Part shown: one piece after another, positions 1 through 64,000 of the stretch
Layout of the letters: each line of letters begins with the position of its first letter
How positions within the stretch are numbered: position 1 is the stretch's first letter
Assembly (NCBI RefSeq): GCF_013314895.1
Contig: NZ_JABTYE010000003.1
Location: forward strand, 62,001 to 126,000
Source: Cupriavidus gilardii
GTDB taxonomy: Bacteria; Pseudomonadota; Gammaproteobacteria; Burkholderiales; Burkholderiaceae
Reading direction: 5' to 3'
Length of the DNA: 64,000 nucleotides
The notes under the pieces: model-generated
The model's input: the letters and a program-made list of their open reading frames with translations, nothing else
Databases searched by the model: none
Told to the model about the DNA's origin: nothing
Program-made: the position numbers and the translations under genes

Positions 1-673
1 TGACGTCCAGCGTCGCATGCGTCAGCGCGCTGATCGGGTTGAAGCACAGATTGCCCCACAGCTTGAGCCAGATCTCGTTGCGGATGTCCTCGCGCACCGG
101 CGCCTCCAGATCGGCGGCGATCATCGCCTCGCTGAGCCGCATCACGCGTTCCGACCGCGTGCCGTCGGGTTCGCCCAGCGGGAATTTCTTGCCATAGACA
201 TGGCGGATCACGCCGGGCGCGGCGATCTCTGCCGCGGGATACAGCACGCAGCCGATCGCCCGCTCGGGGCCGAATCCGTTCCATTGCCTGCCGCCCGGAT
301 CGACGCTCTGCAGCGTAGTGCCGGCGAACTCGCCGCCGTGCCGATAGAAGTACCAATAGGGAATGCCGTTGACGCCGGTGATGATCGCCGTGTCCGGCCC
401 CAGCAGCGGCTGCACCAGATCGACCACGCCGGGCACCGAATGGGCCTTGAGCGTGATGAACACGTAGTCCTGCTGCCCGAGTTCGCGTGGATCGGAGGTG
501 CAGCGTACCCTCCGCACCCGCTCCTCCCCTTCGATCAGCAGCTTGACGCCGTTCGCCTGCATCGCCGCCAGATGCGGCCCCCGCGCGACGAAGCTGACGT
601 CGACGCCTGCCCCGGCCAGTTGTGCGCCGATATAGCCGCCGATGGCCCCCGCGCCGTAGATACATACCTTCAT
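1..673 (-). CDS. 2-dehydropantoate 2-reductase family protein (partial, 3' end outside window)
   Basis: Reading the minus strand from ATG at 673 gives a protein beginning MKVCIYGAGAIGGYIGAQLA, the N-terminal Rossmann glycine motif (GxGxxG) of the ApbA/PanE ketopantoate reductase family. The family reduces 2-dehydropantoate to pantoate with NADPH in pantothenate synthesis, but many paralogues act on other 2-oxo acids, so the substrate is not assigned. About 224 codons are visible and the C-terminal part lies beyond base 1. The conserved segment ITGVNGIPYWYFY is present, and the C-terminal domain begins around RNEIWLKLWGNLCFNPISAL. A likely promoter and operator lie just upstream at 703-756. 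The gene is divergent from the glucan gene at 924. Confidence 0.85.
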   Translation of the reverse strand, partial: MKVCIYGAGAIGGYIGAQLAGAGVDVSFVARGPHLAAMQANGVKLLIEGEERVRRVRCTSDPRELGQQDYVFITLKAHSVPGVVDLVQPLLGPDTAIITGVNGIPYWYFYRHGGEFAGTTLQSVDPGGRQWNGFGPERAIGCVLYPAAEIAAPGVIRHVYGKKFPLGEPDGTRSERVMRLSEAMIAADLEAPVREDIRNEIWLKLWGNLCFNPISALTHATLDV

Positions 674-702
674 GATTGCTGTCTCCCGTGCCTTTGTTGG
701 TG

Positions 703-756
703 GATATAGATTTATTGATATATCACATACTATATTTCACAAGCGCGGAATCACAA
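703..756 (-). promoter_or_regulatory. promoter with inverted-repeat operator for the 673 gene
   Basis: On the minus strand a -35-like TTGTGA (751-756) is separated by 16 bp from a -10-like TATAGT (729-734). Just downstream is an inverted repeat GATATA-N10-TATATC (703-708 and 719-724). The stretch is strikingly AT-rich for this genome. Its position between -10 and the start codon at 673 suggests a repressor site. This is a by-eye prediction. Confidence 0.45.
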
Positions 757-923
757 CCTCTATTTGCATGCCGGCAAGTGGCGAGTGCGCCTGGGCCATG
801 CGGTACCATGCTCCGTTCTGTCGTGCCCGCGGTGTCCGGCTCCCCACAGAGCCGTCGAACTTTTTGCGCCAGCGGGCGTCTTTTCTGCAACTTCATTGAA
901 GCCGCAAGGCGCCGATTCTCCGC

Positions 924-2540
924 ATGCCGAAAATGAACCGACGGACCGTGCTGGTCTCCGCCGCCGCCACTGCTGCGCTCGCCGCACTGGGCATTCCCGC
1001 TTCCGCGCTGGCCGCTGGCCGCATCAAACTGGCCAAGGGCCAGCCCTTTACCCACGAGGGCCTGGTCGAACTGGCCCGCACCATGGCAAGCCGGCCGTAT
1101 GTCGCGCCGCCATCGCCGCCGGCCGACATCCTGGCCCGGATCGACTACGAGGAACACGGCAAGATCCGCTATCGCACCGACGATGCGCTGTTTGCCGACG
1201 GGCCCGGCCAGTTCCCCGTGACCTTCTTCCACCTGGGCACCTTCTTCCGCGTACCGGTACGGATGCACCTGGTCGAGACCAGTGGAGGGGCCGCCGGCAC
1301 TGCGCGCGAGATCGTCTACGACGAGTCGTATTTCGACATGCCGGCCAACAGCCCGGCGCGCAAGCTGCCGCGCGGCAGCGGCTTCGCCGGCTTCCGCTTC
1401 CAGGAAAGCCGGCTGGGCGACCAGAAGAAGCTCGACTGGCGCAAGAACGACTGGGTCGCCTTCCTCGGCGCCTCGTACTTCCGTGCGATCGGCGAGCTCT
1501 ACCAGTACGGCCTGTCGGCGCGCGGCATCGCCGTCGATGTCGCCCAGCCCGACAAGCCCGAGGAATTTCCGTCCTTCACCCACTTCTACTTCGAGGCCCC
1601 GCGCGACGGCAGCGATACCGTCACGGTGCATGCGCTGCTGGACGGCCCCAGCGTCACCGGCGCCTACCGCTTCACGATGCAGCGTGCCAAGGGCGTGGTG
1701 ATGGACGTCGACTGCGCGCTGTTCCTGCGCAAGGACGTCGGCCGCCTCGGCCTGGCGCCGCTGACCTCGATGTTCTGGTACTCGGAGTCGGTCAAGCGCA
1801 CCGGTGTCGACTGGCGGCCGGAGGTGCACGACTCCGACGGGCTGGCGATGTGGACCGGCGCGGGCGAGCGCATCTGGCGCCCGCTGAACAATCCGCCGCG
1901 CACCATCGCGTCGGCGTTCGGCGACGACAACCCGCGCGGCTTCGGCCTGCTGCAGCGCGACCGCAATTTCGACCACTACCAGGACGGCGTCTTCTACGAG
2001 CGCCGGCCCAGCCTGTGGGTCGAGCCGCGCGAAGGCTGGGGCGCCGGCACCGTGCAGTTGATCGAGATCCCGACCGACGACGAGATTCACGACAATATCG
2101 TCGCGATGTGGGTTCCGAAGGCGCCCGCCAAGGCCGGCAGCGCCTATCGGTTGCGCTACCGTCTGCACTGGCTGGCCGACGAGCCGTATCCCACGCCGCT
2201 GGCCCGCTGCGTGGCCACGCGCATGGGCAATGGCGGGCAGCCCGGCCAGCCGCGCCCGCCCGGCGTGCGCAAATTCATGGTGGAGTTCAAGGGCGCGCCG
2301 CTGGAGAATCTGCCGTTCGGCACCAAGCCGGAGGCCGTGCTGTGGTCCTCGCGCGGCAAGTTCTCGTACATCTTCACCGAAGCCGTGCCCAACGGCGTGC
2401 CGGGCCACTGGCGCGCGCAGTTCGACCTGACCGTCGACGGCGACGAGCCGGTCGACATGCGGCTGTTCCTGCGTCTGAACGGCAAGCCGCTGTCTGAAAC
2501 GTGGCTGTATCAGTATCATCCGTTCCGGACGAACGTCTGA
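924..2540 (+). CDS. opgD: periplasmic glucan biosynthesis protein, OpgD/MdoD-like
   Basis: This 538-residue protein belongs to the OpgG/OpgD family, which acts in the periplasm on the backbone of osmoregulated periplasmic glucans. The N-terminus MPKMNRRTVLVSAAATAALA has the twin arginines and hydrophobic stretch of a Tat signal, with a probable cleavage site after ASALA. A Tat signal is typical of OpgD rather than Sec-exported OpgG. Family-typical stretches include GFRFQ, FLGASYFRA, and the C-terminal FLRLNGKPLSETWLYQY. Length fits the family (about 510-550). Genes for the glucosyltransferase OpgH are not in this window. The gene runs convergently into the gene ending at 2565, with 24 bp between them. 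Whether it is orthologous to G or D is inferred mainly from the signal peptide. Confidence 0.85.
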   Translation: MPKMNRRTVLVSAAATAALAALGIPASALAAGRIKLAKGQPFTHEGLVELARTMASRPYVAPPSPPADILARIDYEEHGKIRYRTDDALFADGPGQFPVTFFHLGTFFRVPVRMHLVETSGGAAGTAREIVYDESYFDMPANSPARKLPRGSGFAGFRFQESRLGDQKKLDWRKNDWVAFLGASYFRAIGELYQYGLSARGIAVDVAQPDKPEEFPSFTHFYFEAPRDGSDTVTVHALLDGPSVTGAYRFTMQRAKGVVMDVDCALFLRKDVGRLGLAPLTSMFWYSESVKRTGVDWRPEVHDSDGLAMWTGAGERIWRPLNNPPRTIASAFGDDNPRGFGLLQRDRNFDHYQDGVFYERRPSLWVEPREGWGAGTVQLIEIPTDDEIHDNIVAMWVPKAPAKAGSAYRLRYRLHWLADEPYPTPLARCVATRMGNGGQPGQPRPPGVRKFMVEFKGAPLENLPFGTKPEAVLWSSRGKFSYIFTEAVPNGVPGHWRAQFDLTVDGDEPVDMRLFLRLNGKPLSETWLYQYHPFRTNV

Positions 2541-2564
2541 GTGCGTTGCGCCGGCCCCACCGCA

Positions 2565-4688
2565 TCAGCGGCCGGGGCCCGCGGCGCGACAGCCCGGCAT
2601 CGAAGTTTGCGGGTCCGAAGGCGTCGTCGGCGGAATTGCGAGCCGTGCCCGCTGAGATCCGCCCACTCCACGCTTCTTTCGACGCCATGCAGGCAGACTT
2701 CCCGCCAGACAAGAGAAGAACCCCGCGCGCCGCTCGTACTCCAGACGCATCGTCGTCTTGCCTTCGATGAAGTCCTGGAACAGCCGCCGCAGGCGTCCGA
2801 GCACCGCGTCGTCACTCCGCAGGCTCATACCCTCGAGCAGCGTCTTCAGCGCAGCCTCATCGGTGGCAGAGGCACAACACCGCATCCTTTCCATCATTGT
2901 CTTGCGGTCATCTTCATAGACTTCATCGAGCCGCACCGACAATTGCAGCTCCAATGCCCGCAGCAAGGCGCGATCCATTTCCAGCCCGATCAGGATTTCC
3001 CACAGCGCGCGTCTTGCGACGGGCCGCTCACCGTCGAACAGGGCGCGGAGCAAGACATCGATGGTCAGGTATTTGTTGTTCCGCATCTCTTCGACGGTGC
3101 CCTCGCGTTGTGCATCGACGATGTGCTGCGCTTGCGCAAGAGCCTGGGCGTCCCACGCCAATTGCGCGCGAGCCGCGCGCCTGTCCTTGTAGATCCGAAT
3201 ACAGGCCGTGACCAGCCAGACGGTGCCGACGAGCAACGCGACCGCACCGACGATGATGCCGACCGGGGCAATCACGCCGAATGCGGTCGTGGCCAGGATC
3301 GCGCCAATACCGATCGCGACGGAAACCGCACCGTATATCACGCGGACTTTGGCCCACCGGATCTTCTGCCGCTCCGCGGTTTCGATGACGTCAAACGCCT
3401 TGTCGCGGTGGTGCATCAGAATGTCGACCAACTCGTTGGCGCGCTGGATGTCCGCGCGTTTATCCGATTCCGCTTGTTGTGCGCGCTCCGCCGATTGCGG
3501 TCCCGGCACCTGCGCGGGGCGATTGGCAGCAGATGATGCCGCAACGCTGTGTCGGGCCTCGTGGAGCGAATCTGCGATGGCGGACACGCGCTGTCGCCGG
3601 CGCTCCGGTGTCCGCCACTCTGCTGCCCGGCCGCGAGCTGACTGAATATCGTCGAGTCGGCGCGCGGACTGATGCCATGCGAGCAAACCGGCGGCCATAT
3701 GAAGGACTCCCATCGCCACGCTGAACGCCCCACCGGCGACGCCAACCGTGGCGAGATGGACTCCGGCGACGCCAGCCCTGCTGACAGCCGATGCCACGTT
3801 GCATCCGGTGCCGCCCAACTGAATCACGACGTCGCGTGCGGCAGCCATACCAAGCGTATGGACATTGTCATTGGCTTGAGCCAGCTCGTTCGCTGCCTGC
3901 TCATACAGGATGTAGTGCTCGATATCCGCGATCAGGCCCAGCGCCAGTTTCTCGAGCGCAATATTGGTGTCTCGCAGTTCGAACCTGGCGTCGAGGAGTT
4001 TCCTTGGCAAGGCGTTGGCATCCGTAGCATGCGCACTCTGCGGCAGTGGATGGCTAGCCTCGTCCACCTGCCAATTTCTCAAATGGGCTTCCAGCTCCCG
4101 CTTCCTGGCAAGCAGCCACGCTATCCGAGCCTCGCATTGGGCATCGCCTTGCAGGAACCGCGCATGACCCTGTGCATGCTCTCGTTTGCATTCATCCAGC
4201 TCGAACTTCTTTCGGCCGGCTTTCCATGTCAGGTGCAGCGTTCCCGCGGCTTCGAGTATGGTGAAGACGCCGCCTGCGACGCCCGCTTCGCTCGTGGCGG
4301 GGACAAGGGAAGTGATGGAAAGGGTATCGAACTTGTCGGCGACAAACGGACCCACCTGGAGTGCAGTTCGACCGCTCGTCGCCCCCGCCCACATCGCGTA
4401 TGTCACTTCATTGAGCAGGTGCCATCCCCTCGCTTGTGGCAACCTGGCATGTGTCCAGAAATGAGGTGGCCATTGCTGGCTGCCTGCATTGCAAAACGGT
4501 CCCCGCTCTCGAACCGTCTGGTCCACGCTCGAAGCCGTGACCTGCATGGGCTGCATCAGTTTTTGCGATGGCCGCACCGCGATGTCGTCCGGTACGGCTT
4601 TCGGAGCGCGATTCGCGCAAAGCGCTCCCGAATCGAAGGCCTGTGTTGCATTCTCGCGAACGACAGAACCATACGCATCGATCGGCAT
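2565..4688 (-). CDS. unrecognised 707-aa protein with hydrophobic hairpins; possible secreted effector
   Basis: I do not recognise a family. I chose ATG 4688 because GGAGGAG lies 5 bp upstream of it; the frame stays open for another 52 codons without a better site. The protein begins MPIDAYGSVVRENATQAF, with no classical signal peptide but a Ser/Gln/Ala-rich first 60 residues. Two hydrophobic regions stand out: residues about 304-338 and a strong helical hairpin at about 449-498 (VRVIYGAVSVAIGIGAIL then IIVGAVALLVGTVWLV). Charged, coiled-coil-prone helices surround them (about 160-260 and 370-445). This plan resembles membrane-inserting secreted proteins, but that is an inference. It lies 97 bp downstream of the F-box-like gene on the same strand, probably in one transcript, and local GC is lower than in the flanks. 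A toxin or a large membrane-associated protein of unknown role are alternatives. Confidence 0.65.
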   Translation of the reverse strand: MPIDAYGSVVRENATQAFDSGALCANRAPKAVPDDIAVRPSQKLMQPMQVTASSVDQTVRERGPFCNAGSQQWPPHFWTHARLPQARGWHLLNEVTYAMWAGATSGRTALQVGPFVADKFDTLSITSLVPATSEAGVAGGVFTILEAAGTLHLTWKAGRKKFELDECKREHAQGHARFLQGDAQCEARIAWLLARKRELEAHLRNWQVDEASHPLPQSAHATDANALPRKLLDARFELRDTNIALEKLALGLIADIEHYILYEQAANELAQANDNVHTLGMAAARDVVIQLGGTGCNVASAVSRAGVAGVHLATVGVAGGAFSVAMGVLHMAAGLLAWHQSARRLDDIQSARGRAAEWRTPERRRQRVSAIADSLHEARHSVAASSAANRPAQVPGPQSAERAQQAESDKRADIQRANELVDILMHHRDKAFDVIETAERQKIRWAKVRVIYGAVSVAIGIGAILATTAFGVIAPVGIIVGAVALLVGTVWLVTACIRIYKDRRAARAQLAWDAQALAQAQHIVDAQREGTVEEMRNNKYLTIDVLLRALFDGERPVARRALWEILIGLEMDRALLRALELQLSVRLDEVYEDDRKTMMERMRCCASATDEAALKTLLEGMSLRSDDAVLGRLRRLFQDFIEGKTTMRLEYERRAGFFSCLAGSLPAWRRKKRGVGGSQRARLAIPPTTPSDPQTSMPGCRAAGPGR

Positions 4689-4785
4689 GGTCTCCTCCAG
4701 TGAACTGCGGTTCTCCAGTGCCGGCGATGTCCGAGCCTTGGCGGCCGGCGCATGGGCCGACGAATCATCGCTTGCTGGCCGGAGG

Positions 4786-6051
4786 CTAGATGATGTGGGC
4801 AGGCAAACGATCGGCGCTCGGTACGACCTTGGCCGTGACGCCACGAAGCGCGCGCCGAGCCTCGTCGCCCGGCATGCCGTCGATTGGAGGTGGCGGCGGC
4901 AGATAGTCGAGTTCTTCGTCGCTGCAGGCTGTCATGTACGGATCCGACCCCGGCCCACTGGTCTTGCTCAGGCGGAAGAGCAGGCTGATCAGCAGATCCG
5001 TGGGTTCGCCGATCGTGAATGCGGCATGGAGATCGTTGCACAGGTGGCTCAGCCCTTGGCGCAAGGCGCGCAACGCTACATAGTCCTCGTCGCACGCATC
5101 GGCCGGCATTGCCTGGTAAATGGTTTGCCATCGTCGGACCGATCCTGGCAGATCGTCAGGGTCGATTCTTTGCGCCAGCTGTGCGAGAACGCGTGATCTG
5201 GCGAAACGGCTTTCGTCATTGCTCGGTACCAGCTGGAGAGCGGACTCGGTCAGCATGTCGAGCGATGCGGTGTCGGTATGCGGAATCCAGCGGGCAAAGG
5301 AGCGCATCAACTCCAGGGCCCACGATACCGAATGCTGCCGCGCTCGGGCGAGCGCGTCGACAACCAGAGACTGCCTGCCATCGGCCGTCATTGCGCGCAA
5401 CATGGAGATGATCGCTTTAATGGCCCATTCGCGTATGGGCGGCCGCAGCATGGCCAGGGCGTCTGTAGTCGACAAGACCTGATCGGACCCGCGCATCCCT
5501 GCGATGCGCCGGGCAATGGCATCTTCTTCGCGGTATTGAGGCATCGCCGATATCGTGTTGAACGCCCGATGAAAGGACGTGCATGTGGCGGACAGCGGCG
5601 AACCATTGAACAGGAAATATCGGTCGCCGGCTGGAACGCGGGCCAGCACCTCGCACAGCAATTCAGGCGGGAGGTCCAGCAATGACAACGGTGGCGCGAA
5701 CTTCGCTACGACCAGCGTGGAGTTGTCTCTTGCCATCAAGCATGTATCGCCATCGGGACGGCGCTTCTCCGCGCCGGTTCGCAATTCGGAACTGGCACAC
5801 CGCTTCAGCGCTGCCGGCCGATGGCGTCGACTGAAAAAGGAAACCACCGCTCCCCATGCGCCGGTAATCCCATCGCGGGAAGGCCGTGGCGACAATGGTG
5901 TCGAGCGCGGATCGTGGCATTGAACGCGGGCGGAGCGTCCGCCAGCTTGCACGGCGATCGTTACTCGGTTAGCTCGATAAACGGCGCCCCCTTCTGGCGG
6001 CGGACGGGTGTCGACGACGACGGACGAAAGGACGGAAGGAGTGCCCGCCAT
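4786..6051 (-). CDS. F-box-like domain protein, putative host-directed effector
   Basis: The 421-residue product carries an F-box-like motif at about residues 127-175: LPPELLCEVLARVP, then SATCTSFHRAFN, matching the eukaryotic pattern LPxELLxxILxxL...C+xF. Before it are about 115 residues rich in Ser, Pro and Arg with little predicted structure, as in type III secretion N-termini. After it comes an alpha-helical region with no leucine-rich repeats that I can see, and a PPPPP run near the C-terminus. I chose ATG 6051 because AGGAG sits 5 bp upstream; an in-frame ATG at 6087 lacks one. Bacterial F-box proteins such as Ralstonia GALA and Agrobacterium VirF act inside eukaryotic cells by recruiting Skp1. 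Assigning that role here is inference. No hrpII-type TTCG-N16-TTCG box was found within about 170 bp upstream by eye. The downstream 707-aa gene is probably co-transcribed. Confidence 0.6.
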   Translation of the reverse strand: MAGTPSVLSSVVVDTRPPPEGGAVYRANRVTIAVQAGGRSARVQCHDPRSTPLSPRPSRDGITGAWGAVVSFFSRRHRPAALKRCASSELRTGAEKRRPDGDTCLMARDNSTLVVAKFAPPLSLLDLPPELLCEVLARVPAGDRYFLFNGSPLSATCTSFHRAFNTISAMPQYREEDAIARRIAGMRGSDQVLSTTDALAMLRPPIREWAIKAIISMLRAMTADGRQSLVVDALARARQHSVSWALELMRSFARWIPHTDTASLDMLTESALQLVPSNDESRFARSRVLAQLAQRIDPDDLPGSVRRWQTIYQAMPADACDEDYVALRALRQGLSHLCNDLHAAFTIGEPTDLLISLLFRLSKTSGPGSDPYMTACSDEELDYLPPPPPIDGMPGDEARRALRGVTAKVVPSADRLPAHII

Positions 6052-6257
6052 GATGGCTCCTGACGAAGAGGTGGATCGAACCGCCACACCGTAGCGGTGT
6101 TGTGCACCGACCGCGATTGCCGGTACTGATCAGGAGTGTTTGCCGAAGTGTTGCCGAACCGTAAAAATTTGGTTACGACGCTTTAGATTGCAGGACGAGC
6201 GCCCCTTGGCGCGACTTGTGCTTTCCATGTCGATATCAGTCTGCAAGGAGAGAAATC

Positions 6258-6653
6258 ATGTTGTTCCATCGACATGGTGTGCGCGTGGCATTGCTGGCGC
6301 TCGGCGCCGCCTGGGCGACCACGGCGGCAGCGCAGCCGGCCAATGTGCCGACCGAATCCGAACGCGGCAGCGGCAGTCAGATGTCGCGTCAGCCCAAACC
6401 CGTTACGCAACCGTCGACCCGGGAAGGCGAAGGGATTCGATCGAATCCTGGCGGGCTGGGCAAACTTGGCGATCCGCGCCCCAGTGCGCCGGGCGGCAAG
6501 GACGAACCGTCTCCGCGGACCCAGGCCTCCGGCGCCGCACCGTCGCCGCCGGTGGCGCCGTTGAAGGGACGCGAGCGCAAGGGCAGCGGCGGTGCCGCCA
6601 TCGATCAGGCACGCGAGCCCAGTACCGACCCGCGCGAGAGCGGCGCGCGCTAA
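6258..6653 (+). CDS. small secreted Pro/Gly-rich hypothetical protein
   Basis: The 131-residue product starts at ATG 6258, behind AAGGAGAG. It begins MLFHRHGVRVALLALGAAWA, a clear Sec signal peptide with a likely cleavage site after TAAAQ. The mature part is low-complexity, rich in Pro, Gly, Ser and charged residues, with no cysteine and no recognisable domain, so it is probably disordered in the periplasm. Function is unknown. It stands alone between the F-box-like gene (divergent) and the DUF2269 gene (convergent). Confidence 0.6.
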   Translation: MLFHRHGVRVALLALGAAWATTAAAQPANVPTESERGSGSQMSRQPKPVTQPSTREGEGIRSNPGGLGKLGDPRPSAPGGKDEPSPRTQASGAAPSPPVAPLKGRERKGSGGAAIDQAREPSTDPRESGAR

Positions 6654-6709
6654 GGCTGCGGCCTAAGGCTGCCGATGCGAGCGGATGTCCGGCGGCCGTG
6701 CGCCGATGT

Positions 6710-7183
6710 TCACGGCAGCGTGGCCGGCTTGGCGATCATCAGATAGAAGATCGCCAGGAAGCTGAACAGCGCCGGCACACCCAGCGCGAACCACCAGCGG
6801 AAGTACCGCCAGTAGGCCGGCGGCAGCGGCGCCTGTGCGCCGGCGGCCGCCGCGGACACGGTGCGCATCCGCATCTGCAGCCAGACCACCGGCAGCCAGC
6901 ACGCGATGGCGACCACATAGAGCAGGATCGACACGCGCAGCCACGCCAGCTCCCACGAAAAATTGGCGATGCGCATCAGCATGTAGCCAGTGACCGGCTG
7001 CAGGATCGCCGTGCTGGCGGTGAACAGCCAGTCCGCGATCACCACATGGCGCGAGGTCACCGCGACCGCGCGGCTGTCGCGCGTCAGCGTGGCAGCCAGA
7101 AGGTAGAACGCACTGCCCACGCCCGTGCCGAACAGCAGCGTGCTGCCGACCACGTGAATCCATTTGACGATCATGTAGTCCAT
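6710..7183 (-). CDS. DUF2269 integral membrane protein
   Basis: The 157-residue protein begins MDYMIVKWIHVVGSTLLFGT and has four predicted transmembrane helices: residues about 5-25, 45-70, 80-100 and 130-150. The segments KWIHVVGSTLLFGTGVGSAF and QPVTGYMLM are typical of the DUF2269 (predicted integral membrane protein) family, whose function is unknown. Its ATG lies 13 bp inside the 3' end of the upstream SDR-DoxX gene, so the two are very likely translationally coupled. Together they form a two-gene membrane and oxidoreductase unit that is often found linked. Confidence 0.75.
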   Translation of the reverse strand: MDYMIVKWIHVVGSTLLFGTGVGSAFYLLAATLTRDSRAVAVTSRHVVIADWLFTASTAILQPVTGYMLMRIANFSWELAWLRVSILLYVVAIACWLPVVWLQMRMRTVSAAAAGAQAPLPPAYWRYFRWWFALGVPALFSFLAIFYLMIAKPATLP

Positions 7184-8505
7184 CGCTTGCGCTCCAGCGT
7201 GCCCAGCAGCCACAGCACGGCCAGCATGGGCAGGTTCTTGGTCAGGGGACCATAGGGATGCAGCCAGAACTCGGGCAGCCGCACGCTGATGATCACGGTG
7301 TAGCCGAGAATCAGCGCGGCCTGCGCCGCCCAGATCCAGGGGAAGCGCCAGCGCGCGGGGGCGAAGCACATCACCCCGAACAGCAGGTCCAGGCCGGCCG
7401 CGCCGTACAGCGCAAGCGGCCGCAGCACCTCCGGTACGCCGGCGCGCGCCAGCAAGGCATAGCTGTCCTCGACCGGATAGAGGCCCAGCGAGACGATCCC
7501 CGTGATGATCCAGACCAGCGCGACGGCCGTGCGCAATACCGGCAACTGCCACCTGAGCACGGCCTGTGTGCGCGCGGCCTCCCGCCACCGCGCCGGCACG
7601 AACGCGTCGACGGCGCGCGGTGGCCGGCCCAGCAGCCGATGCAGCGGCGCGGAGTCGCCGGTATTGCCGCGCGCGAGCATCGCCAACGCGTCTTCGTTCA
7701 GCGGCAGCCCGGGCGCCAGGCGCGTCATCAGCGGCAAGCCGGCACGGACCAGCGCTTCGGGCACGGGCAGCACGCGCAGCGCGCCTGGCTGCCCCAGCGT
7801 GTGACGCAACTCGGCCAGGTAGTCGCGCAGCGTCAACGCTGCGGGTCCGACCACCGGGATACGGCCCTGCGGCCAGTCCGGGCGCATCGCCGGATGGCTT
7901 GCGGGGCCGCCTTCGGCCATGGTCGCGAGCCGCACGATCGCGGCCACCAGATCGTCCAGATGGACCGGCTGCACGCGCTGCCTGCCGCCGTCCGGCAACA
8001 GCAGCAGGGGCATCGTGGCCAGCGTGCCGAACATCCTCGCGCTGACCCCGCCGGGACCGTAGACCAGCGACGGCTGCAGGATCGCCGCGGGCAGGGCGAG
8101 ACCGGCGAGGTAATCGTCGGCGGCCTTCTTGCTGAGGTGGTAGGGGGTGGTGGCTTGCGCGTCGGCGCCCAGGGCCGAGATCTGGATCACCGCACGCACG
8201 CCCGCTTGCGCACAGGCCGCGAACAGCGCGATCGGCGCGCGCCGATGCAGCAACTCGAAGGTCTGCGTGCCGCGCTCGGCGAAGATGCCGACCGCGTTGA
8301 CGACCACGTCGACGCCGTCGAGCAGAGGCAGCCATGCCTGCGCTTCGGTCAGCGCGGCGAAATCGACGGCACGGAATTCGCATGAGCCGAGGTCGCGCGC
8401 GGCCTTCGCCGGATCGCGCACGCCGCAGAGAACCCGGCAGCCGGCCCGTGCCAGCGCCGCCGCAATCGCGGTGCCGATAAACCCGCTGGCGCCGGTCAGC
8501 AGCAC
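7171..8505 (-). CDS. NAD(P)-binding SDR domain fused to a DoxX-like membrane domain
   Basis: The protein has two parts. Residues 1 to about 300 form an atypical SDR / NmrA-like Rossmann domain, starting with VLLTGASGFIGTAIAAALA and containing YHLSKKAADDYL. Residues about 300-444 form a four-helix DoxX-like membrane region. The start is uncertain: the frame stays open into the divergent gene at 8557, and no in-frame codon has a good Shine-Dalgarno sequence. I place the start at GTG 8505 because it begins exactly at the Rossmann beta-strand; a slightly longer form is possible. It overlaps the DUF2269 gene by 13 bp. The substrate is unknown, and membrane-bound redox activity is an inference from the fusion. 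Confidence 0.75.
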   Translation of the reverse strand: MLLTGASGFIGTAIAAALARAGCRVLCGVRDPAKAARDLGSCEFRAVDFAALTEAQAWLPLLDGVDVVVNAVGIFAERGTQTFELLHRRAPIALFAACAQAGVRAVIQISALGADAQATTPYHLSKKAADDYLAGLALPAAILQPSLVYGPGGVSARMFGTLATMPLLLLPDGGRQRVQPVHLDDLVAAIVRLATMAEGGPASHPAMRPDWPQGRIPVVGPAALTLRDYLAELRHTLGQPGALRVLPVPEALVRAGLPLMTRLAPGLPLNEDALAMLARGNTGDSAPLHRLLGRPPRAVDAFVPARWREAARTQAVLRWQLPVLRTAVALVWIITGIVSLGLYPVEDSYALLARAGVPEVLRPLALYGAAGLDLLFGVMCFAPARWRFPWIWAAQAALILGYTVIISVRLPEFWLHPYGPLTKNLPMLAVLWLLGTLERKRWTT

Positions 8506-8556
8506 CGTGGGACGCGCGGTGCCGCCGGTCGCCGCATCCCGTTCCGAGGAACCGAC

Positions 8557-9075
8557 ATGAGCGCCATCCAGGATTTCGTCGGCCGCAGCCTGGTCTCCGG
8601 CACCAGCGCCAGCGTCCTGTCCACCATCGCCCTGGCCTGCGGCGGCCATTTCGATTGCCGCAACACGCTGGCGCCGGTCAATGCAGTCAGCCACTGGGTC
8701 TGGGGCGATCGCGCGATTCATGCCAATGGACCGGCATGGCGCTATACCGCGGTGGGATACGTGATCCATCATGCGATGTCGGTATTCTGGGCCGCGTTCT
8801 ACGAAGCCTGGGTGGGCCGCTCGCCGAAGCGCCAGCGGCCCGCGGCGGCGATACTGGCCGGCCTGGCAGTCGCGGCGGCGGCCTGCGTGGTCGATCTGCG
8901 CCTGACGCCAAAACGGCTGACGCCAGGATTCGAACGCCGGCTCTCGCCGTGGTCGCTGGCGCTGGTCTATGTCGCCTTCGGACTTGCGCTGCCGCTGGTG
9001 ACGCTATGCCGGCCGCGCCAGCAGCAAGATGCAAGAGCCATTCCGGCGCAGGCGCCGTCGGCCGACGCCGACTGA
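8557..9075 (+). CDS. hypothetical inner-membrane protein
   Basis: The 172-residue protein begins MSAIQDFVGRSLVSGTSASV, with GAGGAA placed 7 bp before ATG 8557. Hydrophobic segments lie at about residues 12-30, 62-85, 95-115 and 132-152, which suggests three or four membrane spans. A conserved-looking motif WRYTAVGYVIHHAMSVFWA contains two adjacent histidines, possibly metal- or haem-binding. No family is recognised. It is divergent from the SDR-DoxX gene, from which it is separated by only about 50 bp, so they may share regulation. Confidence 0.65.
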   Translation: MSAIQDFVGRSLVSGTSASVLSTIALACGGHFDCRNTLAPVNAVSHWVWGDRAIHANGPAWRYTAVGYVIHHAMSVFWAAFYEAWVGRSPKRQRPAAAILAGLAVAAAACVVDLRLTPKRLTPGFERRLSPWSLALVYVAFGLALPLVTLCRPRQQQDARAIPAQAPSADAD

Positions 9076-9104
9076 CAAAAAGAAAGCGGGCCCGAAGGCC
9101 CGCT
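9076..9104 (-). terminator. intrinsic terminator for gdhA
   Basis: AGCGGGCC-CGAA-GGCCCGCT (9085-9104) forms an 8-bp perfect stem with a tetraloop. On the minus strand it is followed by a T-rich run (TTTCTTTTTG). It lies 170 bp beyond the gdhA stop codon and immediately after the convergent gene ending at 9075. The stem would also form in the plus-strand transcript, but without a T-tract. Confidence 0.75.
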
Positions 9105-9274
9105 GTGCGGTGCGGTATCGAAGGTGGCAGTGATGCGTTCTTACACGGAGTTGCAGAATTGCCACGCCGCAAGCGCCGTTGCGGCTACACGGGTAAGAAG
9201 CTACATCGCTCGCGTGTCCCCATTGACCATCCTGACCGCCCCGACCGTCCCGACCGTCCGGACGCTCGGCATCG

Positions 9275-10618
9275 TCAGATGACGCCCTGCGCCAGCATGG
9301 CGTCGGCTACCTTGACGAAGCCGGCGATATTGGCGCCCTCGACATAGTTGATGTAGCCGTCGTCCTTGCGTCCGTGGTGGATGCAGTTCTGGTGGATGTC
9401 CTTCATGATGAAGTGCAGCTTGGCGTCGACCTCGGCGTGATGCCACGACAGCCGCATCGCGTTCTGCGACATCTCCAGCCCCGAGGTCGCGACCCCGCCG
9501 GCATTGCTGGCCTTGCCCGGTGCATACAGGATGCGCGCGGCCAGGAAATGGTCCACCGCCTCCAGCGTCGAAGGCATGTTGGCGCCCTCGGCCACGCAGA
9601 ACACGCCGTTGGCCAGCAACCGCTTCGCATCCTCGCCATCGAGCTCGTTCTGCGTCGCGCACGGCAGCGCGATATCGGCCGGCACATGCCACGGCGTGCG
9701 GCCCGCTTCGAATCGCAGCCCTTGCCGCTCGGCGAATTCCGACAGACGGCCGCGCTCTTCGTTCTTGAAGGCCATCAGCTCGGCCAACTGCGCGTCGTTC
9801 ATGCCGTCGGGATAGTGCAGCACGCCGCCCGAATCCGACACGGTCAGCACCTTGGCGCCCAGTTCGATCGCCTTCTGCGCGGCGTATTGCGCGACGTTGC
9901 CGGAGCCCGAGATCAGCACGCGCTGGCCCTCGAAGTCCCGGCCGGTACGGTGCAGCATCTCCTGCGCGAAATAGACGGTGCCGTAGCCGGTCGCCTCGGG
10001 ACGCATCAGGCTGCCGCCGAAGGCCAGTCCCTTGCCGGTGAAGACGCAGGCCGACTGGTTCGACAGCTTCTTCATCATGCCCGCCATGAAGCCCACCTCG
10101 CGTCCGCCCACGCCGATGTCGCCGGCCGGTACATCGGTGTCCGCGCCCAGATGGCGATACAGCTCCGTCATCAGCGCCTGGCAGAAGCGCATCACCTCGC
10201 CGTCCGACTTGCCCTTGGGATCGAAATCCGAACCGCCCTTGCCACCGCCCATCGGCAGCGTGGTCAGCGCGTTCTTGAAGGTCTGTTCGAAGCCGAGGAA
10301 CTTGAGCACCGACAGATTGACGGTCGGATGGAAGCGCATGCCGCCCTTGTAGGGGCCGATGGCCGAGCTGTGCTGCACGCGGAAGGCGCGGTTGACCTGC
10401 ACCTTGCCCTGGTCGTCGGTCCATGCCACGCGGAACTGGATCACGCGCTCGGGTTCGACCAGCCGTTCCAGCAGGGCCTGGTCGGCGTAGCGCGGATTGC
10501 GCTCGACGAACGGCCACAGGGTCATCATCACTTCCTTGACCGCCTGCTGGAACTCGGGCTGGTCAGGATCGCGCCGGGCCACGCCGGCAAGGAAGGCTTC
10601 GAGGGTCGGAAGGCTCAC
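9275..10618 (-). CDS. gdhA: NADP-specific glutamate dehydrogenase
   Basis: This cytoplasmic enzyme aminates 2-oxoglutarate to glutamate using NADPH and ammonium. It is almost colinear with E. coli GdhA. The substrate-binding segment SSAIGPYKGGMRFHPTVN with its catalytic lysine, PMGGGKGGSDFDPKGKSD, GDIGVGGREVGFM, the NADP-binding SGSGNVAQYAAQKA and the C-terminus IAGFVKVADAMLAQGVI are all present. I chose GTG 10618 (MSLPTLEAFLAG...) because it gives 447 residues, the E. coli length. A GTG at 10663 would add 15 residues with no support. The gene is monocistronic, divergent from the IclR gene. In a taurine-using strain it could reassimilate ammonium released by taurine dehydrogenase; this is inference. 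Confidence 0.95.
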   Translation of the reverse strand: MSLPTLEAFLAGVARRDPDQPEFQQAVKEVMMTLWPFVERNPRYADQALLERLVEPERVIQFRVAWTDDQGKVQVNRAFRVQHSSAIGPYKGGMRFHPTVNLSVLKFLGFEQTFKNALTTLPMGGGKGGSDFDPKGKSDGEVMRFCQALMTELYRHLGADTDVPAGDIGVGGREVGFMAGMMKKLSNQSACVFTGKGLAFGGSLMRPEATGYGTVYFAQEMLHRTGRDFEGQRVLISGSGNVAQYAAQKAIELGAKVLTVSDSGGVLHYPDGMNDAQLAELMAFKNEERGRLSEFAERQGLRFEAGRTPWHVPADIALPCATQNELDGEDAKRLLANGVFCVAEGANMPSTLEAVDHFLAARILYAPGKASNAGGVATSGLEMSQNAMRLSWHHAEVDAKLHFIMKDIHQNCIHHGRKDDGYINYVEGANIAGFVKVADAMLAQGVI

Positions 10619-10855
10619 GGCTGTCTCTGTCGATTTTCTTGAGTCGGAGCGCGACTTTAGCACCGAAATGGTGAATTTCGACAGTCAAAAGTGTTATGAC
10701 CCTGAGCGCAAAAATGCGGAACCAGGGGTTCCATAGGCGCCTCTGCCGGGCCTGCCGTTGGCCTGCCGTCGACCCGCGCCCGCCCCGTCGTGGCACCGGC
10801 AATCCATCCGGAAGTACAATCGCCCTGTCTCGTTTTCCGGAACGGAGGAATCGCT

Positions 10856-11719
10856 TTGAAAACCGTCACCACCGCTGCGAAGGCCTCTCCGCGGGCGCGC
10901 GGGGCCGCCAAGGCCGTCCCGGCCGTCGCGGCCAAGGCTGCCGCGCGGCCCGCGCCAGTGCCGCCTTCCCCACCGCCCAGCGAAGCGGCCAACGATCGCG
11001 GCGACACGCCGACGCTGCGGGCCTTCGCGCTGCTCGAATTCCTGGTCGCCGCCGACAGGCCGCTGACGCTGGCGGAGATCATGCAGGGTTTCGAGGCGCC
11101 GAAAGCCTCGCTGCACCGAATGCTCGGCGCACTGGAATCCGGCGGCCTGGTGATCCGCGAACCTGGGGCACGCAACGCCTATGCGGTCGGACCGCGGCTG
11201 GCCCGCCTCGGCGTGGCCATCGTCACCCATTCCGGTACCCGCCAGCTGCGCCACGCGATCCTGTCGCGGCTGGTCGAGGATATTCGCGAGACCGTCAACC
11301 TGACCATGCTGCACGAGAGCGCCGTGCTCTATCTGGACCGGATGGAAGCGCCCTGGCCGCTGCGGCTCGATCTGAAGCCGGGCTCGCATGTGCCGCTGCA
11401 CTGCTCGGCCAGCGGCAAGCTGCTGCTGTCGCTGCTGCTGCGGCAACTGCCACTGGAACGCTTCACGCAGAACACCATCACCGATGTCGAACTGCTCGAG
11501 GCGGAGCTGGACCGCTGCGCCCACAAGCAGATCGGCGTCGACAACGAGGAGTTCGTGGCGGGTATCAGCTGCGTCGCGGTGCCGGTGCGCGACGAGCGCG
11601 GCCAGGTAGTCGCCGCGCTCGCCGTCCACGCGCCGACGGTTCGCTCGCCGCTATCGCGTTCGCTGGAATTCGTGCCGCGGCTGCAGCAGGCGGCCGCGGA
11701 TCTGGCCTCGACGTTCTGA
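10856..11719 (+). CDS. IclR-family transcriptional regulator
   Basis: The 287-residue protein starts at TTG 10856, with GGAGGA six bases upstream. It has an unusual Ala/Lys/Pro-rich N-terminal tail of about 50 residues. The helix-turn-helix follows (LRAFALLEFLVAADRPLTLAEI, KASLHRMLGALESGGLV), then an IclR effector-binding domain from about residue 125 (LRLDLKPGSHVPLHCSASGK, the family signature around the ligand pocket, and EEFVAGISCVAVPVRD). IclR proteins bind small organic acids or aromatics and can activate or repress. Its position between gdhA and the convergent tauABC operon makes it a candidate second regulator of taurine uptake, but TauR (26889) is the expected main one. The target is inferred from position only. 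Confidence 0.85.
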   Translation: MKTVTTAAKASPRARGAAKAVPAVAAKAAARPAPVPPSPPPSEAANDRGDTPTLRAFALLEFLVAADRPLTLAEIMQGFEAPKASLHRMLGALESGGLVIREPGARNAYAVGPRLARLGVAIVTHSGTRQLRHAILSRLVEDIRETVNLTMLHESAVLYLDRMEAPWPLRLDLKPGSHVPLHCSASGKLLLSLLLRQLPLERFTQNTITDVELLEAELDRCAHKQIGVDNEEFVAGISCVAVPVRDERGQVVAALAVHAPTVRSPLSRSLEFVPRLQQAAADLASTF

Positions 11720-11736
11720 GGTTGGCGCGGTGGTGT

Positions 11737-11762
11737 GCCCTCTCCCGCCCGCGGGAGAGGGC
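11737..11762. repeat. palindromic intergenic repeat, copy 1
   Basis: GCCCTCTCCCGC-CC-GCGGGAGAGGGC is a perfect 12-bp stem with a 2-base loop. It sits between the convergent ends of the IclR gene and tauC. The same core recurs near 24439, 24513, 26740 and 30273. It may also end transcription from both sides, although no T-run follows. Confidence 0.85.
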
Positions 11763-11791
11763 AGCAGAGCACCGGGGTCCGGCCTCAGCCA

Positions 11792-12739
11792 TCAAACCCT
11801 TCCCTTCCACGGCACCAGCCACTTCTCCACGCCACGCATCAGCAGATCGAAGCCATAGGCGATCAGGCCGATCAGCACGATGCCCATCACCACCACATCG
11901 GTACGCAGGAAGTTCGAGGCGTTGAGCACCATCTGACCGAGGCCCGCGGTGGCGGCCACCATTTCGGCCGCGACCAGCGTGGTCCAGCCGAAGCCGATCG
12001 CGATCCGCATGCCGGTCAGGATATCGGGCAACGCGGCGGGCAACACCACATGGCGGATCACCTGCCACGGCGTGGCGCCCATCGAATAGGCCGCATTGAT
12101 CTGCTCGATCGTCACCGAACGCACGCCGGCGCGCGCGGACATCGCCATCGGCGCGAAGCAGGCAAGGAAGATCAACAGGATCTTCGAGGTCTCGTCGATG
12201 CCGAACCAGATCACGATCAGCGGCAGATACGCCAGCGGCGGCAGCGGCCGGTAGAACTCGATCGGCGGATCGAACACGCCGCGGGCGATGCGGGACACGC
12301 CCATCAGCACGCCGATCGGCACCGCGGTCAGCGCGGCCAGCGCGAAGGCGCCGAACACGCGCACCATGCTGGCCCAGAAATGGTCGAGCAGCGGCAGGCC
12401 GCCCTGCACGTTTCCATTCCACGCATCGACAAAGGCAGCGCCGATCGACTCCGGCGTCGGCAGGAACAGCGGCGGCAGCCAGCCCAAGTGGCTGGCCACC
12501 CACCACAGCACCAGCAGCGACACCACGGTCGCCGCGGAGATGCGCGAACTGGAGCCCTCGCCGGGCATCCGGTAGCCGGATACCGCGCGCACCTTGCGGG
12601 CGGGCGTAGCGGGACCGCCCGGGGCCGCTGACGCAGCCGGCGCGGCAACCGCGGGCGCCGAGGTCGACGCGATCTCGTTGGCAACGATGGCGCCCGGCGC
12701 GCGCGGCGCGCCCGACAGGCTCTGAACGGTGGCAGGCAT
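11792..12739 (-). CDS. tauC: taurine ABC transporter permease
   Basis: This 315-residue inner-membrane permease belongs to the SsuC/TauC (BPD_transp_1) family. Around six membrane segments follow residue 65, with the EAA-type cytoplasmic loop at AAYSMGATPWQVIRHVVLPAALPDILTGMRIA. ATG 12739 has AAGGAT just upstream and begins 4 bp after the tauB stop; an earlier ATG at 12763 would overlap tauB. The first 60 residues are an Ala/Pro-rich extension not found in E. coli TauC. It is the last gene of the tauABC operon. Confidence 0.9.
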   Translation of the reverse strand: MPATVQSLSGAPRAPGAIVANEIASTSAPAVAAPAASAAPGGPATPARKVRAVSGYRMPGEGSSSRISAATVVSLLVLWWVASHLGWLPPLFLPTPESIGAAFVDAWNGNVQGGLPLLDHFWASMVRVFGAFALAALTAVPIGVLMGVSRIARGVFDPPIEFYRPLPPLAYLPLIVIWFGIDETSKILLIFLACFAPMAMSARAGVRSVTIEQINAAYSMGATPWQVIRHVVLPAALPDILTGMRIAIGFGWTTLVAAEMVAATAGLGQMVLNASNFLRTDVVVMGIVLIGLIAYGFDLLMRGVEKWLVPWKGRV

Positions 12740-12743
12740 CGGC

Positions 12744-13526
12744 TTATCCTTGTGGCGTGGCATGGATCAGGTCGACGATTTCTTCGCGATGGCGAATGAA
12801 ATCGGGATCGGCTTTGACGGCGCGCGCATCGCCGCATTCGATATAGCGGCGCGCATAGGGAAGCTCGTAGGTATGGGCAATGCGGCCCGGCGAAGGCGTC
12901 ATCACGATCAGCCGCGTGGCAAGAAACAGCGCCTCCTCGACGCTGTGGGTGATGAAGAAAACGATCTTCTGCTCGCGCGCCCACAACTGCAGGATCAGCG
13001 CCTGGATCGATTCGCGCGTCAGCGCGTCGAGCGCGCCCAGCGGTTCGTCCATCAGCATCACCGCCGGATCGTTGGCCAGCGCGCGCGCAATGCCGACGCG
13101 CTGCTGCATGCCGCCCGACAGCTGATAAACCGGCTTGTCGGCGACGTGCTCCAGCCCCACCAGCGCCAGCTTCTCGCGCGCGATGGCGAGCCGCTCGGCG
13201 CGGCCGACGCCGCGCATGCGCAAACCGAGCGCGACGTTGTCGGCGACGTTGAGCCATGGCATCAACGCATGCTTCTGGAACACCACGCCGCGCTCGGCGC
13301 CGGGGCCGTTGACGGCGCGGCCGTCGAGCCGGATCTCGCCTTCGGAAGGCTGCATGAAGCCGGCGATGCAGGACAGCAGCGTGGTCTTGCCGCAGCCGGA
13401 GGCCCCAAGCGCGACGACGAAGTCGCCACGCTCCATGGTCAGATTGACCTGGGACAGCGCGAGCGTCTGCGCCCCGCCGGCGCCGCCATAGTTGACGCTG
13501 AGGTTGTCGATTTCGAGTTTGGCCAT
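12744..13526 (-). CDS. tauB: taurine ABC transporter ATP-binding protein
   Basis: This 260-residue ABC ATPase energises taurine import. Walker A is GASGCGKTT, the signature is [15 protein letters not shown], Walker B is [15 protein letters not shown], and the H-loop is [12 protein letters not shown]. Residues such as [27 protein letters not shown] fit the TauB/SsuB/NrtD group. It lies between tauA (61-bp gap) and tauC (4-bp gap) on the minus strand. The taurine specificity follows from the TauA neighbour and the surrounding catabolic genes. Confidence 0.92.
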
Positions 13527-13587
13527 CTCGGTTCCCTATTCCTGTGGGCTGGTTGGCGAATCACTGGCTGGTCGGACGAATGGCGGC

Positions 13588-14598
13588 TCACTGCATCGCC
13601 CGCTTGACCCACTCGGCGTTGACGCCGGTCGAGTAGTCCGGCAGCACGGTCTGGATCGTGCCCTGCTCCTTCAGGAACTGTGCCGCCGATTGCAGCGCCT
13701 TGGCGGCGCCGCCACCGAGCCAGCGCGCGGAGGCCTGTTCTTCCAGCGTGGGAAAGGCGTACAGCGACATGCTGCCCGGCACGTCCTCCGGCTTGGCGCC
13801 CGACACCTTGGCAACGGCCTTCACCATCGGCGACTCCGCGGTCCACGCGGCCTTGTTCTTGCGATAGTTGTCGTCGGCGGCCGCCAGGATCCTGACGAAC
13901 TTGACCATGAAGTCCGGGTTTTCGCGCGCGAACTTCTTGCTGACGATCATGCCGTCGAAGGTTGCCTTGCCGGTGGATTGGGCGATCTGTCCCGAGGTCA
14001 GCAGCACCTTGCCGGTCGGCTTGATCCGCGCGAGCACCGGGTCCCAGATGAAGGTGGCATCGATGTCGCCGCGCTGCCAGGCGGCGGCGACTTCCGGCGG
14101 CCGCATGTTCATGATGCGGACCTGCTTCGGATCGACCTTGGCCTGCTCCAGCGCAACCAGCGTGTGATAGTGCGTCGTCGAGACGAACGGCACGCCGATG
14201 CGCTTGCCCTTCAGATCGCCGACGCTCTCGATGCGGGTGCCGTTGCGCACGACCATCGCCTCGGCGGCGTTGATGTCATCGAGGATCCAGAACAGTTCGA
14301 CATCCAGCCCCTGCGACAGCGCCGAAGCAATGGGCGAGGTGCCGGCCTCGCCGATGGCGATCTTTCCCGACGCCATCGCGCGGATCACGTCGCCGCCGCC
14401 GGAGAACTGACGGAACGACACCTTGTAGCCGGTCTGCTTCTCGATCTCCTTGGCGTCCTGCACATGGCGCCATGGCACCACCATGTCCTGGTAGGCGATC
14501 ACCACTTCCTTCGCCTGTGCCAGCGCGCCCGTCTGCACGGCGGCGGCCAGCACTGCGCCCGTTGCTAGCTGCTTGCTCCAACGCTCGATCCAACGCAT
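13588..14598 (-). CDS. tauA: taurine-binding periplasmic protein
   Basis: The 336-residue solute-binding protein begins at ATG 14598, behind GAGGAA. Its signal peptide is MRWIERWSKQLATGAVLAAA, cleaved near GALAQ. It aligns along its length with E. coli TauA: VRIMNMRPPEVAAAWQRGDIDATFIWDP, KRIGVPFVSTTHYHTL and SAAQFLKEQGTIQTVLPDYS. That makes taurine, rather than aliphatic sulfonates in general, the likely ligand. It is the first gene of tauABC. Unlike sulfur-scavenging tauABCD operons, no tauD dioxygenase follows, which fits a carbon and energy pathway. Confidence 0.92.
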   Translation of the reverse strand: MRWIERWSKQLATGAVLAAAVQTGALAQAKEVVIAYQDMVVPWRHVQDAKEIEKQTGYKVSFRQFSGGGDVIRAMASGKIAIGEAGTSPIASALSQGLDVELFWILDDINAAEAMVVRNGTRIESVGDLKGKRIGVPFVSTTHYHTLVALEQAKVDPKQVRIMNMRPPEVAAAWQRGDIDATFIWDPVLARIKPTGKVLLTSGQIAQSTGKATFDGMIVSKKFARENPDFMVKFVRILAAADDNYRKNKAAWTAESPMVKAVAKVSGAKPEDVPGSMSLYAFPTLEEQASARWLGGGAAKALQSAAQFLKEQGTIQTVLPDYSTGVNAEWVKRAMQ

Positions 14599-14960
14599 GG
14601 TCGTATTCCTCAAGAAAGACAGGTTGCGTGCCGCGATAGCGGGCGGCACGGAAGAATCCAGGCACCGGCGAGGTGCCTACTCGAGGAGGGGAAGACAGGA
14701 AGCAGGTCGCATGCCAATGTCTCCTTGCAGCGGACGGCTGTCGCGTCCTTCTATCGTCCGTCGCCACCTGCTGGTGGCAATCGGCGGCCAACGCCTTGCG
14801 CGTTGGGTAGCGCTATCGTAGGCAGCGCTCGGCGCCGGCCATAGTGCCACTGGGCGGCAATCGTGGGTCCAAGCCTGCAGGCAGCGGCGAACGAAGCCGA
14901 TTGGACCCTTCGGAGGTTCGTTTCCGTGCCGGCCTCGCACCATGACGGCCCGCCTTGTCT
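14599..14960. promoter_or_regulatory. tauA-pta divergent intergenic region, left part
   Basis: This 481-bp gap (14599-15079) separates the divergent tauA and pta genes and holds no convincing ORF. The left part carries several small inverted repeats: AGGCACC-N5-GGTGCCT (14660-14678), GCCACC-TGCT-GGTGGC (14763-14778) and CCAACGC-N5-GCGTTGG (14788-14806). They may be operators or leader hairpins of the tauA transcript. I could not place a confident tauA promoter. Confidence 0.4.
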
Positions 14961-15055
14961 CGTTTTAGTGCACGCTCCGTACCGTTTAACGAGATTTCTA
15001 TTGACCGTTGATGGCGGCCGCCCTATCCTTCGGTCAAATCCCTGTTTTCGGTACG
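14961..15055 (+). promoter_or_regulatory. pta-tauE promoter with conserved activator motifs
   Basis: A -35 TTGACC (15001-15006) and -10 TATCCT (15024-15029) are spaced 17 bp. Upstream, CCGTTTAAC starts at 14982 and leads through GATTTCTA into the -35. Downstream, GTTTTCGGTACG lies at 15044-15055. All three elements recur at the same spacings before xsc (20866-20940). A CTCGTT...AACGAG inverted repeat also flanks the upstream box. The likely binding protein is TauR or the IclR regulator. Confidence 0.7.
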
Positions 15056-15079
15056 TTTCATCCCATTTTCCACACCACC

Positions 15080-16168
15080 ATGAAAGCGATCCACCGCATC
15101 ATCGAGCGCGCCCGCTCGTCCCCCCGGCGCATCGTGCTGTGCGAGGCGGAGGATCCGCGCGTGCTGCAGGCCGCGCAGCGCGCCACGCAGGAAGGCATCG
15201 CCCGCATCGTCCTGATCGGCGATGCCGGATGCATCGCCAAAGCTGCGGAGCGGCACGGCATCGCGCTGCACGGCATGGAAGTGGTCGACCCCGCCAGCTC
15301 TCGGCTGCGCGACGGCTATGCGCAGCAATGGCTGGCGCTGCGTCAGCCCAAGGGCATGACGCCCGAGCAGGCGCAGCGCGACGTGCTCGCGCCGCTGTGC
15401 TTTGCCAATCTGATGGTGCGCGCCGGCGATGCCGACGGCTCGGTGGCCGGCGCGGTCCATACCACCGCCGACGTGGTGCGCCACGCGATCCAGATCATCG
15501 GCATCGCGCCGTCCTTCCGGCTGGTGTCGAGCTTCTTCCTGATGATGTTCTGCGAGCCGTTCCACTCGCTCAAGGGCGGGCTGATCTTCTCCGACTGCGG
15601 CCTGGTGATCGACCCGGACGCCGAGGCGCTGTCCGAGATCGCGATGGCCGCCGCCGACAGCGCGCGGAGCCTGCTGATGGAGACGCCGCGCGTGGCGATG
15701 CTGTCGTTCTCCACCAATGGCAGCGCGCACCATGCCGCCGTCGACAAGGTCGCCGCGGCGACGCAACGCGTGCGCGCGCTGCGGCCGGAACTGGCCATCG
15801 ACGGGGACGTGCAGCTCGACGCCGCCATCGTTGCCGAAATCGCGGAGCGCAAGCTGCCGGCGTCGCAGGTCCACGGACATGCCAACGTGCTGGTATTCCC
15901 GAGCCTGGAGGCCGGCAATATCGGCTACAAGCTGGCCGAGCGCCTCGGCGGCGCGGTGGCGATCGGGCCGATGCTGCAAGGTCTGCGGCGCCCCGCCAAC
16001 GATCTGTCGCGCGGCTGCAGCGCGGACGACATCTTCCATGTGATCGCAGTGACCGTGGTGCAGGCGCAGGCCGCGGACATCGAAGCGGGCGATGCCGACG
16101 CACAGATGACGCTGCCGATCGAGCTGCCTGCCGCCACGACCCCGTCGGGAGCTGCGCAGTCCCGATGA
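15080..16168 (+). CDS. pta: phosphate acetyltransferase
   Basis: Pta converts acetyl phosphate and CoA to acetyl-CoA, following Xsc in taurine catabolism. The 362-residue protein is the short single-domain form (PTA_PTB), lacking the N-terminal DRTGG domain of E. coli Pta. Visible family segments are RIVLCEAEDPRVLQAA, FANLMVRAGDADGSVAGAVH, SSFFLMMFC, VAMLSFSTNGSA and ANVLVFPSLEAGNIGYKLAERLGGA. I chose ATG 15080, since upstream in-frame starts lie inside the promoter. Its stop overlaps the tauE start (ATGA), so the two are translationally coupled. No clear Shine-Dalgarno sequence is seen. Confidence 0.93.
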   Translation: MKAIHRIIERARSSPRRIVLCEAEDPRVLQAAQRATQEGIARIVLIGDAGCIAKAAERHGIALHGMEVVDPASSRLRDGYAQQWLALRQPKGMTPEQAQRDVLAPLCFANLMVRAGDADGSVAGAVHTTADVVRHAIQIIGIAPSFRLVSSFFLMMFCEPFHSLKGGLIFSDCGLVIDPDAEALSEIAMAAADSARSLLMETPRVAMLSFSTNGSAHHAAVDKVAAATQRVRALRPELAIDGDVQLDAAIVAEIAERKLPASQVHGHANVLVFPSLEAGNIGYKLAERLGGAVAIGPMLQGLRRPANDLSRGCSADDIFHVIAVTVVQAQAADIEAGDADAQMTLPIELPAATTPSGAAQSR

Positions 16169-16938
16169 ATCCAGAAACCTTGCTGCCGGTACTGGCCCTG
16201 CTGGGCCTCGGCAGCTACTTCCAGACCGTGACCGGGTTCGGCATGGGTCTGATCGTGATGGGCGCGGCCAGCGGCCTGCATCTGGCCCCGGTCGCCACGC
16301 TGGCCGCGCTGGTCAGCCTGCTGACGCTCGCCAACGGCGCGCTGGCGTTGCCCGGCAAGCTGCACCATATCGACTGGCGCGCGGTCCGCGCCGCCACCCT
16401 CGGCATCCTGCCGTCGGTGGTGGCCGGGGTCGTGCTGCTGCACTACCTGAGCGGCACCGCCGCCGGCGTGCTGCAACTGATGCTTGGCGCCGTAGTGCTG
16501 TACGGCGGCATCGGCGCGGCCCTGCGCCCCGCCGCGTTGCCCAGCCGCTCCGGCGATGGCAGCTTCTTCGTCAGCGGCGTCTGCGGCGGACTGCTCGGCG
16601 GCCTGTTCGGGGTCTCAGGGCCCCCGCTGATCTTCCAGTTCTATCGTCAGCCGCTGAACATGGTGCAGATCCGCTGCGCGCTGATCCTGGTCTTCACGGC
16701 GACTTCCGCCGTGCGAACCGCCTACAGCGCCTGGCAAGGCGAACTGGCCAGCGACGTGTGGCTGCAGGCCGCGCTGGCCTTCCCGGTGGTCGCGCTGAGC
16801 ACGATCGCGGCACGGCGCTTCCCGCCGCCGCTGTCGGCCGAGGCGACGCGGCGGGTGGCGTTCGGGGTGCTGGTGGTGCTGGGCGCGTATCTGATGGCGG
16901 GGCCGCTGTGGCAGTGGTTCGCGGCACCTTCGGCATAA
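16165..16938 (+). CDS. tauE: TSUP (DUF81) sulfite exporter
   Basis: The 257-residue membrane protein has the two repeated TSUP halves and about eight predicted helices. The segments GSYFQTVTGFGMGLIVMGAA and GVCGGLLGGLFGVSGPPLIF are the paired family motifs. In Cupriavidus necator the DUF81 protein TauE exports sulfite released from C2 sulfonates. Overlap with pta by ATGA, and xsc nearby, support the same role here. The gene ends 10 bp before the 50-bp tandem repeats. Confidence 0.88.
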   Translation: MNPETLLPVLALLGLGSYFQTVTGFGMGLIVMGAASGLHLAPVATLAALVSLLTLANGALALPGKLHHIDWRAVRAATLGILPSVVAGVVLLHYLSGTAAGVLQLMLGAVVLYGGIGAALRPAALPSRSGDGSFFVSGVCGGLLGGLFGVSGPPLIFQFYRQPLNMVQIRCALILVFTATSAVRTAYSAWQGELASDVWLQAALAFPVVALSTIAARRFPPPLSAEATRRVAFGVLVVLGAYLMAGPLWQWFAAPSA

Positions 16939-16948
16939 CGCGCACGCA

Positions 16949-17070
16949 TAACGTAGCCGATCGTATCTGTTATCGCCGTTTCGCGGTCGAAAACCCGCTA
17001 ACGTAGTCGATCGCACCTGTTATTCCCATTTTTTGAGAGGAGACGCCATAAGGTGGTCGATCGTATACGT
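16949..17070. repeat. 50-bp-period direct repeats before the HipA-like gene
   Basis: A block starting TAACGTAGCCGATCG occurs at 16949-16973 and again at 16999-17023 (22 of 25 bases identical). A more diverged copy (TAAGGTGGTCGATCGTATAC) starts at 17049, inside the HipA-like frame. All three start exactly 50 bp apart, so this is a decaying tandem duplication. It could hold operator sites or record repeated duplication of the gene's 5' end. Confidence 0.8.
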
Positions 17071-17944
17071 CGATGCGAACGCCCCCAAGCACATGTCGGT
17101 AGCGGGCGCGCAGCACAAGCTCGCCGCCATTCTGGAGGATGGGCCGGGACACTGGTCCATCTGGGAGCCGGCAGGCGCGGAACCGTCCACGCATCTCCTG
17201 AAGCCGGATTCGCGGTCCGAGACGTGGCGCCACACCGCCATCAACGAGTTCTATTGCATGCGGCTCGCCGCACGTGCAGGTCTGCCAGTTCCTGCGACTT
17301 CCTTTTTTCGTGTGCCGGCGCCCGTTTTTGCAGTGTCACGATTCGACCGCCGCAGCAGCGACGGCCGGATTTGGCGACGTCATGTCATTGATGGCATGCA
17401 AATACGGGGAAAGAGCCGCGTCCTCAAGTACGCGCAAAGCTCGACGCAGACCCTGAAACAACTGATCGCGCTGACCTTGCAACGCACCGCGTCGCCGCTG
17501 GCGCTATTTCGGTGGATCGCGTTCAATGTGCTGATCGGCAATGGCGACGCGCACATGAAGAATCTGTCCTTCTTCTGCGAGCCCAGGGGCTATACGCTGG
17601 CGCCCTTCTACGACCTGGTCAGCACCGTGGTCTATGACACCGTCGCCTACCGCAACAACGACCCGTTCTGGCCGGACTCCGAACTGACCATGCCCATCGG
17701 CAGCGCTCGTCATTTCCGTGACATACGCCGTGAGGACGTGATTCAGGCGGGCATGGAACTGGGCCTGGCGGCAAGCGCAGCGGCGGCCGAACTGGACGCG
17801 CTGCTGGCAACGCTGCAGCGTGCCAAGCGGGAGGTGTACGAGCAAGTCGTGGCGGAGGCCCAGCCCGATGCAGGCGAAAGCCGGATCTTGAACTCCATCC
17901 TCGCCATGCCGCTCGCCGAGATGTCGAGGCAACTGCAACGCTAG
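17033..17944 (+). CDS. HipA-like kinase domain protein lacking the N-terminal subdomain
   Basis: The product matches the HipA C-terminal kinase core. It has MSVAGAQHKLAAI at the domain start, HLLKPD (ATP-binding lysine), NEFYCMRLAARAGLPVP, VSRFDRR, the catalytic loop NGDAHMKNLSFF and the metal-binding APFYDLVST. All catalytic residues look intact. HipA toxins phosphorylate GltX or other tRNA ligases and are about 440 residues with an N-subdomain-1 of about 100 residues; here only 303 or fewer are present. The start is odd: GAGGAG is followed by ATA (17048-17050) where ATG would be expected, leaving TTG 17033, with no clear site before it, or ATG 17093. No HipB-like antitoxin gene is adjacent. 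It could be a degenerated hipA, or a HipT-like short kinase without its partners. Confidence 0.7.
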   Translation: MRGDAIRWSIVYVDANAPKHMSVAGAQHKLAAILEDGPGHWSIWEPAGAEPSTHLLKPDSRSETWRHTAINEFYCMRLAARAGLPVPATSFFRVPAPVFAVSRFDRRSSDGRIWRRHVIDGMQIRGKSRVLKYAQSSTQTLKQLIALTLQRTASPLALFRWIAFNVLIGNGDAHMKNLSFFCEPRGYTLAPFYDLVSTVVYDTVAYRNNDPFWPDSELTMPIGSARHFRDIRREDVIQAGMELGLAASAAAAELDALLATLQRAKREVYEQVVAEAQPDAGESRILNSILAMPLAEMSRQLQR

Positions 17945-17963
17945 CCGGCACCACGTTGCGACG

Positions 17964-19766
17964 CTAGACTTGCGCCGCACATCCCCCGCTGCCCACCCAC
18001 CGCGCAATCGCATCGATTGCCGCCGTGTCCAGCGGCCGGCTGGTATCCAGCGGGAAGTGAAGCCGGTAGTAAGGGCTCAGGTCCAGATCGACGCCGAGCC
18101 CCATCAGTTCGATCCGCCCCTGCGCCTCGTGGCGTGCTGCCACGTCCTTCAGATGGTCGTCCAGCAGCCGCTCGCCGTTGGCCTGCGCGGTGGCGCGGTC
18201 CATCGGGCTGCCGTCGGATATCACCACCAGCAGGCGGCGCGACTGCGGGCGTGACAGCAGACGCGTGCAGGCCCAGTCGACCGCTTCGCCGTCGATCCCT
18301 TCGCGGAACAGGTCGGCCTTGAACAGCGCGGCGATGCCGGTTCGTGCGCGGCGCCAGCTGGTGTCGGCATCCTTGAACACCAGATGGCAGACCTCGTTGA
18401 GGCGGCCCGGCGATGGCGGCCGGCCCGCCGCCTGCCAGTCGCGCACCACGCGGCCGCCGTTCCAGGCGCCGGTGGTGAAGCCCAGCACTTCGGTGGCGAG
18501 GCCCGCGGCATCGGCGGCGCGTGTCATCACATCGACCAGCACGGCGATCTGGTCGATATGCGCCTTCATCGAGCCAGAGCAATCGATCAGGAAGCCCAGT
18601 ACCGCATCCGTACGCGGCTGCAAGCGCGGCTGGCAGAAGATGCGTGGCTGGCCGCCGGCACAGGCCAATTGGGCAAGCCGGCTGCGATCGAGCCGGCCCT
18701 CCTCCTCGCCCGACGACCAGCCGTCGGCCGTCGGAATCGCGAAGGCCGACGACAGCGTGCGCGCGATGCGGACCGCATTGATGCCGCCGTCGACGATGCG
18801 CCGGTCCAGGCGTTCGCGCCATGCTTGCAGCGAAGCCTGCCGCGCCAGCGTGGCCGCGCGCAGTTCGCGGTCGTAGCGGGTGGTGAAGGCGGCGTAGCCC
18901 GGTGCGAGCGCACCGTCCGCGCCGGCACGCGAGCCGCCCCGACCGGCGCCGGCTCCCGGCTGCAACGGGGCGTCCTCCTCGAAATCGAGCAACAGCGAAA
19001 AGCCGTCGCGCACGGACTCGGGAGCTTCGCGTCCATCCTCGTCGGACAGGCCGGCTCGCCGTGCATCGTCGCGCAGCATCCCGGCCACCATCTCGGCCGC
19101 GGCCAGCGCATGCTCGGCAAAGGCACGCTGGTCGGCGCGCGTGCGGCGCATGCCGGCGAGCGCGGTGCCCAGCGCCGGCACGATGGCGGCGCGCGTGGCC
19201 TCGATCAGATCCTCGGTCTCCTCGACCACCGGCCGGCCCGACAGGCGCGACCAGACCACCTGCGCCACCGTGTAGATCAGGATGCCGAATCGCCCTTCGG
19301 TCAGCCCCGAGCGATGGAAGGCCAGCGACCATTGCGCGAAGCGCCGGTGCAGGTTGGCGGCGACGCCCGGCATGCCGGCGGGCAGATGGGTTTCGCAGCG
19401 CAGTTGCTCGAACAGTTCGAACAGCAGCCGTGCCACCGGGTCGGCCGGCCGCAGCGCGCGGTGCAAGGCCGCGTCGCCATGCCGCAGGCGCAGCGCGGCG
19501 CCATCTACCGCGCCGCGCAGGTCGGCGAAGGTGTCGCGAGCCGCATCGGCGAGCAGGTGCGGCGCGTGCAGCGGAAGCGGCCGCTGACCGCGCCATAGCT
19601 TGCCGGCGCGGTAATGCAACGAGGCGTCCCCTGCCAGCGCGCGCAGGGCCGCCGCGCACAACGCCTCGCGCCGGCGCTGCGTCGCAGCCGGCAGCACAGG
19701 CTTCGCCTGCTCCGTCATCGCGGCGTCCGTGGCGGCCGACGCATCCGGTATCGCCGACACCGACAT
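17964..19766 (-). CDS. cobT: CobT-like VWA protein (cobaltochelatase subunit or MoxR-partner type)
   Basis: The 600-residue protein resembles CobT, a subunit of the aerobic cobaltochelatase CobNST that inserts cobalt into hydrogenobyrinate diamide. The C-terminal von Willebrand A domain, from about residue 395, has the MIDAS motif LIDCSGSMKAH and VISDGSPMDRA. The N-terminal helical part contains FELFEQLRCETHLPAG. The acidic linker is short (LLDFEEDAP then a Gly/Ala-rich stretch). ATG 19766 has GGAGG 7 bp upstream and starts 2 bp after the cobS stop, so the pair is coupled. No cobN is in the window, so cobalt insertion cannot be confirmed; AAA+/VWA pairs also mature other enzymes. Confidence 0.8.
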   Translation of the reverse strand: MSVSAIPDASAATDAAMTEQAKPVLPAATQRRREALCAAALRALAGDASLHYRAGKLWRGQRPLPLHAPHLLADAARDTFADLRGAVDGAALRLRHGDAALHRALRPADPVARLLFELFEQLRCETHLPAGMPGVAANLHRRFAQWSLAFHRSGLTEGRFGILIYTVAQVVWSRLSGRPVVEETEDLIEATRAAIVPALGTALAGMRRTRADQRAFAEHALAAAEMVAGMLRDDARRAGLSDEDGREAPESVRDGFSLLLDFEEDAPLQPGAGAGRGGSRAGADGALAPGYAAFTTRYDRELRAATLARQASLQAWRERLDRRIVDGGINAVRIARTLSSAFAIPTADGWSSGEEEGRLDRSRLAQLACAGGQPRIFCQPRLQPRTDAVLGFLIDCSGSMKAHIDQIAVLVDVMTRAADAAGLATEVLGFTTGAWNGGRVVRDWQAAGRPPSPGRLNEVCHLVFKDADTSWRRARTGIAALFKADLFREGIDGEAVDWACTRLLSRPQSRRLLVVISDGSPMDRATAQANGERLLDDHLKDVAARHEAQGRIELMGLGVDLDLSPYYRLHFPLDTSRPLDTAAIDAIARWVGSGGCAAQV

Positions 19767-19768
19767 CG

Positions 19769-20743
19769 TCAGGCCTCCGCGTCGCCGCAGGGCTCCAGCT
19801 CGGCGCCGAAGCCCCGCTGGAAATACTCGGCCACGATCGCTCGCTCGCCGGGCTCGCACTTGTTCAGAAAGCTGAGCCGGAACGCCAGCGCCGGATCACG
19901 GAAGATCTGGCAGTTCTCGGCCCAGGCGATCACCGTGCGCGGCGACATCAGCGTCGACACGTCGCCCGCGGCAAACCCCTCCCGCGTCAGCTGCGCGACG
20001 GCGACCATCGCGCCGACCAGTTCGCGTCCGGCCGCATCGGCCAGTTCCGGCACGCGCGCGAGCACGATGTCGATTTCGGCCTCGTGCGGCAGATAGTCGA
20101 GCGTCGCCACCACGTTCCAGCGATCGATCTGCGCGTGATTGAGCAGATGGGTGCCGTGATACATGCCGGTCAGATTGCCGAGCCCGACCGTATTGGCGGT
20201 CGCGAACAGCCGGAAATACGGGTGCGGCCGGATCACGCGGTTCTGGTCCAGCAGCGTGAAGCGGCCATCGCGCTCGAGCACGCGCTGGATCACGAACATC
20301 ACGTCGGGACGGCCCGCATCGTATTCGTCGAACACCAGCGCGATCGGCCGCTGCAGCGCCCAGGGCACGATGCCCTCCTGGAATTCGGTGACCTGCTGGC
20401 CGTCCCGCAGCACCACGGCGTCGCGCCCGACCAGATCCATGCGCCCGATATGCCCATCGAGGTTGACGCGTACGCACGGCCAGTTCAGCCGCGCGGCCAC
20501 CTGTTCGATATGGGTCGACTTGCCGGTGCCATGCATGCCCTGCACCAGCACGCGGCGGTTGCTGACGAAGCCGGACAGGATCGCGAGCGTGACCTCCGGC
20601 TCGAAGCGGTAGCCCGGATCGATCTCCGGCACGTGGTCGTCGCGCACGCCGAAGGCCGGCACCCGCATCGCGCTGTCGATGCCGAACACGTCACGCACCG
20701 ACACCATGCGGTCCGGTTCCACGCTGGCAAGGTCGATCGCCAC
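19769..20743 (-). CDS. cobS: CobS-like AAA+ ATPase
   Basis: The 324-residue AAA+ protein has Walker A GMHGTGKSTH, Walker B LVFDEYDAGRPDVMF and sensor region RLFATANTVGLGN. FVSNRRVLVQGMHGTGKSTHIEQ and VNLDGHIGRMDLVGRD are typical of CobS. I chose GTG 20743 (VAIDLASVEPDRMVSVRDVFG) because AGGAG lies 7 bp upstream. The resulting length fits CobS (about 330). It forms a hexameric chaperone-like ATPase with CobT in known systems. It is divergent from xsc, its start about 250 bp from the xsc start. Confidence 0.82.
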   Translation of the reverse strand: MAIDLASVEPDRMVSVRDVFGIDSAMRVPAFGVRDDHVPEIDPGYRFEPEVTLAILSGFVSNRRVLVQGMHGTGKSTHIEQVAARLNWPCVRVNLDGHIGRMDLVGRDAVVLRDGQQVTEFQEGIVPWALQRPIALVFDEYDAGRPDVMFVIQRVLERDGRFTLLDQNRVIRPHPYFRLFATANTVGLGNLTGMYHGTHLLNHAQIDRWNVVATLDYLPHEAEIDIVLARVPELADAAGRELVGAMVAVAQLTREGFAAGDVSTLMSPRTVIAWAENCQIFRDPALAFRLSFLNKCEPGERAIVAEYFQRGFGAELEPCGDAEA

Positions 20744-20865
20744 TTTGGTTCTCCTGGATGAGGCGGGACGGATTTCCCGGCTCCCGCAAACGCGCAGGCG
20801 CACGCCTGCCTCGCGGGGCTTCTGAACCGGATCATATCCAGTCTCACTTTTTGGCACAACTCATT

Positions 20866-20950
20866 CCGTTTAATGGATTTTCCTATTGACGCTGCCAGCG
20901 CGTCGTCCTACATTTCAGCAAAACGACAGTTTTCGGTACGACATGTACCG
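20866..20950 (+). promoter_or_regulatory. xsc promoter with conserved activator motifs
   Basis: A -35 TTGACG (20886-20891) and -10 TACATT (20909-20914) are 17 bp apart. CCGTTTAAT (20866-20874) lies upstream and GTTTTCGGTACG (20929-20940) downstream, at the same offsets as before pta. The downstream box forms a perfect inverted repeat CGGTAC-N5-GTACCG (20934-20950). AAAAC-GACA-GTTTT lies within the same region. The xsc ATG follows at 20993. Confidence 0.72.
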
Positions 20951-20992
20951 TTTTATGAATCACAACGAACCCAACCTCCGGAGACCGCAAGC

Positions 20993-22795
20993 ATGTCCGA
21001 CCACACCCCCACCGCCGGCCCGCAAGCCATGACGCCTTCCGAGGCCTTTGTCGAAACCCTCGCCGCCAATGGCGTCACCGATATGTTCGGCATCATGGGC
21101 TCGGCCTTCATGGATGCGATGGACATCTTCGCGCCCGCCGGCATTCGCCTGATCCCGGTCGTGCATGAACAGGGCGCCGGCCATATGGCAGACGGCTATG
21201 CCCGCGTGTCGGGCCGCCACGGCGTGGTAATCGGCCAGAACGGCCCCGGCATCAGCAACTGTGTGACTGCGATCGCCGCGGCCTACTGGGCGCACAGCCC
21301 GGTCGTGATCGTCACGCCCGAGGCCGGCACCATGGGCATCGGCCTGGGCGGCTTCCAGGAAGCCAACCAGCTGCCGATGTTCCAGGAGTTCACCAAGTAC
21401 CAGGGCCATGTCACCCACCCGGCGCGCATGGCGGAATTCACCGGCCGCTGCTTCGATCGTGCGATGGCCGAGATGGGTCCGACCCAGCTGAACATCCCGC
21501 GCGACTACTTCTACGGCCAGATCAAGGCCGAGATCCCGCAGCCGCGCCGGCTGGACCGCGGCCCCGGCGGCGAGCAGAGCCTGGACGAAGCGGCCGAGCT
21601 GCTGGCCCAGGCCAGGTTCCCGGTGATCATCTCCGGCGGCGGCGTAGTGATGGCCGATGGCGTCGAGGAATGCAAGGCGCTGGCCGAGCGGCTCGGCGCA
21701 CCGGTGGTCAACAGCTACCTGCACAACGACTCGTTCCCGGCGAGCCACCCGCTGTGGTGCGGCCCGCTCGGCTACCAGGGCTCGAAGGCCGCGATGAAGC
21801 TGATCTCGCGCGCCGACGTCGTGGTCGCGCTCGGCTCGCGCCTCGGACCGTTCGGCACGCTGCCGCAGCACGGCATGGACTACTGGCCGAAGACAGCCAA
21901 GATCATCCAGATCGACGCCGATCACAAGATGCTGGGGCTGGTGAAGAAAATCTCGGTGGGCATCTGCGGCGACGCCAAGGCGGCCGCCGTCGCGCTGACC
22001 GAACGGCTGGCCAACCGCACGCTGGCTTGCGACGCAACCCGCGCGGCACGCGCGGACCAGATCGCCACCGAGAAGGCGGCCTGGGAGAAGGAACTGGACG
22101 AATGGACGCACGAGCGCGACCCCTTCAGCCTCGACATGATCGAGGAGCAGAAGAACGAGCGCACCCCCAACGGCGGCACCTACCTGCATCCGCGCCAGGT
22201 GCTGCGCGAACTCGAGAAGGCCATGCCGGCCGACGTGATGGTGTCGACCGATATCGGCAACATCAACTCGGTGGCCAACAGCTATCTGCGCTTCGAGAAG
22301 CCGCGCAGCTTCTTCGCGGCGATGAGCTGGGGCAACTGCGGCTACGCCTTTCCGACCATCATCGGCGCCAAGGTAGCGGCGCCGCACCGGCCGGCAATCT
22401 CGTATGCCGGCGATGGCGCCTGGGGCATGAGCCTGATGGAAACCATGACCTGCGTGCGCCACAACATCCCGGTGACCGCGGTGGTCTTCCACAACCGCCA
22501 GTGGGGCGCGGAGAAGAAGAACCAGGTGGACTTCTACAATCGCCGCTTCGTCGCCGGCGAACTGGACAACCCGAGCTTCGCCAATATCGCACGCGCGATG
22601 GGTGCCGAAGGCATCGTGGTCGATCGGCTCGAAGACGTGGGCCCCGCGCTGAAGAAGGCCATCGACCTGCAGATGAACCACGGCAAGACCACGATCGTGG
22701 AGATCATGTGCACGCGTGAGCTGGGCGATCCGTTCCGCCGCGATGCCCTGTCCAAGCCGGTCCGCCTGCTCGACAAGTACAAGGATTACGTATAA
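20993..22795 (+). CDS. xsc: sulfoacetaldehyde acetyltransferase
   Basis: Xsc is a thiamine-diphosphate enzyme that cleaves sulfoacetaldehyde with phosphate to sulfite and acetyl phosphate, the key step of C2-sulfonate degradation. The 600-residue protein has the three ThDP-enzyme domains. The cofactor-activating glutamate lies in VVHEQGAGHMADGYARV, and the ThDP/Mg motif is GDGAWGMS...FHNRQWGAEKKN. Segments such as IMGSAFMDAMDIF and STDIGNINSVANSYLRF are typical of Xsc rather than acetolactate synthase. ATG 20993 follows CCGGAGA. A strong hairpin and an APC permease gene follow on the same strand. Confidence 0.96.
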   Translation: MSDHTPTAGPQAMTPSEAFVETLAANGVTDMFGIMGSAFMDAMDIFAPAGIRLIPVVHEQGAGHMADGYARVSGRHGVVIGQNGPGISNCVTAIAAAYWAHSPVVIVTPEAGTMGIGLGGFQEANQLPMFQEFTKYQGHVTHPARMAEFTGRCFDRAMAEMGPTQLNIPRDYFYGQIKAEIPQPRRLDRGPGGEQSLDEAAELLAQARFPVIISGGGVVMADGVEECKALAERLGAPVVNSYLHNDSFPASHPLWCGPLGYQGSKAAMKLISRADVVVALGSRLGPFGTLPQHGMDYWPKTAKIIQIDADHKMLGLVKKISVGICGDAKAAAVALTERLANRTLACDATRAARADQIATEKAAWEKELDEWTHERDPFSLDMIEEQKNERTPNGGTYLHPRQVLRELEKAMPADVMVSTDIGNINSVANSYLRFEKPRSFFAAMSWGNCGYAFPTIIGAKVAAPHRPAISYAGDGAWGMSLMETMTCVRHNIPVTAVVFHNRQWGAEKKNQVDFYNRRFVAGELDNPSFANIARAMGAEGIVVDRLEDVGPALKKAIDLQMNHGKTTIVEIMCTRELGDPFRRDALSKPVRLLDKYKDYV

Positions 22796-22847
22796 CGGAA
22801 GCAACGAGGCGCGCGGTGCGGCCCGGCCGCGCCGCGCGATCACGGCC

Positions 22848-22878
22848 TCCGGGGCCGCCGCAGCAATGCGGCCCCGGA
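22848..22878 (+). promoter_or_regulatory. strong intercistronic hairpin between xsc and the permease gene
   Basis: TCCGGGGCCGC and GCGGCCCCGGA form an 11-bp perfect stem with a 9-base loop. No T-run follows, so it is probably not a simple terminator. It may protect the xsc mRNA 3' end and lower expression of the downstream permease. Confidence 0.6.
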
Positions 22879-22940
22879 CAGACAAAACAAAGACAGCGAA
22901 GCCGTGACGACACCATCATGAGAAGCACTGGAGACAAAAA

Positions 22941-24398
22941 TTGCTGGATAACCCCGAGGGCTCGCGCGGCCTCAAGCACAGCCTGAAACAGCGCCACATG
23001 ACGATGATCGCGCTCGGCGGCGTGATCGGTGCCGGACTGTTCGTCGGCAGCGGCGTGGTGATCAAGTCGGCCGGCCCGGCGGCCGTCCTGTCCTTTCTGC
23101 TGACCGGCATGCTGGTGGTGCTGGTGATGCGGATGCTCGGCGAGATGGCCTGCGCGCTGCCCACCGTCGGCTCCTTCTACGAATACGCGCGCGAAGCGTG
23201 GCGCGGCAAACCCGAGGCCGGCGCGCTGGCCAGCTTCCTGACCGGCTGGATGTACTGGTACTTCTGGGTCATCGTGGTGGCCATCGAAGCGGTGGCCGGC
23301 GCCGACCTGATCCGCTACTGGCTGCCAGACGTGCCCTCCTGGGCCATCAGCCTGGTGCTGCTGGTGATGCTGACGCTGACCAACCTGTTCTCGGTCAAGT
23401 CCTTCGGCGAATTCGAGTTCTGGTTCGCCTCGATCAAGGTGGCCGCGATCGTCGTGTTCCTGTTCCTGGCCGGCCTGTTCGTGCTCGGCATGTGGCCCGA
23501 TACCGCGCCCAGCGTCGCCAACCTCAGCGCGCATGGCGGCTTCGCGCCCAACGGCATCATGCCGGTGCTGACTGGTGCGGTGGCGGCGACGGGGTTCTAC
23601 TTCGGCGCGGAGATCGTGACCATCGCCGCGGCCGAGACCGCGGAGCCGCAGAAGGCGGTGGCCAAGGCGACCCATTCGGTGATCACGCGCGTGCTGGTGT
23701 TCTACGTCGGCTCGGTGCTGCTGGTGGTGTGCCTGGTACCGTGGAACTCGCCCGGCATCGCCACGCCGTATGTCAGCGCGCTCGACGCGATGGGCATCCG
23801 CGGCGCGGCGCAGGTGATGAACGCGGTGGTGCTGACCGCGGTGCTGTCGGCACTGAACTCGGGCCTGTATGCGTCGTCGCGGATGATCTTTGCACTGACG
23901 CGCCGCGGCGATGCTCCGGCGGCGCTCGCCAAGCTCAATCGCAATGGCGTGCCGGTCCGCGCGATCCTGTTCTCCACGCTGTTCGGCTATGCCGCGGTGG
24001 TGATGTCCTACGTGTCGCCCGATACGGTGTTCGCCTTCCTGGTCAACTCCTACGGCACGGTGGCGATCTTCGTCTACATCCTGATCGCGGTATCGCAGCT
24101 GCGGCTGCGCGCCCGGCTCGAGCGCGAGGCACCGGAAAAGCTCCGCGTGCGCATGTGGATGTATCCGTATCTGACCTATGTGGCGATCTTCGGCATGACC
24201 GGCATTGTCGTGGCAATGGCCTTCATCCCGGACCAGCGCAAGCCGCTGCTGCTCGGCGTGGTCAGCCTCGGCATCCTGCTGCTGGTCTATCTGGTGCGAC
24301 GGCAGTACCGCCGCGGCGCGGCGTTGCGCGACAGCGAGATCGACCCGCACCAGCAGCATCTGGGCGACATGCCGCGGGCCGAAGTGCATCGGCTCTGA
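22941..24398 (+). CDS. APC-family amino acid permease, probable taurine/GABA-type
   Basis: The 485-residue protein has about 12 predicted membrane helices. Family motifs are MIALGGVIGAGLFVGSG at the N-terminus and EIVTIAAAETAEPQKAVAKA in the middle. It resembles GABA/asparagine permeases (GabP/AnsP group), and GABA is a structural analogue of taurine. The start is TTG 22941, with GGAG 7 bp upstream. It lies 145 bp after xsc on the same strand. Taurine as substrate is inferred from position between xsc and tauXY; it would be a second uptake route beside TauABC. Confidence 0.85.
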   Translation: MLDNPEGSRGLKHSLKQRHMTMIALGGVIGAGLFVGSGVVIKSAGPAAVLSFLLTGMLVVLVMRMLGEMACALPTVGSFYEYAREAWRGKPEAGALASFLTGWMYWYFWVIVVAIEAVAGADLIRYWLPDVPSWAISLVLLVMLTLTNLFSVKSFGEFEFWFASIKVAAIVVFLFLAGLFVLGMWPDTAPSVANLSAHGGFAPNGIMPVLTGAVAATGFYFGAEIVTIAAAETAEPQKAVAKATHSVITRVLVFYVGSVLLVVCLVPWNSPGIATPYVSALDAMGIRGAAQVMNAVVLTAVLSALNSGLYASSRMIFALTRRGDAPAALAKLNRNGVPVRAILFSTLFGYAAVVMSYVSPDTVFAFLVNSYGTVAIFVYILIAVSQLRLRARLEREAPEKLRVRMWMYPYLTYVAIFGMTGIVVAMAFIPDQRKPLLLGVVSLGILLLVYLVRRQYRRGAALRDSEIDPHQQHLGDMPRAEVHRL

Positions 24399-24424
24399 CG
24401 TTCACAGAGGCTGGCGAGCGCGCT

Positions 24425-24553
24425 GCCCTCTCCCCCGACCCCTCTCCCGCAAGCGGGAGAGGGGAGATGGGGCAGGCGAATGCCCAGACATATCGCACGC
24501 CGATGACGCGCTCCCCTCTCCCGCCATGCGGGAGAGGGGCTGGGGGAGAGGGC
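24425..24553. repeat. mirrored pair of palindromic repeats (BIME-like), copies 2 and 3
   Basis: Two perfect 12-bp hairpins CCCCTCTCCCGC/GCGGGAGAGGGG (24439-24464 and 24513-24539) lie in opposite orientation. Each has an outer arm, GCCCTCTCCCCCGA on the left and its counterpart TGGGGGAGAGGGC on the right, so the whole element is a nested inverted repeat. It fills most of the 300-bp gap between the permease gene and tauX. The rest of the gap holds the tauX promoter region. Confidence 0.85.
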
Positions 24554-24577
24554 CAGCGCCCCCACCAGCGACAAACG

Positions 24578-24636
24578 CTGGCCCAATCGATTCCATCCAA
24601 CTGGCCCTACAGCGCGTCCCGGCGCTTCCCTATGCT
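24578..24636 (+). promoter_or_regulatory. candidate TauR site and promoter for tauXY
   Basis: Two direct repeats CTGGCCCAA (24578) and CTGGCCCTA (24601) start 23 bp apart. They resemble the CTGGACYTAA direct repeats that I recall being reported for TauR in Rhodobacter. A -10-like TATGCT follows at 24631-24636. The repeats would sit near -65 and -42, suitable for activation. The tauX start is at 24699. Confidence 0.45.
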
Positions 24637-24698
24637 GGGAACGTGCAAGGACCGGGTCCGCTGCCGCGCGGACCGCAACAATATTCGAGGAGATTCAA

Positions 24699-25178
24699 GT
24701 GGAGTACGCAAGCAAGCAGGCCGGCACCGAAGCCAGGATCGCGGCCGACAGCAACCCGTCCGGACAGCAGGCCGGTGGCGCCAGCGGCGGCGTCACCGCC
24801 GCCACGCTGCAGGCCTTCAGCGATGCCTGGAACCGCCACGACATCGACGCGCTGATGTCCTTCATGACCGACGACTGCGTGTTCCACGCGGTGGCCGGCG
24901 GCGAGCTGTTCGGCCGCACGTTCCGTGGGCGCGAGGCGGTACGGGAGGGCTTCCAGCTGGCCTGGCAGACCTTCCCCGACGCGGCCTGGCTCGACGGCGA
25001 GCATTTCGTCTGCGGCGATCGCGGCGTCAGCGAATCGACCTTCCGCGGCACCAAGGCCGACGGCTCGCGCATCGAGGCACGCATGGTCGACGTGTTCACC
25101 TTCCGCGACGGCAAGATCGCGGTCAAGAACGCCTATCGCAAGGACCGTCCCGCGCTCGCGGCCGGTTCGCGCGGCTGA
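24699..25178 (+). CDS. tauX: taurine dehydrogenase small subunit (NTF2/SnoaL-like)
   Basis: The 159-residue protein (about 17 kDa) has a SnoaL/NTF2-like cone fold: TLQAFSDAWNRHDIDALMSFMTDDCVF, then GREAVREGFQLAWQTFPDAAW, then VDVFTFRDGKIAVKNAYRK. TauX of Paracoccus and Rhodobacter is a small subunit of this size next to the flavoprotein TauY, which supports the call. GTG 24699 has GAGGAG 7 bp upstream. tauY follows after 41 bp. The first 40 residues are low-complexity. The exact role of the small subunit is not established from the sequence. Confidence 0.82.
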   Translation: MEYASKQAGTEARIAADSNPSGQQAGGASGGVTAATLQAFSDAWNRHDIDALMSFMTDDCVFHAVAGGELFGRTFRGREAVREGFQLAWQTFPDAAWLDGEHFVCGDRGVSESTFRGTKADGSRIEARMVDVFTFRDGKIAVKNAYRKDRPALAAGSRG

Positions 25179-25219
25179 TCGAACGCGTCGCCGAACGCGT
25201 CGCCAACAGGAGCGCAGCG

Positions 25220-26692
25220 ATGGAAGCCATTGCCGATATCACCGCCATCGGACGAGAGACCGGAACGCCGGGTCAGGCCGGTGGACAGTCCGGACCGACG
25301 GGTCCATCCCGGCCCTACGATCCCGCCTATGACCCGCTGGTCGCGCCGACACCCGGCCAGGGCCGCGACTACGCGCCGACCTACTGGATCGGCACCGCCG
25401 GCGAGCCGCCGCCCGACGACGGTCCGATCACGCACGACGTCGACGTCGATGTCGCCATCATCGGCTCGGGCTTCACCGGGCTGACCTGCGCGATCTTCCT
25501 CGCGCAGGAACACGGCATCAAGGCCACCGTGCTGGAGGCCAACCGCGTCAGCTGGGGCTGCAGCACGCGCAATGGCGGCCAGGCGCAATGCGCCTCGGGC
25601 CGGCTCAAGCGCTCGCAATGGATCCAGCGCTACGGCCTGGACGCCGCGCTGCGGCTGCACGAGGAAGTGTGCGCGGGCATGGAGACCTTCAAGACGCTGA
25701 TCCGCGATATCGACTGCGATCCGCAGCCGGGCGGTCATCTGTATATCGCGCATCGTCCGCAGGCGATGCCGGCGCTGGAGAAGGAAGCCAAGCTGCTGCG
25801 CGAGGTGTTCCACTACGACGCCCGCATCCTCGATGCCGACACCGTCAAGCGCGAATACGTCGACGACAAGGAAGCCGCCGGCGCGATGCATGAGCCCGAG
25901 GGCATCGGCATCCATGCCGGCAAGCTGGCATTCGGCTACCTGCGCCGCGCCCGCGCGCTGGGCGCCACCGTGCATCCGTCGAGCCCGGTGCTCGACTGGA
26001 CCACGCGCGACGGCGTGCACTATCTGCGCACGCCGGGCGGCATCGTACGGGCGCGCGCGGTCGGCGTCGCCACCGGCGGCTATACCTCGCAGAATCTGCA
26101 TCCGCATCTGAAGAACCGGCTGTTCCCGATCCTGTCGAACTCGATCGTGACGCGGCCGCTGACGCCCGACGAAATCGCGGCCTGCAACTTCCGCACGACG
26201 CAGGTCATCACCGACACCCGGATCCTGCGCCACTACTACCGGCTGATGCCGGACGGCCGCCTGCAGATCGGCAGCCGCAGCGCGATCACCGGCACCGATG
26301 CGCCGCAGCCCCGGTACGAGCAGAAGCTGGTCGACGACATGGTGCGCAAGTTCCCGGCGCTCAAGGGCATACCGATCGACTACTCGTGGTGGGGCTGGGT
26401 CGACGTCAGCCACGACATGATGCCGCGCATCTTCCGGCCCGATCCCGCGCAGACGATCTATTACGCGATGGGCTACGGCGGCAATGGCGTCATGTACTCG
26501 GCCCAGGCAGGCCGGCGCATGGCCGCGATGATCGCCGGCAAGAACCCTGGCCCGGAGCTGCCGATCTTCCGTTCGGCGCTGCCCTTTCCCAATGTGCGCG
26601 AATGGGTCGAATCGCCGGCCTTTGCACCGTTCCGGCGGCTGGGGCAGCGGTTCCTGTACCACTGGTATCACCTGAAGGACGACGTGCTGTAG
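25220..26692 (+). CDS. tauY: taurine dehydrogenase large subunit, FAD-dependent
   Basis: TauY oxidatively deaminates taurine to sulfoacetaldehyde and ammonium, passing electrons to the respiratory chain. The 490-residue protein (about 53 kDa) is a DAO/DadA-family flavoprotein. It has a dinucleotide fold VDVAIIGSGFTGLTCAIFLA at about residues 75-95, then SWGCSTRNGGQAQCASGRLK, AVGVATGGYTSQ, and the C-terminal FAD segment YYAMGYGGNGVMYSAQAGRRMA. ATG 25220 follows AGGAG. The N-terminal 70 residues are Gly/Pro-rich without a signal peptide. Other amine oxidations are possible for the family; xsc and tauX next door make taurine by far the likeliest. Confidence 0.87.
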   Translation: MEAIADITAIGRETGTPGQAGGQSGPTGPSRPYDPAYDPLVAPTPGQGRDYAPTYWIGTAGEPPPDDGPITHDVDVDVAIIGSGFTGLTCAIFLAQEHGIKATVLEANRVSWGCSTRNGGQAQCASGRLKRSQWIQRYGLDAALRLHEEVCAGMETFKTLIRDIDCDPQPGGHLYIAHRPQAMPALEKEAKLLREVFHYDARILDADTVKREYVDDKEAAGAMHEPEGIGIHAGKLAFGYLRRARALGATVHPSSPVLDWTTRDGVHYLRTPGGIVRARAVGVATGGYTSQNLHPHLKNRLFPILSNSIVTRPLTPDEIAACNFRTTQVITDTRILRHYYRLMPDGRLQIGSRSAITGTDAPQPRYEQKLVDDMVRKFPALKGIPIDYSWWGWVDVSHDMMPRIFRPDPAQTIYYAMGYGGNGVMYSAQAGRRMAAMIAGKNPGPELPIFRSALPFPNVREWVESPAFAPFRRLGQRFLYHWYHLKDDVL

Positions 26693-26699
26693 TTCAGGA

Positions 26700-26763
26700 G
26701 CGAGCCGTACCCATGCGGCTCGCATACCGCAAACACGCTCCCTCTCCCACTTGTGGGAGAGGG
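26700..26763. repeat. two hairpins between tauY and tauR, including palindromic repeat copy 4
   Basis: GCGAGCCG-N8-CGGCTCGC (26700-26723) starts 8 bp after the tauY stop and may end or stabilise that transcript. CCCTCTCCCAC-TT-GTGGGAGAGGG (26740-26763) is a variant member of the window's palindromic repeat family. No T-run follows either of them. Confidence 0.75.
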
Positions 26764-26888
26764 GAGCAAACCCGCCAGCGGCACACGGCCTTCGATCACC
26801 GGCTTTCCACCCATACCCCCTCCCCGCCCCTTGCCCGATAATGCTCCCCGATCCAAGGACGAAACCGACGATACGGAGCGCGAACGGC

Positions 26889-28403
26889 ATGGCCACGGCG
26901 GGCAAGGGAAACACCTTCTGGAATCGGCTGCTGCAATTGCCGGCCGATTCGGGCCTGAGCCTGCAGGCCCAGCTGCGCCAGCAGATCGTCTCCGCGATCC
27001 TGTCGCGGCAGTTGCCCGAAGGCAGCGCGCTGCCGTCGAGCCGCGAACTGGCGGCGACGCTCGGTATCGCGCGCAATACGGTGATCCTGGCCTTCCAGCA
27101 GCTGGTCGACGAGCACTTCCTCGAGACACGGCCCCGGCGCGGGTACTTCGTCGTCGAGCAGTTGCCGAGCATGGCGCGGCCGGCGCCGTCCGGAAGCGCT
27201 GGCACACCGTCGAGCGCGAATAACGACAACGGGACTTCCGGCCCCGACTGGCGCGAGCGGCTGCCCGACATCAGCGGGCTGCGCGCCATCGTCAAGCCCA
27301 ACGACTGGCAGAACTATCCGTATCCCTTCATCTATGGCCAGTTCGACCCGGCGCTGTTTCCGACCGCGGACTGGCGCGAATGCTCGCGCATGGCGCTGGC
27401 CGTGCTGGAAATCCGCGGCTGGGCCTCCGACCTGATCGACCGCGACGATCCGCTGCTGATCGAGCAGTTGCAGCGGCACGTGCTGCCGCGCCGCGGCGTC
27501 TGGGCCAATCCGGACGAGATCATGGTCACACTGGGCGCGCAGCATGCGCTGTATCTGTTGGCGGATCTGCTGATGCGTGACGCCGTGGTCGGGCTGGAGG
27601 AACCTGGCTACAGCGATGCGCGCGCGATCTTCGGCATGCGGGCAAGGGAGGTGGTGCCGCTGCCGGTCGACGACTCGGGTCTGCGTCCGGAAGGTCAGCT
27701 CTCGCGCTGCGACTATGCCTTCGTCACGCCAAGCTACCAGTGCCCGACCACGGTGACGATGCCGCTGGACCGGCGCGAGGCGCTGCTCGCCGAGGCGCAC
27801 CGGCACGACGTGGTGCTGATCGAGGACGACTACGACACCGAAAATCCCGCGCTGACGCAGCCGATTCCCGCGCTGAAAAGCCTCGATCGCGAAGGCCGCG
27901 TGATCTATGTCGGCAGCCTGTCGAAGTCCTTCGTGCCCGGCATCCGGCTCGGCTATATCGTCGCCCCGAGCTCGGTGATCCGCCAGGCGCGGGCGCTGCG
28001 GCGCTACATGCTTCGGCATCCGCCGGCCAACAACCAGCGCGCCACCGCGCTGTTCATCTCGCTGGGCCACCACGATGCGCTGCTGCGGCGCGTCGCGCCG
28101 ATCTTCCAGCGCCGCGCCGCGGTGCTGGGCGACATGCTGGCGCGGCATCTGCCGCAATGCCGCGTACAGAATTCGCCGGGGGCGTCGTCGTTCTGGGTCG
28201 AGGGTCCGCCGGGACTCGACGCGCGCAAGCTCGGGGATGTCGCGCTGCGGCATGGCGTGATCATCGAGCCGGGCGATGTGTTCTTTGCCGCCGACGGACC
28301 GTCGCCGCACTTCCGCCTCGGTTACACGGGGATTGCCGAGGAACGGATCGAGGAAGGCGTCCGGCTGCTGGCCCGGTTGATCGAGCACGAGCGTCGGCGC
28401 TGA
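26889..28403 (+). CDS. tauR: MocR/GabR-type regulator of taurine utilisation
   Basis: The 504-residue protein is a MocR-type fusion. A GntR winged helix lies at about residues 15-80 (QAQLRQQIVSAILSRQLPEGSALPSSRELAATLG, NTVILAFQQLVDEHFLETRPRRGYFV). A class-I aminotransferase-like domain follows from about 130, with the PLP lysine in VGSLSKSFVPGIRLGY and IEDDYDTE. TauR of Rhodobacter has this architecture and activates taurine genes in the presence of taurine. ATG 26889 has GGAG 10 bp upstream. It follows tauY by 196 bp in the same direction. Candidate targets are the promoters before tauX, xsc, pta and tauA. Confidence 0.88.
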   Translation: MATAGKGNTFWNRLLQLPADSGLSLQAQLRQQIVSAILSRQLPEGSALPSSRELAATLGIARNTVILAFQQLVDEHFLETRPRRGYFVVEQLPSMARPAPSGSAGTPSSANNDNGTSGPDWRERLPDISGLRAIVKPNDWQNYPYPFIYGQFDPALFPTADWRECSRMALAVLEIRGWASDLIDRDDPLLIEQLQRHVLPRRGVWANPDEIMVTLGAQHALYLLADLLMRDAVVGLEEPGYSDARAIFGMRAREVVPLPVDDSGLRPEGQLSRCDYAFVTPSYQCPTTVTMPLDRREALLAEAHRHDVVLIEDDYDTENPALTQPIPALKSLDREGRVIYVGSLSKSFVPGIRLGYIVAPSSVIRQARALRRYMLRHPPANNQRATALFISLGHHDALLRRVAPIFQRRAAVLGDMLARHLPQCRVQNSPGASSFWVEGPPGLDARKLGDVALRHGVIIEPGDVFFAADGPSPHFRLGYTGIAEERIEEGVRLLARLIEHERRR

Positions 28404-28501
28404 AGCGCGACGATTTCCTTTCCCATCTTTGGTGCGCAACACGCAGCGCGCCGAGCACTTCGCAGACGGACCTAGGGCAAGTCCCGATGCCAATGCGTCG
28501 C

Positions 28502-28523
28502 GATTGTCCCCGCGGCGACAATC
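28502..28523. promoter_or_regulatory. inverted repeat upstream of the tannase gene
   Basis: GATTGTC-N8-GACAATC lies in the 255-bp gap between tauR and the tannase-family gene. It is about 135 bp before the start at 28659. It could be an operator; no matching promoter was placed. Confidence 0.35.
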
Positions 28524-28658
28524 CGCGTCCTCCCGTGCGCCTATTCTTCCTTCGAGCCGCCCCAATGCAGCAGCCGCCGTTCGAGTTTGCGCCGGATCAG
28601 TGTCGAGGGGCAGGTCGCGACCGTCCTGGCCTGACTCCATGACAACGAAGGAGACGAC

Positions 28659-30236
28659 ATGGCACAGACTTGCGCTTCGCATTGGCATCGCATCGTCCTG
28701 ACCGCCCTGACGGTGGCCGCCCTGGCCGCCTGCGGAGACAGCGACGACGACCACAAACCCCCGCCGCCGCCTCCCATGGCCAATGCGCAGCAGGCGTGCG
28801 CGCAGCTTGCCGGGAAGACCGTCGCCGGCGCGACAGTCACGGCAGCCGCCACCGTCGCGGCAAGCGGTCCGCAACCGCTGTTCTGCAAGGTCAACGCGAC
28901 CATTCCGCCGCAATTGAACCTGGAACTGCGGCTTCCGGACCAGTGGAACGGCAAGCTGTATTACGGCGGCGGCGGCGGTTACAACGGGTCGATCCCGGGT
29001 ATCGAGGTGCCGACCAACCTCGCGGCGCTGAAGCAGGGCTACGCCACCGTCAATAGCGACTCCGGCCATTCGGGCAACGGGCTGTCGGCGGATTTCGCCC
29101 TCGACGATCCGCACGCGGCCAGCCTGTTTGGCTATCAGTCGGTGCCGACCGTGATGTCCTCCGCGCGCGAGATGCTGCAGACCGCCTATGGCAAGGCGCC
29201 GGAACGCTCCTATTTCGAGGGCTGTTCCAATGGCGGCCGCGAAGCGCTGATGGCGGCGCAACGCAATCCGAACCTCTTCGACGGCATCATCGCGCGCGCG
29301 CCAGCCTACAACTGGGTCGGCTTCATGGGGGCATTCAATCGCAATGCGAAGGCGCTCGCGGCGCCCGGCGGCGCGTTCAACGCGGCAAAGACCGGTCTGC
29401 TGGCAAGGGCGGTGCGCGATGCCTGCGATGCGCAGGATGGCATCGCCGACGGCGTGGTGTCGAATCCGCAGTCCTGCCGCTTCGATCCGGCGGTCCTTCG
29501 CTGTTCCGGCGGTTCGGATGCCGGCGACACGTGCCTGTCGGACGCGCAGCTGGCGGTCGTGCAATCGTGGACGTCCCCGGCGGTATGGGCCAACGGCACC
29601 TACTCCAATGCGGGCTGGGCACTGACCGGAAACGAGGACGACCCGGGAGCCTGGGGCGTTTGGCTGACGGGCAACGGCAATCTGAACATGGCGCTGCAAT
29701 TCCTCTTCCAGGACACCACGGTAAAGAACTATCTGGCGCGCGACCGCTCGCAGGACTCGCTGACCTATACCTGGGACAGCAACGTCAGCGCGCTTGCCAA
29801 CCTGTCCAACCTGAACGACGCGACCAACATCGACCTGCGGCCATTGAAGAACAGCAACGCCAAACTGATCCTCTGGCACGGCACCAACGACGCTGCCCTC
29901 AGCTTCAAGGCAACCAATGCCTATTACGAAGGGATGGTGGGCGCAGTCGGTGGACAGGCAGCGGCGGACGAGTTCGTCCGCTACTACCTGGCGCCGGGCG
30001 TCAACCATTGCGCCGGCGGACCCGGCGCGGATCAGACCGATCTGTTGACCACGCTCGATACCTGGGTGACCAAGGGCACCGCGCCGGGGACGCTGACCGC
30101 CACGAAGGAGATCAACGGCGCCACCGCGTTCACGCGTCCACTGTGCCGATATCCGCAATACCCGCGCTATACGGGGCCGGCGAACGACGCGGCAGCCGCG
30201 GCGCAGGCGTCGAACTATACGTGCACTGCGCCGTAA
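28659..30236 (+). CDS. tannase / feruloyl esterase family lipoprotein
   Basis: The 525-residue protein starts behind GAAGGAG. Its signal ends in a lipobox (TVAALAAC, followed by GDSDDDHKPPPPPP), so it is probably lipid-anchored. The tannase-family serine hydrolase triad is visible. The nucleophile lies in the family motif GCSNGG (FEGCSNGGREALMAAQ), Asp in HGTNDAALSF and His in PGVNHCAGG, with paired cysteines near the triad. The family hydrolyses gallate, ferulate or terephthalate-type esters. The substrate cannot be told from sequence. The gene appears monocistronic and follows the taurine cluster without an obvious link. Confidence 0.88.
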   Translation: MAQTCASHWHRIVLTALTVAALAACGDSDDDHKPPPPPPMANAQQACAQLAGKTVAGATVTAAATVAASGPQPLFCKVNATIPPQLNLELRLPDQWNGKLYYGGGGGYNGSIPGIEVPTNLAALKQGYATVNSDSGHSGNGLSADFALDDPHAASLFGYQSVPTVMSSAREMLQTAYGKAPERSYFEGCSNGGREALMAAQRNPNLFDGIIARAPAYNWVGFMGAFNRNAKALAAPGGAFNAAKTGLLARAVRDACDAQDGIADGVVSNPQSCRFDPAVLRCSGGSDAGDTCLSDAQLAVVQSWTSPAVWANGTYSNAGWALTGNEDDPGAWGVWLTGNGNLNMALQFLFQDTTVKNYLARDRSQDSLTYTWDSNVSALANLSNLNDATNIDLRPLKNSNAKLILWHGTNDAALSFKATNAYYEGMVGAVGGQAAADEFVRYYLAPGVNHCAGGPGADQTDLLTTLDTWVTKGTAPGTLTATKEINGATAFTRPLCRYPQYPRYTGPANDAAAAAQASNYTCTAP

Positions 30237-30270
30237 GCGTGGGACAAACGCTTCGGCTCGCTGCTACTCG

Positions 30271-30392
30271 CTCCCCTCTCCCGCCACGCGGGAGAGGGGT
30301 TGGGGGAGAGGGTCGTTCGCAACAGCGATGTCGCAGCCTGAATCGCCCTGCCCTCTCCCCCACCCGTCTGCCACAAGTGGGAGAGGGGAGCC
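30271..30392. repeat. mirrored palindromic repeat element, copy 5 plus degenerate partner
   Basis: CCCCTCTCCCGC-CAC-GCGGGAGAGGGG (30273-30299) is followed by the outer arm TTGGGGGAGAGGG. A degenerate partner CCCTCTCCCCCACCCGTC...GTGGGAGAGGGGAG lies at about 30350-30390. It occupies the gap between the convergent tannase gene and the gene ending at 30447. Confidence 0.8.
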
Positions 30393-30446
30393 TTCTGCCA
30401 GCGCTCCCGCTACATCGTCGCACCGCGAACGTGCCCAGGTCCGCGG

Positions 30447-30896
30447 TTACTGCGCTCTAGCGCCCGCCTCCGTCGTCGCCGTCATCCCGCCCAGCGCCGC
30501 CGCGGGATTCCACGTAAAGAACCGCATCCACGCATCGAGCCAGCGTCCCTGCATGTCGGCGCCGATCTCCCAGGCGGTCTGGCCATACTTCGTTGCCATC
30601 GACAACGCCGGGGCGGGCGCGGTGATCTGCTGCGCAAGGCGCTCGTCGGGGTCCCACTTCCAGACCCACGACGTCCACTGGAAGCCGGCCTCCTCCATCA
30701 GCGCGCCATAGAAGCTCCAGCCGAGCGCGGCCAGCTTCAGGTAGTCGCGCGCCAGCATGGTGGAAGCGTCGGGCACTTCGGTAACCGCGGGAATCGGCCG
30801 CTGCCCGGCCAACTGCTCGGTGGTCACATCGGTCACATCGGTGACATCGGTGACGTCAGCGGTCATCGAATTCGCGCGAGGTGCTTTGCTCTTCAT
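30447..30896 (-). CDS. hypothetical protein with VTD tripeptide repeats
   Basis: I do not recognise a family for this 149-residue protein. ATG 30896 is preferred because AAGGAG lies 7 bp upstream; a second ATG at 30902 is too close to that site. After a basic start (MKSKAPRANS) it has a tandem VTD run (ADVTDVTDVTDVTTEQ) encoded by an imperfect 9-bp DNA repeat at about 30820-30862. The C-terminal 100 residues are rich in Trp and aromatics (GWSFYGALMEEAGFQWTSWVWKWDP, then WLDAWMRFFTWNPAAAL). That region looks like amphipathic helices, somewhat like phasin-type or granule-surface proteins, but this is only an impression. It is divergent from the pcm gene. Confidence 0.55.
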   Translation of the reverse strand: MKSKAPRANSMTADVTDVTDVTDVTTEQLAGQRPIPAVTEVPDASTMLARDYLKLAALGWSFYGALMEEAGFQWTSWVWKWDPDERLAQQITAPAPALSMATKYGQTAWEIGADMQGRWLDAWMRFFTWNPAAALGGMTATTEAGARAQ

Positions 30897-31140
30897 CGTC
30901 ATGCTCCTTGGAAGTCGCCGGACGGCGGTGGAAAAGAAGCCGAGCGGAACGCAAGAACGACGCCAGCGGCATCGCGCCCATCGCGCCGTGCAAGCGCATG
31001 GAGCATTTACACGCCTTGTACGCGGGCCCGTGCACGATCTTCCAGCAGTGCGAAGCCCGGCAAAACGACGTGATCGAAAGCACGGGGGAGTCGCCGCCGG
31101 CGTCGATGGCACGGACGATGCGTGACACCCCAGACACGAC

Positions 31141-31893
31141 ATGCGCCACATCCGCCACGCCTCGATCGCCATGACCTCCCGCCTCTTCAACGGCCCCGAA
31201 AATCAGGCCGAACATCAGCCCGAACATCAGCTCGAACGCTATCGTCTGCGCATGGTCGAGCTGCAGATCGCCGCACGCGGCATCCGCGATCCGGCGGTCC
31301 TGGCGGCCATGCGCGAGGTGCCGCGCGAGCGCTTCGTGCCCGACGCGCTGCGGCAATCGGCCTACGACGACGCACCGCTGTCGATCGGCTCCGGCCAGAC
31401 CATTTCGCAGCCCTATATCGTCGCCCGCATGGTCGAGGCGGCGCGGCTGCATCCCGCCTCCCGGGTACTCGAGATCGGCACCGGCTCGGGCTATGCGGCC
31501 GCGGTGATGGCGCGCATCGCCGCCCGCGTGATTTCGGTGGAGCGCTGGCGTCGGCTGGCCGAGCGCGCCAGCGACGTGCTGCGCGCGCTGGGCTTCGATA
31601 ACGTCGAGGTCCACCTGGCCGACGGCACCGCCGGCTGGGAAGCGGGCGCGCCCTACGACGCCATCGTGTCCGCCGCGGCCAGCCCCGACATCCCCGCCGC
31701 ATGGCTGGCGCAGCTGGCGCCGGGCGGCACGCTGGTGATGCCGCACGGCCATCCCGGTCATGCGCAGCGGCTTCTGCGCATCGGCAAGCGCGCGGACGGC
31801 ACGCTGGAGCGCGAGGACCTCGCCGGCGTGGCCTTCGTGCCGCTGGTCGCGCGCACGGCCGAGGAGGCCGGCAACGAGAACGGCGGCGACTGA
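31141..31893 (+). CDS. pcm: protein-L-isoaspartate O-methyltransferase
   Basis: Pcm uses S-adenosylmethionine to methylate isoaspartyl residues in damaged proteins. SAM motif I is VLEIGTGSGYAAAVMA. PCMT signatures include PRERFVPDALRQSAYDDAPLSIGSGQTISQPYIVARM and the C-terminal LAPGGTLVMPHG. Length is 250 residues from ATG 31141, or 240 from ATG 31171; neither has a Shine-Dalgarno sequence, so the start is uncertain. The N-terminus contains a small duplicated motif (AEHQPEHQLE). The erythromycin-esterase-family gene follows 95 bp downstream, a linkage seen in other proteobacteria. Confidence 0.88.
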   Translation: MRHIRHASIAMTSRLFNGPENQAEHQPEHQLERYRLRMVELQIAARGIRDPAVLAAMREVPRERFVPDALRQSAYDDAPLSIGSGQTISQPYIVARMVEAARLHPASRVLEIGTGSGYAAAVMARIAARVISVERWRRLAERASDVLRALGFDNVEVHLADGTAGWEAGAPYDAIVSAAASPDIPAAWLAQLAPGGTLVMPHGHPGHAQRLLRIGKRADGTLEREDLAGVAFVPLVARTAEEAGNENGGD

Positions 31894-31988
31894 GGACCAT
31901 CGACCAAGACCATTCACCACGACCACCGATCAGACCTTCGATCGAGACCCATCAATCGAGAACCATCGACGACCCGCGGAGGACCGAC

Positions 31989-33335
31989 ATGACCAGCGCA
32001 CTGCACGATCCCATGACCGGCCAGGTGCTCGCCGACACCGATATCGTCGAACGGATCGCCGAGGCGGCCGAACGGCTGCCGGCCATCGACGATGCGGGAT
32101 TCGCCGAGGTGGTGGACCGGTTTGCCGACTGCCGCGTGGTCCTGCTCGGCGAATCGACGCACGGCACCGCGCAGTTCTACGAGGCGCGCGCCGCCTTCAC
32201 GCGACGGCTGATCGAGCGGCACGGCTTTCGCATCGTCGCGGTCGAAGCCGACTGGCCCGACGCCGCCGCGATCGACCGCTATGTCCGCCAACTGCCGGCT
32301 GCCGAACACCAGGAACCGCCGTTCCGGCGCTTTCCCACCTGGATGTGGCGCAACACATCGGTGGAGGCGCTGGTCGAATGGATGCGCGGCTACAACGCCG
32401 AACGCACGCCGGACCAGCGCGCGGGCTTCTTCGGCCTCGACATCTACAGCCTGGGCAGCTCGATCGCGACCGTGCTGGGCTATCTGAACCGCGTCGATCC
32501 CGACGGCGCGCGCGAGGCGCGCGAACGCTACGGCTGCCTGCTGCCGTGGCGCGAGGATCCGTCGCGTTACGGCCGCGCGGTGCTGAGCGGCCGGACGCGC
32601 GACTGCGAGGACGAAGTCATTGCCCAGCTGCAGGCGCTGCTGGAAAAGCAGCTGGACTACGCCATGCGCGGGCGCGAGCCCTTCTTCGACGCCGCGCAGA
32701 ACGCGCATCTGGTGGCCTCGGCCGAGCAGTACTACCGGCTGATGTACTACGGCGGGCCCGAAAGCTGGAACCTGCGCGACACCCATATGTTCGACACGCT
32801 GGCGCGTCTGCTGGACACCTATGCGCCCGGTGCCAAGGCGGTGGTGTGGGCGCACAACTCGCACATCGGCGACGCGGATGCGACCGCGATGGGCCGCGAC
32901 CATGGCGAGACCAATATCGGTCGGCTGTGCCGCGCGCGCTTCGGCAGGGAGGCGGCGCTGATCGGCTTTTCCACGTCGCGCGGCACCGTGGCCGCCGCGT
33001 CCGACTGGGACGGACCGATGCAGGTGATGGACGTCGTGCCCGCGCGCGCCGACAGCTACGAGGCGCTGTTCCGGCGCACCGGTATCGACCGCTGCTTCAT
33101 CGACCTGCGCGAAGGCGTCCACGAGCAGGCGCGCGCGCTGCTGACGGTGCCGCGCCAGGAACGCTTCATCGGCGTGGTGTATCGGCCCGATACCGAATTC
33201 GCCAGCCACTATGCGTTCGCCTGCCTGCCGCAGCAGTTCGACGCGCTGGCATGGTTCGACCGCACCGAGGCCGTGAAGGCCTTGCCCACTGCGGCGCGCA
33301 CCGGCATGCCGGACACCTACCCGTTCGGCCTGTAG
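31989..33335 (+). CDS. erythromycin esterase family protein
   Basis: The 448-residue protein starts at ATG 31989 behind GCGGAGGA. The family's active-site segments are visible: VVLLGESTHGTAQFYEAR at about residue 50, IVAVEADWPDAAAID, and VVWAHNSHIGDADATAMG around 290, supplying the catalytic Glu and His residues. True Ere enzymes open the macrolide lactone. Most chromosomal homologues of this kind, often beside pcm, have no proven drug substrate, so resistance should not be assumed. There is no signal peptide, so it is cytoplasmic. Confidence 0.85.
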   Translation: MTSALHDPMTGQVLADTDIVERIAEAAERLPAIDDAGFAEVVDRFADCRVVLLGESTHGTAQFYEARAAFTRRLIERHGFRIVAVEADWPDAAAIDRYVRQLPAAEHQEPPFRRFPTWMWRNTSVEALVEWMRGYNAERTPDQRAGFFGLDIYSLGSSIATVLGYLNRVDPDGAREARERYGCLLPWREDPSRYGRAVLSGRTRDCEDEVIAQLQALLEKQLDYAMRGREPFFDAAQNAHLVASAEQYYRLMYYGGPESWNLRDTHMFDTLARLLDTYAPGAKAVVWAHNSHIGDADATAMGRDHGETNIGRLCRARFGREAALIGFSTSRGTVAAASDWDGPMQVMDVVPARADSYEALFRRTGIDRCFIDLREGVHEQARALLTVPRQERFIGVVYRPDTEFASHYAFACLPQQFDALAWFDRTEAVKALPTAARTGMPDTYPFGL

Positions 33336-33444
33336 CCACGGCGCGGCAACGCCGGCGTGCGGCGCGAGGCGGGGCTTAGAATGCGGCACGGGCCACGCAA
33401 TGCATTGCCCGGCCCGCCCCGACCGACCCGCCAGAGAGAACCCG

Positions 33445-34377
33445 GTGCGCTACGAATTGACGGACCTTCGGCTGTTCCAGGCCATCGCCGAATCGCAAAG
33501 CCTGTCCGGCGGCGCCGCCGCCATTCATATCACCGCATCGGCGGCCAGCTATCGGCTCAAGAACCTCGAGCTGGCGCTGGGCACGCCGCTGTTCGTGCGC
33601 GCGGCGCGCGGCATGGAGCTGACCGCGGCCGGCACCGCGCTGCTCGGCCACGTGCGCGAGCTGCTGCGCGGCCTCGAACGGATGCATGGCGAACTCGGGC
33701 GGTTTTCCGCGGGATTGAAGGGCAATATTCGCCTGATCGCCAACAGCAGTTCGCTGAACGGCTTCATTCTGCCCAGCGTCAGCCGTTTCCTGAACGCCCA
33801 TCCCGACGTCAATATCGATCTGGAGGAACGGGCCAGCCGCGAGATCGCGGCCGCCATCGCCGCGGGCGAGGCCGATGTCGGCGTGCTGGCCGGCGAGGTC
33901 GAGACGCAGGGCGTGCGCTGGATGCCGTACGCGATCGACGAGTTGATGCTCGCCGTGCCAGCCGATCATCCGCTGACGCGCGAGGCCCGGGCGCAGCCCG
34001 GCGGCGTGCGCTTCGGCGCGGCGCTGGAGCACGACTTCGTCTGCCCCGGCCGCGATACCAGCAATGTGGTCTTCCTGCGCGATACCGCGCACCGGCTGGG
34101 ACGCACGCCCAATGTGCGCCTGCATGCGCCGACCTTCGATGCGGTGCTGGCGCTGGTCGAAGCCGGCGTGGGGCTGGCGCTGGTGCCGCGCAGCGTCGCC
34201 GCGGGCTCGCTGCGCGACGGCCGCGTCGTCGGGGTGCGCCTGGCCGAGGACTGGGCGCGGCGCCAGCTCAATCTGGTGCTGCCGGCGCCGGGCAAGCTGC
34301 CCGCTTTCGCCGAGGCGTTTGCCGAGTTCCTGCTGGGCGATCCGCACGTGGCCGCGACGCGCGACGTGCTGCCATGA
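33445..34377 (+). CDS. LysR-family transcriptional regulator
   Basis: The 310-residue regulator has the LysR winged helix at residues about 1-60 (RYELTDLRLFQAIAESQSLSGGAAAIHITASAASYRLKNLE) and a periplasmic-binding-like effector domain from about 88. GTG 33445 fits the family N-terminus and follows AGAGAGAA. An ATG 15 codons upstream is less likely. It precedes a co-directional CoA-transferase / binding-protein / hydratase set by 112 bp and is a good candidate for their regulator. That gap could hold its operator, although I see no clear T-N11-A box. Confidence 0.88.
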   Translation: MRYELTDLRLFQAIAESQSLSGGAAAIHITASAASYRLKNLELALGTPLFVRAARGMELTAAGTALLGHVRELLRGLERMHGELGRFSAGLKGNIRLIANSSSLNGFILPSVSRFLNAHPDVNIDLEERASREIAAAIAAGEADVGVLAGEVETQGVRWMPYAIDELMLAVPADHPLTREARAQPGGVRFGAALEHDFVCPGRDTSNVVFLRDTAHRLGRTPNVRLHAPTFDAVLALVEAGVGLALVPRSVAAGSLRDGRVVGVRLAEDWARRQLNLVLPAPGKLPAFAEAFAEFLLGDPHVAATRDVLP

Positions 34378-34488
34378 CGCCCGGCCGTACCGTTGAATTG
34401 CCGCGAACGGTGGCTTGAAGACATTCGACTGGTTGGCCGCCGGGCGCAAAAATATACTGCTCCGCGATCGAATCGACGCGGAGACCCC

Positions 34489-35655
34489 ATGCTGCACAAG
34501 GCCCTGTCCGGCATCAAGGTGCTGGACCTGTCCCGAATCCTTGCCGGGCCCTGGTGTACCCAGAATCTGGCCGACCTCGGCGCCGAGGTCACCAAGATCG
34601 AGCATCCGGAGCGCGGCGACGATACGCGCGGCTGGGGTCCGCCCTATCTGCAGTCGGCCGATGGCAGCGAACGGATGTCGGCATACTTCGCCTGCTGCAA
34701 TCGCGGCAAGCGCTCGCTGGCGATCGACTTCACCACCGCCGAGGGCAAGGCCGCCATCCTGGCGCTGGCCGACGAGGCCGACGTGCTGGTCGAGAACTTC
34801 AAGGCCGGCACGCTGCGGCGCTACGGGCTCGACTATGCGAGCCTGCAGGCGCGCAACCCGCGGCTGGTCTACCTGTCGATCACCGGCTTCGGCCAGAGCG
34901 GCCCGATGGCCGACAAGCCCGGCTACGACTACGTGTTCCAGGGCATGGGCGGCCTGATGAGCTATACCGGCCAGCCCGACGGCGAGCCCGGCGAGGGGCC
35001 GCTGCGCACCGGCGTCGCGGTGGTGGACCTGAGCACCGGCATGTATGCCACCTCGGCGGTACTGGCCGCGCTGTTCCAGCGCCAGGCCAGCGGCGTGGGG
35101 CAGCATCTTGACATCGCGCTGCTCGATGTCGCGGTGGCGCTCAACGCCAACCAGGGCGCCAACTATCTGTTCTCGGGGCGCAACCCGCCGCGCAGCGGCA
35201 ATGCGCATCCGAATTGCGCGCCCTACGAGGTCTTCCGCTGCGCGGACGGCCACCTGATCCTGGCGATCGGCAACGATGCGCAGTTCGCGCGCTTCTGCGA
35301 GGTGGCCGGGCTCGCCGACCTGCCGGACGATCCGCGCTATCGCACCAACAGCGCGCGCATCGCCAATCTGCCGGCATTGCGCGCCTTGCTGGCGCAGGTA
35401 TTCGCGACCCGCCCGCGCCGGCAGTGGACCGATGCCTTCGATGCGGCCGGCGTGCCATGGGGACCGATCCATTCGATCGAAGAAGTCTTCGCGCATCCGC
35501 AGGTCCGGCACCGCGGCCTGCTGCAGTACGCCGAGCATCCGGCGCTCGGCCGCATTCCGATGGTGCGCAATCCGATGGTGCGCAATCCGATGCTGCCGGA
35601 CGCGCTTGCCGCCTCGCCCGCCGCACCGCCGCTGCTCGGCGAGCACGGCAGCTGA
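34489..35655 (+). CDS. CaiB/BaiF family III CoA-transferase
   Basis: The 388-residue enzyme belongs to the family III CoA-transferases (formyl-CoA:oxalate, carnitine, succinyl-CoA types). N-terminal signature: GIKVLDLSRILAGPWCTQNLADLGAEVTKIEHPERGDDTR. The catalytic aspartate region is DKPGYDYVFQGMGGLMSYTG. The start at ATG 34489 replaces an upstream in-frame ATG that lacks a site. Near the C-terminus the usual IPMVRNP motif is doubled (MVRNPMVRNP), the trace of a 15-bp tandem duplication at about 35563-35592. It leads an operon with a Bug protein and an enoyl-CoA hydratase, pointing to import and CoA activation of an organic acid. Confidence 0.9.
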   Translation: MLHKALSGIKVLDLSRILAGPWCTQNLADLGAEVTKIEHPERGDDTRGWGPPYLQSADGSERMSAYFACCNRGKRSLAIDFTTAEGKAAILALADEADVLVENFKAGTLRRYGLDYASLQARNPRLVYLSITGFGQSGPMADKPGYDYVFQGMGGLMSYTGQPDGEPGEGPLRTGVAVVDLSTGMYATSAVLAALFQRQASGVGQHLDIALLDVAVALNANQGANYLFSGRNPPRSGNAHPNCAPYEVFRCADGHLILAIGNDAQFARFCEVAGLADLPDDPRYRTNSARIANLPALRALLAQVFATRPRRQWTDAFDAAGVPWGPIHSIEEVFAHPQVRHRGLLQYAEHPALGRIPMVRNPMVRNPMLPDALAASPAAPPLLGEHGS

Positions 35656-35694
35656 TTCTTTCCTTCCCATACCGACATCCACGAGGAGACACCC

Positions 35695-36705
35695 TTGAAA
35701 CATCCGCACCGCGCTCCGGCGCGCAAGTCCCGCCCGCCGATCTGTGCCATGCTCGCCGCGCTGATCGCCACGGCCGCCATCGCCACGCACGCGCATGCCG
35801 ACAGCTTTCCCAACGAGCCGATCAAGCTGATCGTGCCCTACGCGGCCGGCGGCACCACCGACATCCTGGCGCGGATCGTCGGCACGAAAATGGGTGCGAT
35901 CCTGGCGCAGCCGGTGGTGGTCGAAAACCGGCCGGGCGCGGGCGGCGCGGTCGGCAGCGCCTATGCGGCCAAGCAGCCGGCCGACGGCTACACGCTGGTG
36001 ATGGAGGTCGAGAGCTCGCACGCCGTCAATCCGAACGTCTACGTGAAAACGCCGTACGACCCGGTCAAGGACTTCGCGCCGATCAGCAACCTGGCCGACG
36101 TGCCCAACGTGCTGGTGGTCAATCCGTCGTTCCCGGCGACCGACGTGGCCTCGTTCATCAAGCTGCTGAAGGCGAACCCCGGCAAGTACTCGTTCGGCTC
36201 CTCCGGCAACGGCGGCCTGAGCCACATGAACGGCGAGCTGTTCATGAGCGAGACCGGCACGCGCATGCTGCATGTCCCCTACAAGGGCCTGGGACCGGCG
36301 CTGAACGACGCGGTGGCCGGCCAGATCCAGGTGGTGTTCGACAATATTCCGTCGTCCTCGGGCCTGATCCAGGGCAAGCGCCTGAAGCCGCTGGCGGTGG
36401 CCGCGAAGCAGCGGCTCAAGCTGCTGCCCGATGTGCCGACCTACGCGGAGGCCGGGCTGCCGGCGATGAACAATCCGTCGTGGTTCGGCCTCGGCGCGCC
36501 GGCCGGCACGCCCGACGCGATCCTCGACAAGCTCAACGATGCGGTGCGCCAGGCGCTGGCCGATCCCGAGGTCATCGCCGCCATCGAGAAGCAGGGCGCG
36601 ATTCCGGCATGGACCTCGCGCAAGGCCTTCGCCGACCTGATCCGCCATCAAAACCAGCACTGGAAGCGCGTCGTCGACAAGATCCAGTTCGCCAGACTGC
36701 AGTGA
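35695..36705 (+). CDS. Bug/TctC-family tripartite tricarboxylate binding protein
   Basis: The 336-residue periplasmic binding protein starts at TTG 35695 behind GAGGAG, giving a signal peptide ending at THAHA-DSFP. Bug-family motifs are PIKLIVPYAAGGTTDILAR, VENRPGAGGAVGS and LPDVPTYAEAGLP. Such proteins are greatly expanded in Bordetella and Cupriavidus, and most lack a dedicated TctAB permease nearby, as here. It lies 39 bp after the CoA-transferase and 7 bp before the hydratase gene, so it probably binds that pathway's substrate. Confidence 0.92.
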   Translation: MKHPHRAPARKSRPPICAMLAALIATAAIATHAHADSFPNEPIKLIVPYAAGGTTDILARIVGTKMGAILAQPVVVENRPGAGGAVGSAYAAKQPADGYTLVMEVESSHAVNPNVYVKTPYDPVKDFAPISNLADVPNVLVVNPSFPATDVASFIKLLKANPGKYSFGSSGNGGLSHMNGELFMSETGTRMLHVPYKGLGPALNDAVAGQIQVVFDNIPSSSGLIQGKRLKPLAVAAKQRLKLLPDVPTYAEAGLPAMNNPSWFGLGAPAGTPDAILDKLNDAVRQALADPEVIAAIEKQGAIPAWTSRKAFADLIRHQNQHWKRVVDKIQFARLQ

Positions 36706-36712
36706 GGACATC

Positions 36713-37507
36713 ATGAACGCCCCCACCCATACGGATGCCGATCCTGGCCGCCACGCCGCCGTCGTCATCGACGCGCGCGGCATTGCCACGCTGACCATCA
36801 GCGAAGCCGGCTCGCTCAATATCCTCGGCACGCCGGTGATCGCCGCGCTGACCGAGGCGGTACGCACGCTCGCCGCCGATCCGCGGGTGCGCGTGCTGAT
36901 CCTGCGCGGCACCGGCGACAAGGGCTTCATCGGCGGCGCCGACATCAAGGAAATGGCCGGACTGACGCGCGACAGTGCCCAGCGCTTCATCACGGGCCTG
37001 CGTGCGCTGTGCGACGCCGTGCGGCACTGCCCGGTGCCGGTGATCGCCCGCATGCCGGGCTGGTGCCTGGGCGGCGGACTGGAGCTGGCGCTGGCCTGCG
37101 ACCTGCGGATCGCCGGCGACAACGCCAACCTGGGCATGCCCGAAGTCAAGGTCGGCATTCCGTCGGTGATTCACGCCGCGCTGATGCCGCGGCTGATCGG
37201 CAATGCCCGCACGGCATGGATGCTGCTGACCGGCGAGCTGTGCGACGCCGCGCAGGCGCTGTCGTGGGGGCTGGTACATCGCGTGGTGCCGCTGGCCGAG
37301 CTCGACGCCGAGGTCGAGCGGGTGGCGCAATTGCTGGCCGGCTTCGGTCCGACGGTGGTGCGCCAGCAGAAACGGCTGCTGCGCCAATGGGAGGATCAGC
37401 CGGTCGATACGGCGATCGCCGACAGCGTCGCCGAATTCGGCAGCGCATTCGATACCGGCGAGCCGCAGCGCTTTATGGCGGAATTTGTCAATCGCAAGCG
37501 ATCCTGA
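36713..37507 (+). CDS. enoyl-CoA hydratase/isomerase family protein
   Basis: The 264-residue crotonase-fold protein has the oxyanion-hole segment GGADIKEMAGL and the core MPGWCLGGGLELALACDLRIAGDNANLGMPEVKVGIPS. Both hydratase glutamates appear present (GGGLELA and MPEVKVG). It begins at ATG 36713, after TGAGGACATC, and closes the operon that starts with the CoA-transferase. A strong terminator follows at 37535. The exact acyl-CoA substrate is unknown; family members also include isomerases and lyases. Confidence 0.88.
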   Translation: MNAPTHTDADPGRHAAVVIDARGIATLTISEAGSLNILGTPVIAALTEAVRTLAADPRVRVLILRGTGDKGFIGGADIKEMAGLTRDSAQRFITGLRALCDAVRHCPVPVIARMPGWCLGGGLELALACDLRIAGDNANLGMPEVKVGIPSVIHAALMPRLIGNARTAWMLLTGELCDAAQALSWGLVHRVVPLAELDAEVERVAQLLAGFGPTVVRQQKRLLRQWEDQPVDTAIADSVAEFGSAFDTGEPQRFMAEFVNRKRS

Positions 37508-37534
37508 TGCGGCAATGGCCGCCAATAGTCCTGA

Positions 37535-37559
37535 AACGCCGGCCCGCCCGGCGTTTTTT
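37535..37559 (+). terminator. intrinsic terminator after the hydratase operon
   Basis: AACGCCGG-CCCGC-CCGGCGTT forms an 8-bp stem followed by TTTTTT. It ends the 34489-37507 transcript. Confidence 0.9.
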
Positions 37560-37669
37560 AATGACCGTTGTTTGCAATGCAGGATTGAAAAAAACCGTAC
37601 AATGCGGCGCCTTTTATTTGTCGGGCACGCTTGATACGAATTAATAAAAATCCAGGGGCAATTCAACGC

Positions 37670-38422
37670 ATGAAAACCGTTCTCTCTCTCACCCTGCTTT
37701 CCACCTGCGCCGCCGCGCTGATCGCCGGCTGCGCCGGCAGCAATGTCAATGGCCTGGTCGATGCCGGCGGCTCGCTGTTCAAGGCCGCCACGCTGTCGGA
37801 CGCCGACGTCAAGACGCTGTCGGAACAGGCCTGCGCCGAATCGGACAAGGAAAACAGGATCGCGCCGGCCAACAGCCCGTACACCAAGCGCCTGACCGCG
37901 ATCATGGCCGGCCTGAAGGACAGCGGCGTGCCGGTCCAGGCGAAGGTCTACCTGACCAAGGACGTCAACGCCTGGGCGATGGCCAACGGCTGCGTGCGCG
38001 TCTACAGCGGCCTGATGGACATGATGAACAACGACGAGGTGCGCGGCGTGCTCGGCCATGAAATCGGCCACGTGGCACTGGGCCACAGCAAGAGCCAGAT
38101 GCAGGTGGCCTACACCGCCGTCGCCGCGCGCGGCGCGCTGGCCGCCAGCGCCAACGGCACGGTGGCCGCGCTGTCGCAATCGCAGCTGGGCGATCTGTCG
38201 GAGAAGCTGATCAATGCGCAGTTCTCGCAGGCGCAGGAAACCGCGGCCGACGATTACTCGTTCGACCTGCTGACGAAGAACAAGGCCAATCGCCAGGGCC
38301 TGGTGACGGCCTTCGAGAAGCTGGCCAAGCTCGATGGCGGCAAGTCGGGCATGTTCGATTCGCATCCGGGCTCGGCCGATCGCGCCAAGCGCATGCAAAG
38401 CCGTCTGGCCAAGGGCAGCTGA
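37670..38422 (+). CDS. loiP: LoiP/YggG-like M48 metalloprotease lipoprotein
   Basis: The 250-residue protein has a lipoprotein signal (MKTVLSLTLLSTCAAALIAG then the lipobox Cys). The zinc motif is HEIGH (VLGHEIGHVALGHSK at about 126-140), with a third ligand region QAQETAADDYSFDLL. It matches E. coli LoiP along its length: KDVNAWAMANGCVRVYSGLMDMM and SQSQLGDLSEKLINAQFSQ. LoiP is an outer-membrane protease linked to low-osmolarity stress. ATG 37670 gives the canonical signal; an AGGGG lies rather far upstream. It has its own terminator at 38460. Confidence 0.92.
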   Translation: MKTVLSLTLLSTCAAALIAGCAGSNVNGLVDAGGSLFKAATLSDADVKTLSEQACAESDKENRIAPANSPYTKRLTAIMAGLKDSGVPVQAKVYLTKDVNAWAMANGCVRVYSGLMDMMNNDEVRGVLGHEIGHVALGHSKSQMQVAYTAVAARGALAASANGTVAALSQSQLGDLSEKLINAQFSQAQETAADDYSFDLLTKNKANRQGLVTAFEKLAKLDGGKSGMFDSHPGSADRAKRMQSRLAKGS

Positions 38423-38459
38423 GGCGCCGCGGGACCTCGATTGACCTGAATCGCCGATC

Positions 38460-38489
38460 GGGCGAAGCGCTTTGGCGCTTCGCCCTTTT
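38460..38489 (+). terminator. intrinsic terminator after loiP
   Basis: GGGCGAAGCGC-TTTG-GCGCTTCGCCC forms an 11-bp perfect stem followed by TTTT. Confidence 0.9.
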
Positions 38490-38558
38490 CGTATCGGCAC
38501 GCTTTGGACGTCTTCACGGACAGGTCAATCCGGTGGTTGGCGACTGCGGTGCAGCTTT

Positions 38559-38588
38559 TTTACAACGTGATTTTCACCTTACTTATAG
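38559..38588 (+). promoter_or_regulatory. candidate porin promoter
   Basis: TTTACA (38559) and TTATAG (38583) are 18 bp apart in an AT-rich stretch that stands out from its surroundings. They lie about 125 bp before the porin GTG at 38714, which implies a long 5' leader. Such leaders are common sRNA targets in porin genes; no sRNA is proposed here. Confidence 0.4.
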
Positions 38589-38713
38589 GTGTCATAAAAG
38601 CAAGCGAAGATCGCCCCCGTTTGCGCCGGCAGGGGTTCACGGGTCGAACCCGCGCCACGCTGCCGGCGGCAGACCTGTTCAGTCTTCCATCACCAGTCAA
38701 AAGAGAACACACC

Positions 38714-39772
38714 GTGAAGAAAGCCCTCCTCGCGCTGGCCGCGACCGCTGCCACCGCCGCCTCCGGCGCAGCGTCCGCCCAAACCAACGTCACGCTGTAC
38801 GGCATCGTCGATGCCGGCATCGAAGTCATCAGCAACGCCCCGAGCGCCGGCGGCGGCGACACCGCCGTGCGCATGAACTCCGGCAACCTGTCGGGCTCGC
38901 GCTGGGGTCTGCGCGGCACCGAGGACCTGGGCGGCGGCCTGAAGGGTCTGTTCGTGCTGGAAAGCGGCTTCGATATCGACACCGGCCGTTCGGCCCAGGG
39001 TGGCCGCCTGTTCGGCCGCGCCGCCTACGTCGGCCTGCAAGGCAACTTCGGCACCATTACGCTGGGCCGTCAGCAAAACGCGCTGTACGACCTGTTCGGC
39101 GCCTTCGACCCGATGGGCGTCGGCCCGCGTTACTCGCTGAACAGCGTCGATTCGGCCTTCAACGGCCGCGCCGACAACAACATCAAGTACACCGGCAAGT
39201 TCGGTGGCCTGACCGCGACCGGCTTCTACAGCTTCGGCCGCGACAACAACGGCGAAGTGCCGGGCGAAGCCAAGGTGGCGCGCCAGTTCGGCGGTGGCCT
39301 GTCGTATGCGGCGGGCGGCTTCTCGATCGGTACCGCCTACGACCAGTACCAGGGCGCCACCATCGCGCTGCAGGACCGCGCAGCCAAGCGCGCGGCGATC
39401 GGTACGGCCTACGAGTTCGGCGCCGCCAAGGTGTTCGCCGGCTATCGCTGGATGCGTGACGAGGGCCTCGGCGCGCTGACCGACACCAGCGTCCGCAGCA
39501 ACCTGTACTGGGCCGGCGCTCGCTACAAGTTCACCCCGGCCTTCAGCCTGACCGGCGCGGCCTACTACGAAGACACCAAGAACACCGGTGCCGATCCGTG
39601 GATGTTCGTGCTGTCCGCCGACTACTCGCTGTCCAAGCGCACCGACGTCTATATGAACGTCGGCTACGTGCGCAACAAGGACGGTTCGGATCTGGGCCTG
39701 AACGGCGCGGGCACCGCCCAGGCCGGCGAGAACCAGACCGGCGTGACGATCGGCATGCGTCACCGCTTCTAA
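38714..39772 (+). CDS. gram-negative general porin (Omp32/OmpC-like)
   Basis: The 352-residue outer-membrane beta-barrel starts at GTG 38714. The signal peptide is [20 protein letters not shown], ending SAQ. The mature N-terminus [15 protein letters not shown] and the C-terminal MRHRF (terminal Phe) are diagnostic for beta-proteobacterial trimeric porins. The motif [25 protein letters not shown] is conserved. Its codon use is highly biased, with a strong terminator after it, consistent with high expression. Substrate preference (usually anions or small organics) cannot be read from sequence. Confidence 0.95.
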
Positions 39773-39881
39773 GCCAGTCTGCTGGCGCCCGCAAGCGCGG
39801 GCATGCGGCGGCGCCAGCCACAGCGCGCCGCCGCGCGAACGATCATATCGACCTTGTCTTCTTCATGGGTGCAAGGACGTT

Positions 39882-39909
39882 GGGCCGGTAGTCCTACCGG
39901 CCCCTTTTT
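39882..39909 (+). terminator. intrinsic terminator downstream of the porin gene
   Basis: GGGCCGGTAG-TC-CTACCGGCCC forms a 10-bp stem followed by CTTTTT. It lies 110 bp after the porin stop and before fdxA. Confidence 0.88.
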
Positions 39910-40049
39910 ATTGGCGCCCGTCGAAGGCCGTACCGCGGCCTGGCTTGAAGATTTTTGATGGTGTCGCACAAACCGGCGCCGGCACGGCGGCCGCCTTGCG
40001 CGCTAGCATCGGGGCTTTCGTTGTCCCGCTGTCCCTGTCGCATTGCCCC

Positions 40050-40382
40050 ATGACGTTTGTCGTAACGGATGCCTGCATCCAGTGCCGCTATACCGATTGC
40101 GTCGAGGTTTGCCCAATGTCGTGTTTCCACGAAGGGCCGAATTTCCTCGTGATCGATCCCGACGAATGCATCGATTGCTCGATGTGCGTGCCCGAATGCC
40201 CAGTGGGTGCGATCTATTCCGAAGAAAATCTTCCCGACGACCAGCGCCATTTCATTGCCATCAATGCCGAATTGGCGCGCAAGCCGGAATGGAAACCGCT
40301 GTTGCGGGCCAAGGGGCCGTTGCCGGAGCACGAGGCTTGGGCCAGGGTCCAGGGCAAGCTCGACAAGCTGATTCGCGATTGA
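40050..40382 (+). CDS. fdxA: 7Fe ferredoxin (FdxA type)
   Basis: The 110-residue protein starts [20 protein letters not shown] and carries two cluster motifs. The first is [14 protein letters not shown], which together with a later Cys binds a 3Fe-4S cluster. The second is [12 protein letters not shown], binding 4Fe-4[16 protein letters not shown] is near-universal in proteobacterial FdxA. It carries electrons in the cytoplasm for unspecified partners. ATG 40050 matches family N-termini, although no Shine-Dalgarno sequence precedes it. Confidence 0.93.
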
Positions 40383-40416
40383 GGGATTGCCGCCGGCCGT
40401 CATGGCAAGAACAGGC

Positions 40417-40445
40417 AAAAAAAGATGGGCCCGCGGGCCCATCTT
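40417..40445 (-). terminator. bidirectional terminator between fdxA and the small lipoprotein gene
   Basis: AAGATGGGCCCG-CGGGCCCATCTT is a 12-bp perfect palindrome (40422-40445). On the minus strand the stem is followed by seven T, ending the convergent gene at 40486. On the plus strand only TT follows. Confidence 0.85.
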
Positions 40446-40485
40446 CACGGTGGCGGTCGGCTCATCGCCAACCGGGTCGCCGCGA

Positions 40486-40659
40486 TCAGCAGCGGCCCTT
40501 CTTCGCCTGTCCCGGCGGGCAGTGGTACGGGCCGGGGCCCGGGTCCACCACGACTGCACCCGGCGTGACGACCGCACCGTGCGGGGTATAGACCGCGCAG
40601 CCGCCGAGCAGCGTGCCGGCGCCGATCAGCAGCGCGCAAATTCCTTTCATTGCCTTCAT
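40486..40659 (-). CDS. small lipoprotein
   Basis: The 57-residue product starts at ATG 40659 behind CAGGAAAA. MKAMKGICALLIGAGTLLGG leads to a lipobox Cys (LLGGC). The short mature part is Val/Pro/Gly-rich (AVYTPHGAVVTPGAVVVDPG) and ends PYHCPPGQAKKGRC, with two more cysteines. The YTPxG...PG.YHCPPGQAKKGRC pattern looks like small osmotic- or envelope-type lipoproteins, but I cannot name the family. It is 37 bp downstream of the DUF4382 gene and may be co-transcribed. Confidence 0.72.
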   Translation of the reverse strand: MKAMKGICALLIGAGTLLGGCAVYTPHGAVVTPGAVVVDPGPGPYHCPPGQAKKGRC

Positions 40660-40696
40660 TGCGTTTTCCTGGTTTTTTCGTTGGGGGTTCGTTGCA

Positions 40697-41869
40697 TCAG
40701 AACTGGAAGTTCGCCGTCGCATCGGCCGCGGAAACGTCGCGGTCGGTGCTCAGCGTGGCCCCAGTGATCGAAGTCGCCGTGACAGTGTACTTGCCTGCCG
40801 CTGCCGTATCGGCAGCAAGCGCGATCGGCAGCGTCTGCTGATACGTGCCCACCAGCGGCGCCGCAGCCGGCACGTTCAGCTGATAGGCGCCGGTATCGAA
40901 GTTCGCATTGGCGACCGCCACCTCGATCGGCGCGCCGGCGACGGTCTGCTTCGCCTGCACGAAGGCCTGTGCGGAGGCGGGCAGCACCGAGCCGGTGATC
41001 CGGCGCATTGGCGAGGCCGGCAGCGTGATGGGCGCGGCCGAGGTCGACACCGTGGTGGTGGTCTGCGCGGTGACCGGCACGTTCTGGATCACGCCGGTCG
41101 CACGATCGTTCTGCACCACCACCACGCTGTAATTGCCGGCATCGCTGCTGCGCAAAAGCGGCGACAGCGTGAAGGCGCCATTGCTGTCGGCCAGCGTCCC
41201 CTTGATGGTCACGCCATTCTGCTGGGCATAGACCGTTGCGCCCGCCTGTGCGGGCGACACATAGCCCTGGATCGCGCCGCTGACCACCAGCGGCACGGCG
41301 GTCACCACGGGCTTGAGCGCATAGGAGCCGTTGCCGCGCTGAACGATCGACCGGCAGGCATCGAAGTCGAGCACCAGGTCGACCAGCGTGTCGGGCTGCA
41401 CGGTGAACGGACGAATGATCTTGTAACCGCTCTGTGTCGCGCTCGGCGTATCGAGCGGCTGTTCGGTGCCGCCGGTCGGCACCACCGAATTGGCGAGCGA
41501 ATTGCCGGTATTGCGGTCGAGCACGAGCCGGATCTGCTGATACTGGCCCGCCGGCAGCACGGTCTGGCCCAGCTTGGTCAGCGTGCCGTTCTGCAGCGAC
41601 AGCAGATCGATACGGCGGGAAGGGTTGACGTCGATCTCGGCCCAGCCACCCGCGCCATCTTCGGCATTGGCGCTGGTATGGACGCGGATCTTGTCGACGG
41701 TGACGAAGACATGATCGAAGCCGCAGGCCGGCGCGTCGGTCATCGATACGCTGAGCGTACCTTTGCCGCCATCGCCATCGTCATCGCCGCCGCCACCGCA
41801 GCCGGCCAGGATTGCGGCCGACGCGGCCACGCCGAACGCCAGCCCCCGGTATTTGAAATTCGTTCTCAT
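40697..41869 (-). CDS. DUF4382 domain lipoprotein
   Basis: The 390-residue protein has a lipoprotein signal (FGVAASAAILAGC) followed by a Gly/Asp-rich linker. The DUF4382 domain occupies about residues 35-190 (GTLSVSMTDAPACGFDHVFVTVDKIRVH, RIDLLSLQNGTLTKLGQTVLPAGQYQQIRLVLD). Carboxypeptidase-regulatory-like beta-sandwich segments follow (GAIQGYVSPAQAGATVYAQ, GAFTLSPL). It is probably on the cell surface or in the periplasm, with unknown function. ATG 41869 follows AAGGAG. Confidence 0.85.
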   Translation of the reverse strand: MRTNFKYRGLAFGVAASAAILAGCGGGGDDDGDGGKGTLSVSMTDAPACGFDHVFVTVDKIRVHTSANAEDGAGGWAEIDVNPSRRIDLLSLQNGTLTKLGQTVLPAGQYQQIRLVLDRNTGNSLANSVVPTGGTEQPLDTPSATQSGYKIIRPFTVQPDTLVDLVLDFDACRSIVQRGNGSYALKPVVTAVPLVVSGAIQGYVSPAQAGATVYAQQNGVTIKGTLADSNGAFTLSPLLRSSDAGNYSVVVVQNDRATGVIQNVPVTAQTTTTVSTSAAPITLPASPMRRITGSVLPASAQAFVQAKQTVAGAPIEVAVANANFDTGAYQLNVPAAAPLVGTYQQTLPIALAADTAAAGKYTVTATSITGATLSTDRDVSAADATANFQF

Positions 41870-42033
41870 TTCCCTCTCCTTCACTCCTTATTGGGAATCT
41901 TGAGCATAATTTCCCGTCGCTCCGGAAAGGCGTGACATATTGTAAGAGCTGAAACACGGCCCGCTTTCTGCGAACTCCATTGCATTCTTCGCGGCACGGA
42001 ATTAACGGAGCAATTACCGCAATACCGGCTTCA

Positions 42034-42092
42034 GAAAGCCGTTCTCAGAACGGCGGGACTTGGAACGCCGGTCTCAAAACGCCGGTCTCAGA
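42034..42092. repeat. short 14-15 bp tandem repeats at the 3' end of the TonB receptor gene
   Basis: AACGCCGGTCTCAA (42064) and AACGCCGGTCTCAG (42078) are adjacent. Two more degenerate units precede them from about 42034. They abut the stop codon of pqqU (42088), and the gap up to 41869 has nothing else I can identify. Confidence 0.7.
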
Positions 42093-44220
42093 ACGCATAC
42101 GACAGCGATATCCCCGCAAAGGCATTGCGCCCCGCCGCCGGCTCGAAATATCGCCCATTACCATCGTTGACGATCACCGATCCCGCATAGCGGCGGTCGA
42201 ACAGATTGTCGATGCGCGCAAAGGCATTGACGGTCCAGCGGCCGAAGGGCATTGCGTAGCTCGCCTGGATGCCGGTCACTAAATAGCCGGGCGCGCGGTC
42301 GCTGTTGCGATCGTCTACCGGGACCGCGCTCAGATAGCGCACGTCGATGCCGGCGCGCCAGCCGCGCGGCGGAGCCCATCCCAGCGCGCCATAGAAGGCG
42401 TGGCGGGCGGTGCCGGGAAGGCGGTTGCCGGCGACGATGCCGGGCGGCACCGTGTCGCGGAAGGTCGCGTCGAGAAAGCTGTAGGCCAGTTGCGCCTGCC
42501 AATGCCGATGCAGCACGCCGCTCCAGCCGAGTTCCAGGCCCTGGCGCAGTGTGCGGCCGGCATTGCGATAGCTGGCGCGGCCGCCGCTGCTGGTGGCGGT
42601 GACGATCTCCTGATCGGTGCGGGTCTGGAACAGCGCGGCGGTCAGCAGGCCGCCGGCCAGCTTCTGCTTGGCGCCGACTTCGACCGACGTGCTGGTGGCC
42701 GGGCGCAGCGCGAAATTGAGGCCGGCCGCGCCGTCCGGGCGATACGAGATTTCGTTGAGCGTCGGCGTTTCGAAGCCGCGTCCGGCGGTGGCATACAGAT
42801 TCAGCGAGTCGCCGACGCGATAGCGTACCGCCCCGACCGGCAACCACTTGTCGTAACGCACCGAGCCGCTGTCGTCGCCATTGGCGCCGACGATATAGCG
42901 GTCGCTCGACGAAAAGCGCACGGTGCTGTGGCGCAGGCCCGCTTCGACGGTCCAGCGCGGGGTCAAGTCCAGCGAAGCCTGCAGATACTGATCGAAGTTC
43001 CAGACCGTGTTGCGTTCGTCGCGCCGCAGGCGACCCTGTTCGCCGAGCACGGGCTGCTCGGCGCTGCCAATGAAGTTCTCGTAGCCGCGGCGCGTTTCCT
43101 CCATCGTGTCGTAGGCCAGTCCCGCAATCAGCGTCAACGGCATGTGGCCGACCTGCGCATGGTGCGTCCAGCGCAGGTCCGCCCCGCCGTAGTCGCGGGC
43201 CAGGTCGATGACACCGCCGGCCGACAAGGGGCTGCGCTGCGCCGCGGGTGGAATCGACAGGAACTGGCGCGTCTCGCGCTGGCCGTAGTAGACCATCGCC
43301 ATCAGCGTGTTGTTGGCGTCGATCCGGCGCTCGTGGCGCAGGCCGCCTTGCGCCTGCTGCACGGTCTTGCGGGTGTTGAACTGTTCGGCCAGCGGCGCCG
43401 AGCGCGGCGCGGTCTCGAACTGCGCGCGTGTCAGCCCGAGCGGATCCTGCGCGCTCAGATCGACCGCGTTCGCCACCAGCGTCCAGCTGCTGTCGGCATG
43501 GGGACGCCAGGTCAGCCTCGCATTGCCCAGGTTCTTGCGCGCGGCACTGTGGTCGCGATACCCCTCGGTGGTGAAGCGCGATGCGCTGACCAGATAGTCC
43601 AGACCCGGCTCGCCTTCGGCCGGCGCGCCGCTGGCCTTCAGGCCATAGCGCCAGGTGCCGTAGCTGCCGGCGCCGAAGCTGCCTTCGAGCAGCGGCGGGC
43701 GGGCGCCCGGCTCGGTCCAGACCTGGATCACGCCACCGGACGCATTGCCGTACAACGCCGACGCGGGACCGCGCAATACCTCGACGCGATCGATCGAGGC
43801 GATATCGATGTTCGACGTCTGCCCCTGCCCGTCCGGCATCGTCGCGGGAATGCCGTCGACATACAGCCGCAGGCCGCGCACGCCGAAGCTCGAACGGGCG
43901 CCGAAACCGCGGATCGACAACTGCAGGTCCTGCGCATAGTTGTGCCGGTCCTTGACCAGCAGGCCCGGCACGCCGCCGAGCCCCTCGCTCAGATTGATCT
44001 GCGGTCGGCCCTCGCGCAGCGCGCTGCCGGAGACCACGTCGGCCGATGCGGGCGTATCGAATACCGAGGCGTCGATGCGCGTGGCCGTCACCACCACTGG
44101 CGCCAGCGCCCGCTCCGCATCCGAACCCGAATCCGGCGCCGTGGGCGCATCCTGTGCGACGGCCCATCCCGACAGCGGCAGCAACACGGCGGCCGCCCAC
44201 CCCGCTCCACCGCCCCTCAT
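42088..44220 (-). CDS. pqqU: TonB-dependent receptor, PqqU/YncD-type
   Basis: The 710-residue outer-membrane receptor matches E. coli YncD (PqqU), the importer of pyrroloquinoline quinone, across plug and barrel. Shared stretches include [75 protein letters not shown] and [17 protein letters not shown]-like segments near the C-terminus (here [19 protein letters not shown]). The signal peptide is short and begins with GGGAG-rich sequence. The ATG overlaps the stop of the PQQ-type dehydrogenase gene by 4 bp (ATGA), so the two are translationally coupled. That supports PQQ as ligand. Confidence 0.88.
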
Positions 44221-45557
44221 CGGCGCTTCGGCGTCATCGCCGTCACGCGCCAGACCACGTTGCCGACATCGTCGGTCACCAGCAGCCCGCCCCGGCGATC
44301 GTCCTTGACGTCGACCGGACGGCCATGGGCGCGCTCGTTGCCATCGAGGAAGCCGGTCAGCACATCGATCGGCTCGCCCTTTGGCACGCCGCCGCGGAAC
44401 GGCACGAAAATCACCTTGTAGCCGCTCTTGGGCTTGCGGTTCCACGAGCCATGCTGGCCGACGAACAACCCTTCGCGAAACGGCTCGGGCCAGCGCAATC
44501 CGTCCGCGAACGTGATGCCCAGCGATGCGGTATGCGGGCCGAGCGCATAGTCGGGGACCAGCGCGGTGGCAACCAGTTCGGGCCGCTGCGGCTTGACCCG
44601 CGTATCGACGTGCTGGCCCCAATAGCTGTACGGCCAGCCGTAGAAGCCGCCATCCCGCACCGCGGTGATGTAGTCGGGGACCAGATCGCTGCCGATCTCG
44701 TCGCGCTCGTTGACCGCCGTCCACAGCTGGCCGGTCACCGGTTCCCAGGCGAGACCGTTCGGATTGCGCAGGCCGGTCGCATACAGGCGCATCTTGCCGC
44801 TGGCGCGATCGAGTTCCCAGATCGCGGCGCGGCCCTCTTCGATCTCCATGCCTTTCTCGCCGACATTGCTGTTCGAGCCGACCGTGATGTACAGCTTGCG
44901 CCCATCGTGGCTGGCGATCACGTTCTTGGTCCAGTGGTGGTTGATGCCGGCGGGCAGATCCACCACCTTGACGCCGGGCTCGTCGATCCGGTCGGCGCCG
45001 GGACGGTAGCGAAAACGCATCAGCGCATCGGCATTGGCGACATAAAAGTCGTTCCCCACCAGCACCATGCCGAACGGCGAATTCAAGCCCTGCAGGAACA
45101 CCGAGCGCTTGTCGGCGACGCCGTCGCGGTCGGTATCGCGCAGCAGCGTGATGCGGTTGGCGCTTGGGGTCCCGGCGCCGGCGCGTTTCATCACCAGCTT
45201 CATGACCCAGTCGCGGATGCCCTTGCCGGACTCGGGCTTGGGCGGCGCATTCGACTCGGCCACCAGCACGTCGCCGTTGGGCAGCACATAGAGCCAGCGG
45301 GGATGATCGAGGCCGTCGGCGAAGGCGGTCACGGAGAGCCCGGGCGCCGGCGTCGGCCTCGCGCCGTCCGGCCAGCCGATCGCCGGCGCGATGTCCACGG
45401 TGGGCAGCAAGGTCTTGTTCGGCGGCGGCAGGGTCGGCGAAGGACCGGTGCCCTGCGCCACAGTCAACCTGGCGCGGTCACCCATGCCCAGCAGGAAGCA
45501 GCCGCCGACCAGCAGCATGACGGCACCCAGCACGATGACAAGACGAACCTTCCTCAT
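44217..45557 (-). CDS. PQQ-dependent sugar (sorbosone/pyranose-type) dehydrogenase lipoprotein
   Basis: The 446-residue protein has a lipoprotein signal ([19 protein letters not shown] then Cys) and a six-bladed beta-propeller. Family segments are [84 protein letters not shown] and [18 protein letters not shown]. This is the sorbosone dehydrogenase / TrAA12 group, which binds PQQ and oxidises aldoses or similar sugars in the periplasm. ATG 45557 has GAGGAG 6 bp upstream. The overlapping downstream gene encodes a PqqU-like receptor, so imported PQQ could feed this enzyme. Confidence 0.87.
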
Positions 45558-45803
45558 GACGCACTCCTCGATGGTTTGCGACCTGACAGGTCTTCCGACA
45601 AGTATCGGCGCGAATGCCGCCGCTGCCAGCGGTGGCAAACCCGGTTCTGTGCATTTTAGAGCACGAGATTCCAGCGGCGCTCCAAAGTTCCACGGCGCTG
45701 TCGAATCGGCCCGGCGCCGTTCGACAAGGGTATAGGAACCGCCGTACGGCCCGGGCCGATGGCCGGCCGGCGGGTTCGCCACCGAACCGACAAGGAGCAC
45801 ATC

Positions 45804-46271
45804 ATGAGCATCAGCAAGGACGAGCAGACCAATGAGCGCATCATCCTGCAGATGATGGAGGACTGGGCCGAAGCGCTGGAACGGCGCGACGTCGCCGCCA
45901 TGACCGCGAACTATGCGCCCGACGTGGCGATGTTCGACGTCAAGCCGCCCTATGCGCTGCAAGGCGTCGACGCGTACCGGGCCACCTGGGAGGCATGCTT
46001 TCCGTATCTGCCCCAGCGCTTCCGCTCCGAACGCAAGGACATCGCGCTGACCGTCGGCGCCGATCTCGCCTTCTGCCATTGCCTGAGCCGCATCGCCCCA
46101 TTGGACGAGCCGGATCATCCGGCCGGCGGCACCTGGATCCGCATCACGGTCTGCTTCCAGAAGCGCGATGGCCGCTGGCTGGTGATACACGAGCACGGCT
46201 CGCTGCCGTTCGATCCGATGACCGAGAAGGTCGTCTATATCGGCGACACCGAGGCGGAGACCGTCGTCTGA
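45804..46271 (+). CDS. SnoaL-like domain protein
   Basis: The 155-residue cytoplasmic protein has the NTF2/SnoaL cone fold: [52 protein letters not shown] and [15 protein letters not shown]. The C-terminal HEHGS is common in the ketosteroid-isomerase-like DUF4440/SnoaL_3 groups. ATG 45804 follows AAGGAG. It is divergent from the PQQ dehydrogenase gene. Function is unknown; such proteins act as isomerases, hydrolases or binding proteins. Confidence 0.82.
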
Positions 46272-46288
46272 GCGTTTGCTCGAATCGC

Positions 46289-46347
46289 TTGACAAGCGCA
46301 TTGCGGCGCATAAAATTGCACGACGTTCAAAATTAAGCGACGTGCAA
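46289..46347 (+). promoter_or_regulatory. TetR gene promoter with overlapping inverted repeat
   Basis: TTGACA (46289-46294) and TAAAAT (46311-46316) are 16 bp apart, a near-consensus sigma-70 promoter. Immediately after it, TTGCACG-N18-CGTGCAA (46316-46322 and 46341-46347) runs up to the ATG at 46348. That is a good autoregulatory operator position for the TetR protein. Confidence 0.65.
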
Positions 46348-47076
46348 ATGGAAGCCACGCCACAGCGATCCGCTCAAACGCCGTTCGACTCTCCCGCCCA
46401 CGCGGCCAACGCCTGCGCCGCCCCGCCGTTGGGGCGGCGCCAGCGCAAGCGCAACCAGACGCTGGACCATCTCGCCGCGACCGCCTTCGCGCTATTCGAA
46501 ACGCACGGCTACGACGCGGTCACGATGGAGCAGATCGCCGCGCAGGCCGACGTGGCCAAGGGCACGCTGTACAACCATTTCCCGGTCAAGGAGGCGCTGC
46601 TGGCCCACCAGTTCCACGGCGAGCTGGCCGCCGGACTGCAGCAGTTGCGCGCGGCGCTGGACGGGCTCGGCAGCTTTCAGGCGAGGCTGTGCTATCTGCT
46701 GTCGGCATCGGCCGACTGGTGCGAGGCGCGCCGCGGCTACCTGCCCCACTATCTGCGCTTTCGCTTTCTCGACCTCGGGCCGGGCCGCTTCGGGCCGGGC
46801 GCCCATGACGTCAATGGCGACCGCGAAGCGGCGCCCGGGCGCAGCGGCATGGACCTGGCCTTCGATGCCCTGATGGCGGCCGCGCAGCAAAGCGGCGAAC
46901 TGCGGCGCGACCTGCCGTCGGGGCAGCTGGCCACGCTGTTCCACCATCTGTATCTGGGCGCGCTGATGCGCTGGCTCGCAGCCGCCGACGGCGATCTGCG
47001 CGCCGAGTTCGCGGCCATCGTCGACCTGTTCTTTCACGGCGCCGCACGTGCCGCGGAGCCGGAGCTCGAACGATGA
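46348..47076 (+). CDS. TetR-family transcriptional regulator
   Basis: The 242-residue protein has a TetR N-terminal domain at about residues 35-85. The helix-turn-helix reads [32 protein letters not shown]. The C-terminal ligand domain is divergent, with [20 protein letters not shown] chose ATG 46348, just after the inverted repeat. Earlier in-frame ATG 46276 lies upstream of the promoter. Its stop overlaps the start of the rifampicin-phosphotransferase-like gene by 4 bp (ATGA), so it probably regulates both itself and that enzyme. The inducer is unknown. Confidence 0.88.
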
Positions 47077-49685
47077 GCACGCTGTTGCTCGACTGGCCGG
47101 CCGCTGCCGCGCACGGCCCCACGGCCGCCGGCGGCAAGGGCTGGCAGCTGGCGCTGATGGCGCAGTTGGGCGTGCCGGTGCCCGACGGCTTCGTGATCCA
47201 TGCCGATGCCAGCCGCGACCGGCGCGCCGGCGACCCGGTATGTCAGGCTCTGCGCGACGCGCTCGCTCGTGAACTGGCGGTCCGTGACTGGGAGACGATC
47301 CCGCTGGCGGTCCGCTCGTCGGCTCCGCAGGAGGATTCGGCCCAGGCCTCGTTCGCCGGCATCCACCTGTCGCGGCTGAACGTAATCGGCGTGGATGCCG
47401 TGGCCGAGGCAGTGCAGGCCGCCTGGGATTCGGTATGGGAACCGGCCGCGGTCGCCTATCGGCAGCGCCTCGGACTCGATCGGGAAGCGCCGTCGATGGC
47501 GGTCGTGGTGATGCCGCTGCTGCGCGCAGTGGCGGCCGGCATCGCCTTCACCTGCGATCCGCTATCGGGCCGCGACGATCAGTTGCTGATCCATGCGCAT
47601 TGGGGCCTCGGCGAAGCGCTGGTCGGCGGACAGGCCGATGGCGACGAATATCGGTTGCAGAACAACGAAAGCACCGACGGGGACGATACGCTGCGCGTCA
47701 TCGGACGCCGGCTTGGCAGCAAGCAGCGGATGACGCAGATCCTGTCCGGCGGCGGCACCGCCGTGATCGACACGCCCGCGCAGCAGGCCGTTCAGGCGGT
47801 GCTGTCCGACGCGCAGGCCGTCGCGCTCGCCGAACTGGCGCGCGACGCCGCGAGCGCCCTCGACTTCGCCAGTCCCCGCTACGACATCGAATGGGTCTGG
47901 GACGGCGAGCGCTTCTGGATCGTGCAGGCGCGCCCCGTCACCGCACGGGCGCGGCACACATATCGGGCGCTGCGCGAGCAGCCGCGTTACTGGTCCCGCG
48001 GCAATACCCGCGAGATCATGCCCGACCCGCTGTCCGCTTTGGATTGGCACGGCTGCCGGACGATGGCCAACCGGATGCTGACGCTCGGCTTCCGGCTGTC
48101 CGGCTATCCGATATTGGCCGGCACGGAGCATGCGGCGCTGTTCGACGGCCGCCTGTATCTGGACGTGTCGCTGATGCAATGGGAATGCTACGACGCCCTG
48201 GGCGTGCGTCCCGAAGCGGTCAACCGCTTGCTCGGCGGCACCCAGCCGGAGATCGCCGTGCCGCCGCCAAGCGGGCGCGACCGGCTCGCACGCGGCCTGC
48301 GCATGCTCCGCTATCTGGCGCGCTCACCGGGACAACGGCGCCGGGGCGAAGCCGCGCTGGCGCGCGCCGCCGAGCAGACGCGCCAGTGGCGCCAGCAAAC
48401 GCTGCCCGACGATCCCGCCGCGCTGGCACGGCTGCTGCGCGAGCAGTTCCGCACGGTCGCGCAGGCCGATGCGCTGTTCTTTCTGCAGGGATCCGCCGGC
48501 GGCACGCTGGCAGGGCTGGTCGATCTCGTGGAGCGGTACTGTCCCGGCGAAGGCTATGCGTTGACCGCCGCACTGATGGCGGGCGGCGAACCGAGCGTCA
48601 CCGCCCAGCAGGGCTATGCGCTGATCATGCTGGCCGAGACCGCAGCGGCCGACCGCGACGCGCTGGCGTGGCTGCGCAGCGCAGGCCGCGTTGGCGCGCA
48701 ATGGGAACAAGCGCTGCCGCCCCACAGCCCGTTCCGCAGCGCGTTCGCCGAATTTCTCGAGCGCTACGGCCATCGCGCCACTGCGGAGAGCTATGTGCGG
48801 CAGCCCCGCTGGCGCGAGGCACCCGACTATCTGCTCGATACCGTGGTCGGCATGATCGGCACCAGCACGCATGCGGTGCGACAGCGCCAGCACGACGCGG
48901 CGCGCGCCGCATGGCGGCACCTGCGCGACGCGATTGCGCCGCTGGCCCGGCCGATGATGCTGCCGCTGCTGCGGCGGATGGTGCGGGTGGCGACGCGCGA
49001 GTGCAATCAGCGCGAGGCGGCGCGCAGCGCCTTGATGCGGTATCTGGAAGCCGTGCGGCGTACCGCGCTGGCGTTGGGCACGCACCTGGCCGGTGCCGGC
49101 GATCCGGGTCAAGGCCAGCGCCTGGCGCGGCCCGAAGATGTGTTCCATCTGACCGCCCACGAATTGCTGGCTGCCGCGGAAGGCCGCCTGCCGCTGTGGC
49201 ATGCCGCCCGGCGCGCGGCGCGGCGCGCGGAGATCCTGGCTCGCCAGGCCGCCGAAGCCGAGCCCGCGGTGATCGTGGAACAGCCGGGCGCGCTGCCGGC
49301 GGTGTTGCCTTCAGCGCCCCCGGATGCCGCATCGCTGGCCGATGCCGCCGCCGGCCGCTGGACAGGCACCCCGGTCGGCGCCGGCCAGGCACAGGGACCG
49401 GCCTGCGTCGCGCGCAGCCCGCAACAGGCGACCGCGATGGCAAACGGCGACATCCTGGTCGCGCCCAGCACCGATCCGGCCTGGACGCCGCTGTTCCTGC
49501 GCGCCGGCGGCCTCGTGATGGAGACCGGCGGCTACCTGTCGCACGGTGCGATCGTCGCGCGCGAGTTCGGCATTCCGGCCGTGGTCAATCTGCCGGGCAT
49601 CCTGTCGCAACTGACCGACGGCGATACGCTGGCGGTCGATGGCCATCGCGGCACCGTGCAGCGGGTGGCCGCCAACCGGCACTAG
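47073..49685 (+). CDS. rifampicin phosphotransferase-like / PEP-synthase-like enzyme
   Basis: The 870-residue protein has the RPH architecture. The N-terminal PPDK/PEP-synthase ATP-binding domain spans about 1-310 (GGKGWQL with the ATP lysine at about 22, VRSSAPQEDSAQASFAG, YDIEWVWDGERFWIVQARPV). A middle domain spans about 320-750, and a swivelling phosphohistidine domain about 765-870. The catalytic His is at about 824 in METGGYLSHGAIVAREFGIP. Length and the His position match Listeria RPH (His825), which phosphorylates rifampicin using ATP. PEP synthase itself is shorter (about 790), with a C-terminal TIM barrel that is absent here. The real substrate could be another small molecule. The TetR gene upstream overlaps it. 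Confidence 0.8.
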   Translation: MSTLLLDWPAAAAHGPTAAGGKGWQLALMAQLGVPVPDGFVIHADASRDRRAGDPVCQALRDALARELAVRDWETIPLAVRSSAPQEDSAQASFAGIHLSRLNVIGVDAVAEAVQAAWDSVWEPAAVAYRQRLGLDREAPSMAVVVMPLLRAVAAGIAFTCDPLSGRDDQLLIHAHWGLGEALVGGQADGDEYRLQNNESTDGDDTLRVIGRRLGSKQRMTQILSGGGTAVIDTPAQQAVQAVLSDAQAVALAELARDAASALDFASPRYDIEWVWDGERFWIVQARPVTARARHTYRALREQPRYWSRGNTREIMPDPLSALDWHGCRTMANRMLTLGFRLSGYPILAGTEHAALFDGRLYLDVSLMQWECYDALGVRPEAVNRLLGGTQPEIAVPPPSGRDRLARGLRMLRYLARSPGQRRRGEAALARAAEQTRQWRQQTLPDDPAALARLLREQFRTVAQADALFFLQGSAGGTLAGLVDLVERYCPGEGYALTAALMAGGEPSVTAQQGYALIMLAETAAADRDALAWLRSAGRVGAQWEQALPPHSPFRSAFAEFLERYGHRATAESYVRQPRWREAPDYLLDTVVGMIGTSTHAVRQRQHDAARAAWRHLRDAIAPLARPMMLPLLRRMVRVATRECNQREAARSALMRYLEAVRRTALALGTHLAGAGDPGQGQRLARPEDVFHLTAHELLAAAEGRLPLWHAARRAARRAEILARQAAEAEPAVIVEQPGALPAVLPSAPPDAASLADAAAGRWTGTPVGAGQAQGPACVARSPQQATAMANGDILVAPSTDPAWTPLFLRAGGLVMETGGYLSHGAIVAREFGIPAVVNLPGILSQLTDGDTLAVDGHRGTVQRVAANRH

Positions 49686-49728
49686 CGCAGCCCGAGCCGT
49701 CGAAGCCTCGGGTCGCGGCGCTTCGGCG

Positions 49729-51333
49729 TCAGGCCGCTGCCAGTTGCGCGTGGCGAGCCGCGGGCGCCTTCGACGGTGCGGCGGCACCATGGCCGGCCGC
49801 GAGGCGGAACATCGACACCGTCTCGAGCAGGCGCGCGGCCTGTTCGTCCAGCGAATGGGCGGCGGCAGCGGCCTCCTCGACCAGCGCGGCGTTCTGCTGC
49901 GTGACCTGATCCATCTGGCCGACCGCCTGGTTGACCTGCTCGATGCCGCGGCTCTGTTCGCCAGTGGCCGCAGCGATCTCGCCGATGATGTCGGACACCT
50001 GTTTGACCGCCTGCTGGATCTCGTTCATGGTCGCGCCCACGCCCTCGGCCTGCGCCGAGCCGGTGCGCACCGTCGTGACCGAGGCGTCGATCAGTTCCTT
50101 GATCTCCTTGGCGGCGCTCGACGAGCGCTGCGCCAGCGTGCGGACCTCGCCCGCCACCACCGCGAAACCGCGGCCCTGCTCGCCCGCCCGCGCCGCTTCC
50201 ACGGCCGCGTTCAGCGCCAGGATGTTGGTCTGGAACGCGATGCCTTCGATCATGCCGGTGATCTCGGCAATGCGGTTCGAGTTGGTGCTGATTGCGCCCA
50301 TCGTCTCGACCATCTGACCGGTGGCGACATGGCCGTGCTGCGCGACGGCGGCGGCGTTGTCGGCCAGCGTGCTGGCCTGGCGCGCGCTGTCGGCGTTGTG
50401 GCGCACCGTGGTGGTCAGCTCTTCCATGCTGGAAGCCGTCTCCTCGAGCGAGGCGGCCTGCTGCTCGGTGCGCGACGACAGGTCCGCGTTGCCGGCCGCA
50501 ATCTGGCGTGCGGCCACCCCGACCGAATCGCTGGACTGCCGCACCTCGCGCATCGCCGCGGCAACGCGATCGAGCAGCGCATTGAAGCTCTGCGCGGTAC
50601 GGCCGACCTCGTCAAGACGATGCACCGGCGAGCGATGGGTCAGGTCCAGCGTTTCGCTGACATGCTGCATGCTGGCCTGCATCTCGCCGAGGCTGTCGCG
50701 GATGCGGCGATACAGCAGCCACGCCAGCACGGCGACCGCCAGCACGGTCACGCCGATCACGGCAGCGAACACGCGCACCGCGATCGCGCTGGCGCGCTGG
50801 TTCTCGGCGACCGAGTCGTCGCCCATTTTGGTGTTGAAGTCCAGATGCGCGTCGATCTGCTTGCGCAGCGCGGCCGAGGCCAGATGCAGCTCGCCCGACG
50901 ACAGCATCGCGTGCAGGCCGGCGGTGTCGTTGGTGCGCGAGAGCGCGAAGAAGGCGGCATGCTGGGCGCGGTAGCGCGCCAGTGCGGCGCGATCTTCCTC
51001 GAGCAGCTTGCGGTCGGCATCGTTGGAGATGTCCTCGCGCTCGTACTTCGCGGCCAGATCGTCGAAGCGCTTGATCGCGTTGACGATCTCCTGCTCGGCA
51101 TCGTCCTTGGCCTTGGGATCGTCCGCCAGCGCGTGGCGATACAACTGGACCCGGATCGCGGTGGTGCTGTCCTTGATCGCATTGAGCCGACGCACGCTGG
51201 TCAGCGTGTTTTCGTTGAAGTACTCGAGGCGTTGTTCGGCCTGGTTCAACTGCCAGATGCCGCCGAAGCCGACGGCGAGCAAACCGAACAGGGAAAAGAA
51301 CAGCGTGAAAAGCAGACGTTGACTGATGTTCAT
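49729..51333 (-). CDS. methyl-accepting chemotaxis protein
   Basis: The 534-residue chemoreceptor has transmembrane helices at about 8-28 and 187-207. Between them is a four-helix-bundle periplasmic sensor (4HB_MCP type; [20 protein letters not shown]). A HAMP domain follows at about 208-260. The signalling hairpin tip is [37 protein letters not shown]. No C-terminal CheR/CheB pentapeptide is seen; the end is Ala-rich. The ligand is unknown. It is transcribed alone, convergent with the RPH-like gene. Confidence 0.93.
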
Positions 51334-51503
51334 GGTGGGCCAGGGGACGGCTATCCATCAGAAAAGCGGCCCATTAGCCGCTTAATTCAGATGTTAGTGT
51401 GGTTTCATTCAGGGTTTACGTCAGCTTCGCCACACACTTGAGCCTGGCTTGGCGTGAATTTCGCTAGATCATGGGTATCGACGACAACGATGGAGACGAC
51501 AAA

Positions 51504-51857
51504 ATGGCCATGTCCGAAACCTATATGGCAATCGAACCGCCGCGCGAGGATATCGACGCGCTCCCCGGCGCGGCGGTGCTGGAATTCGGCGCGCCCTGGT
51601 GCGGCTACTGCATGCGGGCGCAGGCGCCGATCGCTTCGGCCTTTGCGCGCCACGAACGGGTGCGGCACATCAAGGTCGAGGACGGCAGTGGCCGTCCGCT
51701 GGGCCGCTCGTTCCGCATCAAGCTGTGGCCGACGCTGGTGTTCCTGCGCGACGGCAAGGAAGTCGCGCGGCTGGTCAGGCCAACCGAGGCCGAGGACATC
51801 GAGAAGGCAATGCGGCAGATCGATCGGAATGCCGGCGACGAGGCGGCCGCCGCCTAG
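51504..51857 (+). CDS. thioredoxin-family protein
   Basis: The 117-residue protein has the thioredoxin fold with active site WCGYC in VLEFGAPWCGYCMRAQAPI and the cis-proline segment LWPTLVFLRDGKEVARLV. There is no signal peptide, so it is cytoplasmic. ATG 51504 has GGAG 8 bp upstream; an ATG at 51471 would add 11 acidic residues. The CGYC pair differs from CGPC of thioredoxin 1, suggesting a different redox potential or partner (inference). Confidence 0.88.
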   Translation: MAMSETYMAIEPPREDIDALPGAAVLEFGAPWCGYCMRAQAPIASAFARHERVRHIKVEDGSGRPLGRSFRIKLWPTLVFLRDGKEVARLVRPTEAEDIEKAMRQIDRNAGDEAAAA

Positions 51858-51873
51858 CGGTGCTGCCGCTCGG

Positions 51874-51913
51874 TTCTGTTTTTCTGTTCTTCTGTTCTTC
51901 TGTTCTTCTGTTC
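51874..51913. repeat. octanucleotide tandem repeat (TTCTGTTC)n
   Basis: Four perfect copies of TTCTGTTC (51882-51913) follow one variant copy TTCTGTTT (51874). The repeat lies between the thioredoxin stop and the DinB gene start. Slippage could change spacing in that leader. It is a pyrimidine-rich tract unlike the rest of the window. Confidence 0.9.
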
Positions 51914-52018
51914 CGGTATGGCGAGGGAGAACAGCGGCGTCATGATTGTCGGCGTGCCCCGTGGCTGGGTACATTGAGCGACGCGTTCCACCACGCTGCG
52001 CACCAGCGCCCCCACGAC

Positions 52019-52519
52019 ATGATCGACGCCGCCACCCTTGCCGCCCTGCGCGCTTTCCCGCGCCAACTTGAGACCTTCCACGCCGCCGTTCCGGCCACGC
52101 ATCGCAACTGGTCACCCGCCAGTTGGGAGGGTGTGCCGAGCGAGCCGTTCACCGCGATCGGCCAGTTGTGCCACGTTCGCGATATCGAGATCGACGGCTA
52201 TCACGTGCGCTTCGAGCGCGCGCTGAGCGAGACCCACCCGCTGCTGCCGTCGATCGACGGCGACGCGCTGGCGATCGAGCGCGCGTATGCGACGGCCGAT
52301 GCCGCGCAGGTGCTCGCAGACTTCCGCACGGCACGCGAGAAGACCGTCGCGTTGCTTGCCGGCCTGGACGATCGGCAACTGGCCCGCACCGCGGAGTTCG
52401 AGGGCTACGGACCACTGACGGTCCGCAGCCTGGTCCATTATCTGTGCAGCCACGACCAGCAGCATCTGGCCGGGATGCAGTGGCTGCTGGGGAAGATTCA
52501 CGCCGAGCCGGCGGCCTGA
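52019..52519 (+). CDS. DinB-like family protein
   Basis: The 166-residue protein has the DinB four-helix fold with the metal-binding His triad. H1 is in QLCHVRDIEIDGYHVRF and H2/H3 are in LVHYLCSHDQQHLAGM. Relatives include bacillithiol/mycothiol-type transferases and thiol-dependent detoxification enzymes, but most are uncharacterised. ATG 52019 gives the natural N-terminus, though no Shine-Dalgarno sequence is visible. It ends 22 bp before the convergent siderophore-binding protein gene. Confidence 0.82.
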   Translation: MIDAATLAALRAFPRQLETFHAAVPATHRNWSPASWEGVPSEPFTAIGQLCHVRDIEIDGYHVRFERALSETHPLLPSIDGDALAIERAYATADAAQVLADFRTAREKTVALLAGLDDRQLARTAEFEGYGPLTVRSLVHYLCSHDQQHLAGMQWLLGKIHAEPAA

Positions 52520-52541
52520 GTGGCGCGGCGGCGCCGATCGC

Positions 52542-53585
52542 CTAACGCTGCGAGCGGCGCTCGCTTGCCGCGTTCGCCGGCGCCGCGGATCCTTGCGCCG
52601 TCTCGCCGCCGATCGCCTCGCTCAGTTGCTGCACTGCCAGCTGCATGCCGCGCAGTCCGCCGCCATCCATCAGGTACCACAGGATCGGATCGAGCTTGAC
52701 CACACGCACCGGCTTGCCGGCCGCATTGCGCCCAAACGCACCGCCATCGAGCGAGGCCAGCGCGGGCGAGGCTGGCTTGCCGACCGCCGTGTCGCGGTCG
52801 ATCACGAACAGCCAGTCGGGATTGGCGTCGCGGATCTGCTGCACCGTCAGCTTCGTTCCCCTGCCCTCTGGATTCAGACCCGGCAGCGCGGCCTTGAAGC
52901 CGAATGCATCGTGCACGGTGCCGAAGCGCGAGCCCGGGCCTTGCGCGCTGATGTTGTCGCCGGCGGTCAGCACGACCAGCGCCGTGCCGGCGGCGGCGGC
53001 CTGTTGCTTCAGCGCCTCCACGCCGGCGCGCAGCGCCCGCACGGCGGCCGCGGCCTGCTGCTGCCGGCCGAACACGCGGCCCAGGTTGTCCGCATGACGG
53101 GCGATGCTGCCGATGCGGTCGCCGCGATCGATGCTCAGGTCCACGGTGGGCGCGAGCCGGGACAGCGCTTCGTACTGCTTGGCCGAACGCCCGCCGACGA
53201 CGATCAGGCCCGGCGCGATGGCCTCGATCACCGCCTGATTCGGTTCGAACAGCGTGCCGACCTTGACCACGCCGTCGTCCCGATAGCGCGCCAGATGCGG
53301 GGGCAGCGTCGTTGCGGGAACGCCCGCGACCGGCACGCCGAGCGCGTCGAGCGTATCGAGCGCCGCCAGGTCCATCGTGACGACCTTCGCGGGCCGATCG
53401 GTCAGGGTCGTGATGCCCTTCGCATGGGCGATCGACAGCGCGGGGCCGGTGTTGGCAGCCGTGGCGGCCGGCGCCCCGGCGAAGGCGCCGCAGCAGGACG
53501 CAGCGAACGCCGCGGCGATCGCGCTTGCACGCGCGCGGCGCAAGGCCCGCGTCGCAGCGGACATCGTGAACGGAAACGACGGCAT
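52542..53585 (-). CDS. iron-siderophore periplasmic binding protein
   Basis: The 347-residue protein has a Sec signal (to about residue 44) and a PF01497-type binding fold. It most resembles the catecholate/petrobactin group (CeuE/FatB): ALSIAHAKGITTLTDRPAKVVTMDLAALDTLDALGVPVAGVP, PGLIVVGGRSAKQYEALSRLAPTVDLS and NPDWLFVIDRDTAVG. ATG 53585 has GAGGAG 7 bp upstream and lies 11 bp after the receptor stop, so the two form one operon. No inner-membrane permease or ATPase genes follow in this window. Confidence 0.88.
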   Translation of the reverse strand: MPSFPFTMSAATRALRRARASAIAAAFAASCCGAFAGAPAATAANTGPALSIAHAKGITTLTDRPAKVVTMDLAALDTLDALGVPVAGVPATTLPPHLARYRDDGVVKVGTLFEPNQAVIEAIAPGLIVVGGRSAKQYEALSRLAPTVDLSIDRGDRIGSIARHADNLGRVFGRQQQAAAAVRALRAGVEALKQQAAAAGTALVVLTAGDNISAQGPGSRFGTVHDAFGFKAALPGLNPEGRGTKLTVQQIRDANPDWLFVIDRDTAVGKPASPALASLDGGAFGRNAAGKPVRVVKLDPILWYLMDGGGLRGMQLAVQQLSEAIGGETAQGSAAPANAASERRSQR

Positions 53586-53596
53586 GGCCGCACTCC

Positions 53597-55702
53597 TCAG
53601 AACTTGACCGAGACGCTCATCCAGTAGCGCCGGCCGTCTTCGACATAGCCGTAGTCGGCATAGCGGACCGACTTGTCGAACAGGTTGTAGATGCCGGCGA
53701 ATACCGACACGTTCTTGTTGACCGCATAGCTCGCGCCGAGGTCGACGAAGGTGTACGACGGCGCCACCACGGTAGTCGACGACGGCCCGGTGATCGGCTG
53801 GCTTTCCTTGCCGCGATAGTTGACGCGAGTCCAGGCGCGCAGCGCGCCGGTGGCCTGCCAGTTCAGCGTCGCGGTCAGCAGATGCTTCGGCAGCTGGTTC
53901 AGCGGCTGGCCCCGGTACTGGCCGCTTTTCTGCTCGGACTTGGTGAAGGTGTAGCTGCCGACCAGCGACCAGTCGCGCGCCAGCGGCCACTTCAGGTTCG
54001 CCTCGATGCCGCGCGAGTACGCCTTGTCGACGTTCATGTAGGTGGTCGGATTGGCGCCGAACTGGTTCGGCCCATCGGTGCACTGCGTGAGCGGACAGGC
54101 GACGCGGGTGATCTTGTCCTTGAAGTCGTTGTTGAACACGGTGAAGCCGGCGTGGAAGCCGCTGCCGTTGTCGTACAGCAGGCCGATCTCCTGCGTGACC
54201 GAGGTCTCGGGCTTCAGGTCCGGATTGCCGTACATATTGCCGCCGCGGCTGGTCTGGCCCCAGCCGGCCACGGTCTGGCGCAGGTCCGGCGCGCGGAAAC
54301 CGGTCGAGACGCCGCCCTTGACGGTCCAGCGGTCGGCCACCTGCCAGACGCCGTACAGGCGCGGACTGTAGTGGTCGCCGAACTTCTCGTCCTTGTCCAT
54401 GCGCAGGCCGCCGGTCAGCGCGAAGCGCTCGGTCAGCCGCCATTCGTCCTCGGCGAACAGCGCCCACTGGTAACGCTCGACCTGGTTCGGCCCGCCGGCG
54501 ATCTGGTTGCCGGTCTGGTCGTTCAGCCGCTGGTTCAGATAGTTCGCGCCGACGGTCAGCATGTGGTTGCCGAGCGGCATCGTCCAGCTGGTGCGCATGT
54601 CCAGGTTCCTGATCTTCATCCGGCGCGTGCGGTTGTCGAACTCCTCCTGCTGGATATAGCTGTCCGAGGTCGCGAAGCCCCAGCGGCCGGTGTGCGACAG
54701 CGCGTATTTCTCGCTGCGGTAGTCGGTCTCGGACGATGCCGGGCAGCCGGTGCGCGGGCAACTCGCGCCGGGCGGCAGCGGCGCCACGGTCCTGCCCAGC
54801 GTCTCCTCGATGTTCTGCCGCATCGCGGTGGCCTCGAGCACGATGTCGTGATGGCGGTTCGGCGTCAGTGCGAGCTTGGCGGTCACGTTGCGCGTATCGC
54901 GGCCGCGGAAGCCGTGGGCGATGTCGTCCTCCCCGCGGTGCGTGGTCTGGCCGTACAGCTGCAGGCCCAGCAGATCGGTCTGCAGCGGTCCGGCCAGATA
55001 GAAATTGCCCTGGTAGATGTTGCCGGAGCCGCTGTGCTGCTGCAGCGTGGCATCGGTGCGCACCTCGCCGGTCCATCGCTTCGGCACCTTGCGCGTGATG
55101 ATGTTGATCACGCCGCCCATCGCGTCCGAGCCGTACAGCGAGGACATCGGGCCGCGCACCACCTCGATCCGCTCGATGGCGGCCAGCGGCGGTGTCCAGC
55201 CGCCCTCGACGCCGGCGCTGTCCGAGTTGGTGCGGGTCTCGCGCGAATTCTGGCGCTTGCCGTCGATCAGGATCTGCGTGTATTTCGCGCCCATGCCGCG
55301 CAGGCTGATGTCCTGCCGGTCGGCGCCGCCGGTGACGACCACGCCCGGCACGCCGATCAGCGCGTCGTTGATATCGCGATAGGCGCCGTTCTCCAGTTCC
55401 TCGCGCGTGATCACCGAAATCGAGGCGGGCGCCTCCTTGATCTGCTGCTCGTAGCCGGAGGCGGTGACCACCACGGTTTCCAGCGTGGCCGGTGTGGCCG
55501 GCGCGGTCGCGCCGGCATCGGCCTGCTGCGCCAGCGCACCGCTTGCCATCCATCCGGCACCGCCCGCGCACAGCGTCGCGGCGACTCTTGCCACCGCGCG
55601 CAGTCTGCGTTGCCGCATCGTTGCCGTATGGCGCGTCGTTCCCGTGACCACGCGCGACCTGCTCTCGGCCGCGCCGCTCCCGATCTCACTGCTGCTGCTC
55701 AT
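53597..55702 (-). CDS. TonB-dependent catecholate siderophore receptor (FepA/BfeA-like)
   Basis: The outer-membrane receptor has a TonB box region (LETVVVTASGYEQQ), plug motifs (GVPGVVVTGGADRQDISLRGMG, YTQILIDGKRQNSRETRTNS, EVVRGPMSSLYGSDAMGGVINIITRKVPKRW) and a C-terminal Phe. The plug closely resembles FepA/BfeA/PirA enterobactin-type receptors. The start is uncertain: ATG 55702 has a distant GGGGA, while ATG 55618 begins a cleaner signal peptide (MRQRRLRAVARV...). A Fur box lies about 55 bp upstream of the 55702 start. The binding-protein gene follows after 11 bp. Confidence 0.9.
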   Translation of the reverse strand: MSSSSEIGSGAAESRSRVVTGTTRHTATMRQRRLRAVARVAATLCAGGAGWMASGALAQQADAGATAPATPATLETVVVTASGYEQQIKEAPASISVITREELENGAYRDINDALIGVPGVVVTGGADRQDISLRGMGAKYTQILIDGKRQNSRETRTNSDSAGVEGGWTPPLAAIERIEVVRGPMSSLYGSDAMGGVINIITRKVPKRWTGEVRTDATLQQHSGSGNIYQGNFYLAGPLQTDLLGLQLYGQTTHRGEDDIAHGFRGRDTRNVTAKLALTPNRHHDIVLEATAMRQNIEETLGRTVAPLPPGASCPRTGCPASSETDYRSEKYALSHTGRWGFATSDSYIQQEEFDNRTRRMKIRNLDMRTSWTMPLGNHMLTVGANYLNQRLNDQTGNQIAGGPNQVERYQWALFAEDEWRLTERFALTGGLRMDKDEKFGDHYSPRLYGVWQVADRWTVKGGVSTGFRAPDLRQTVAGWGQTSRGGNMYGNPDLKPETSVTQEIGLLYDNGSGFHAGFTVFNNDFKDKITRVACPLTQCTDGPNQFGANPTTYMNVDKAYSRGIEANLKWPLARDWSLVGSYTFTKSEQKSGQYRGQPLNQLPKHLLTATLNWQATGALRAWTRVNYRGKESQPITGPSSTTVVAPSYTFVDLGASYAVNKNVSVFAGIYNLFDKSVRYADYGYVEDGRRYWMSVSVKF

Positions 55703-55751
55703 GCTCGCGATTTCCCCGTATGCCCGGCACGTCGTATGCGGCCGTTTCTGT

Positions 55752-55770
55752 GAATGACAATCATTCTCAT
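55752..55770 (-). promoter_or_regulatory. Fur box
   Basis: GAATGACAATCATTCTCAT matches the Fur consensus. In the 7-1-7 form it reads TGACAAT-C-ATTCTCA against TGATAAT-n-ATTATCA, two mismatches. It sits in the gap between the divergent receptor and response-regulator genes, so iron could control one or both. Confidence 0.85.
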
Positions 55771-55889
55771 ATTAGAATGTGGCCCGCCGGGCTCATCAAC
55801 GAGCTTTGGACAGCTTTTGACTTCTTTGCACTTCTTGACGTAGCGCGCCACCGCGTCACCGGAACGGTGCCTCACCCCTTCCAACACGT

Positions 55890-56597
55890 ATGCAAGTCCG
55901 CTCGCCCGACGCGCCGCGCCGAATCCTGCTGATCGACGACGACGTCGAACTGACGCAGATGCTGCGCGAATACTTCGAGCCGGAGCGCTGGCAATTCTCG
56001 GTCGCGCATCGCGGCGCCGACGGGGAGGCGCTGCTGGCGCGCGACGACCACGATCTGGCGCTGCTCGATCTGATGCTGCCCGACGGCAATGGGCTCGAAC
56101 TGCTGCGCCGCCATCGCGCGCGTTCGCAGCGCCCGGTCATCATGTTCACCGCGCATGGCGACGAGACCGATCGCGTGATCGGACTGGAGCTGGGTGCCGA
56201 CGACTATCTCGCCAAGCCGTTCAGCCCGCGCGAGCTGAAGGCGCGCATCGGCGCGGTGCTGCGCCGCTTCGACACGACGCCGGACAGCGGGCCCGACACG
56301 CTGACGGTTGGTGGACTGACCTTGCACCTGCCCTCGGGCAAGGTCACGCAGCCCCATGGCGAAGCCTCGCTGACGGGCACGGAAGCGCGGCTGCTCGAAA
56401 TGCTGATGCGCTCGGCGGGACAGGTGGTGGCGCGCGAACAGCTCGGCCAGTACGCGCTGGGACGCGTGCCCGACCGCTACGACCGCAGTATCGACACGCA
56501 TATCAGCAGCCTGCGCCGCAAGCTCGGAGCGGATGGGTGCCGGGCCACGACCGCCATCCGCAACCAGCGCGGACGCGGCTACGTGCTGGTGACCTGA
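55890..56597 (+). CDS. OmpR-family response regulator
   Basis: The 235-residue protein has a receiver domain at about 10-120, with the phosphoacceptor Asp in LALLDLMLPDGNGLELL, acidic pocket LIDDD and the lysine in DDYLAKPFSPREL. A winged-helix DNA-binding domain spans about 138-233 (SLTGTEARLLEMLMRSAGQVVAREQL, RSIDTHISSLRRKLG). It resembles CpxR-type regulators. The sensor kinase gene starts 2 bp after its stop. Its position opposite a Fur-controlled receptor suggests a role in envelope or iron response; this is inference. Confidence 0.92.
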   Translation: MQVRSPDAPRRILLIDDDVELTQMLREYFEPERWQFSVAHRGADGEALLARDDHDLALLDLMLPDGNGLELLRRHRARSQRPVIMFTAHGDETDRVIGLELGADDYLAKPFSPRELKARIGAVLRRFDTTPDSGPDTLTVGGLTLHLPSGKVTQPHGEASLTGTEARLLEMLMRSAGQVVAREQLGQYALGRVPDRYDRSIDTHISSLRRKLGADGCRATTAIRNQRGRGYVLVT

Positions 56598-56599
56598 CG

Positions 56600-58075
56600 A
56601 TGGCCTCGCTGCCGCTGTTCTGGCGCAACTTCCTCGCCTTCTGGGCCGGCATGGCCGCGATCGTGGCGATCGGCATGGCGCTGACCGCGTCGGTCGCCTG
56701 GTATCGCTTCCAGGCGCTGGACGGCCTCAATCCCGCCAGCCTGACGCAGGACGCCCTGCAGATCGCACGCACGCAGGGCCGGCCGGGGCTGGAACGTTGG
56801 GTGCGCGCGATGGACTCGCGCTTCTCGGCGCTGCAGATCTACCTGGTCGACCAGCACAACGCCGACATCCTCGGCCGTCGGCTGCCGACACGGGTGCATG
56901 ACTGGGTCAGTACGCTGGAGCGCCCGAGCCATGCGCCCGCCCAGAGCGCGCCGCTCGACCACGATCGCGGCACGCTGCCGCTCGACCCCGGCGCCAGCGT
57001 GTCATGGTGGGACCCGCAGGCGATCCCGCTGCCCGATGGCGAGGATCTGCTGCTGGTGTTCCTGCCGTTCGATTCCTCGCGTTGGGAGATGCTGCACCTG
57101 TCGCCGGTGATGCTGGCGCTGGGCCTGTTCGCGCTGGCGGTGAGCGCGCCGCTGTGCTGGGCGCTGACGCGCCATGTCACGGCACCGGTGCGCAGCCTGC
57201 GCGAGGCGGTCCGCGCGCTGGCTGGCGGCGATCTGCGTGCGCGCATGCCGCCCGCGATGGCGGCGCGTGCCGACGAACTCGGCCACCTTGCGCGCGACTT
57301 CGACAGCATGGCGGCGCGGCTGGAGGCGCTGGTCAGATCGCGCGAACGGATGCTGCGCAATATCGCCCATGAACTGCGCTCGCCGCTGGCGCGGCTGCGG
57401 GTCTCCAGCGAACTGGCCAGGCGCGACGATGGCCGGCTGTCGGTGCAGCTCGATCGGATCGAGCGCGAGGTCGCGCGCCTCGACGGGCTGGTCGCGCATA
57501 CGCTGACGCTGGCCCGGCTCGGCGCCAAGGGGCTGCCGTTACAGCCGCTGGAACTGGTCGGCGTGGTGGACGCCGTGGTCGAGGACGCCCGCTTCGAAGC
57601 CGCGGCGCGCGGCGTCTCCGTCGAATGGACCGCGCCGCCGCCCGCCATGGTGATGGGAGACCGCGTGCGCCTGTCCAGCGCGATCGACAACGTGCTGCGC
57701 AACGCGATCCGGCATACCGATTCGGGCGCGCCGATCCGCGTGACGCTGCGCAGCGCTGGCGATCGGCTCGAACTCGATATCGTCGATGGCGGTCCGGGCG
57801 TGCCGCCCGACGCGCTGCCGCATCTGTTCGAGCCCTTCTATCGGGTCCGCGACGGCGCGCGGCCGGACGGCGAAGGCTCGGGGCTTGGCCTGAGCATCGC
57901 GATGGCCAGCATCGCGGCGCACGGCGGTGGCATCGCGGCGCGCAATGCCTTGCCGCGCGGACTGTGGGTCGGCATGTGGCTGCCGCGGGCGGTGGATCAG
58001 TCCGGCAGCCGCGGCACGACCTTGCCCGCCGCTTCGCGCGCGTTGGCCCGCGCGGCCTCGACGTCGGCGTCGTAG
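56600..58075 (+). CDS. sensor histidine kinase
   Basis: The 491-residue inner-membrane kinase has transmembrane helices at about 8-33 and 172-192 around a periplasmic sensor. A HAMP domain follows at about 195-248, then an H-box ([23 protein letters not shown]), an N-box ([13 protein letters not shown]) and G-boxes ([22 protein letters not shown]). It resembles CpxA. The last 26 or so residues run past the end of the ATPase domain and overlap the 3' end of convergent purT by 79 bp. It forms an operon with the response regulator. Confidence 0.92.
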
Positions 58076-59202
58076 GCCAGCGCCACGCCCATGCGGCGCC
58101 TGGCAAAGCTCTCCGGCTTGCCGAACAGCCGCAGATCGGTGCGCGGCACGCGCAGCGCCTCGTCGACGCCGTCGAACACCACGCCCTCGCCTTCCACGCC
58201 GCCATAGATCACCGCGCTGGCACCCGGGCTCTTCAGCGTGGTATCGACCGGCAGGCCGAGAATCGCGCGGGCATGCAGTTCGAACTCGCTCTGCCACTGC
58301 GTGATCATCGTCACCATGCCGGTATCGTGCGGGCGCGGGCTGACCTCGCTGAACCAGACCTGCTCGCCCTTGACGAACAGCTCGACACCGAACAGGCCCT
58401 GCCCGCCGAGATCGCCGGTCACCGCGCGGGCGATCTCGCGCGCCTTCTGCAGCGCGAGCGGGTGCATCGGATGGGGCTGCCAGCTCTCGACGTAATCGCC
58501 GGCCTGCTGCAGATGGCCGATCGGCTCGCAGAAATGCGTCTCGATGCTGCCGTCGGCGCCGCGCGCGCGCACGGTCAGCAGCGTGATCTCGTAATCGAAG
58601 TCGATGAAGCCTTCCACGATCACGCGGCCGTGGCTGACGCGCCCGCCGGCCATCGCGTATTCCCACGCGCGCTCGACATCCTGCGGGCCGTCGAGCTTGC
58701 TCTGGCCCTTGCCCGAACTGCTCATCACCGGCTTGACCACGCACGGATAGCCGATGCCGCCGTCGATGGCCGCGCGCAATTCGTCCAACGAATCGCAGAA
58801 GCGGTACGGGCTGGTCGGCAGGCCAAGGGTCTCGGCTGCCAGCCGGCGAATGCCTTCGCGGTCCATCGTCAGGCGCGCAGCGCGGGCGGTCGGAATCACG
58901 CGCACCGTGCCCGCCGCTTCCAGTGCTTCGAGCATCGGCGTGGCGATCGCCTCGATCTCGGGCACCACCAGATCGGGCCGCTCCGCCTCGATCAGCGCCT
59001 TCAATTGCTCCGGGTCGCTCATCGCGATGGTGCGTGCATGGTGCGCGACCTGCTGACCGGGGGCATGGTCGTAGCGATCGACCGCAATGGTTTCGACGCC
59101 GAGTCGCTGCAGGGCGATCAGCACTTCCTTGCCGAGCTCCCCGGAGCCGAGCAGCATCACTTTGGTGGCATGGGGGGAAAGGGGCGTTCCTAGCGTGGTC
59201 AT
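57997..59202 (-). CDS. purT: formate-dependent phosphoribosylglycinamide formyltransferase
   Basis: PurT makes formyl-GAR from GAR, formate and ATP in purine synthesis. The 401-residue ATP-grasp enzyme has [27 protein letters not shown]-grasp segments [16 protein letters not shown] and [19 protein letters not shown], and [28 protein letters not shown]. Length matches E. coli PurT (392) closely. I chose ATG 59202 to match the family N-terminus. Its 3' end overlaps the convergent sensor kinase gene. Confidence 0.95.
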
Positions 59203-59284
59203 GGGAGCGGGGGTCAGAGTGTGCGGAAGCGAAAAGCGGCCATTGTACCGGCGAGCATGCGGGCACCCTCGCACAGAGGCCAGC

Positions 59285-59321
59285 AAAAACGGGCCGGGCC
59301 TGCTTGCACAGGACCCGGCCC
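59285..59321 (-). terminator. intrinsic terminator for ggt
   Basis: GGGCCGGG and CCCGGCCC (59291-59298 and 59314-59321) pair, with an inner CCTG/CAGG extension. On the minus strand the stem is followed by GTTTTTG. It lies 30 bp after the ggt stop. Confidence 0.85.
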
Positions 59322-59351
59322 GCCCCTGCGTGCTGCGCTAACGCGCCGACG

Positions 59352-61382
59352 TCACGGCCGGAACGTATCGCCCAGCACCACGCCCTCGCGCCGCGGATCG
59401 GCACCGCCGACCAGCGCCGGCGCACCGCCGATCGTCTCTCGCACGATCGCAGACAGGCCGCTCGACTGGTTGCCCACGCTGACGGTGTGACCCAGATTGC
59501 GCAGGCCCTTGACCAGCGGATCGTTGTCGCCCGGCAGTCCGCCCTGCGGCGTGCTGGTGTCGACGTTCGGATGCTCGCCGCCGACGATCATCGTGGCGTT
59601 GTTCGAGCCGAAGTCGATCATTGACACCGCCTGCTGCGCATCCATCTTCCAGTCGAGCACGCCGACCAGGGTCTTGGCGACGTACTGGATGATGGTGGCA
59701 CCGCCAGGCGAACCGGTGGTCATCTTGAAGTCGCCGCGGCTGCCATCGCCCTTGCGCTCGAATACCAGCGTCGGCGACATCGAGCTGCGCGGCCGCTTCA
59801 GCGGCTGCACACGGTTGGCAATCTGCGCACCGTTCGCGTCGACCGGCTCCGCGCTGAAGTCGGTCAGCTCGTTGTTCAGCAGGAAGCCACCGGTCATGTG
59901 GTACGAGCCCAGCCCCGATTCGATGGTCGTCGTCATCGCCACCACGTTGCCGTACTTGTCGACCAGCGACAGATGGGTGGTGCCGCGCTCCGCGATGATC
60001 GGCGCTCCCATCGGTGCCCCACCGAAATTGCCGGCCGGCACGGGCCGCGGCATCGCCGCGGTCAGGCTGATCATGCCGGCGCGCTGGGCCAGATAGCCCT
60101 TGTTGAGCATCGTGTCCGGGCTGCCGCCGGGCAGCGGCACGAAGTCGGTGTCGGCCACGTACTGGTTCCGATCGGCATAGGCCAGGTTGCCCGCCTCGCC
60201 GACCAGATGCACGCCGGTGACGCTGGGCTTGCCGCCGTTCTGGTCCATGCTGGTCGGCGCATGGCTGGCCATGTCGAAGTTCTCCAGGATGCCGAGAATC
60301 TGACCGACCGCGATGCCGCCCGAGGACGGCGGCGGCATGCCGCAGATCTCGTATTGCCGGTAGGTGGTGCAGACCGGCTCGCGCTTCTTTGCCTGGTAGT
60401 TGGCGAGATCGTCGAGCGTGGTCACGCCCGGCGTGGTGTTGCCATCGTAGGTGGTGCGGATCTTGTCGACGATTGCCCGCGCGATCGGGCCGTCCTTGTA
60501 GAAGGCATCGGCGCCGCCCTCCGCCACCGCCGTGAAGGTCTGCGCCAGCGCCGGATTCTTCAGGATCGTATTGACCGCGCGCGGGGTGCCATCGGGATTC
60601 AGGAAGTAGGCGGCCATCTCCGGATCGCGCTTGATGTTCTGCACGGTGGTGGCCCCGGAGATCGATGCGGCCATGCGCGGCGGAATGGCGAAGCCGTCGG
60701 TGGCCAGCTTGATCGCCGGCGAGAACAGCTCCTTCCACGTCTTCTTGCCGTAGTCGCGATGCGCGAGCTCGAGCACCCGCAGCGTGCCCGGCGTGCCGAT
60801 CGAGCGGCCGCTGCGTACCGCGTTGGGCAGCGGCGGAGTCTGGTCGGTCGGCGACTTCCAGCGCAGGTAGTTCTCATCGGCGCCGGCGGGCGCGGTCTCG
60901 CGGCCGTCGTAGGCGATGACCTTCTTCGTCTGCGCGTCGTAATGCATGATGAAGGCGCCGCCGCCGATGCCCGACGACTGCGGCTCGACGAGGTTCAGCA
61001 CCATTTGCGCGGCCACTGCGGCATCGACCGCGGTACCGCCGTCCTTCAGGATGTCGCAGGCGACCTTGGTCGAGACCGGATTGTTGGTCACCGCCATATA
61101 GGTCTTTGCATAGACCGTCCGCTTCGGCGCGTAGCCGGTCGCCACCTCGGGCGCGCCCGGTTCGCCGGGCAGCACGATCACCTCGCCGCCGGTCGTGCCG
61201 TTGAGCTCGCAGCCCGCCACCGGCTGCGGGGGCGGCGGCTTGTGGCCATGGTCGTCGTCGTGATCGTGGCCGCCGCAAGCAGCGAGCAACAGCGCGGTGG
61301 CGGCCATCGCCAGCCAGCCGCCCGGGCGTCTGCATGGTGAAGAGGAGGGAATGGCGGGACCGAAGGTCGTGCGCTGTCGCAT
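59352..61382 (-). CDS. ggt: gamma-glutamyltransferase lipoprotein
   Basis: The 676-residue Ntn-hydrolase cleaves gamma-glutamyl bonds of glutathione and related peptides. The signal ends in a lipobox (ATALLLAAC) followed by a His/Asp-rich linker (GGHDHDDDHGHK), so it is lipid-anchored. The autoprocessing site and nucleophile Thr lie in ERGTTHLSLVDKYGNVVAMT. The small-subunit motif is GSPGGATIIQYV. Substrate-binding regions such as GGTAVDAAVAAQMVLNLVEPQSSGIGGGAFIM are present. ATG 61382 follows AAGGAG. It is longer than E. coli GGT (580) because of the linker and insertions. Confidence 0.93.
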   Translation of the reverse strand: MRQRTTFGPAIPSSSPCRRPGGWLAMAATALLLAACGGHDHDDDHGHKPPPPQPVAGCELNGTTGGEVIVLPGEPGAPEVATGYAPKRTVYAKTYMAVTNNPVSTKVACDILKDGGTAVDAAVAAQMVLNLVEPQSSGIGGGAFIMHYDAQTKKVIAYDGRETAPAGADENYLRWKSPTDQTPPLPNAVRSGRSIGTPGTLRVLELAHRDYGKKTWKELFSPAIKLATDGFAIPPRMAASISGATTVQNIKRDPEMAAYFLNPDGTPRAVNTILKNPALAQTFTAVAEGGADAFYKDGPIARAIVDKIRTTYDGNTTPGVTTLDDLANYQAKKREPVCTTYRQYEICGMPPPSSGGIAVGQILGILENFDMASHAPTSMDQNGGKPSVTGVHLVGEAGNLAYADRNQYVADTDFVPLPGGSPDTMLNKGYLAQRAGMISLTAAMPRPVPAGNFGGAPMGAPIIAERGTTHLSLVDKYGNVVAMTTTIESGLGSYHMTGGFLLNNELTDFSAEPVDANGAQIANRVQPLKRPRSSMSPTLVFERKGDGSRGDFKMTTGSPGGATIIQYVAKTLVGVLDWKMDAQQAVSMIDFGSNNATMIVGGEHPNVDTSTPQGGLPGDNDPLVKGLRNLGHTVSVGNQSSGLSAIVRETIGGAPALVGGADPRREGVVLGDTFRP

Positions 61383-61577
61383 GGCTGTCTCCTTGTTGTC
61401 GGGCACCAGGTGGCGAGGCTGAGCGGCGCCCGGGATGCGAACGCGTCCGCCGGCGCGCATCAGGCGCCGGAACGGCGGCGGTGGGGAACGACACTACGAC
61501 GCTAGTACGCGCAGGGCCGCTATGCAATGGTCCTTAATGAGGATTTTTCGCGCGGGGACTCGGCTTCGAGCGCAGGC

Positions 61578-62369
61578 TCAGCGCTCCATGCCGCCGCCGG
61601 GCTCGGCCATGCGGCGGTGCTGCTCGGCCAGCAGATCGGCCGGTGTCACGTTCGAGATCGCTGCGCGCAGCTTGTTCTGCCAGCCGGTGACGACGTCGCC
61701 TTCGCCGCGCAGCATCGCCTCGAAGCCCTCACGTGCCACCTCGGCCGGGTCGTCCTTCTTCTGCTGGCCCAGGCGCGTGTCGAGCATGTCGGCGCGCTCG
61801 AAGAAGTCGGTCTCGGTTGCGCCCGGCATCAGGCAGGTCACCGTGACACCGCAATCGCGCAATTCGTGCCGCAGCGCAAACGAGAAGGAATCGAGGAAGG
61901 CCTTGGTCGCGTTGTAGACGGCCTGATAGGTGCCCGGCATGAAGCCGGCGATCGACCCGGTGATCAGGATCCGACCGGTGCGGCGGTCCCGCATGTCGCG
62001 GCCGATGCGGTGCAGCAGGTCCAGCGTGCCGGTGACATTGGTCTCGACCACGCGCTGGATGTCGCGGAAGTCCTGATCGAGAAAGGCGCGGCCCAGGCCG
62101 CGGCCGGCGTTCGCGCACAGCACATCGACCGGGCGGCTTCGCGTGGCCTGATACAGCGCCTCGACCCCGGCCGGATCGGCCAGATCCACGCATAGCGCAT
62201 CGACCGCCATGCCGGTATCGCGCAGGGCCACCGCTGCGGTATCGATGGCAGGCTCGTCGGCCGCGATCAGCAGATCGTAACCTTGCATCGCACAACAGCG
62301 CGCGAGTTCGAAGCCGATGCCGGACGAGGCGCCGGTGACGACGGCAAAGGGGCGGGCGGGTGAGTTCAC
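61578..62369 (-). CDS. short-chain dehydrogenase/reductase
   Basis: The 263-residue classical SDR has the cofactor motif TGASSGIGFELAR, the NAG motif (LCANAGRGLG) and the active site Ser (ILITGSIAGF) with YNATK. GTG 62369 follows AGGAG at 6 bp. The cofactor is probably NADP(H), and the substrate is unknown. The C-terminal segment GDVVTGWQNKLRAAISNVTPADLLAEQHRRM is common in DltE-like SDRs. It is monocistronic. Confidence 0.88.
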   Translation of the reverse strand: MNSPARPFAVVTGASSGIGFELARCCAMQGYDLLIAADEPAIDTAAVALRDTGMAVDALCVDLADPAGVEALYQATRSRPVDVLCANAGRGLGRAFLDQDFRDIQRVVETNVTGTLDLLHRIGRDMRDRRTGRILITGSIAGFMPGTYQAVYNATKAFLDSFSFALRHELRDCGVTVTCLMPGATETDFFERADMLDTRLGQQKKDDPAEVAREGFEAMLRGEGDVVTGWQNKLRAAISNVTPADLLAEQHRRMAEPGGGMER

Positions 62370-62544
62370 GGCGGTCTCCTGATGGCGAGTCGGCGCACAC
62401 CGCCGGCGCTGCGCGGCGCGCGCGACGGCATGCCAACCGAGCCATCAAGCAAACTTCGTTCCGCCGTTTGCGCTGCCTTGGCACGCCGGCCGCTTCGTTG
62501 GTCCGGTGTCCGGATTTACAAGGACGGCAGGCCGTGCAGGCATG

Positions 62545-63573
62545 TCAGCGGAAGTCGCTGAAGCGGATGTCGGGTGCGCTGGTGTTGTGCCGCGAAGGTA
62601 CGGTGCGTCCAAAGCGGACATCGCTGGCCTGCCAGGTCGATACCTCGGCCACCGTGGCGTCCTGCCGCTGGCCCGCCGTATCCTGCCAGCTGACCCGGCT
62701 CATGTCGGCGTTGTCCTCGGTCACATACATCGAGCGCAGCATCGCGAACGGCGCCTGCGCGCGATACGGCGGGCTGAACGCGACATCGAGCGCGGTGCGC
62801 GTGCGGCTGATCTCGCGGATCGCCACCTGCGCCTCGCCCCCCGCGGTGAAGCGCAGGCCGATCGTGCGCTTGCGCGGGTCGATGTCGATGTGGGCGATAT
62901 CGACGATCGGGCGCAGGTCCTTCTGCACCGGTCCCATCAGGAACGAGGAGCCGTAGGCGTTGTCGGGCAGATGGGCCGCCGGCAGCGGCTTGGCGCGCCA
63001 GTAGCCGTCCGACGGATAGAGCACCAGCACCTCGGTCTCGACGACCTTGCCCTTGGCACCCTTGCGCTTGTCGAAGAACTGGATCAGATGAAAGCCGCCG
63101 TCCTTGCGTCCGTCCACGGTGACCGGCACGCGCTGCGGCCGCCAGAAGCTGTCGAACGTGATGCCGACGATGGCCAGGTCCTTGTCGTCATAAAGACGGA
63201 CCTTGCGCGGCTTGAAGGCGTGGCGCGGATCGGTCGGATGCGGCGTATCGCCGAAATTGCAGCCTGAGAAATCCGGCGCCGAGCTGTCCTTGCGGATCTT
63301 GCCGATGTAGTCGGGATGCAGCGCCTCGACGCGGAAGCGCTGGATCGACGGCGCCGACAGCGCGAACGACACGTTGTCCTCTTCGGCGCAGGTGGTCGGC
63401 GTGGTCAGATTGCGGACCTCGACCGCGGCCGGAGCGGGATCGGTCGACACCGACGGCGGGGATTGCGCAGGGGATGGCCCAGGGGATTGCGCGGAGGCTG
63501 TGGCGGCCAGCAGGCTGAACAGCAGGGCTGGGATCAGTCGAAGCGGGCGAATCTGATTCTGTCGGCTTGGCAT
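62545..63573 (-). CDS. hypothetical periplasmic protein
   Basis: The 342-residue protein begins at ATG 63573 with a signal peptide (RLIPALLFSLLAATASAQ) and a Pro/Ser-rich linker. The mature domain starts with VEVRNLTTPTTCAEEDNVSFAL and is predominantly beta, with TFDSFWRPQRVPVTVDGRKDGGFHLIQFF and VLVLYPSDGYWRAKPLP. I do not recognise the family. No catalytic motif is apparent. It is 65 bp downstream of the FCD regulator gene on the same strand. Confidence 0.72.
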   Translation of the reverse strand: MPSRQNQIRPLRLIPALLFSLLAATASAQSPGPSPAQSPPSVSTDPAPAAVEVRNLTTPTTCAEEDNVSFALSAPSIQRFRVEALHPDYIGKIRKDSSAPDFSGCNFGDTPHPTDPRHAFKPRKVRLYDDKDLAIVGITFDSFWRPQRVPVTVDGRKDGGFHLIQFFDKRKGAKGKVVETEVLVLYPSDGYWRAKPLPAAHLPDNAYGSSFLMGPVQKDLRPIVDIAHIDIDPRKRTIGLRFTAGGEAQVAIREISRTRTALDVAFSPPYRAQAPFAMLRSMYVTEDNADMSRVSWQDTAGQRQDATVAEVSTWQASDVRFGRTVPSRHNTSAPDIRFSDFR

Positions 63574-63638
63574 GCGTCGGTGGGTTCCTCTTTGCGGGCG
63601 CGCATGGTGCCGGCGAAACGCCCTGGCCCGGGAAGCCC

Positions 63639-64000
63639 CTAGCGGCGGTCGCCCAGCACGGTCGCGCGGGTGAAGTCCTCGATATTGTCCAGCAGCGCGT
63701 CGAGCGCCGCGCCCGCGCCATCGACATCGCCCTCGGCGATGGCAGCGGCGACACGGGCGTGCAGGCGCGCCATCTCGGGAAGATCGGCGGCCTGCTTGTA
63801 GTGAAAATACCAGAAGCGGCGCGACAGCCCGTGCATCAACCGCATCGCGCCCTCGGCAAACTCGTTGCGCGCGGCCTGCAGGCACAGCTCGTTGAAGCCC
63901 GCATCGGCGCGCACGAACGCGACTTCGTCGCCCTTCTTCGATGACCGCTCGAACTCGGCGGCAAGCCGCCGAAAAGCCTGGCGCTCTTCGACGGTGGCGC
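63639..64000 (-). CDS. GntR-family regulator, FCD domain (partial, 5' end outside window)
   Basis: Only the C-terminal 120 residues are visible. They form the helical FCD ligand domain of FadR-type GntR regulators: VAFVRADAGFNELCLQAARNEFAEGAMRLMHGLSRRFWYF, then LPEMARLHARVAAAIAEGDVDGAGAALDALLDN. The usual metal-binding D...H...H pattern is only partly recognisable (D and H in ADAGFNELCLQA and MARLHARV). The DNA-binding domain and start lie beyond base 64000. Confidence 0.82.
   Translation of the reverse strand, partial: ATVEERQAFRRLAAEFERSSKKGDEVAFVRADAGFNELCLQAARNEFAEGAMRLMHGLSRRFWYFHYKQAADLPEMARLHARVAAAIAEGDVDGAGAALDALLDNIEDFTRATVLGDRR

Follow-up and report, generated by a model that had tools for sequence, protein, structure and literature searches.

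The pta-tauE and xsc genes of Cupriavidus gilardii are probably transcribed from sigma-70 promoters that are each flanked by twin palindromic operators, both sets being read by a member of the IclR family, here most likely IclR-A. Sequence comparison, both within the 64-kb stretch of DNA that we analysed (hereafter, the window) and across other genomes, shows the operator pair, how it is spaced and conserved, and the association of IclR-A or IclR-B with xsc. We favour an IclR protein as the reader because IclR-A and IclR-B track xsc, IclR-B genes carry the operator, and 10 of 24 genomes gave no TauR match.

One palindrome used twice at the pta and xsc promoters

Read directly, the pta promoter consists of CCGTTTAAC (14982-14990), 10 bp, TTGACC (15001-15006), 17 bp and TATCCT (15024-15029), followed after 14 bp by GTTTTCGGTACG (15044-15055). 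The xsc promoter has CCGTTTAAT (20866-20874), 11 bp, TTGACG (20886-20891), 17 bp and TACATT (20909-20914), again with 14 bp before GTTTTCGGTACG (20929-20940). All the elements listed in the earlier note (CCGTTTAAY, TTGAC, 17 bp, a -10 box, 14 bp and GTTTTCGGTACG) are present at both promoters; its statement that all offsets agree is exact except for the first gap, and the CGGTAC-N5-GTACCG described before xsc is correct (20934-20950). A promoter scan detected a single sigma-70-like site per region, corresponding to these two promoters.

Two sites in the window match GTTTTCGGTACG perfectly; allowing up to 2 mismatches gives 5 (2.2 expected), a count that 8 of 100 shuffles also reached; CCGTTTAAY alone, at 1 mismatch, is not above chance there (7 matches, 6.0 expected). 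A motif scan of the 5.5-Mb genome retrieved the composite pattern at the pta and xsc sites only; a slightly loosened version, searched for in 299 genomes sampled from the family, turned up in this one alone. The wide occurrence upstream of unrelated genes, named beforehand as the observation that would speak against a regulatory element, was seen in neither the genome nor the family scan.

What had been described as a three-element promoter is instead a sigma-70 promoter with two copies of one palindrome around it. At the sequence level, these copies, O1 and O2, are one operator used twice, approximately TTTTC-GGWAC-N5-GTWCC-GTTTA, with O1 just upstream of the -35 box, O2 just downstream of the -10 box and a separation of 81-82 bp. 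CCGTTTAAY is the right arm of O1 and GTTTTCGGTACG the left arm of O2; we rejected the possibility that they are sites of two different factors since both are arms of one palindrome. At xsc, CCGTTTAAT comprises the right arm of O1 plus flank, and C. gilardii carries GGTACAACTCATACC at the O1 position. The palindromic character of both outer elements had been overlooked in the earlier note, as had a further upstream sequence, GTCTCRYTTTNNNGNAC, shared by pta and xsc and recurring before iclR. Its exact matches in the genome are three only (iclR-A, pta and xsc), this GTCTC pattern having been defined post hoc, once the three sites were known.

With a matrix built from 36 xsc sites outside the gilardii clade, the top five sites of the window are xsc O2, xsc O1, pta O2, the palindrome upstream of iclR and pta O1 (Table 1); the next-best site scores 3.7, and at score 8 the background amounts to 0.35 sites in 64 kb. 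The match of pta O1 is weak (score 8.5, rank 5), and the composite block that includes it is largely conserved across four genomes; pta O2 combines a strong left arm with a weak right one, and its GTTTTCGGTACGTTTCATCCC is identical in four of four genomes. A second matrix, derived from 20 sites in records outside Burkholderiaceae, ranked three of the four xsc and pta sites in its top five and the remaining one sixth. With the matrix columns permuted, 293 of 300 trials put none of the four among the best five sites, and 7 trials put one there. The bare core GGWACN5GTWCC has 10 sites genome-wide, 8 of them outside the window and none of these with a matrix score >8; the reversed core, used as a control, has 43 sites, the core alone is therefore not rare, and the flanking bases are important. 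A sequence-only model, R1, which contains xsc O2 itself and for which 150 of 847 first-look candidates were scored in the C. gilardii genome, gave xsc O2 (E 0.002) as its only match with E <1, ahead of C27:6499 (E 1.7) and C56:48309 (E 2.3); neither O1 nor the pta sites appeared among those scored.

Table 1. Genes, promoters and predicted regulatory sites in the window (scores from the xsc-trained matrix)
Feature	Position	Strand	Basis
Palindrome GGAAC-CAGGG-GTTCC	10718..10732	.	score 14.4, window rank 4; role uncertain
Composite element GTCTCGTTTTCCGGAAC at iclR-A promoter, after TACAAT	10827..10843	+	exact GTCTCRYTTTNNNGNAC match
iclR-A (P0003), candidate regulator of pta and xsc	10856..11719	+	HTH_IclR, IclR_C; xsc co-occurrence; clade tree
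pta composite GTCTC-N7-TGCAC-N5-GTACC including O1 (14969-14983)	14957..14983	+	composite pattern
pta promoter TTGACC-17-TATCCT	15001..15029	+	direct reading, promoter scan
pta O2, GGTAC-GTTTC-ATCCC	15050..15064	+	score 15.6, window rank 3
pta, phosphate acetyltransferase	15080..16168	+	TIGR00651, 350 bits vs cut-off 311
tauE-like sulfite exporter, overlapping pta stop	16165..16938	+	PF01925
CobT-like vWA gene and CobS/MoxR-like AAA+ gene, divergent from xsc	17964..20743	-	Pfam
xsc O1, GGCAC-AACTC-ATTCC	20853..20867	+	upstream of -35; score 20.6, window rank 2
xsc promoter TTGACG-17-TACATT	20886..20914	+	direct reading, promoter scan
xsc O2, GGTAC-GACAT-GTACC	20935..20949	+	downstream of -10; score 27.7, window rank 1
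xsc, sulfoacetaldehyde acetyltransferase	20993..22795	+	TIGR03457, 1084 bits vs cut-off 676
CTGGCCC direct repeats before tauX, TauR-type element	24578..24609	+	outside xsc/pta operator; TauR consensus in PMC5320631
tauR, MocR-type regulator	26889..28403	+	GntR plus aminotransferase domains

The predicted operator pair in other bacteria

A predicted operator pair flanks the promoter in much the same arrangement in distant sulfonate-degrading bacteria. Of 99 xsc promoters, 75 have their best second site 79-84 bp upstream of O2, a range chosen after an earlier look at spacings; in the other 24 it is elsewhere. In 100 of 102 xsc upstream regions, training sites included, the best site outscores shuffles of the same region (p <= 0.01), and 43 of the 47 exact cores present in 1.69 Mb of loci are located at most 400 bp ahead of one of the probed genes, which include xsc, iclR and moxR. 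Within Cupriavidus, R1 (E <= 1) recovered xsc O2 in all nine xsc-carrying genomes, three of which (L003, L005 and L017) had supplied sites to the model, and gave one match (E 0.92) among four genomes devoid of xsc. In many Cupriavidus that carry IclR-B, O1 scores poorly (about -4 to 13). The CobT-like vWA and CobS/MoxR-like AAA+ genes are probable members of the regulon on comparative grounds, and four Paraburkholderia and two Burkholderia loci have an exact operator core ~64-70 bp before moxR, as aligned. Among the 63 loci that include pta, 47 have it immediately after xsc; in the gilardii clade, pta stands apart from xsc, with its own promoter.

IclR regulators and their association with xsc

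The iclR-A gene ends 3.4 kb before pta. Its product, like P0005, has an N-terminal HTH_IclR domain (PF09339) and a C-terminal IclR_C domain (PF01614), both above cut-off and both also found in E. coli IclR, PcaU/PobR, BhcR and TtgV. Among solved structures, the IclR regulator 1mkm matches IclR-A best. With regard to the named IclR groups, the protein matches five NCBIfam models, each below cut-off (BhcR, the best, 140 vs 350; PcaR/PcaU/PobR 120/285; KdgR 102/275; IclR 85/380; AllR 66/406). The IclR-family regulators cited above comprise repressors and activators, with palindromic operators near the promoter.

Each of the 37 Cupriavidus genomes with xsc encodes either IclR-A (10) or IclR-B (27), never both, these being two non-orthologous proteins 42% identical; 20 of 23 genomes without xsc lack both (Fisher 4e-13, kinship ignored). 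The operator is found 117-119 bp before the start codon in the 15 IclR-B genes fetched (of 28), with scores of 30-41, and IclR-B-clade genes occur in xsc loci of Azoarcus, Halomonas, Vibrio, Shewanella and Rhodococcus. No IclR homologue was detected in 20 of 80 loci within the DNA covered, 10 of these 20 being full length. At the iclR-A promoter, GTCTCGTTTTCCGGAAC is a candidate autoregulation site: the block is kept in 10 of 12 IclR-A genomes, the conserved element is a half site only (matrix score -1.3), and 11 of 12 IclR-A genes examined have no site of their own scoring >8. The palindrome at 10718, located between a divergent glutamate-dehydrogenase-like gene and iclR-A, was rejected as a conserved iclR-A autoregulatory site, since it was not found upstream of iclR in sister genomes and species.

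Alternative readers and alternative origins

The shared element had been proposed as a taurine-regulon operator, with TauR as one of its possible readers. Direct control of both promoters by this MocR-type protein would agree with the position of tauR, 4 kb after xsc, and with Suvorova and Rodionov (PMC5320631), according to whom betaproteobacterial TauR regulons mostly resemble the alphaproteobacterial ones, with xsc and pta. However, the known TauR sites are CTGGACYTAA direct repeats, and CTGGNCYTA occurs in the window once, at 24601 before tauX (where the tandem CTGGCCC repeat is found in four of four clade genomes examined, this one included), and in neither the pta nor the xsc promoter. 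Moreover, 10 of the 24 tested genomes with xsc O2 contain no TauR match at E <= 1e-60, though some assemblies may be incomplete, and IclR-B genes have the palindrome before themselves. TauR is thus an improbable reader, and a taurine-specific operator is not what we find, since the element sits at xsc, common to several sulfonate routes, also in genomes without a TauR match. The distinction drawn between this element and the CTGG repeats is borne out and, together with the evidence favouring an IclR protein at pta and xsc, makes a division of work between TauR and IclR likely. A more serious competitor, though still unlikely, is that another IclR paralogue does most of the reading, or that the operator is shared among several sulfonate IclR proteins. 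The same genome encodes a second IclR (P0006, contig C56), 45% identical, beside a GMC oxidoreductase in what we take to be an isethionate-type locus. The adjoining palindrome, GGGACAAGTCGTTCC, is present in all four gilardii-clade genomes fetched and scores 28.8 with the xsc-trained matrix, so the reader may be that paralogue, or both; IclR-like neighbours in three other Cupriavidus score 26-29. Against this, xsc presence in Cupriavidus tracks IclR-A/B, and the GTCTC element is common to the iclR-A, pta and xsc promoters.

The likeness of the two promoters might also be mere residual homology after a recent duplication of the xsc promoter before pta, as the near-exact match of offsets and the usual position of pta directly after xsc, yet apart in this clade, would suggest. 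We consider this very unlikely, given that the promoters differ outside the operator arms and boxes and that the pta O2 arms are identical across four genomes. Duplication and function are not mutually exclusive. Marginally less probable still is that the downstream xsc palindrome forms a leader RNA hairpin (attenuator or terminator) rather than a DNA operator: although a scan flagged CGGTACGACATGTACCG followed by TTTTATGAAT as terminator-like, the stem has just 7 pairs, the right flank reads GAAAAC, with no T run, in Aromatoleum and Azoarcus, and a second copy of the palindrome lies before the -35 box, outside the transcript.

Proposed regulation and relation to known systems

Assuming a transcription start 7 bp after the -10 box, O1 would be centred at about -61 and O2 at about +14 to +28. 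Known IclR proteins are tetrameric, and the IclR protein might bridge or occupy O1 and O2, thereby blocking the promoter, until a pathway intermediate (sulfoacetaldehyde, at a guess) frees O2 and perhaps converts the O1-bound protein into an activator. TauR would separately control tauXY and perhaps tauABC, and IclR-B would take the reader's role in most other xsc-carrying Cupriavidus. A possible, if tentative, extension is that the twin xsc operator outlived its regulator, IclR-A and IclR-B having been swapped in Burkholderiaceae while the pair and its 80-84 bp spacing were kept; further sulfonate IclR paralogues may share the site, which would make xsc a common switch for all sulfoacetaldehyde routes.

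Taurine, isethionate and sulfoacetate share Xsc as their desulfonation enzyme, whose control has been described via TauR. From Cupriavidus to Rhodococcus, the conserved IclR operator pair points to a precise, testable candidate for both regulator and operator; it also suggests that the conserved CobS/CobT-like genes may belong to the regulon and may represent a natural case of regulator exchange beneath a fixed operator. In the open-licence literature, we found no published link between an IclR regulator and xsc; the assignment of IclR to xsc and pta appears to be new, the mechanism itself being of known type. SauR is likewise an IclR-type regulator. As in the system proposed here, SauR in the sulfoacetate-inducible system of Cupriavidus necator H16, from the same genus, regulates a sulfonate route via sulfoacetaldehyde, but it acts on the sau genes (PMC7057948). 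The TauR regulon of Rhodobacter capsulatus and other bacteria, which serves taurine dissimilation and has xsc and pta among its members, differs, according to PMC5320631, in the protein family (MocR/GntR) and in its CTGGACYTAA direct repeats, in contrast with the GGWAC-N5-GTWCC palindrome.

Putative operator before pta and xsc

The earlier note had described before both pta and xsc a three-element promoter (CCGTTTAAY, a -35/-10 pair and a 12-bp element) with equal offsets at the two genes. All elements lie at the places described and the offsets agree exactly except for the first gap, which is one base shorter at pta (N10) than at xsc (N11); a promoter scan returned one sigma-70-like promoter per region, identical with the two described. 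The motif scan found the composite twice in the 5.5-Mb genome, solely at pta and xsc, and its own genome was the one carrier among 299 drawn from the family. Elsewhere in Cupriavidus and in further genera, the sequence that follows the -10 of xsc forms a palindrome, GGAAC-N5-GTTCC, bordered by A/T-rich stretches. Across 79 of the 80 loci that hold the best Xsc matches out of at least 596 (L068 was excluded because its contig starts too near xsc), the core GGWAC-N5-GTWCC occurs 5' of xsc exactly in 28, with one mismatch in 35, two in 15 and three in 1, mismatched cases possibly including chance ones. At xsc, this downstream copy (O2) reads GGTACGACATGTACC in the window. A second, weaker copy (O1) precedes the -35 and has CCGTTTAAY as its right arm; it reads GGCACAACTCATTCC in the window, GGTACAACTCATACC in C. 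gilardii and GATACGAATCGTACC in another Cupriavidus (L098). The corresponding pta operators are TGCACGCTCCGTACC (O1) and GGTACGTTTCATCCC (O2), the latter being identical, with its left flank, in all four clade genomes, the window's included.

A 27-bp matrix built from 36 xsc sites, excluding the gilardii clade, was scanned over all 64 kb and placed highest the sites at 20935 (27.7), 20853 (20.6), 15050 (15.6), 10718 (14.4) and 14969 (8.5), followed by a score of 3.7; first-order random sequence (2 Mb) yields scores of at least 8 at a rate of 0.35 per 64 kb. With a second matrix, from 20 sites in records outside Burkholderiaceae (one labelled merely Proteobacteria) chosen with the first matrix, the xsc and pta sites ranked 1, 2, 4 and 6, that is, three of four within the top five, whereas permuting its columns placed none there in 293 of 300 trials and one in 7. 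Since both matrices assume the G+C content of the window and A/T-rich genomes score high, we compared each xsc upstream region with 200 shuffles of itself: 100 of 102 regions, from among which the 36 training sites come, beat their shuffles at p <= 0.01 (L030, p 0.02; L067, p 0.15). Related sequences are not independent, so matrix and shuffle figures serve as a guide. An A/T-rich palindrome-like sequence at 717, GATATATCACATACT, scores 20.9 on the distant-site matrix versus 3.7 on the first, probably an effect of composition.

O1 and O2 also mostly keep their distance. Of 99 regions (102 after exclusion of five duplicates and L068, less three without an O2 scoring at least 15), 75 have their top-scoring second site 79-84 bp 5' of O2, chance being 6 of 91 positions, and in 50 a site at this spacing scores at least 8. 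The spacing recurs in Shewanella, Photobacterium, Billgrantia and Rhodococcus opacus; the 24 regions departing from it include all eight Vibrio and most Polynucleobacter loci.

The exact core was surveyed in 1.69 Mb of sequence: besides the window and the 80 loci, this took in three longer stretches from the clade, of which two duplicate named loci. Of 47 occurrences, 43 fall less than 400 bp 5' of xsc, iclR, moxR, gabP or a further gene probed for; one of the 43 (L071) also lies inside moxR, near vwa alone, and the other four comprise one within a moxR gene and three elsewhere. The window's own genome holds the bare core at 10 places, with a matrix score above 8 only for the two in the window. 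R1, a sequence-only operator model containing xsc O2, detects this site in all nine xsc-positive Cupriavidus genomes and gives a single match (E 0.92) in four xsc-negative ones. An operator-like sequence, GAAACTTTTCGTTCC, with an xsc-matrix score of 18, is found at position 1498 of the fetched locus L205 (G000:C27:6499).

Candidate regulators

Within the stretches covered, IclR homologues accompany xsc in 60 of 80 loci and TauR in 29. Of 60 Cupriavidus genomes, 37 carry xsc (E <= 1e-150), 12 an orthologue of the window's IclR protein (IclR-A, P0003; 74-100% identity, other matches 37-50%) and 28 a second, non-orthologous type (IclR-B; 87-100%). Every xsc-positive genome carries exactly one type (IclR-A in 10, IclR-B in 27) and 20 of the 23 xsc-negative ones carry neither (Fisher 4e-13, kinship disregarded); the exceptions, G311 and G302 with IclR-A and G314 with IclR-B, all have pta and are assemblies of 260 to 740 contigs. 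In a tree of 68 rows picked from the fetched loci, with weakly supported deep forks and a long-branch warning from the tool, IclR-B groups with the xsc-locus IclR of Azoarcus, Sulfuritalea, Halomonas, Vibrio, Shewanella and Rhodococcus (19 rows, 100/99), and IclR-A belongs to another clade with Paraburkholderia, Pandoraea, Burkholderia and Caballeronia (23 rows, 98/97). In all 15 IclR-B genes fetched, out of 28, the start codon is preceded at 117-119 bp by a site that scores 30-41. The pattern GTCTCRYTTTNNNGNAC, built after the sites were seen, occurs three times in the genome, 5' of iclR-A, pta and xsc; the block before iclR-A, a half site with a matrix score of -1.3, is kept in 10 of 12 IclR-A genomes. 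Operator likeness alone does not single out IclR-A, because a paralogue on contig C56 (P0006, 45% identical), whose neighbours are a GMC oxidoreductase and an MFS transporter, has a palindrome that reaches 28.8 with the xsc matrix. In this stretch (L204, G000:C56:43500-53500), which we take to be an isethionate-type locus, the IclR gene is divergent from the other two, and the palindrome GGGACAAGTCGTTCC, at 4814, adjoins its start and is present in all four gilardii-clade genomes fetched.

As for TauR, whole-genome searches of 24 genomes, their loci chosen from the 80, gave no match at E <= 1e-60 in 10, a set including at least one MAG, so that the gene may be absent from the assembly alone. 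In these 10, xsc O2 scores at least 22, above shuffles, and in seven of them the xsc locus includes an IclR homologue. TauR sites follow the consensus CTGGACYTAA, arranged as direct repeats (PMC5320631). CTGGNCYTA occurs once in the window, 5' of tauX, and a tandem CTGGCCC-N16-CTGGCCC in all four clade genomes inspected; a conserved block with TGG motifs seen by eye 5' of tauA may be another TauR site.

Assuming a transcription start 7 bp past the -10, the centre of O1 falls near -61, with O2 spanning +14 to +28. These positions, taken with the tetrameric state of known IclR proteins, would suit repression by an IclR protein through bridging or a road-block at O2, as well as possible activation from O1. 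The effector might be sulfoacetaldehyde, as guessed from the pathway and from the resemblance to BhcR, which senses glyoxylate and is the best NCBIfam match of IclR-A, below cut-off.

Gene neighbourhood

The window's genome is close to C. gilardii and C. cauae, whose Xsc proteins are 99% identical to its own.

Genes around pta and xsc, in gene order (window positions)
Gene	Position	Strand	Remark
glutamate-dehydrogenase-like		-	first, before iclR-A
iclR-A	10856-11719	+	
tauCBA		-	between iclR-A and pta
pta	15080-16168	+	
tauE-like		+	after pta
HipA_C	16947-17944		between tauE and vWA gene
CobT-like vWA + CobS/MoxR-like AAA+	17964-20743	-	
xsc	20993-22795		after CobS/MoxR-like gene
GABA-permease-like			next after xsc
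SnoaL-like, then DAO-type flavoprotein			between GABA-permease-like gene and tauR; presumably tauX and tauY, by position
tauR	26889-28403		last

The HipA_C gene may be an insertion, since the pta-to-vwa interval is shorter than the window's by about 0.6 kb in C. gilardii and 0.9 kb in C. cauae loci; 5' of it lie three 20-bp repeats in steps of exactly 50 bp. The CobS/MoxR-like AAA+ and CobT-like vWA genes are close neighbours of xsc in 66 of the 80 loci, in genera ranging from Cupriavidus to Rhodococcus, and may encode a pair of proteins that matures or activates Xsc; the operator is found about 64-70 bp 5' of moxR in four Paraburkholderia and two Burkholderia loci.
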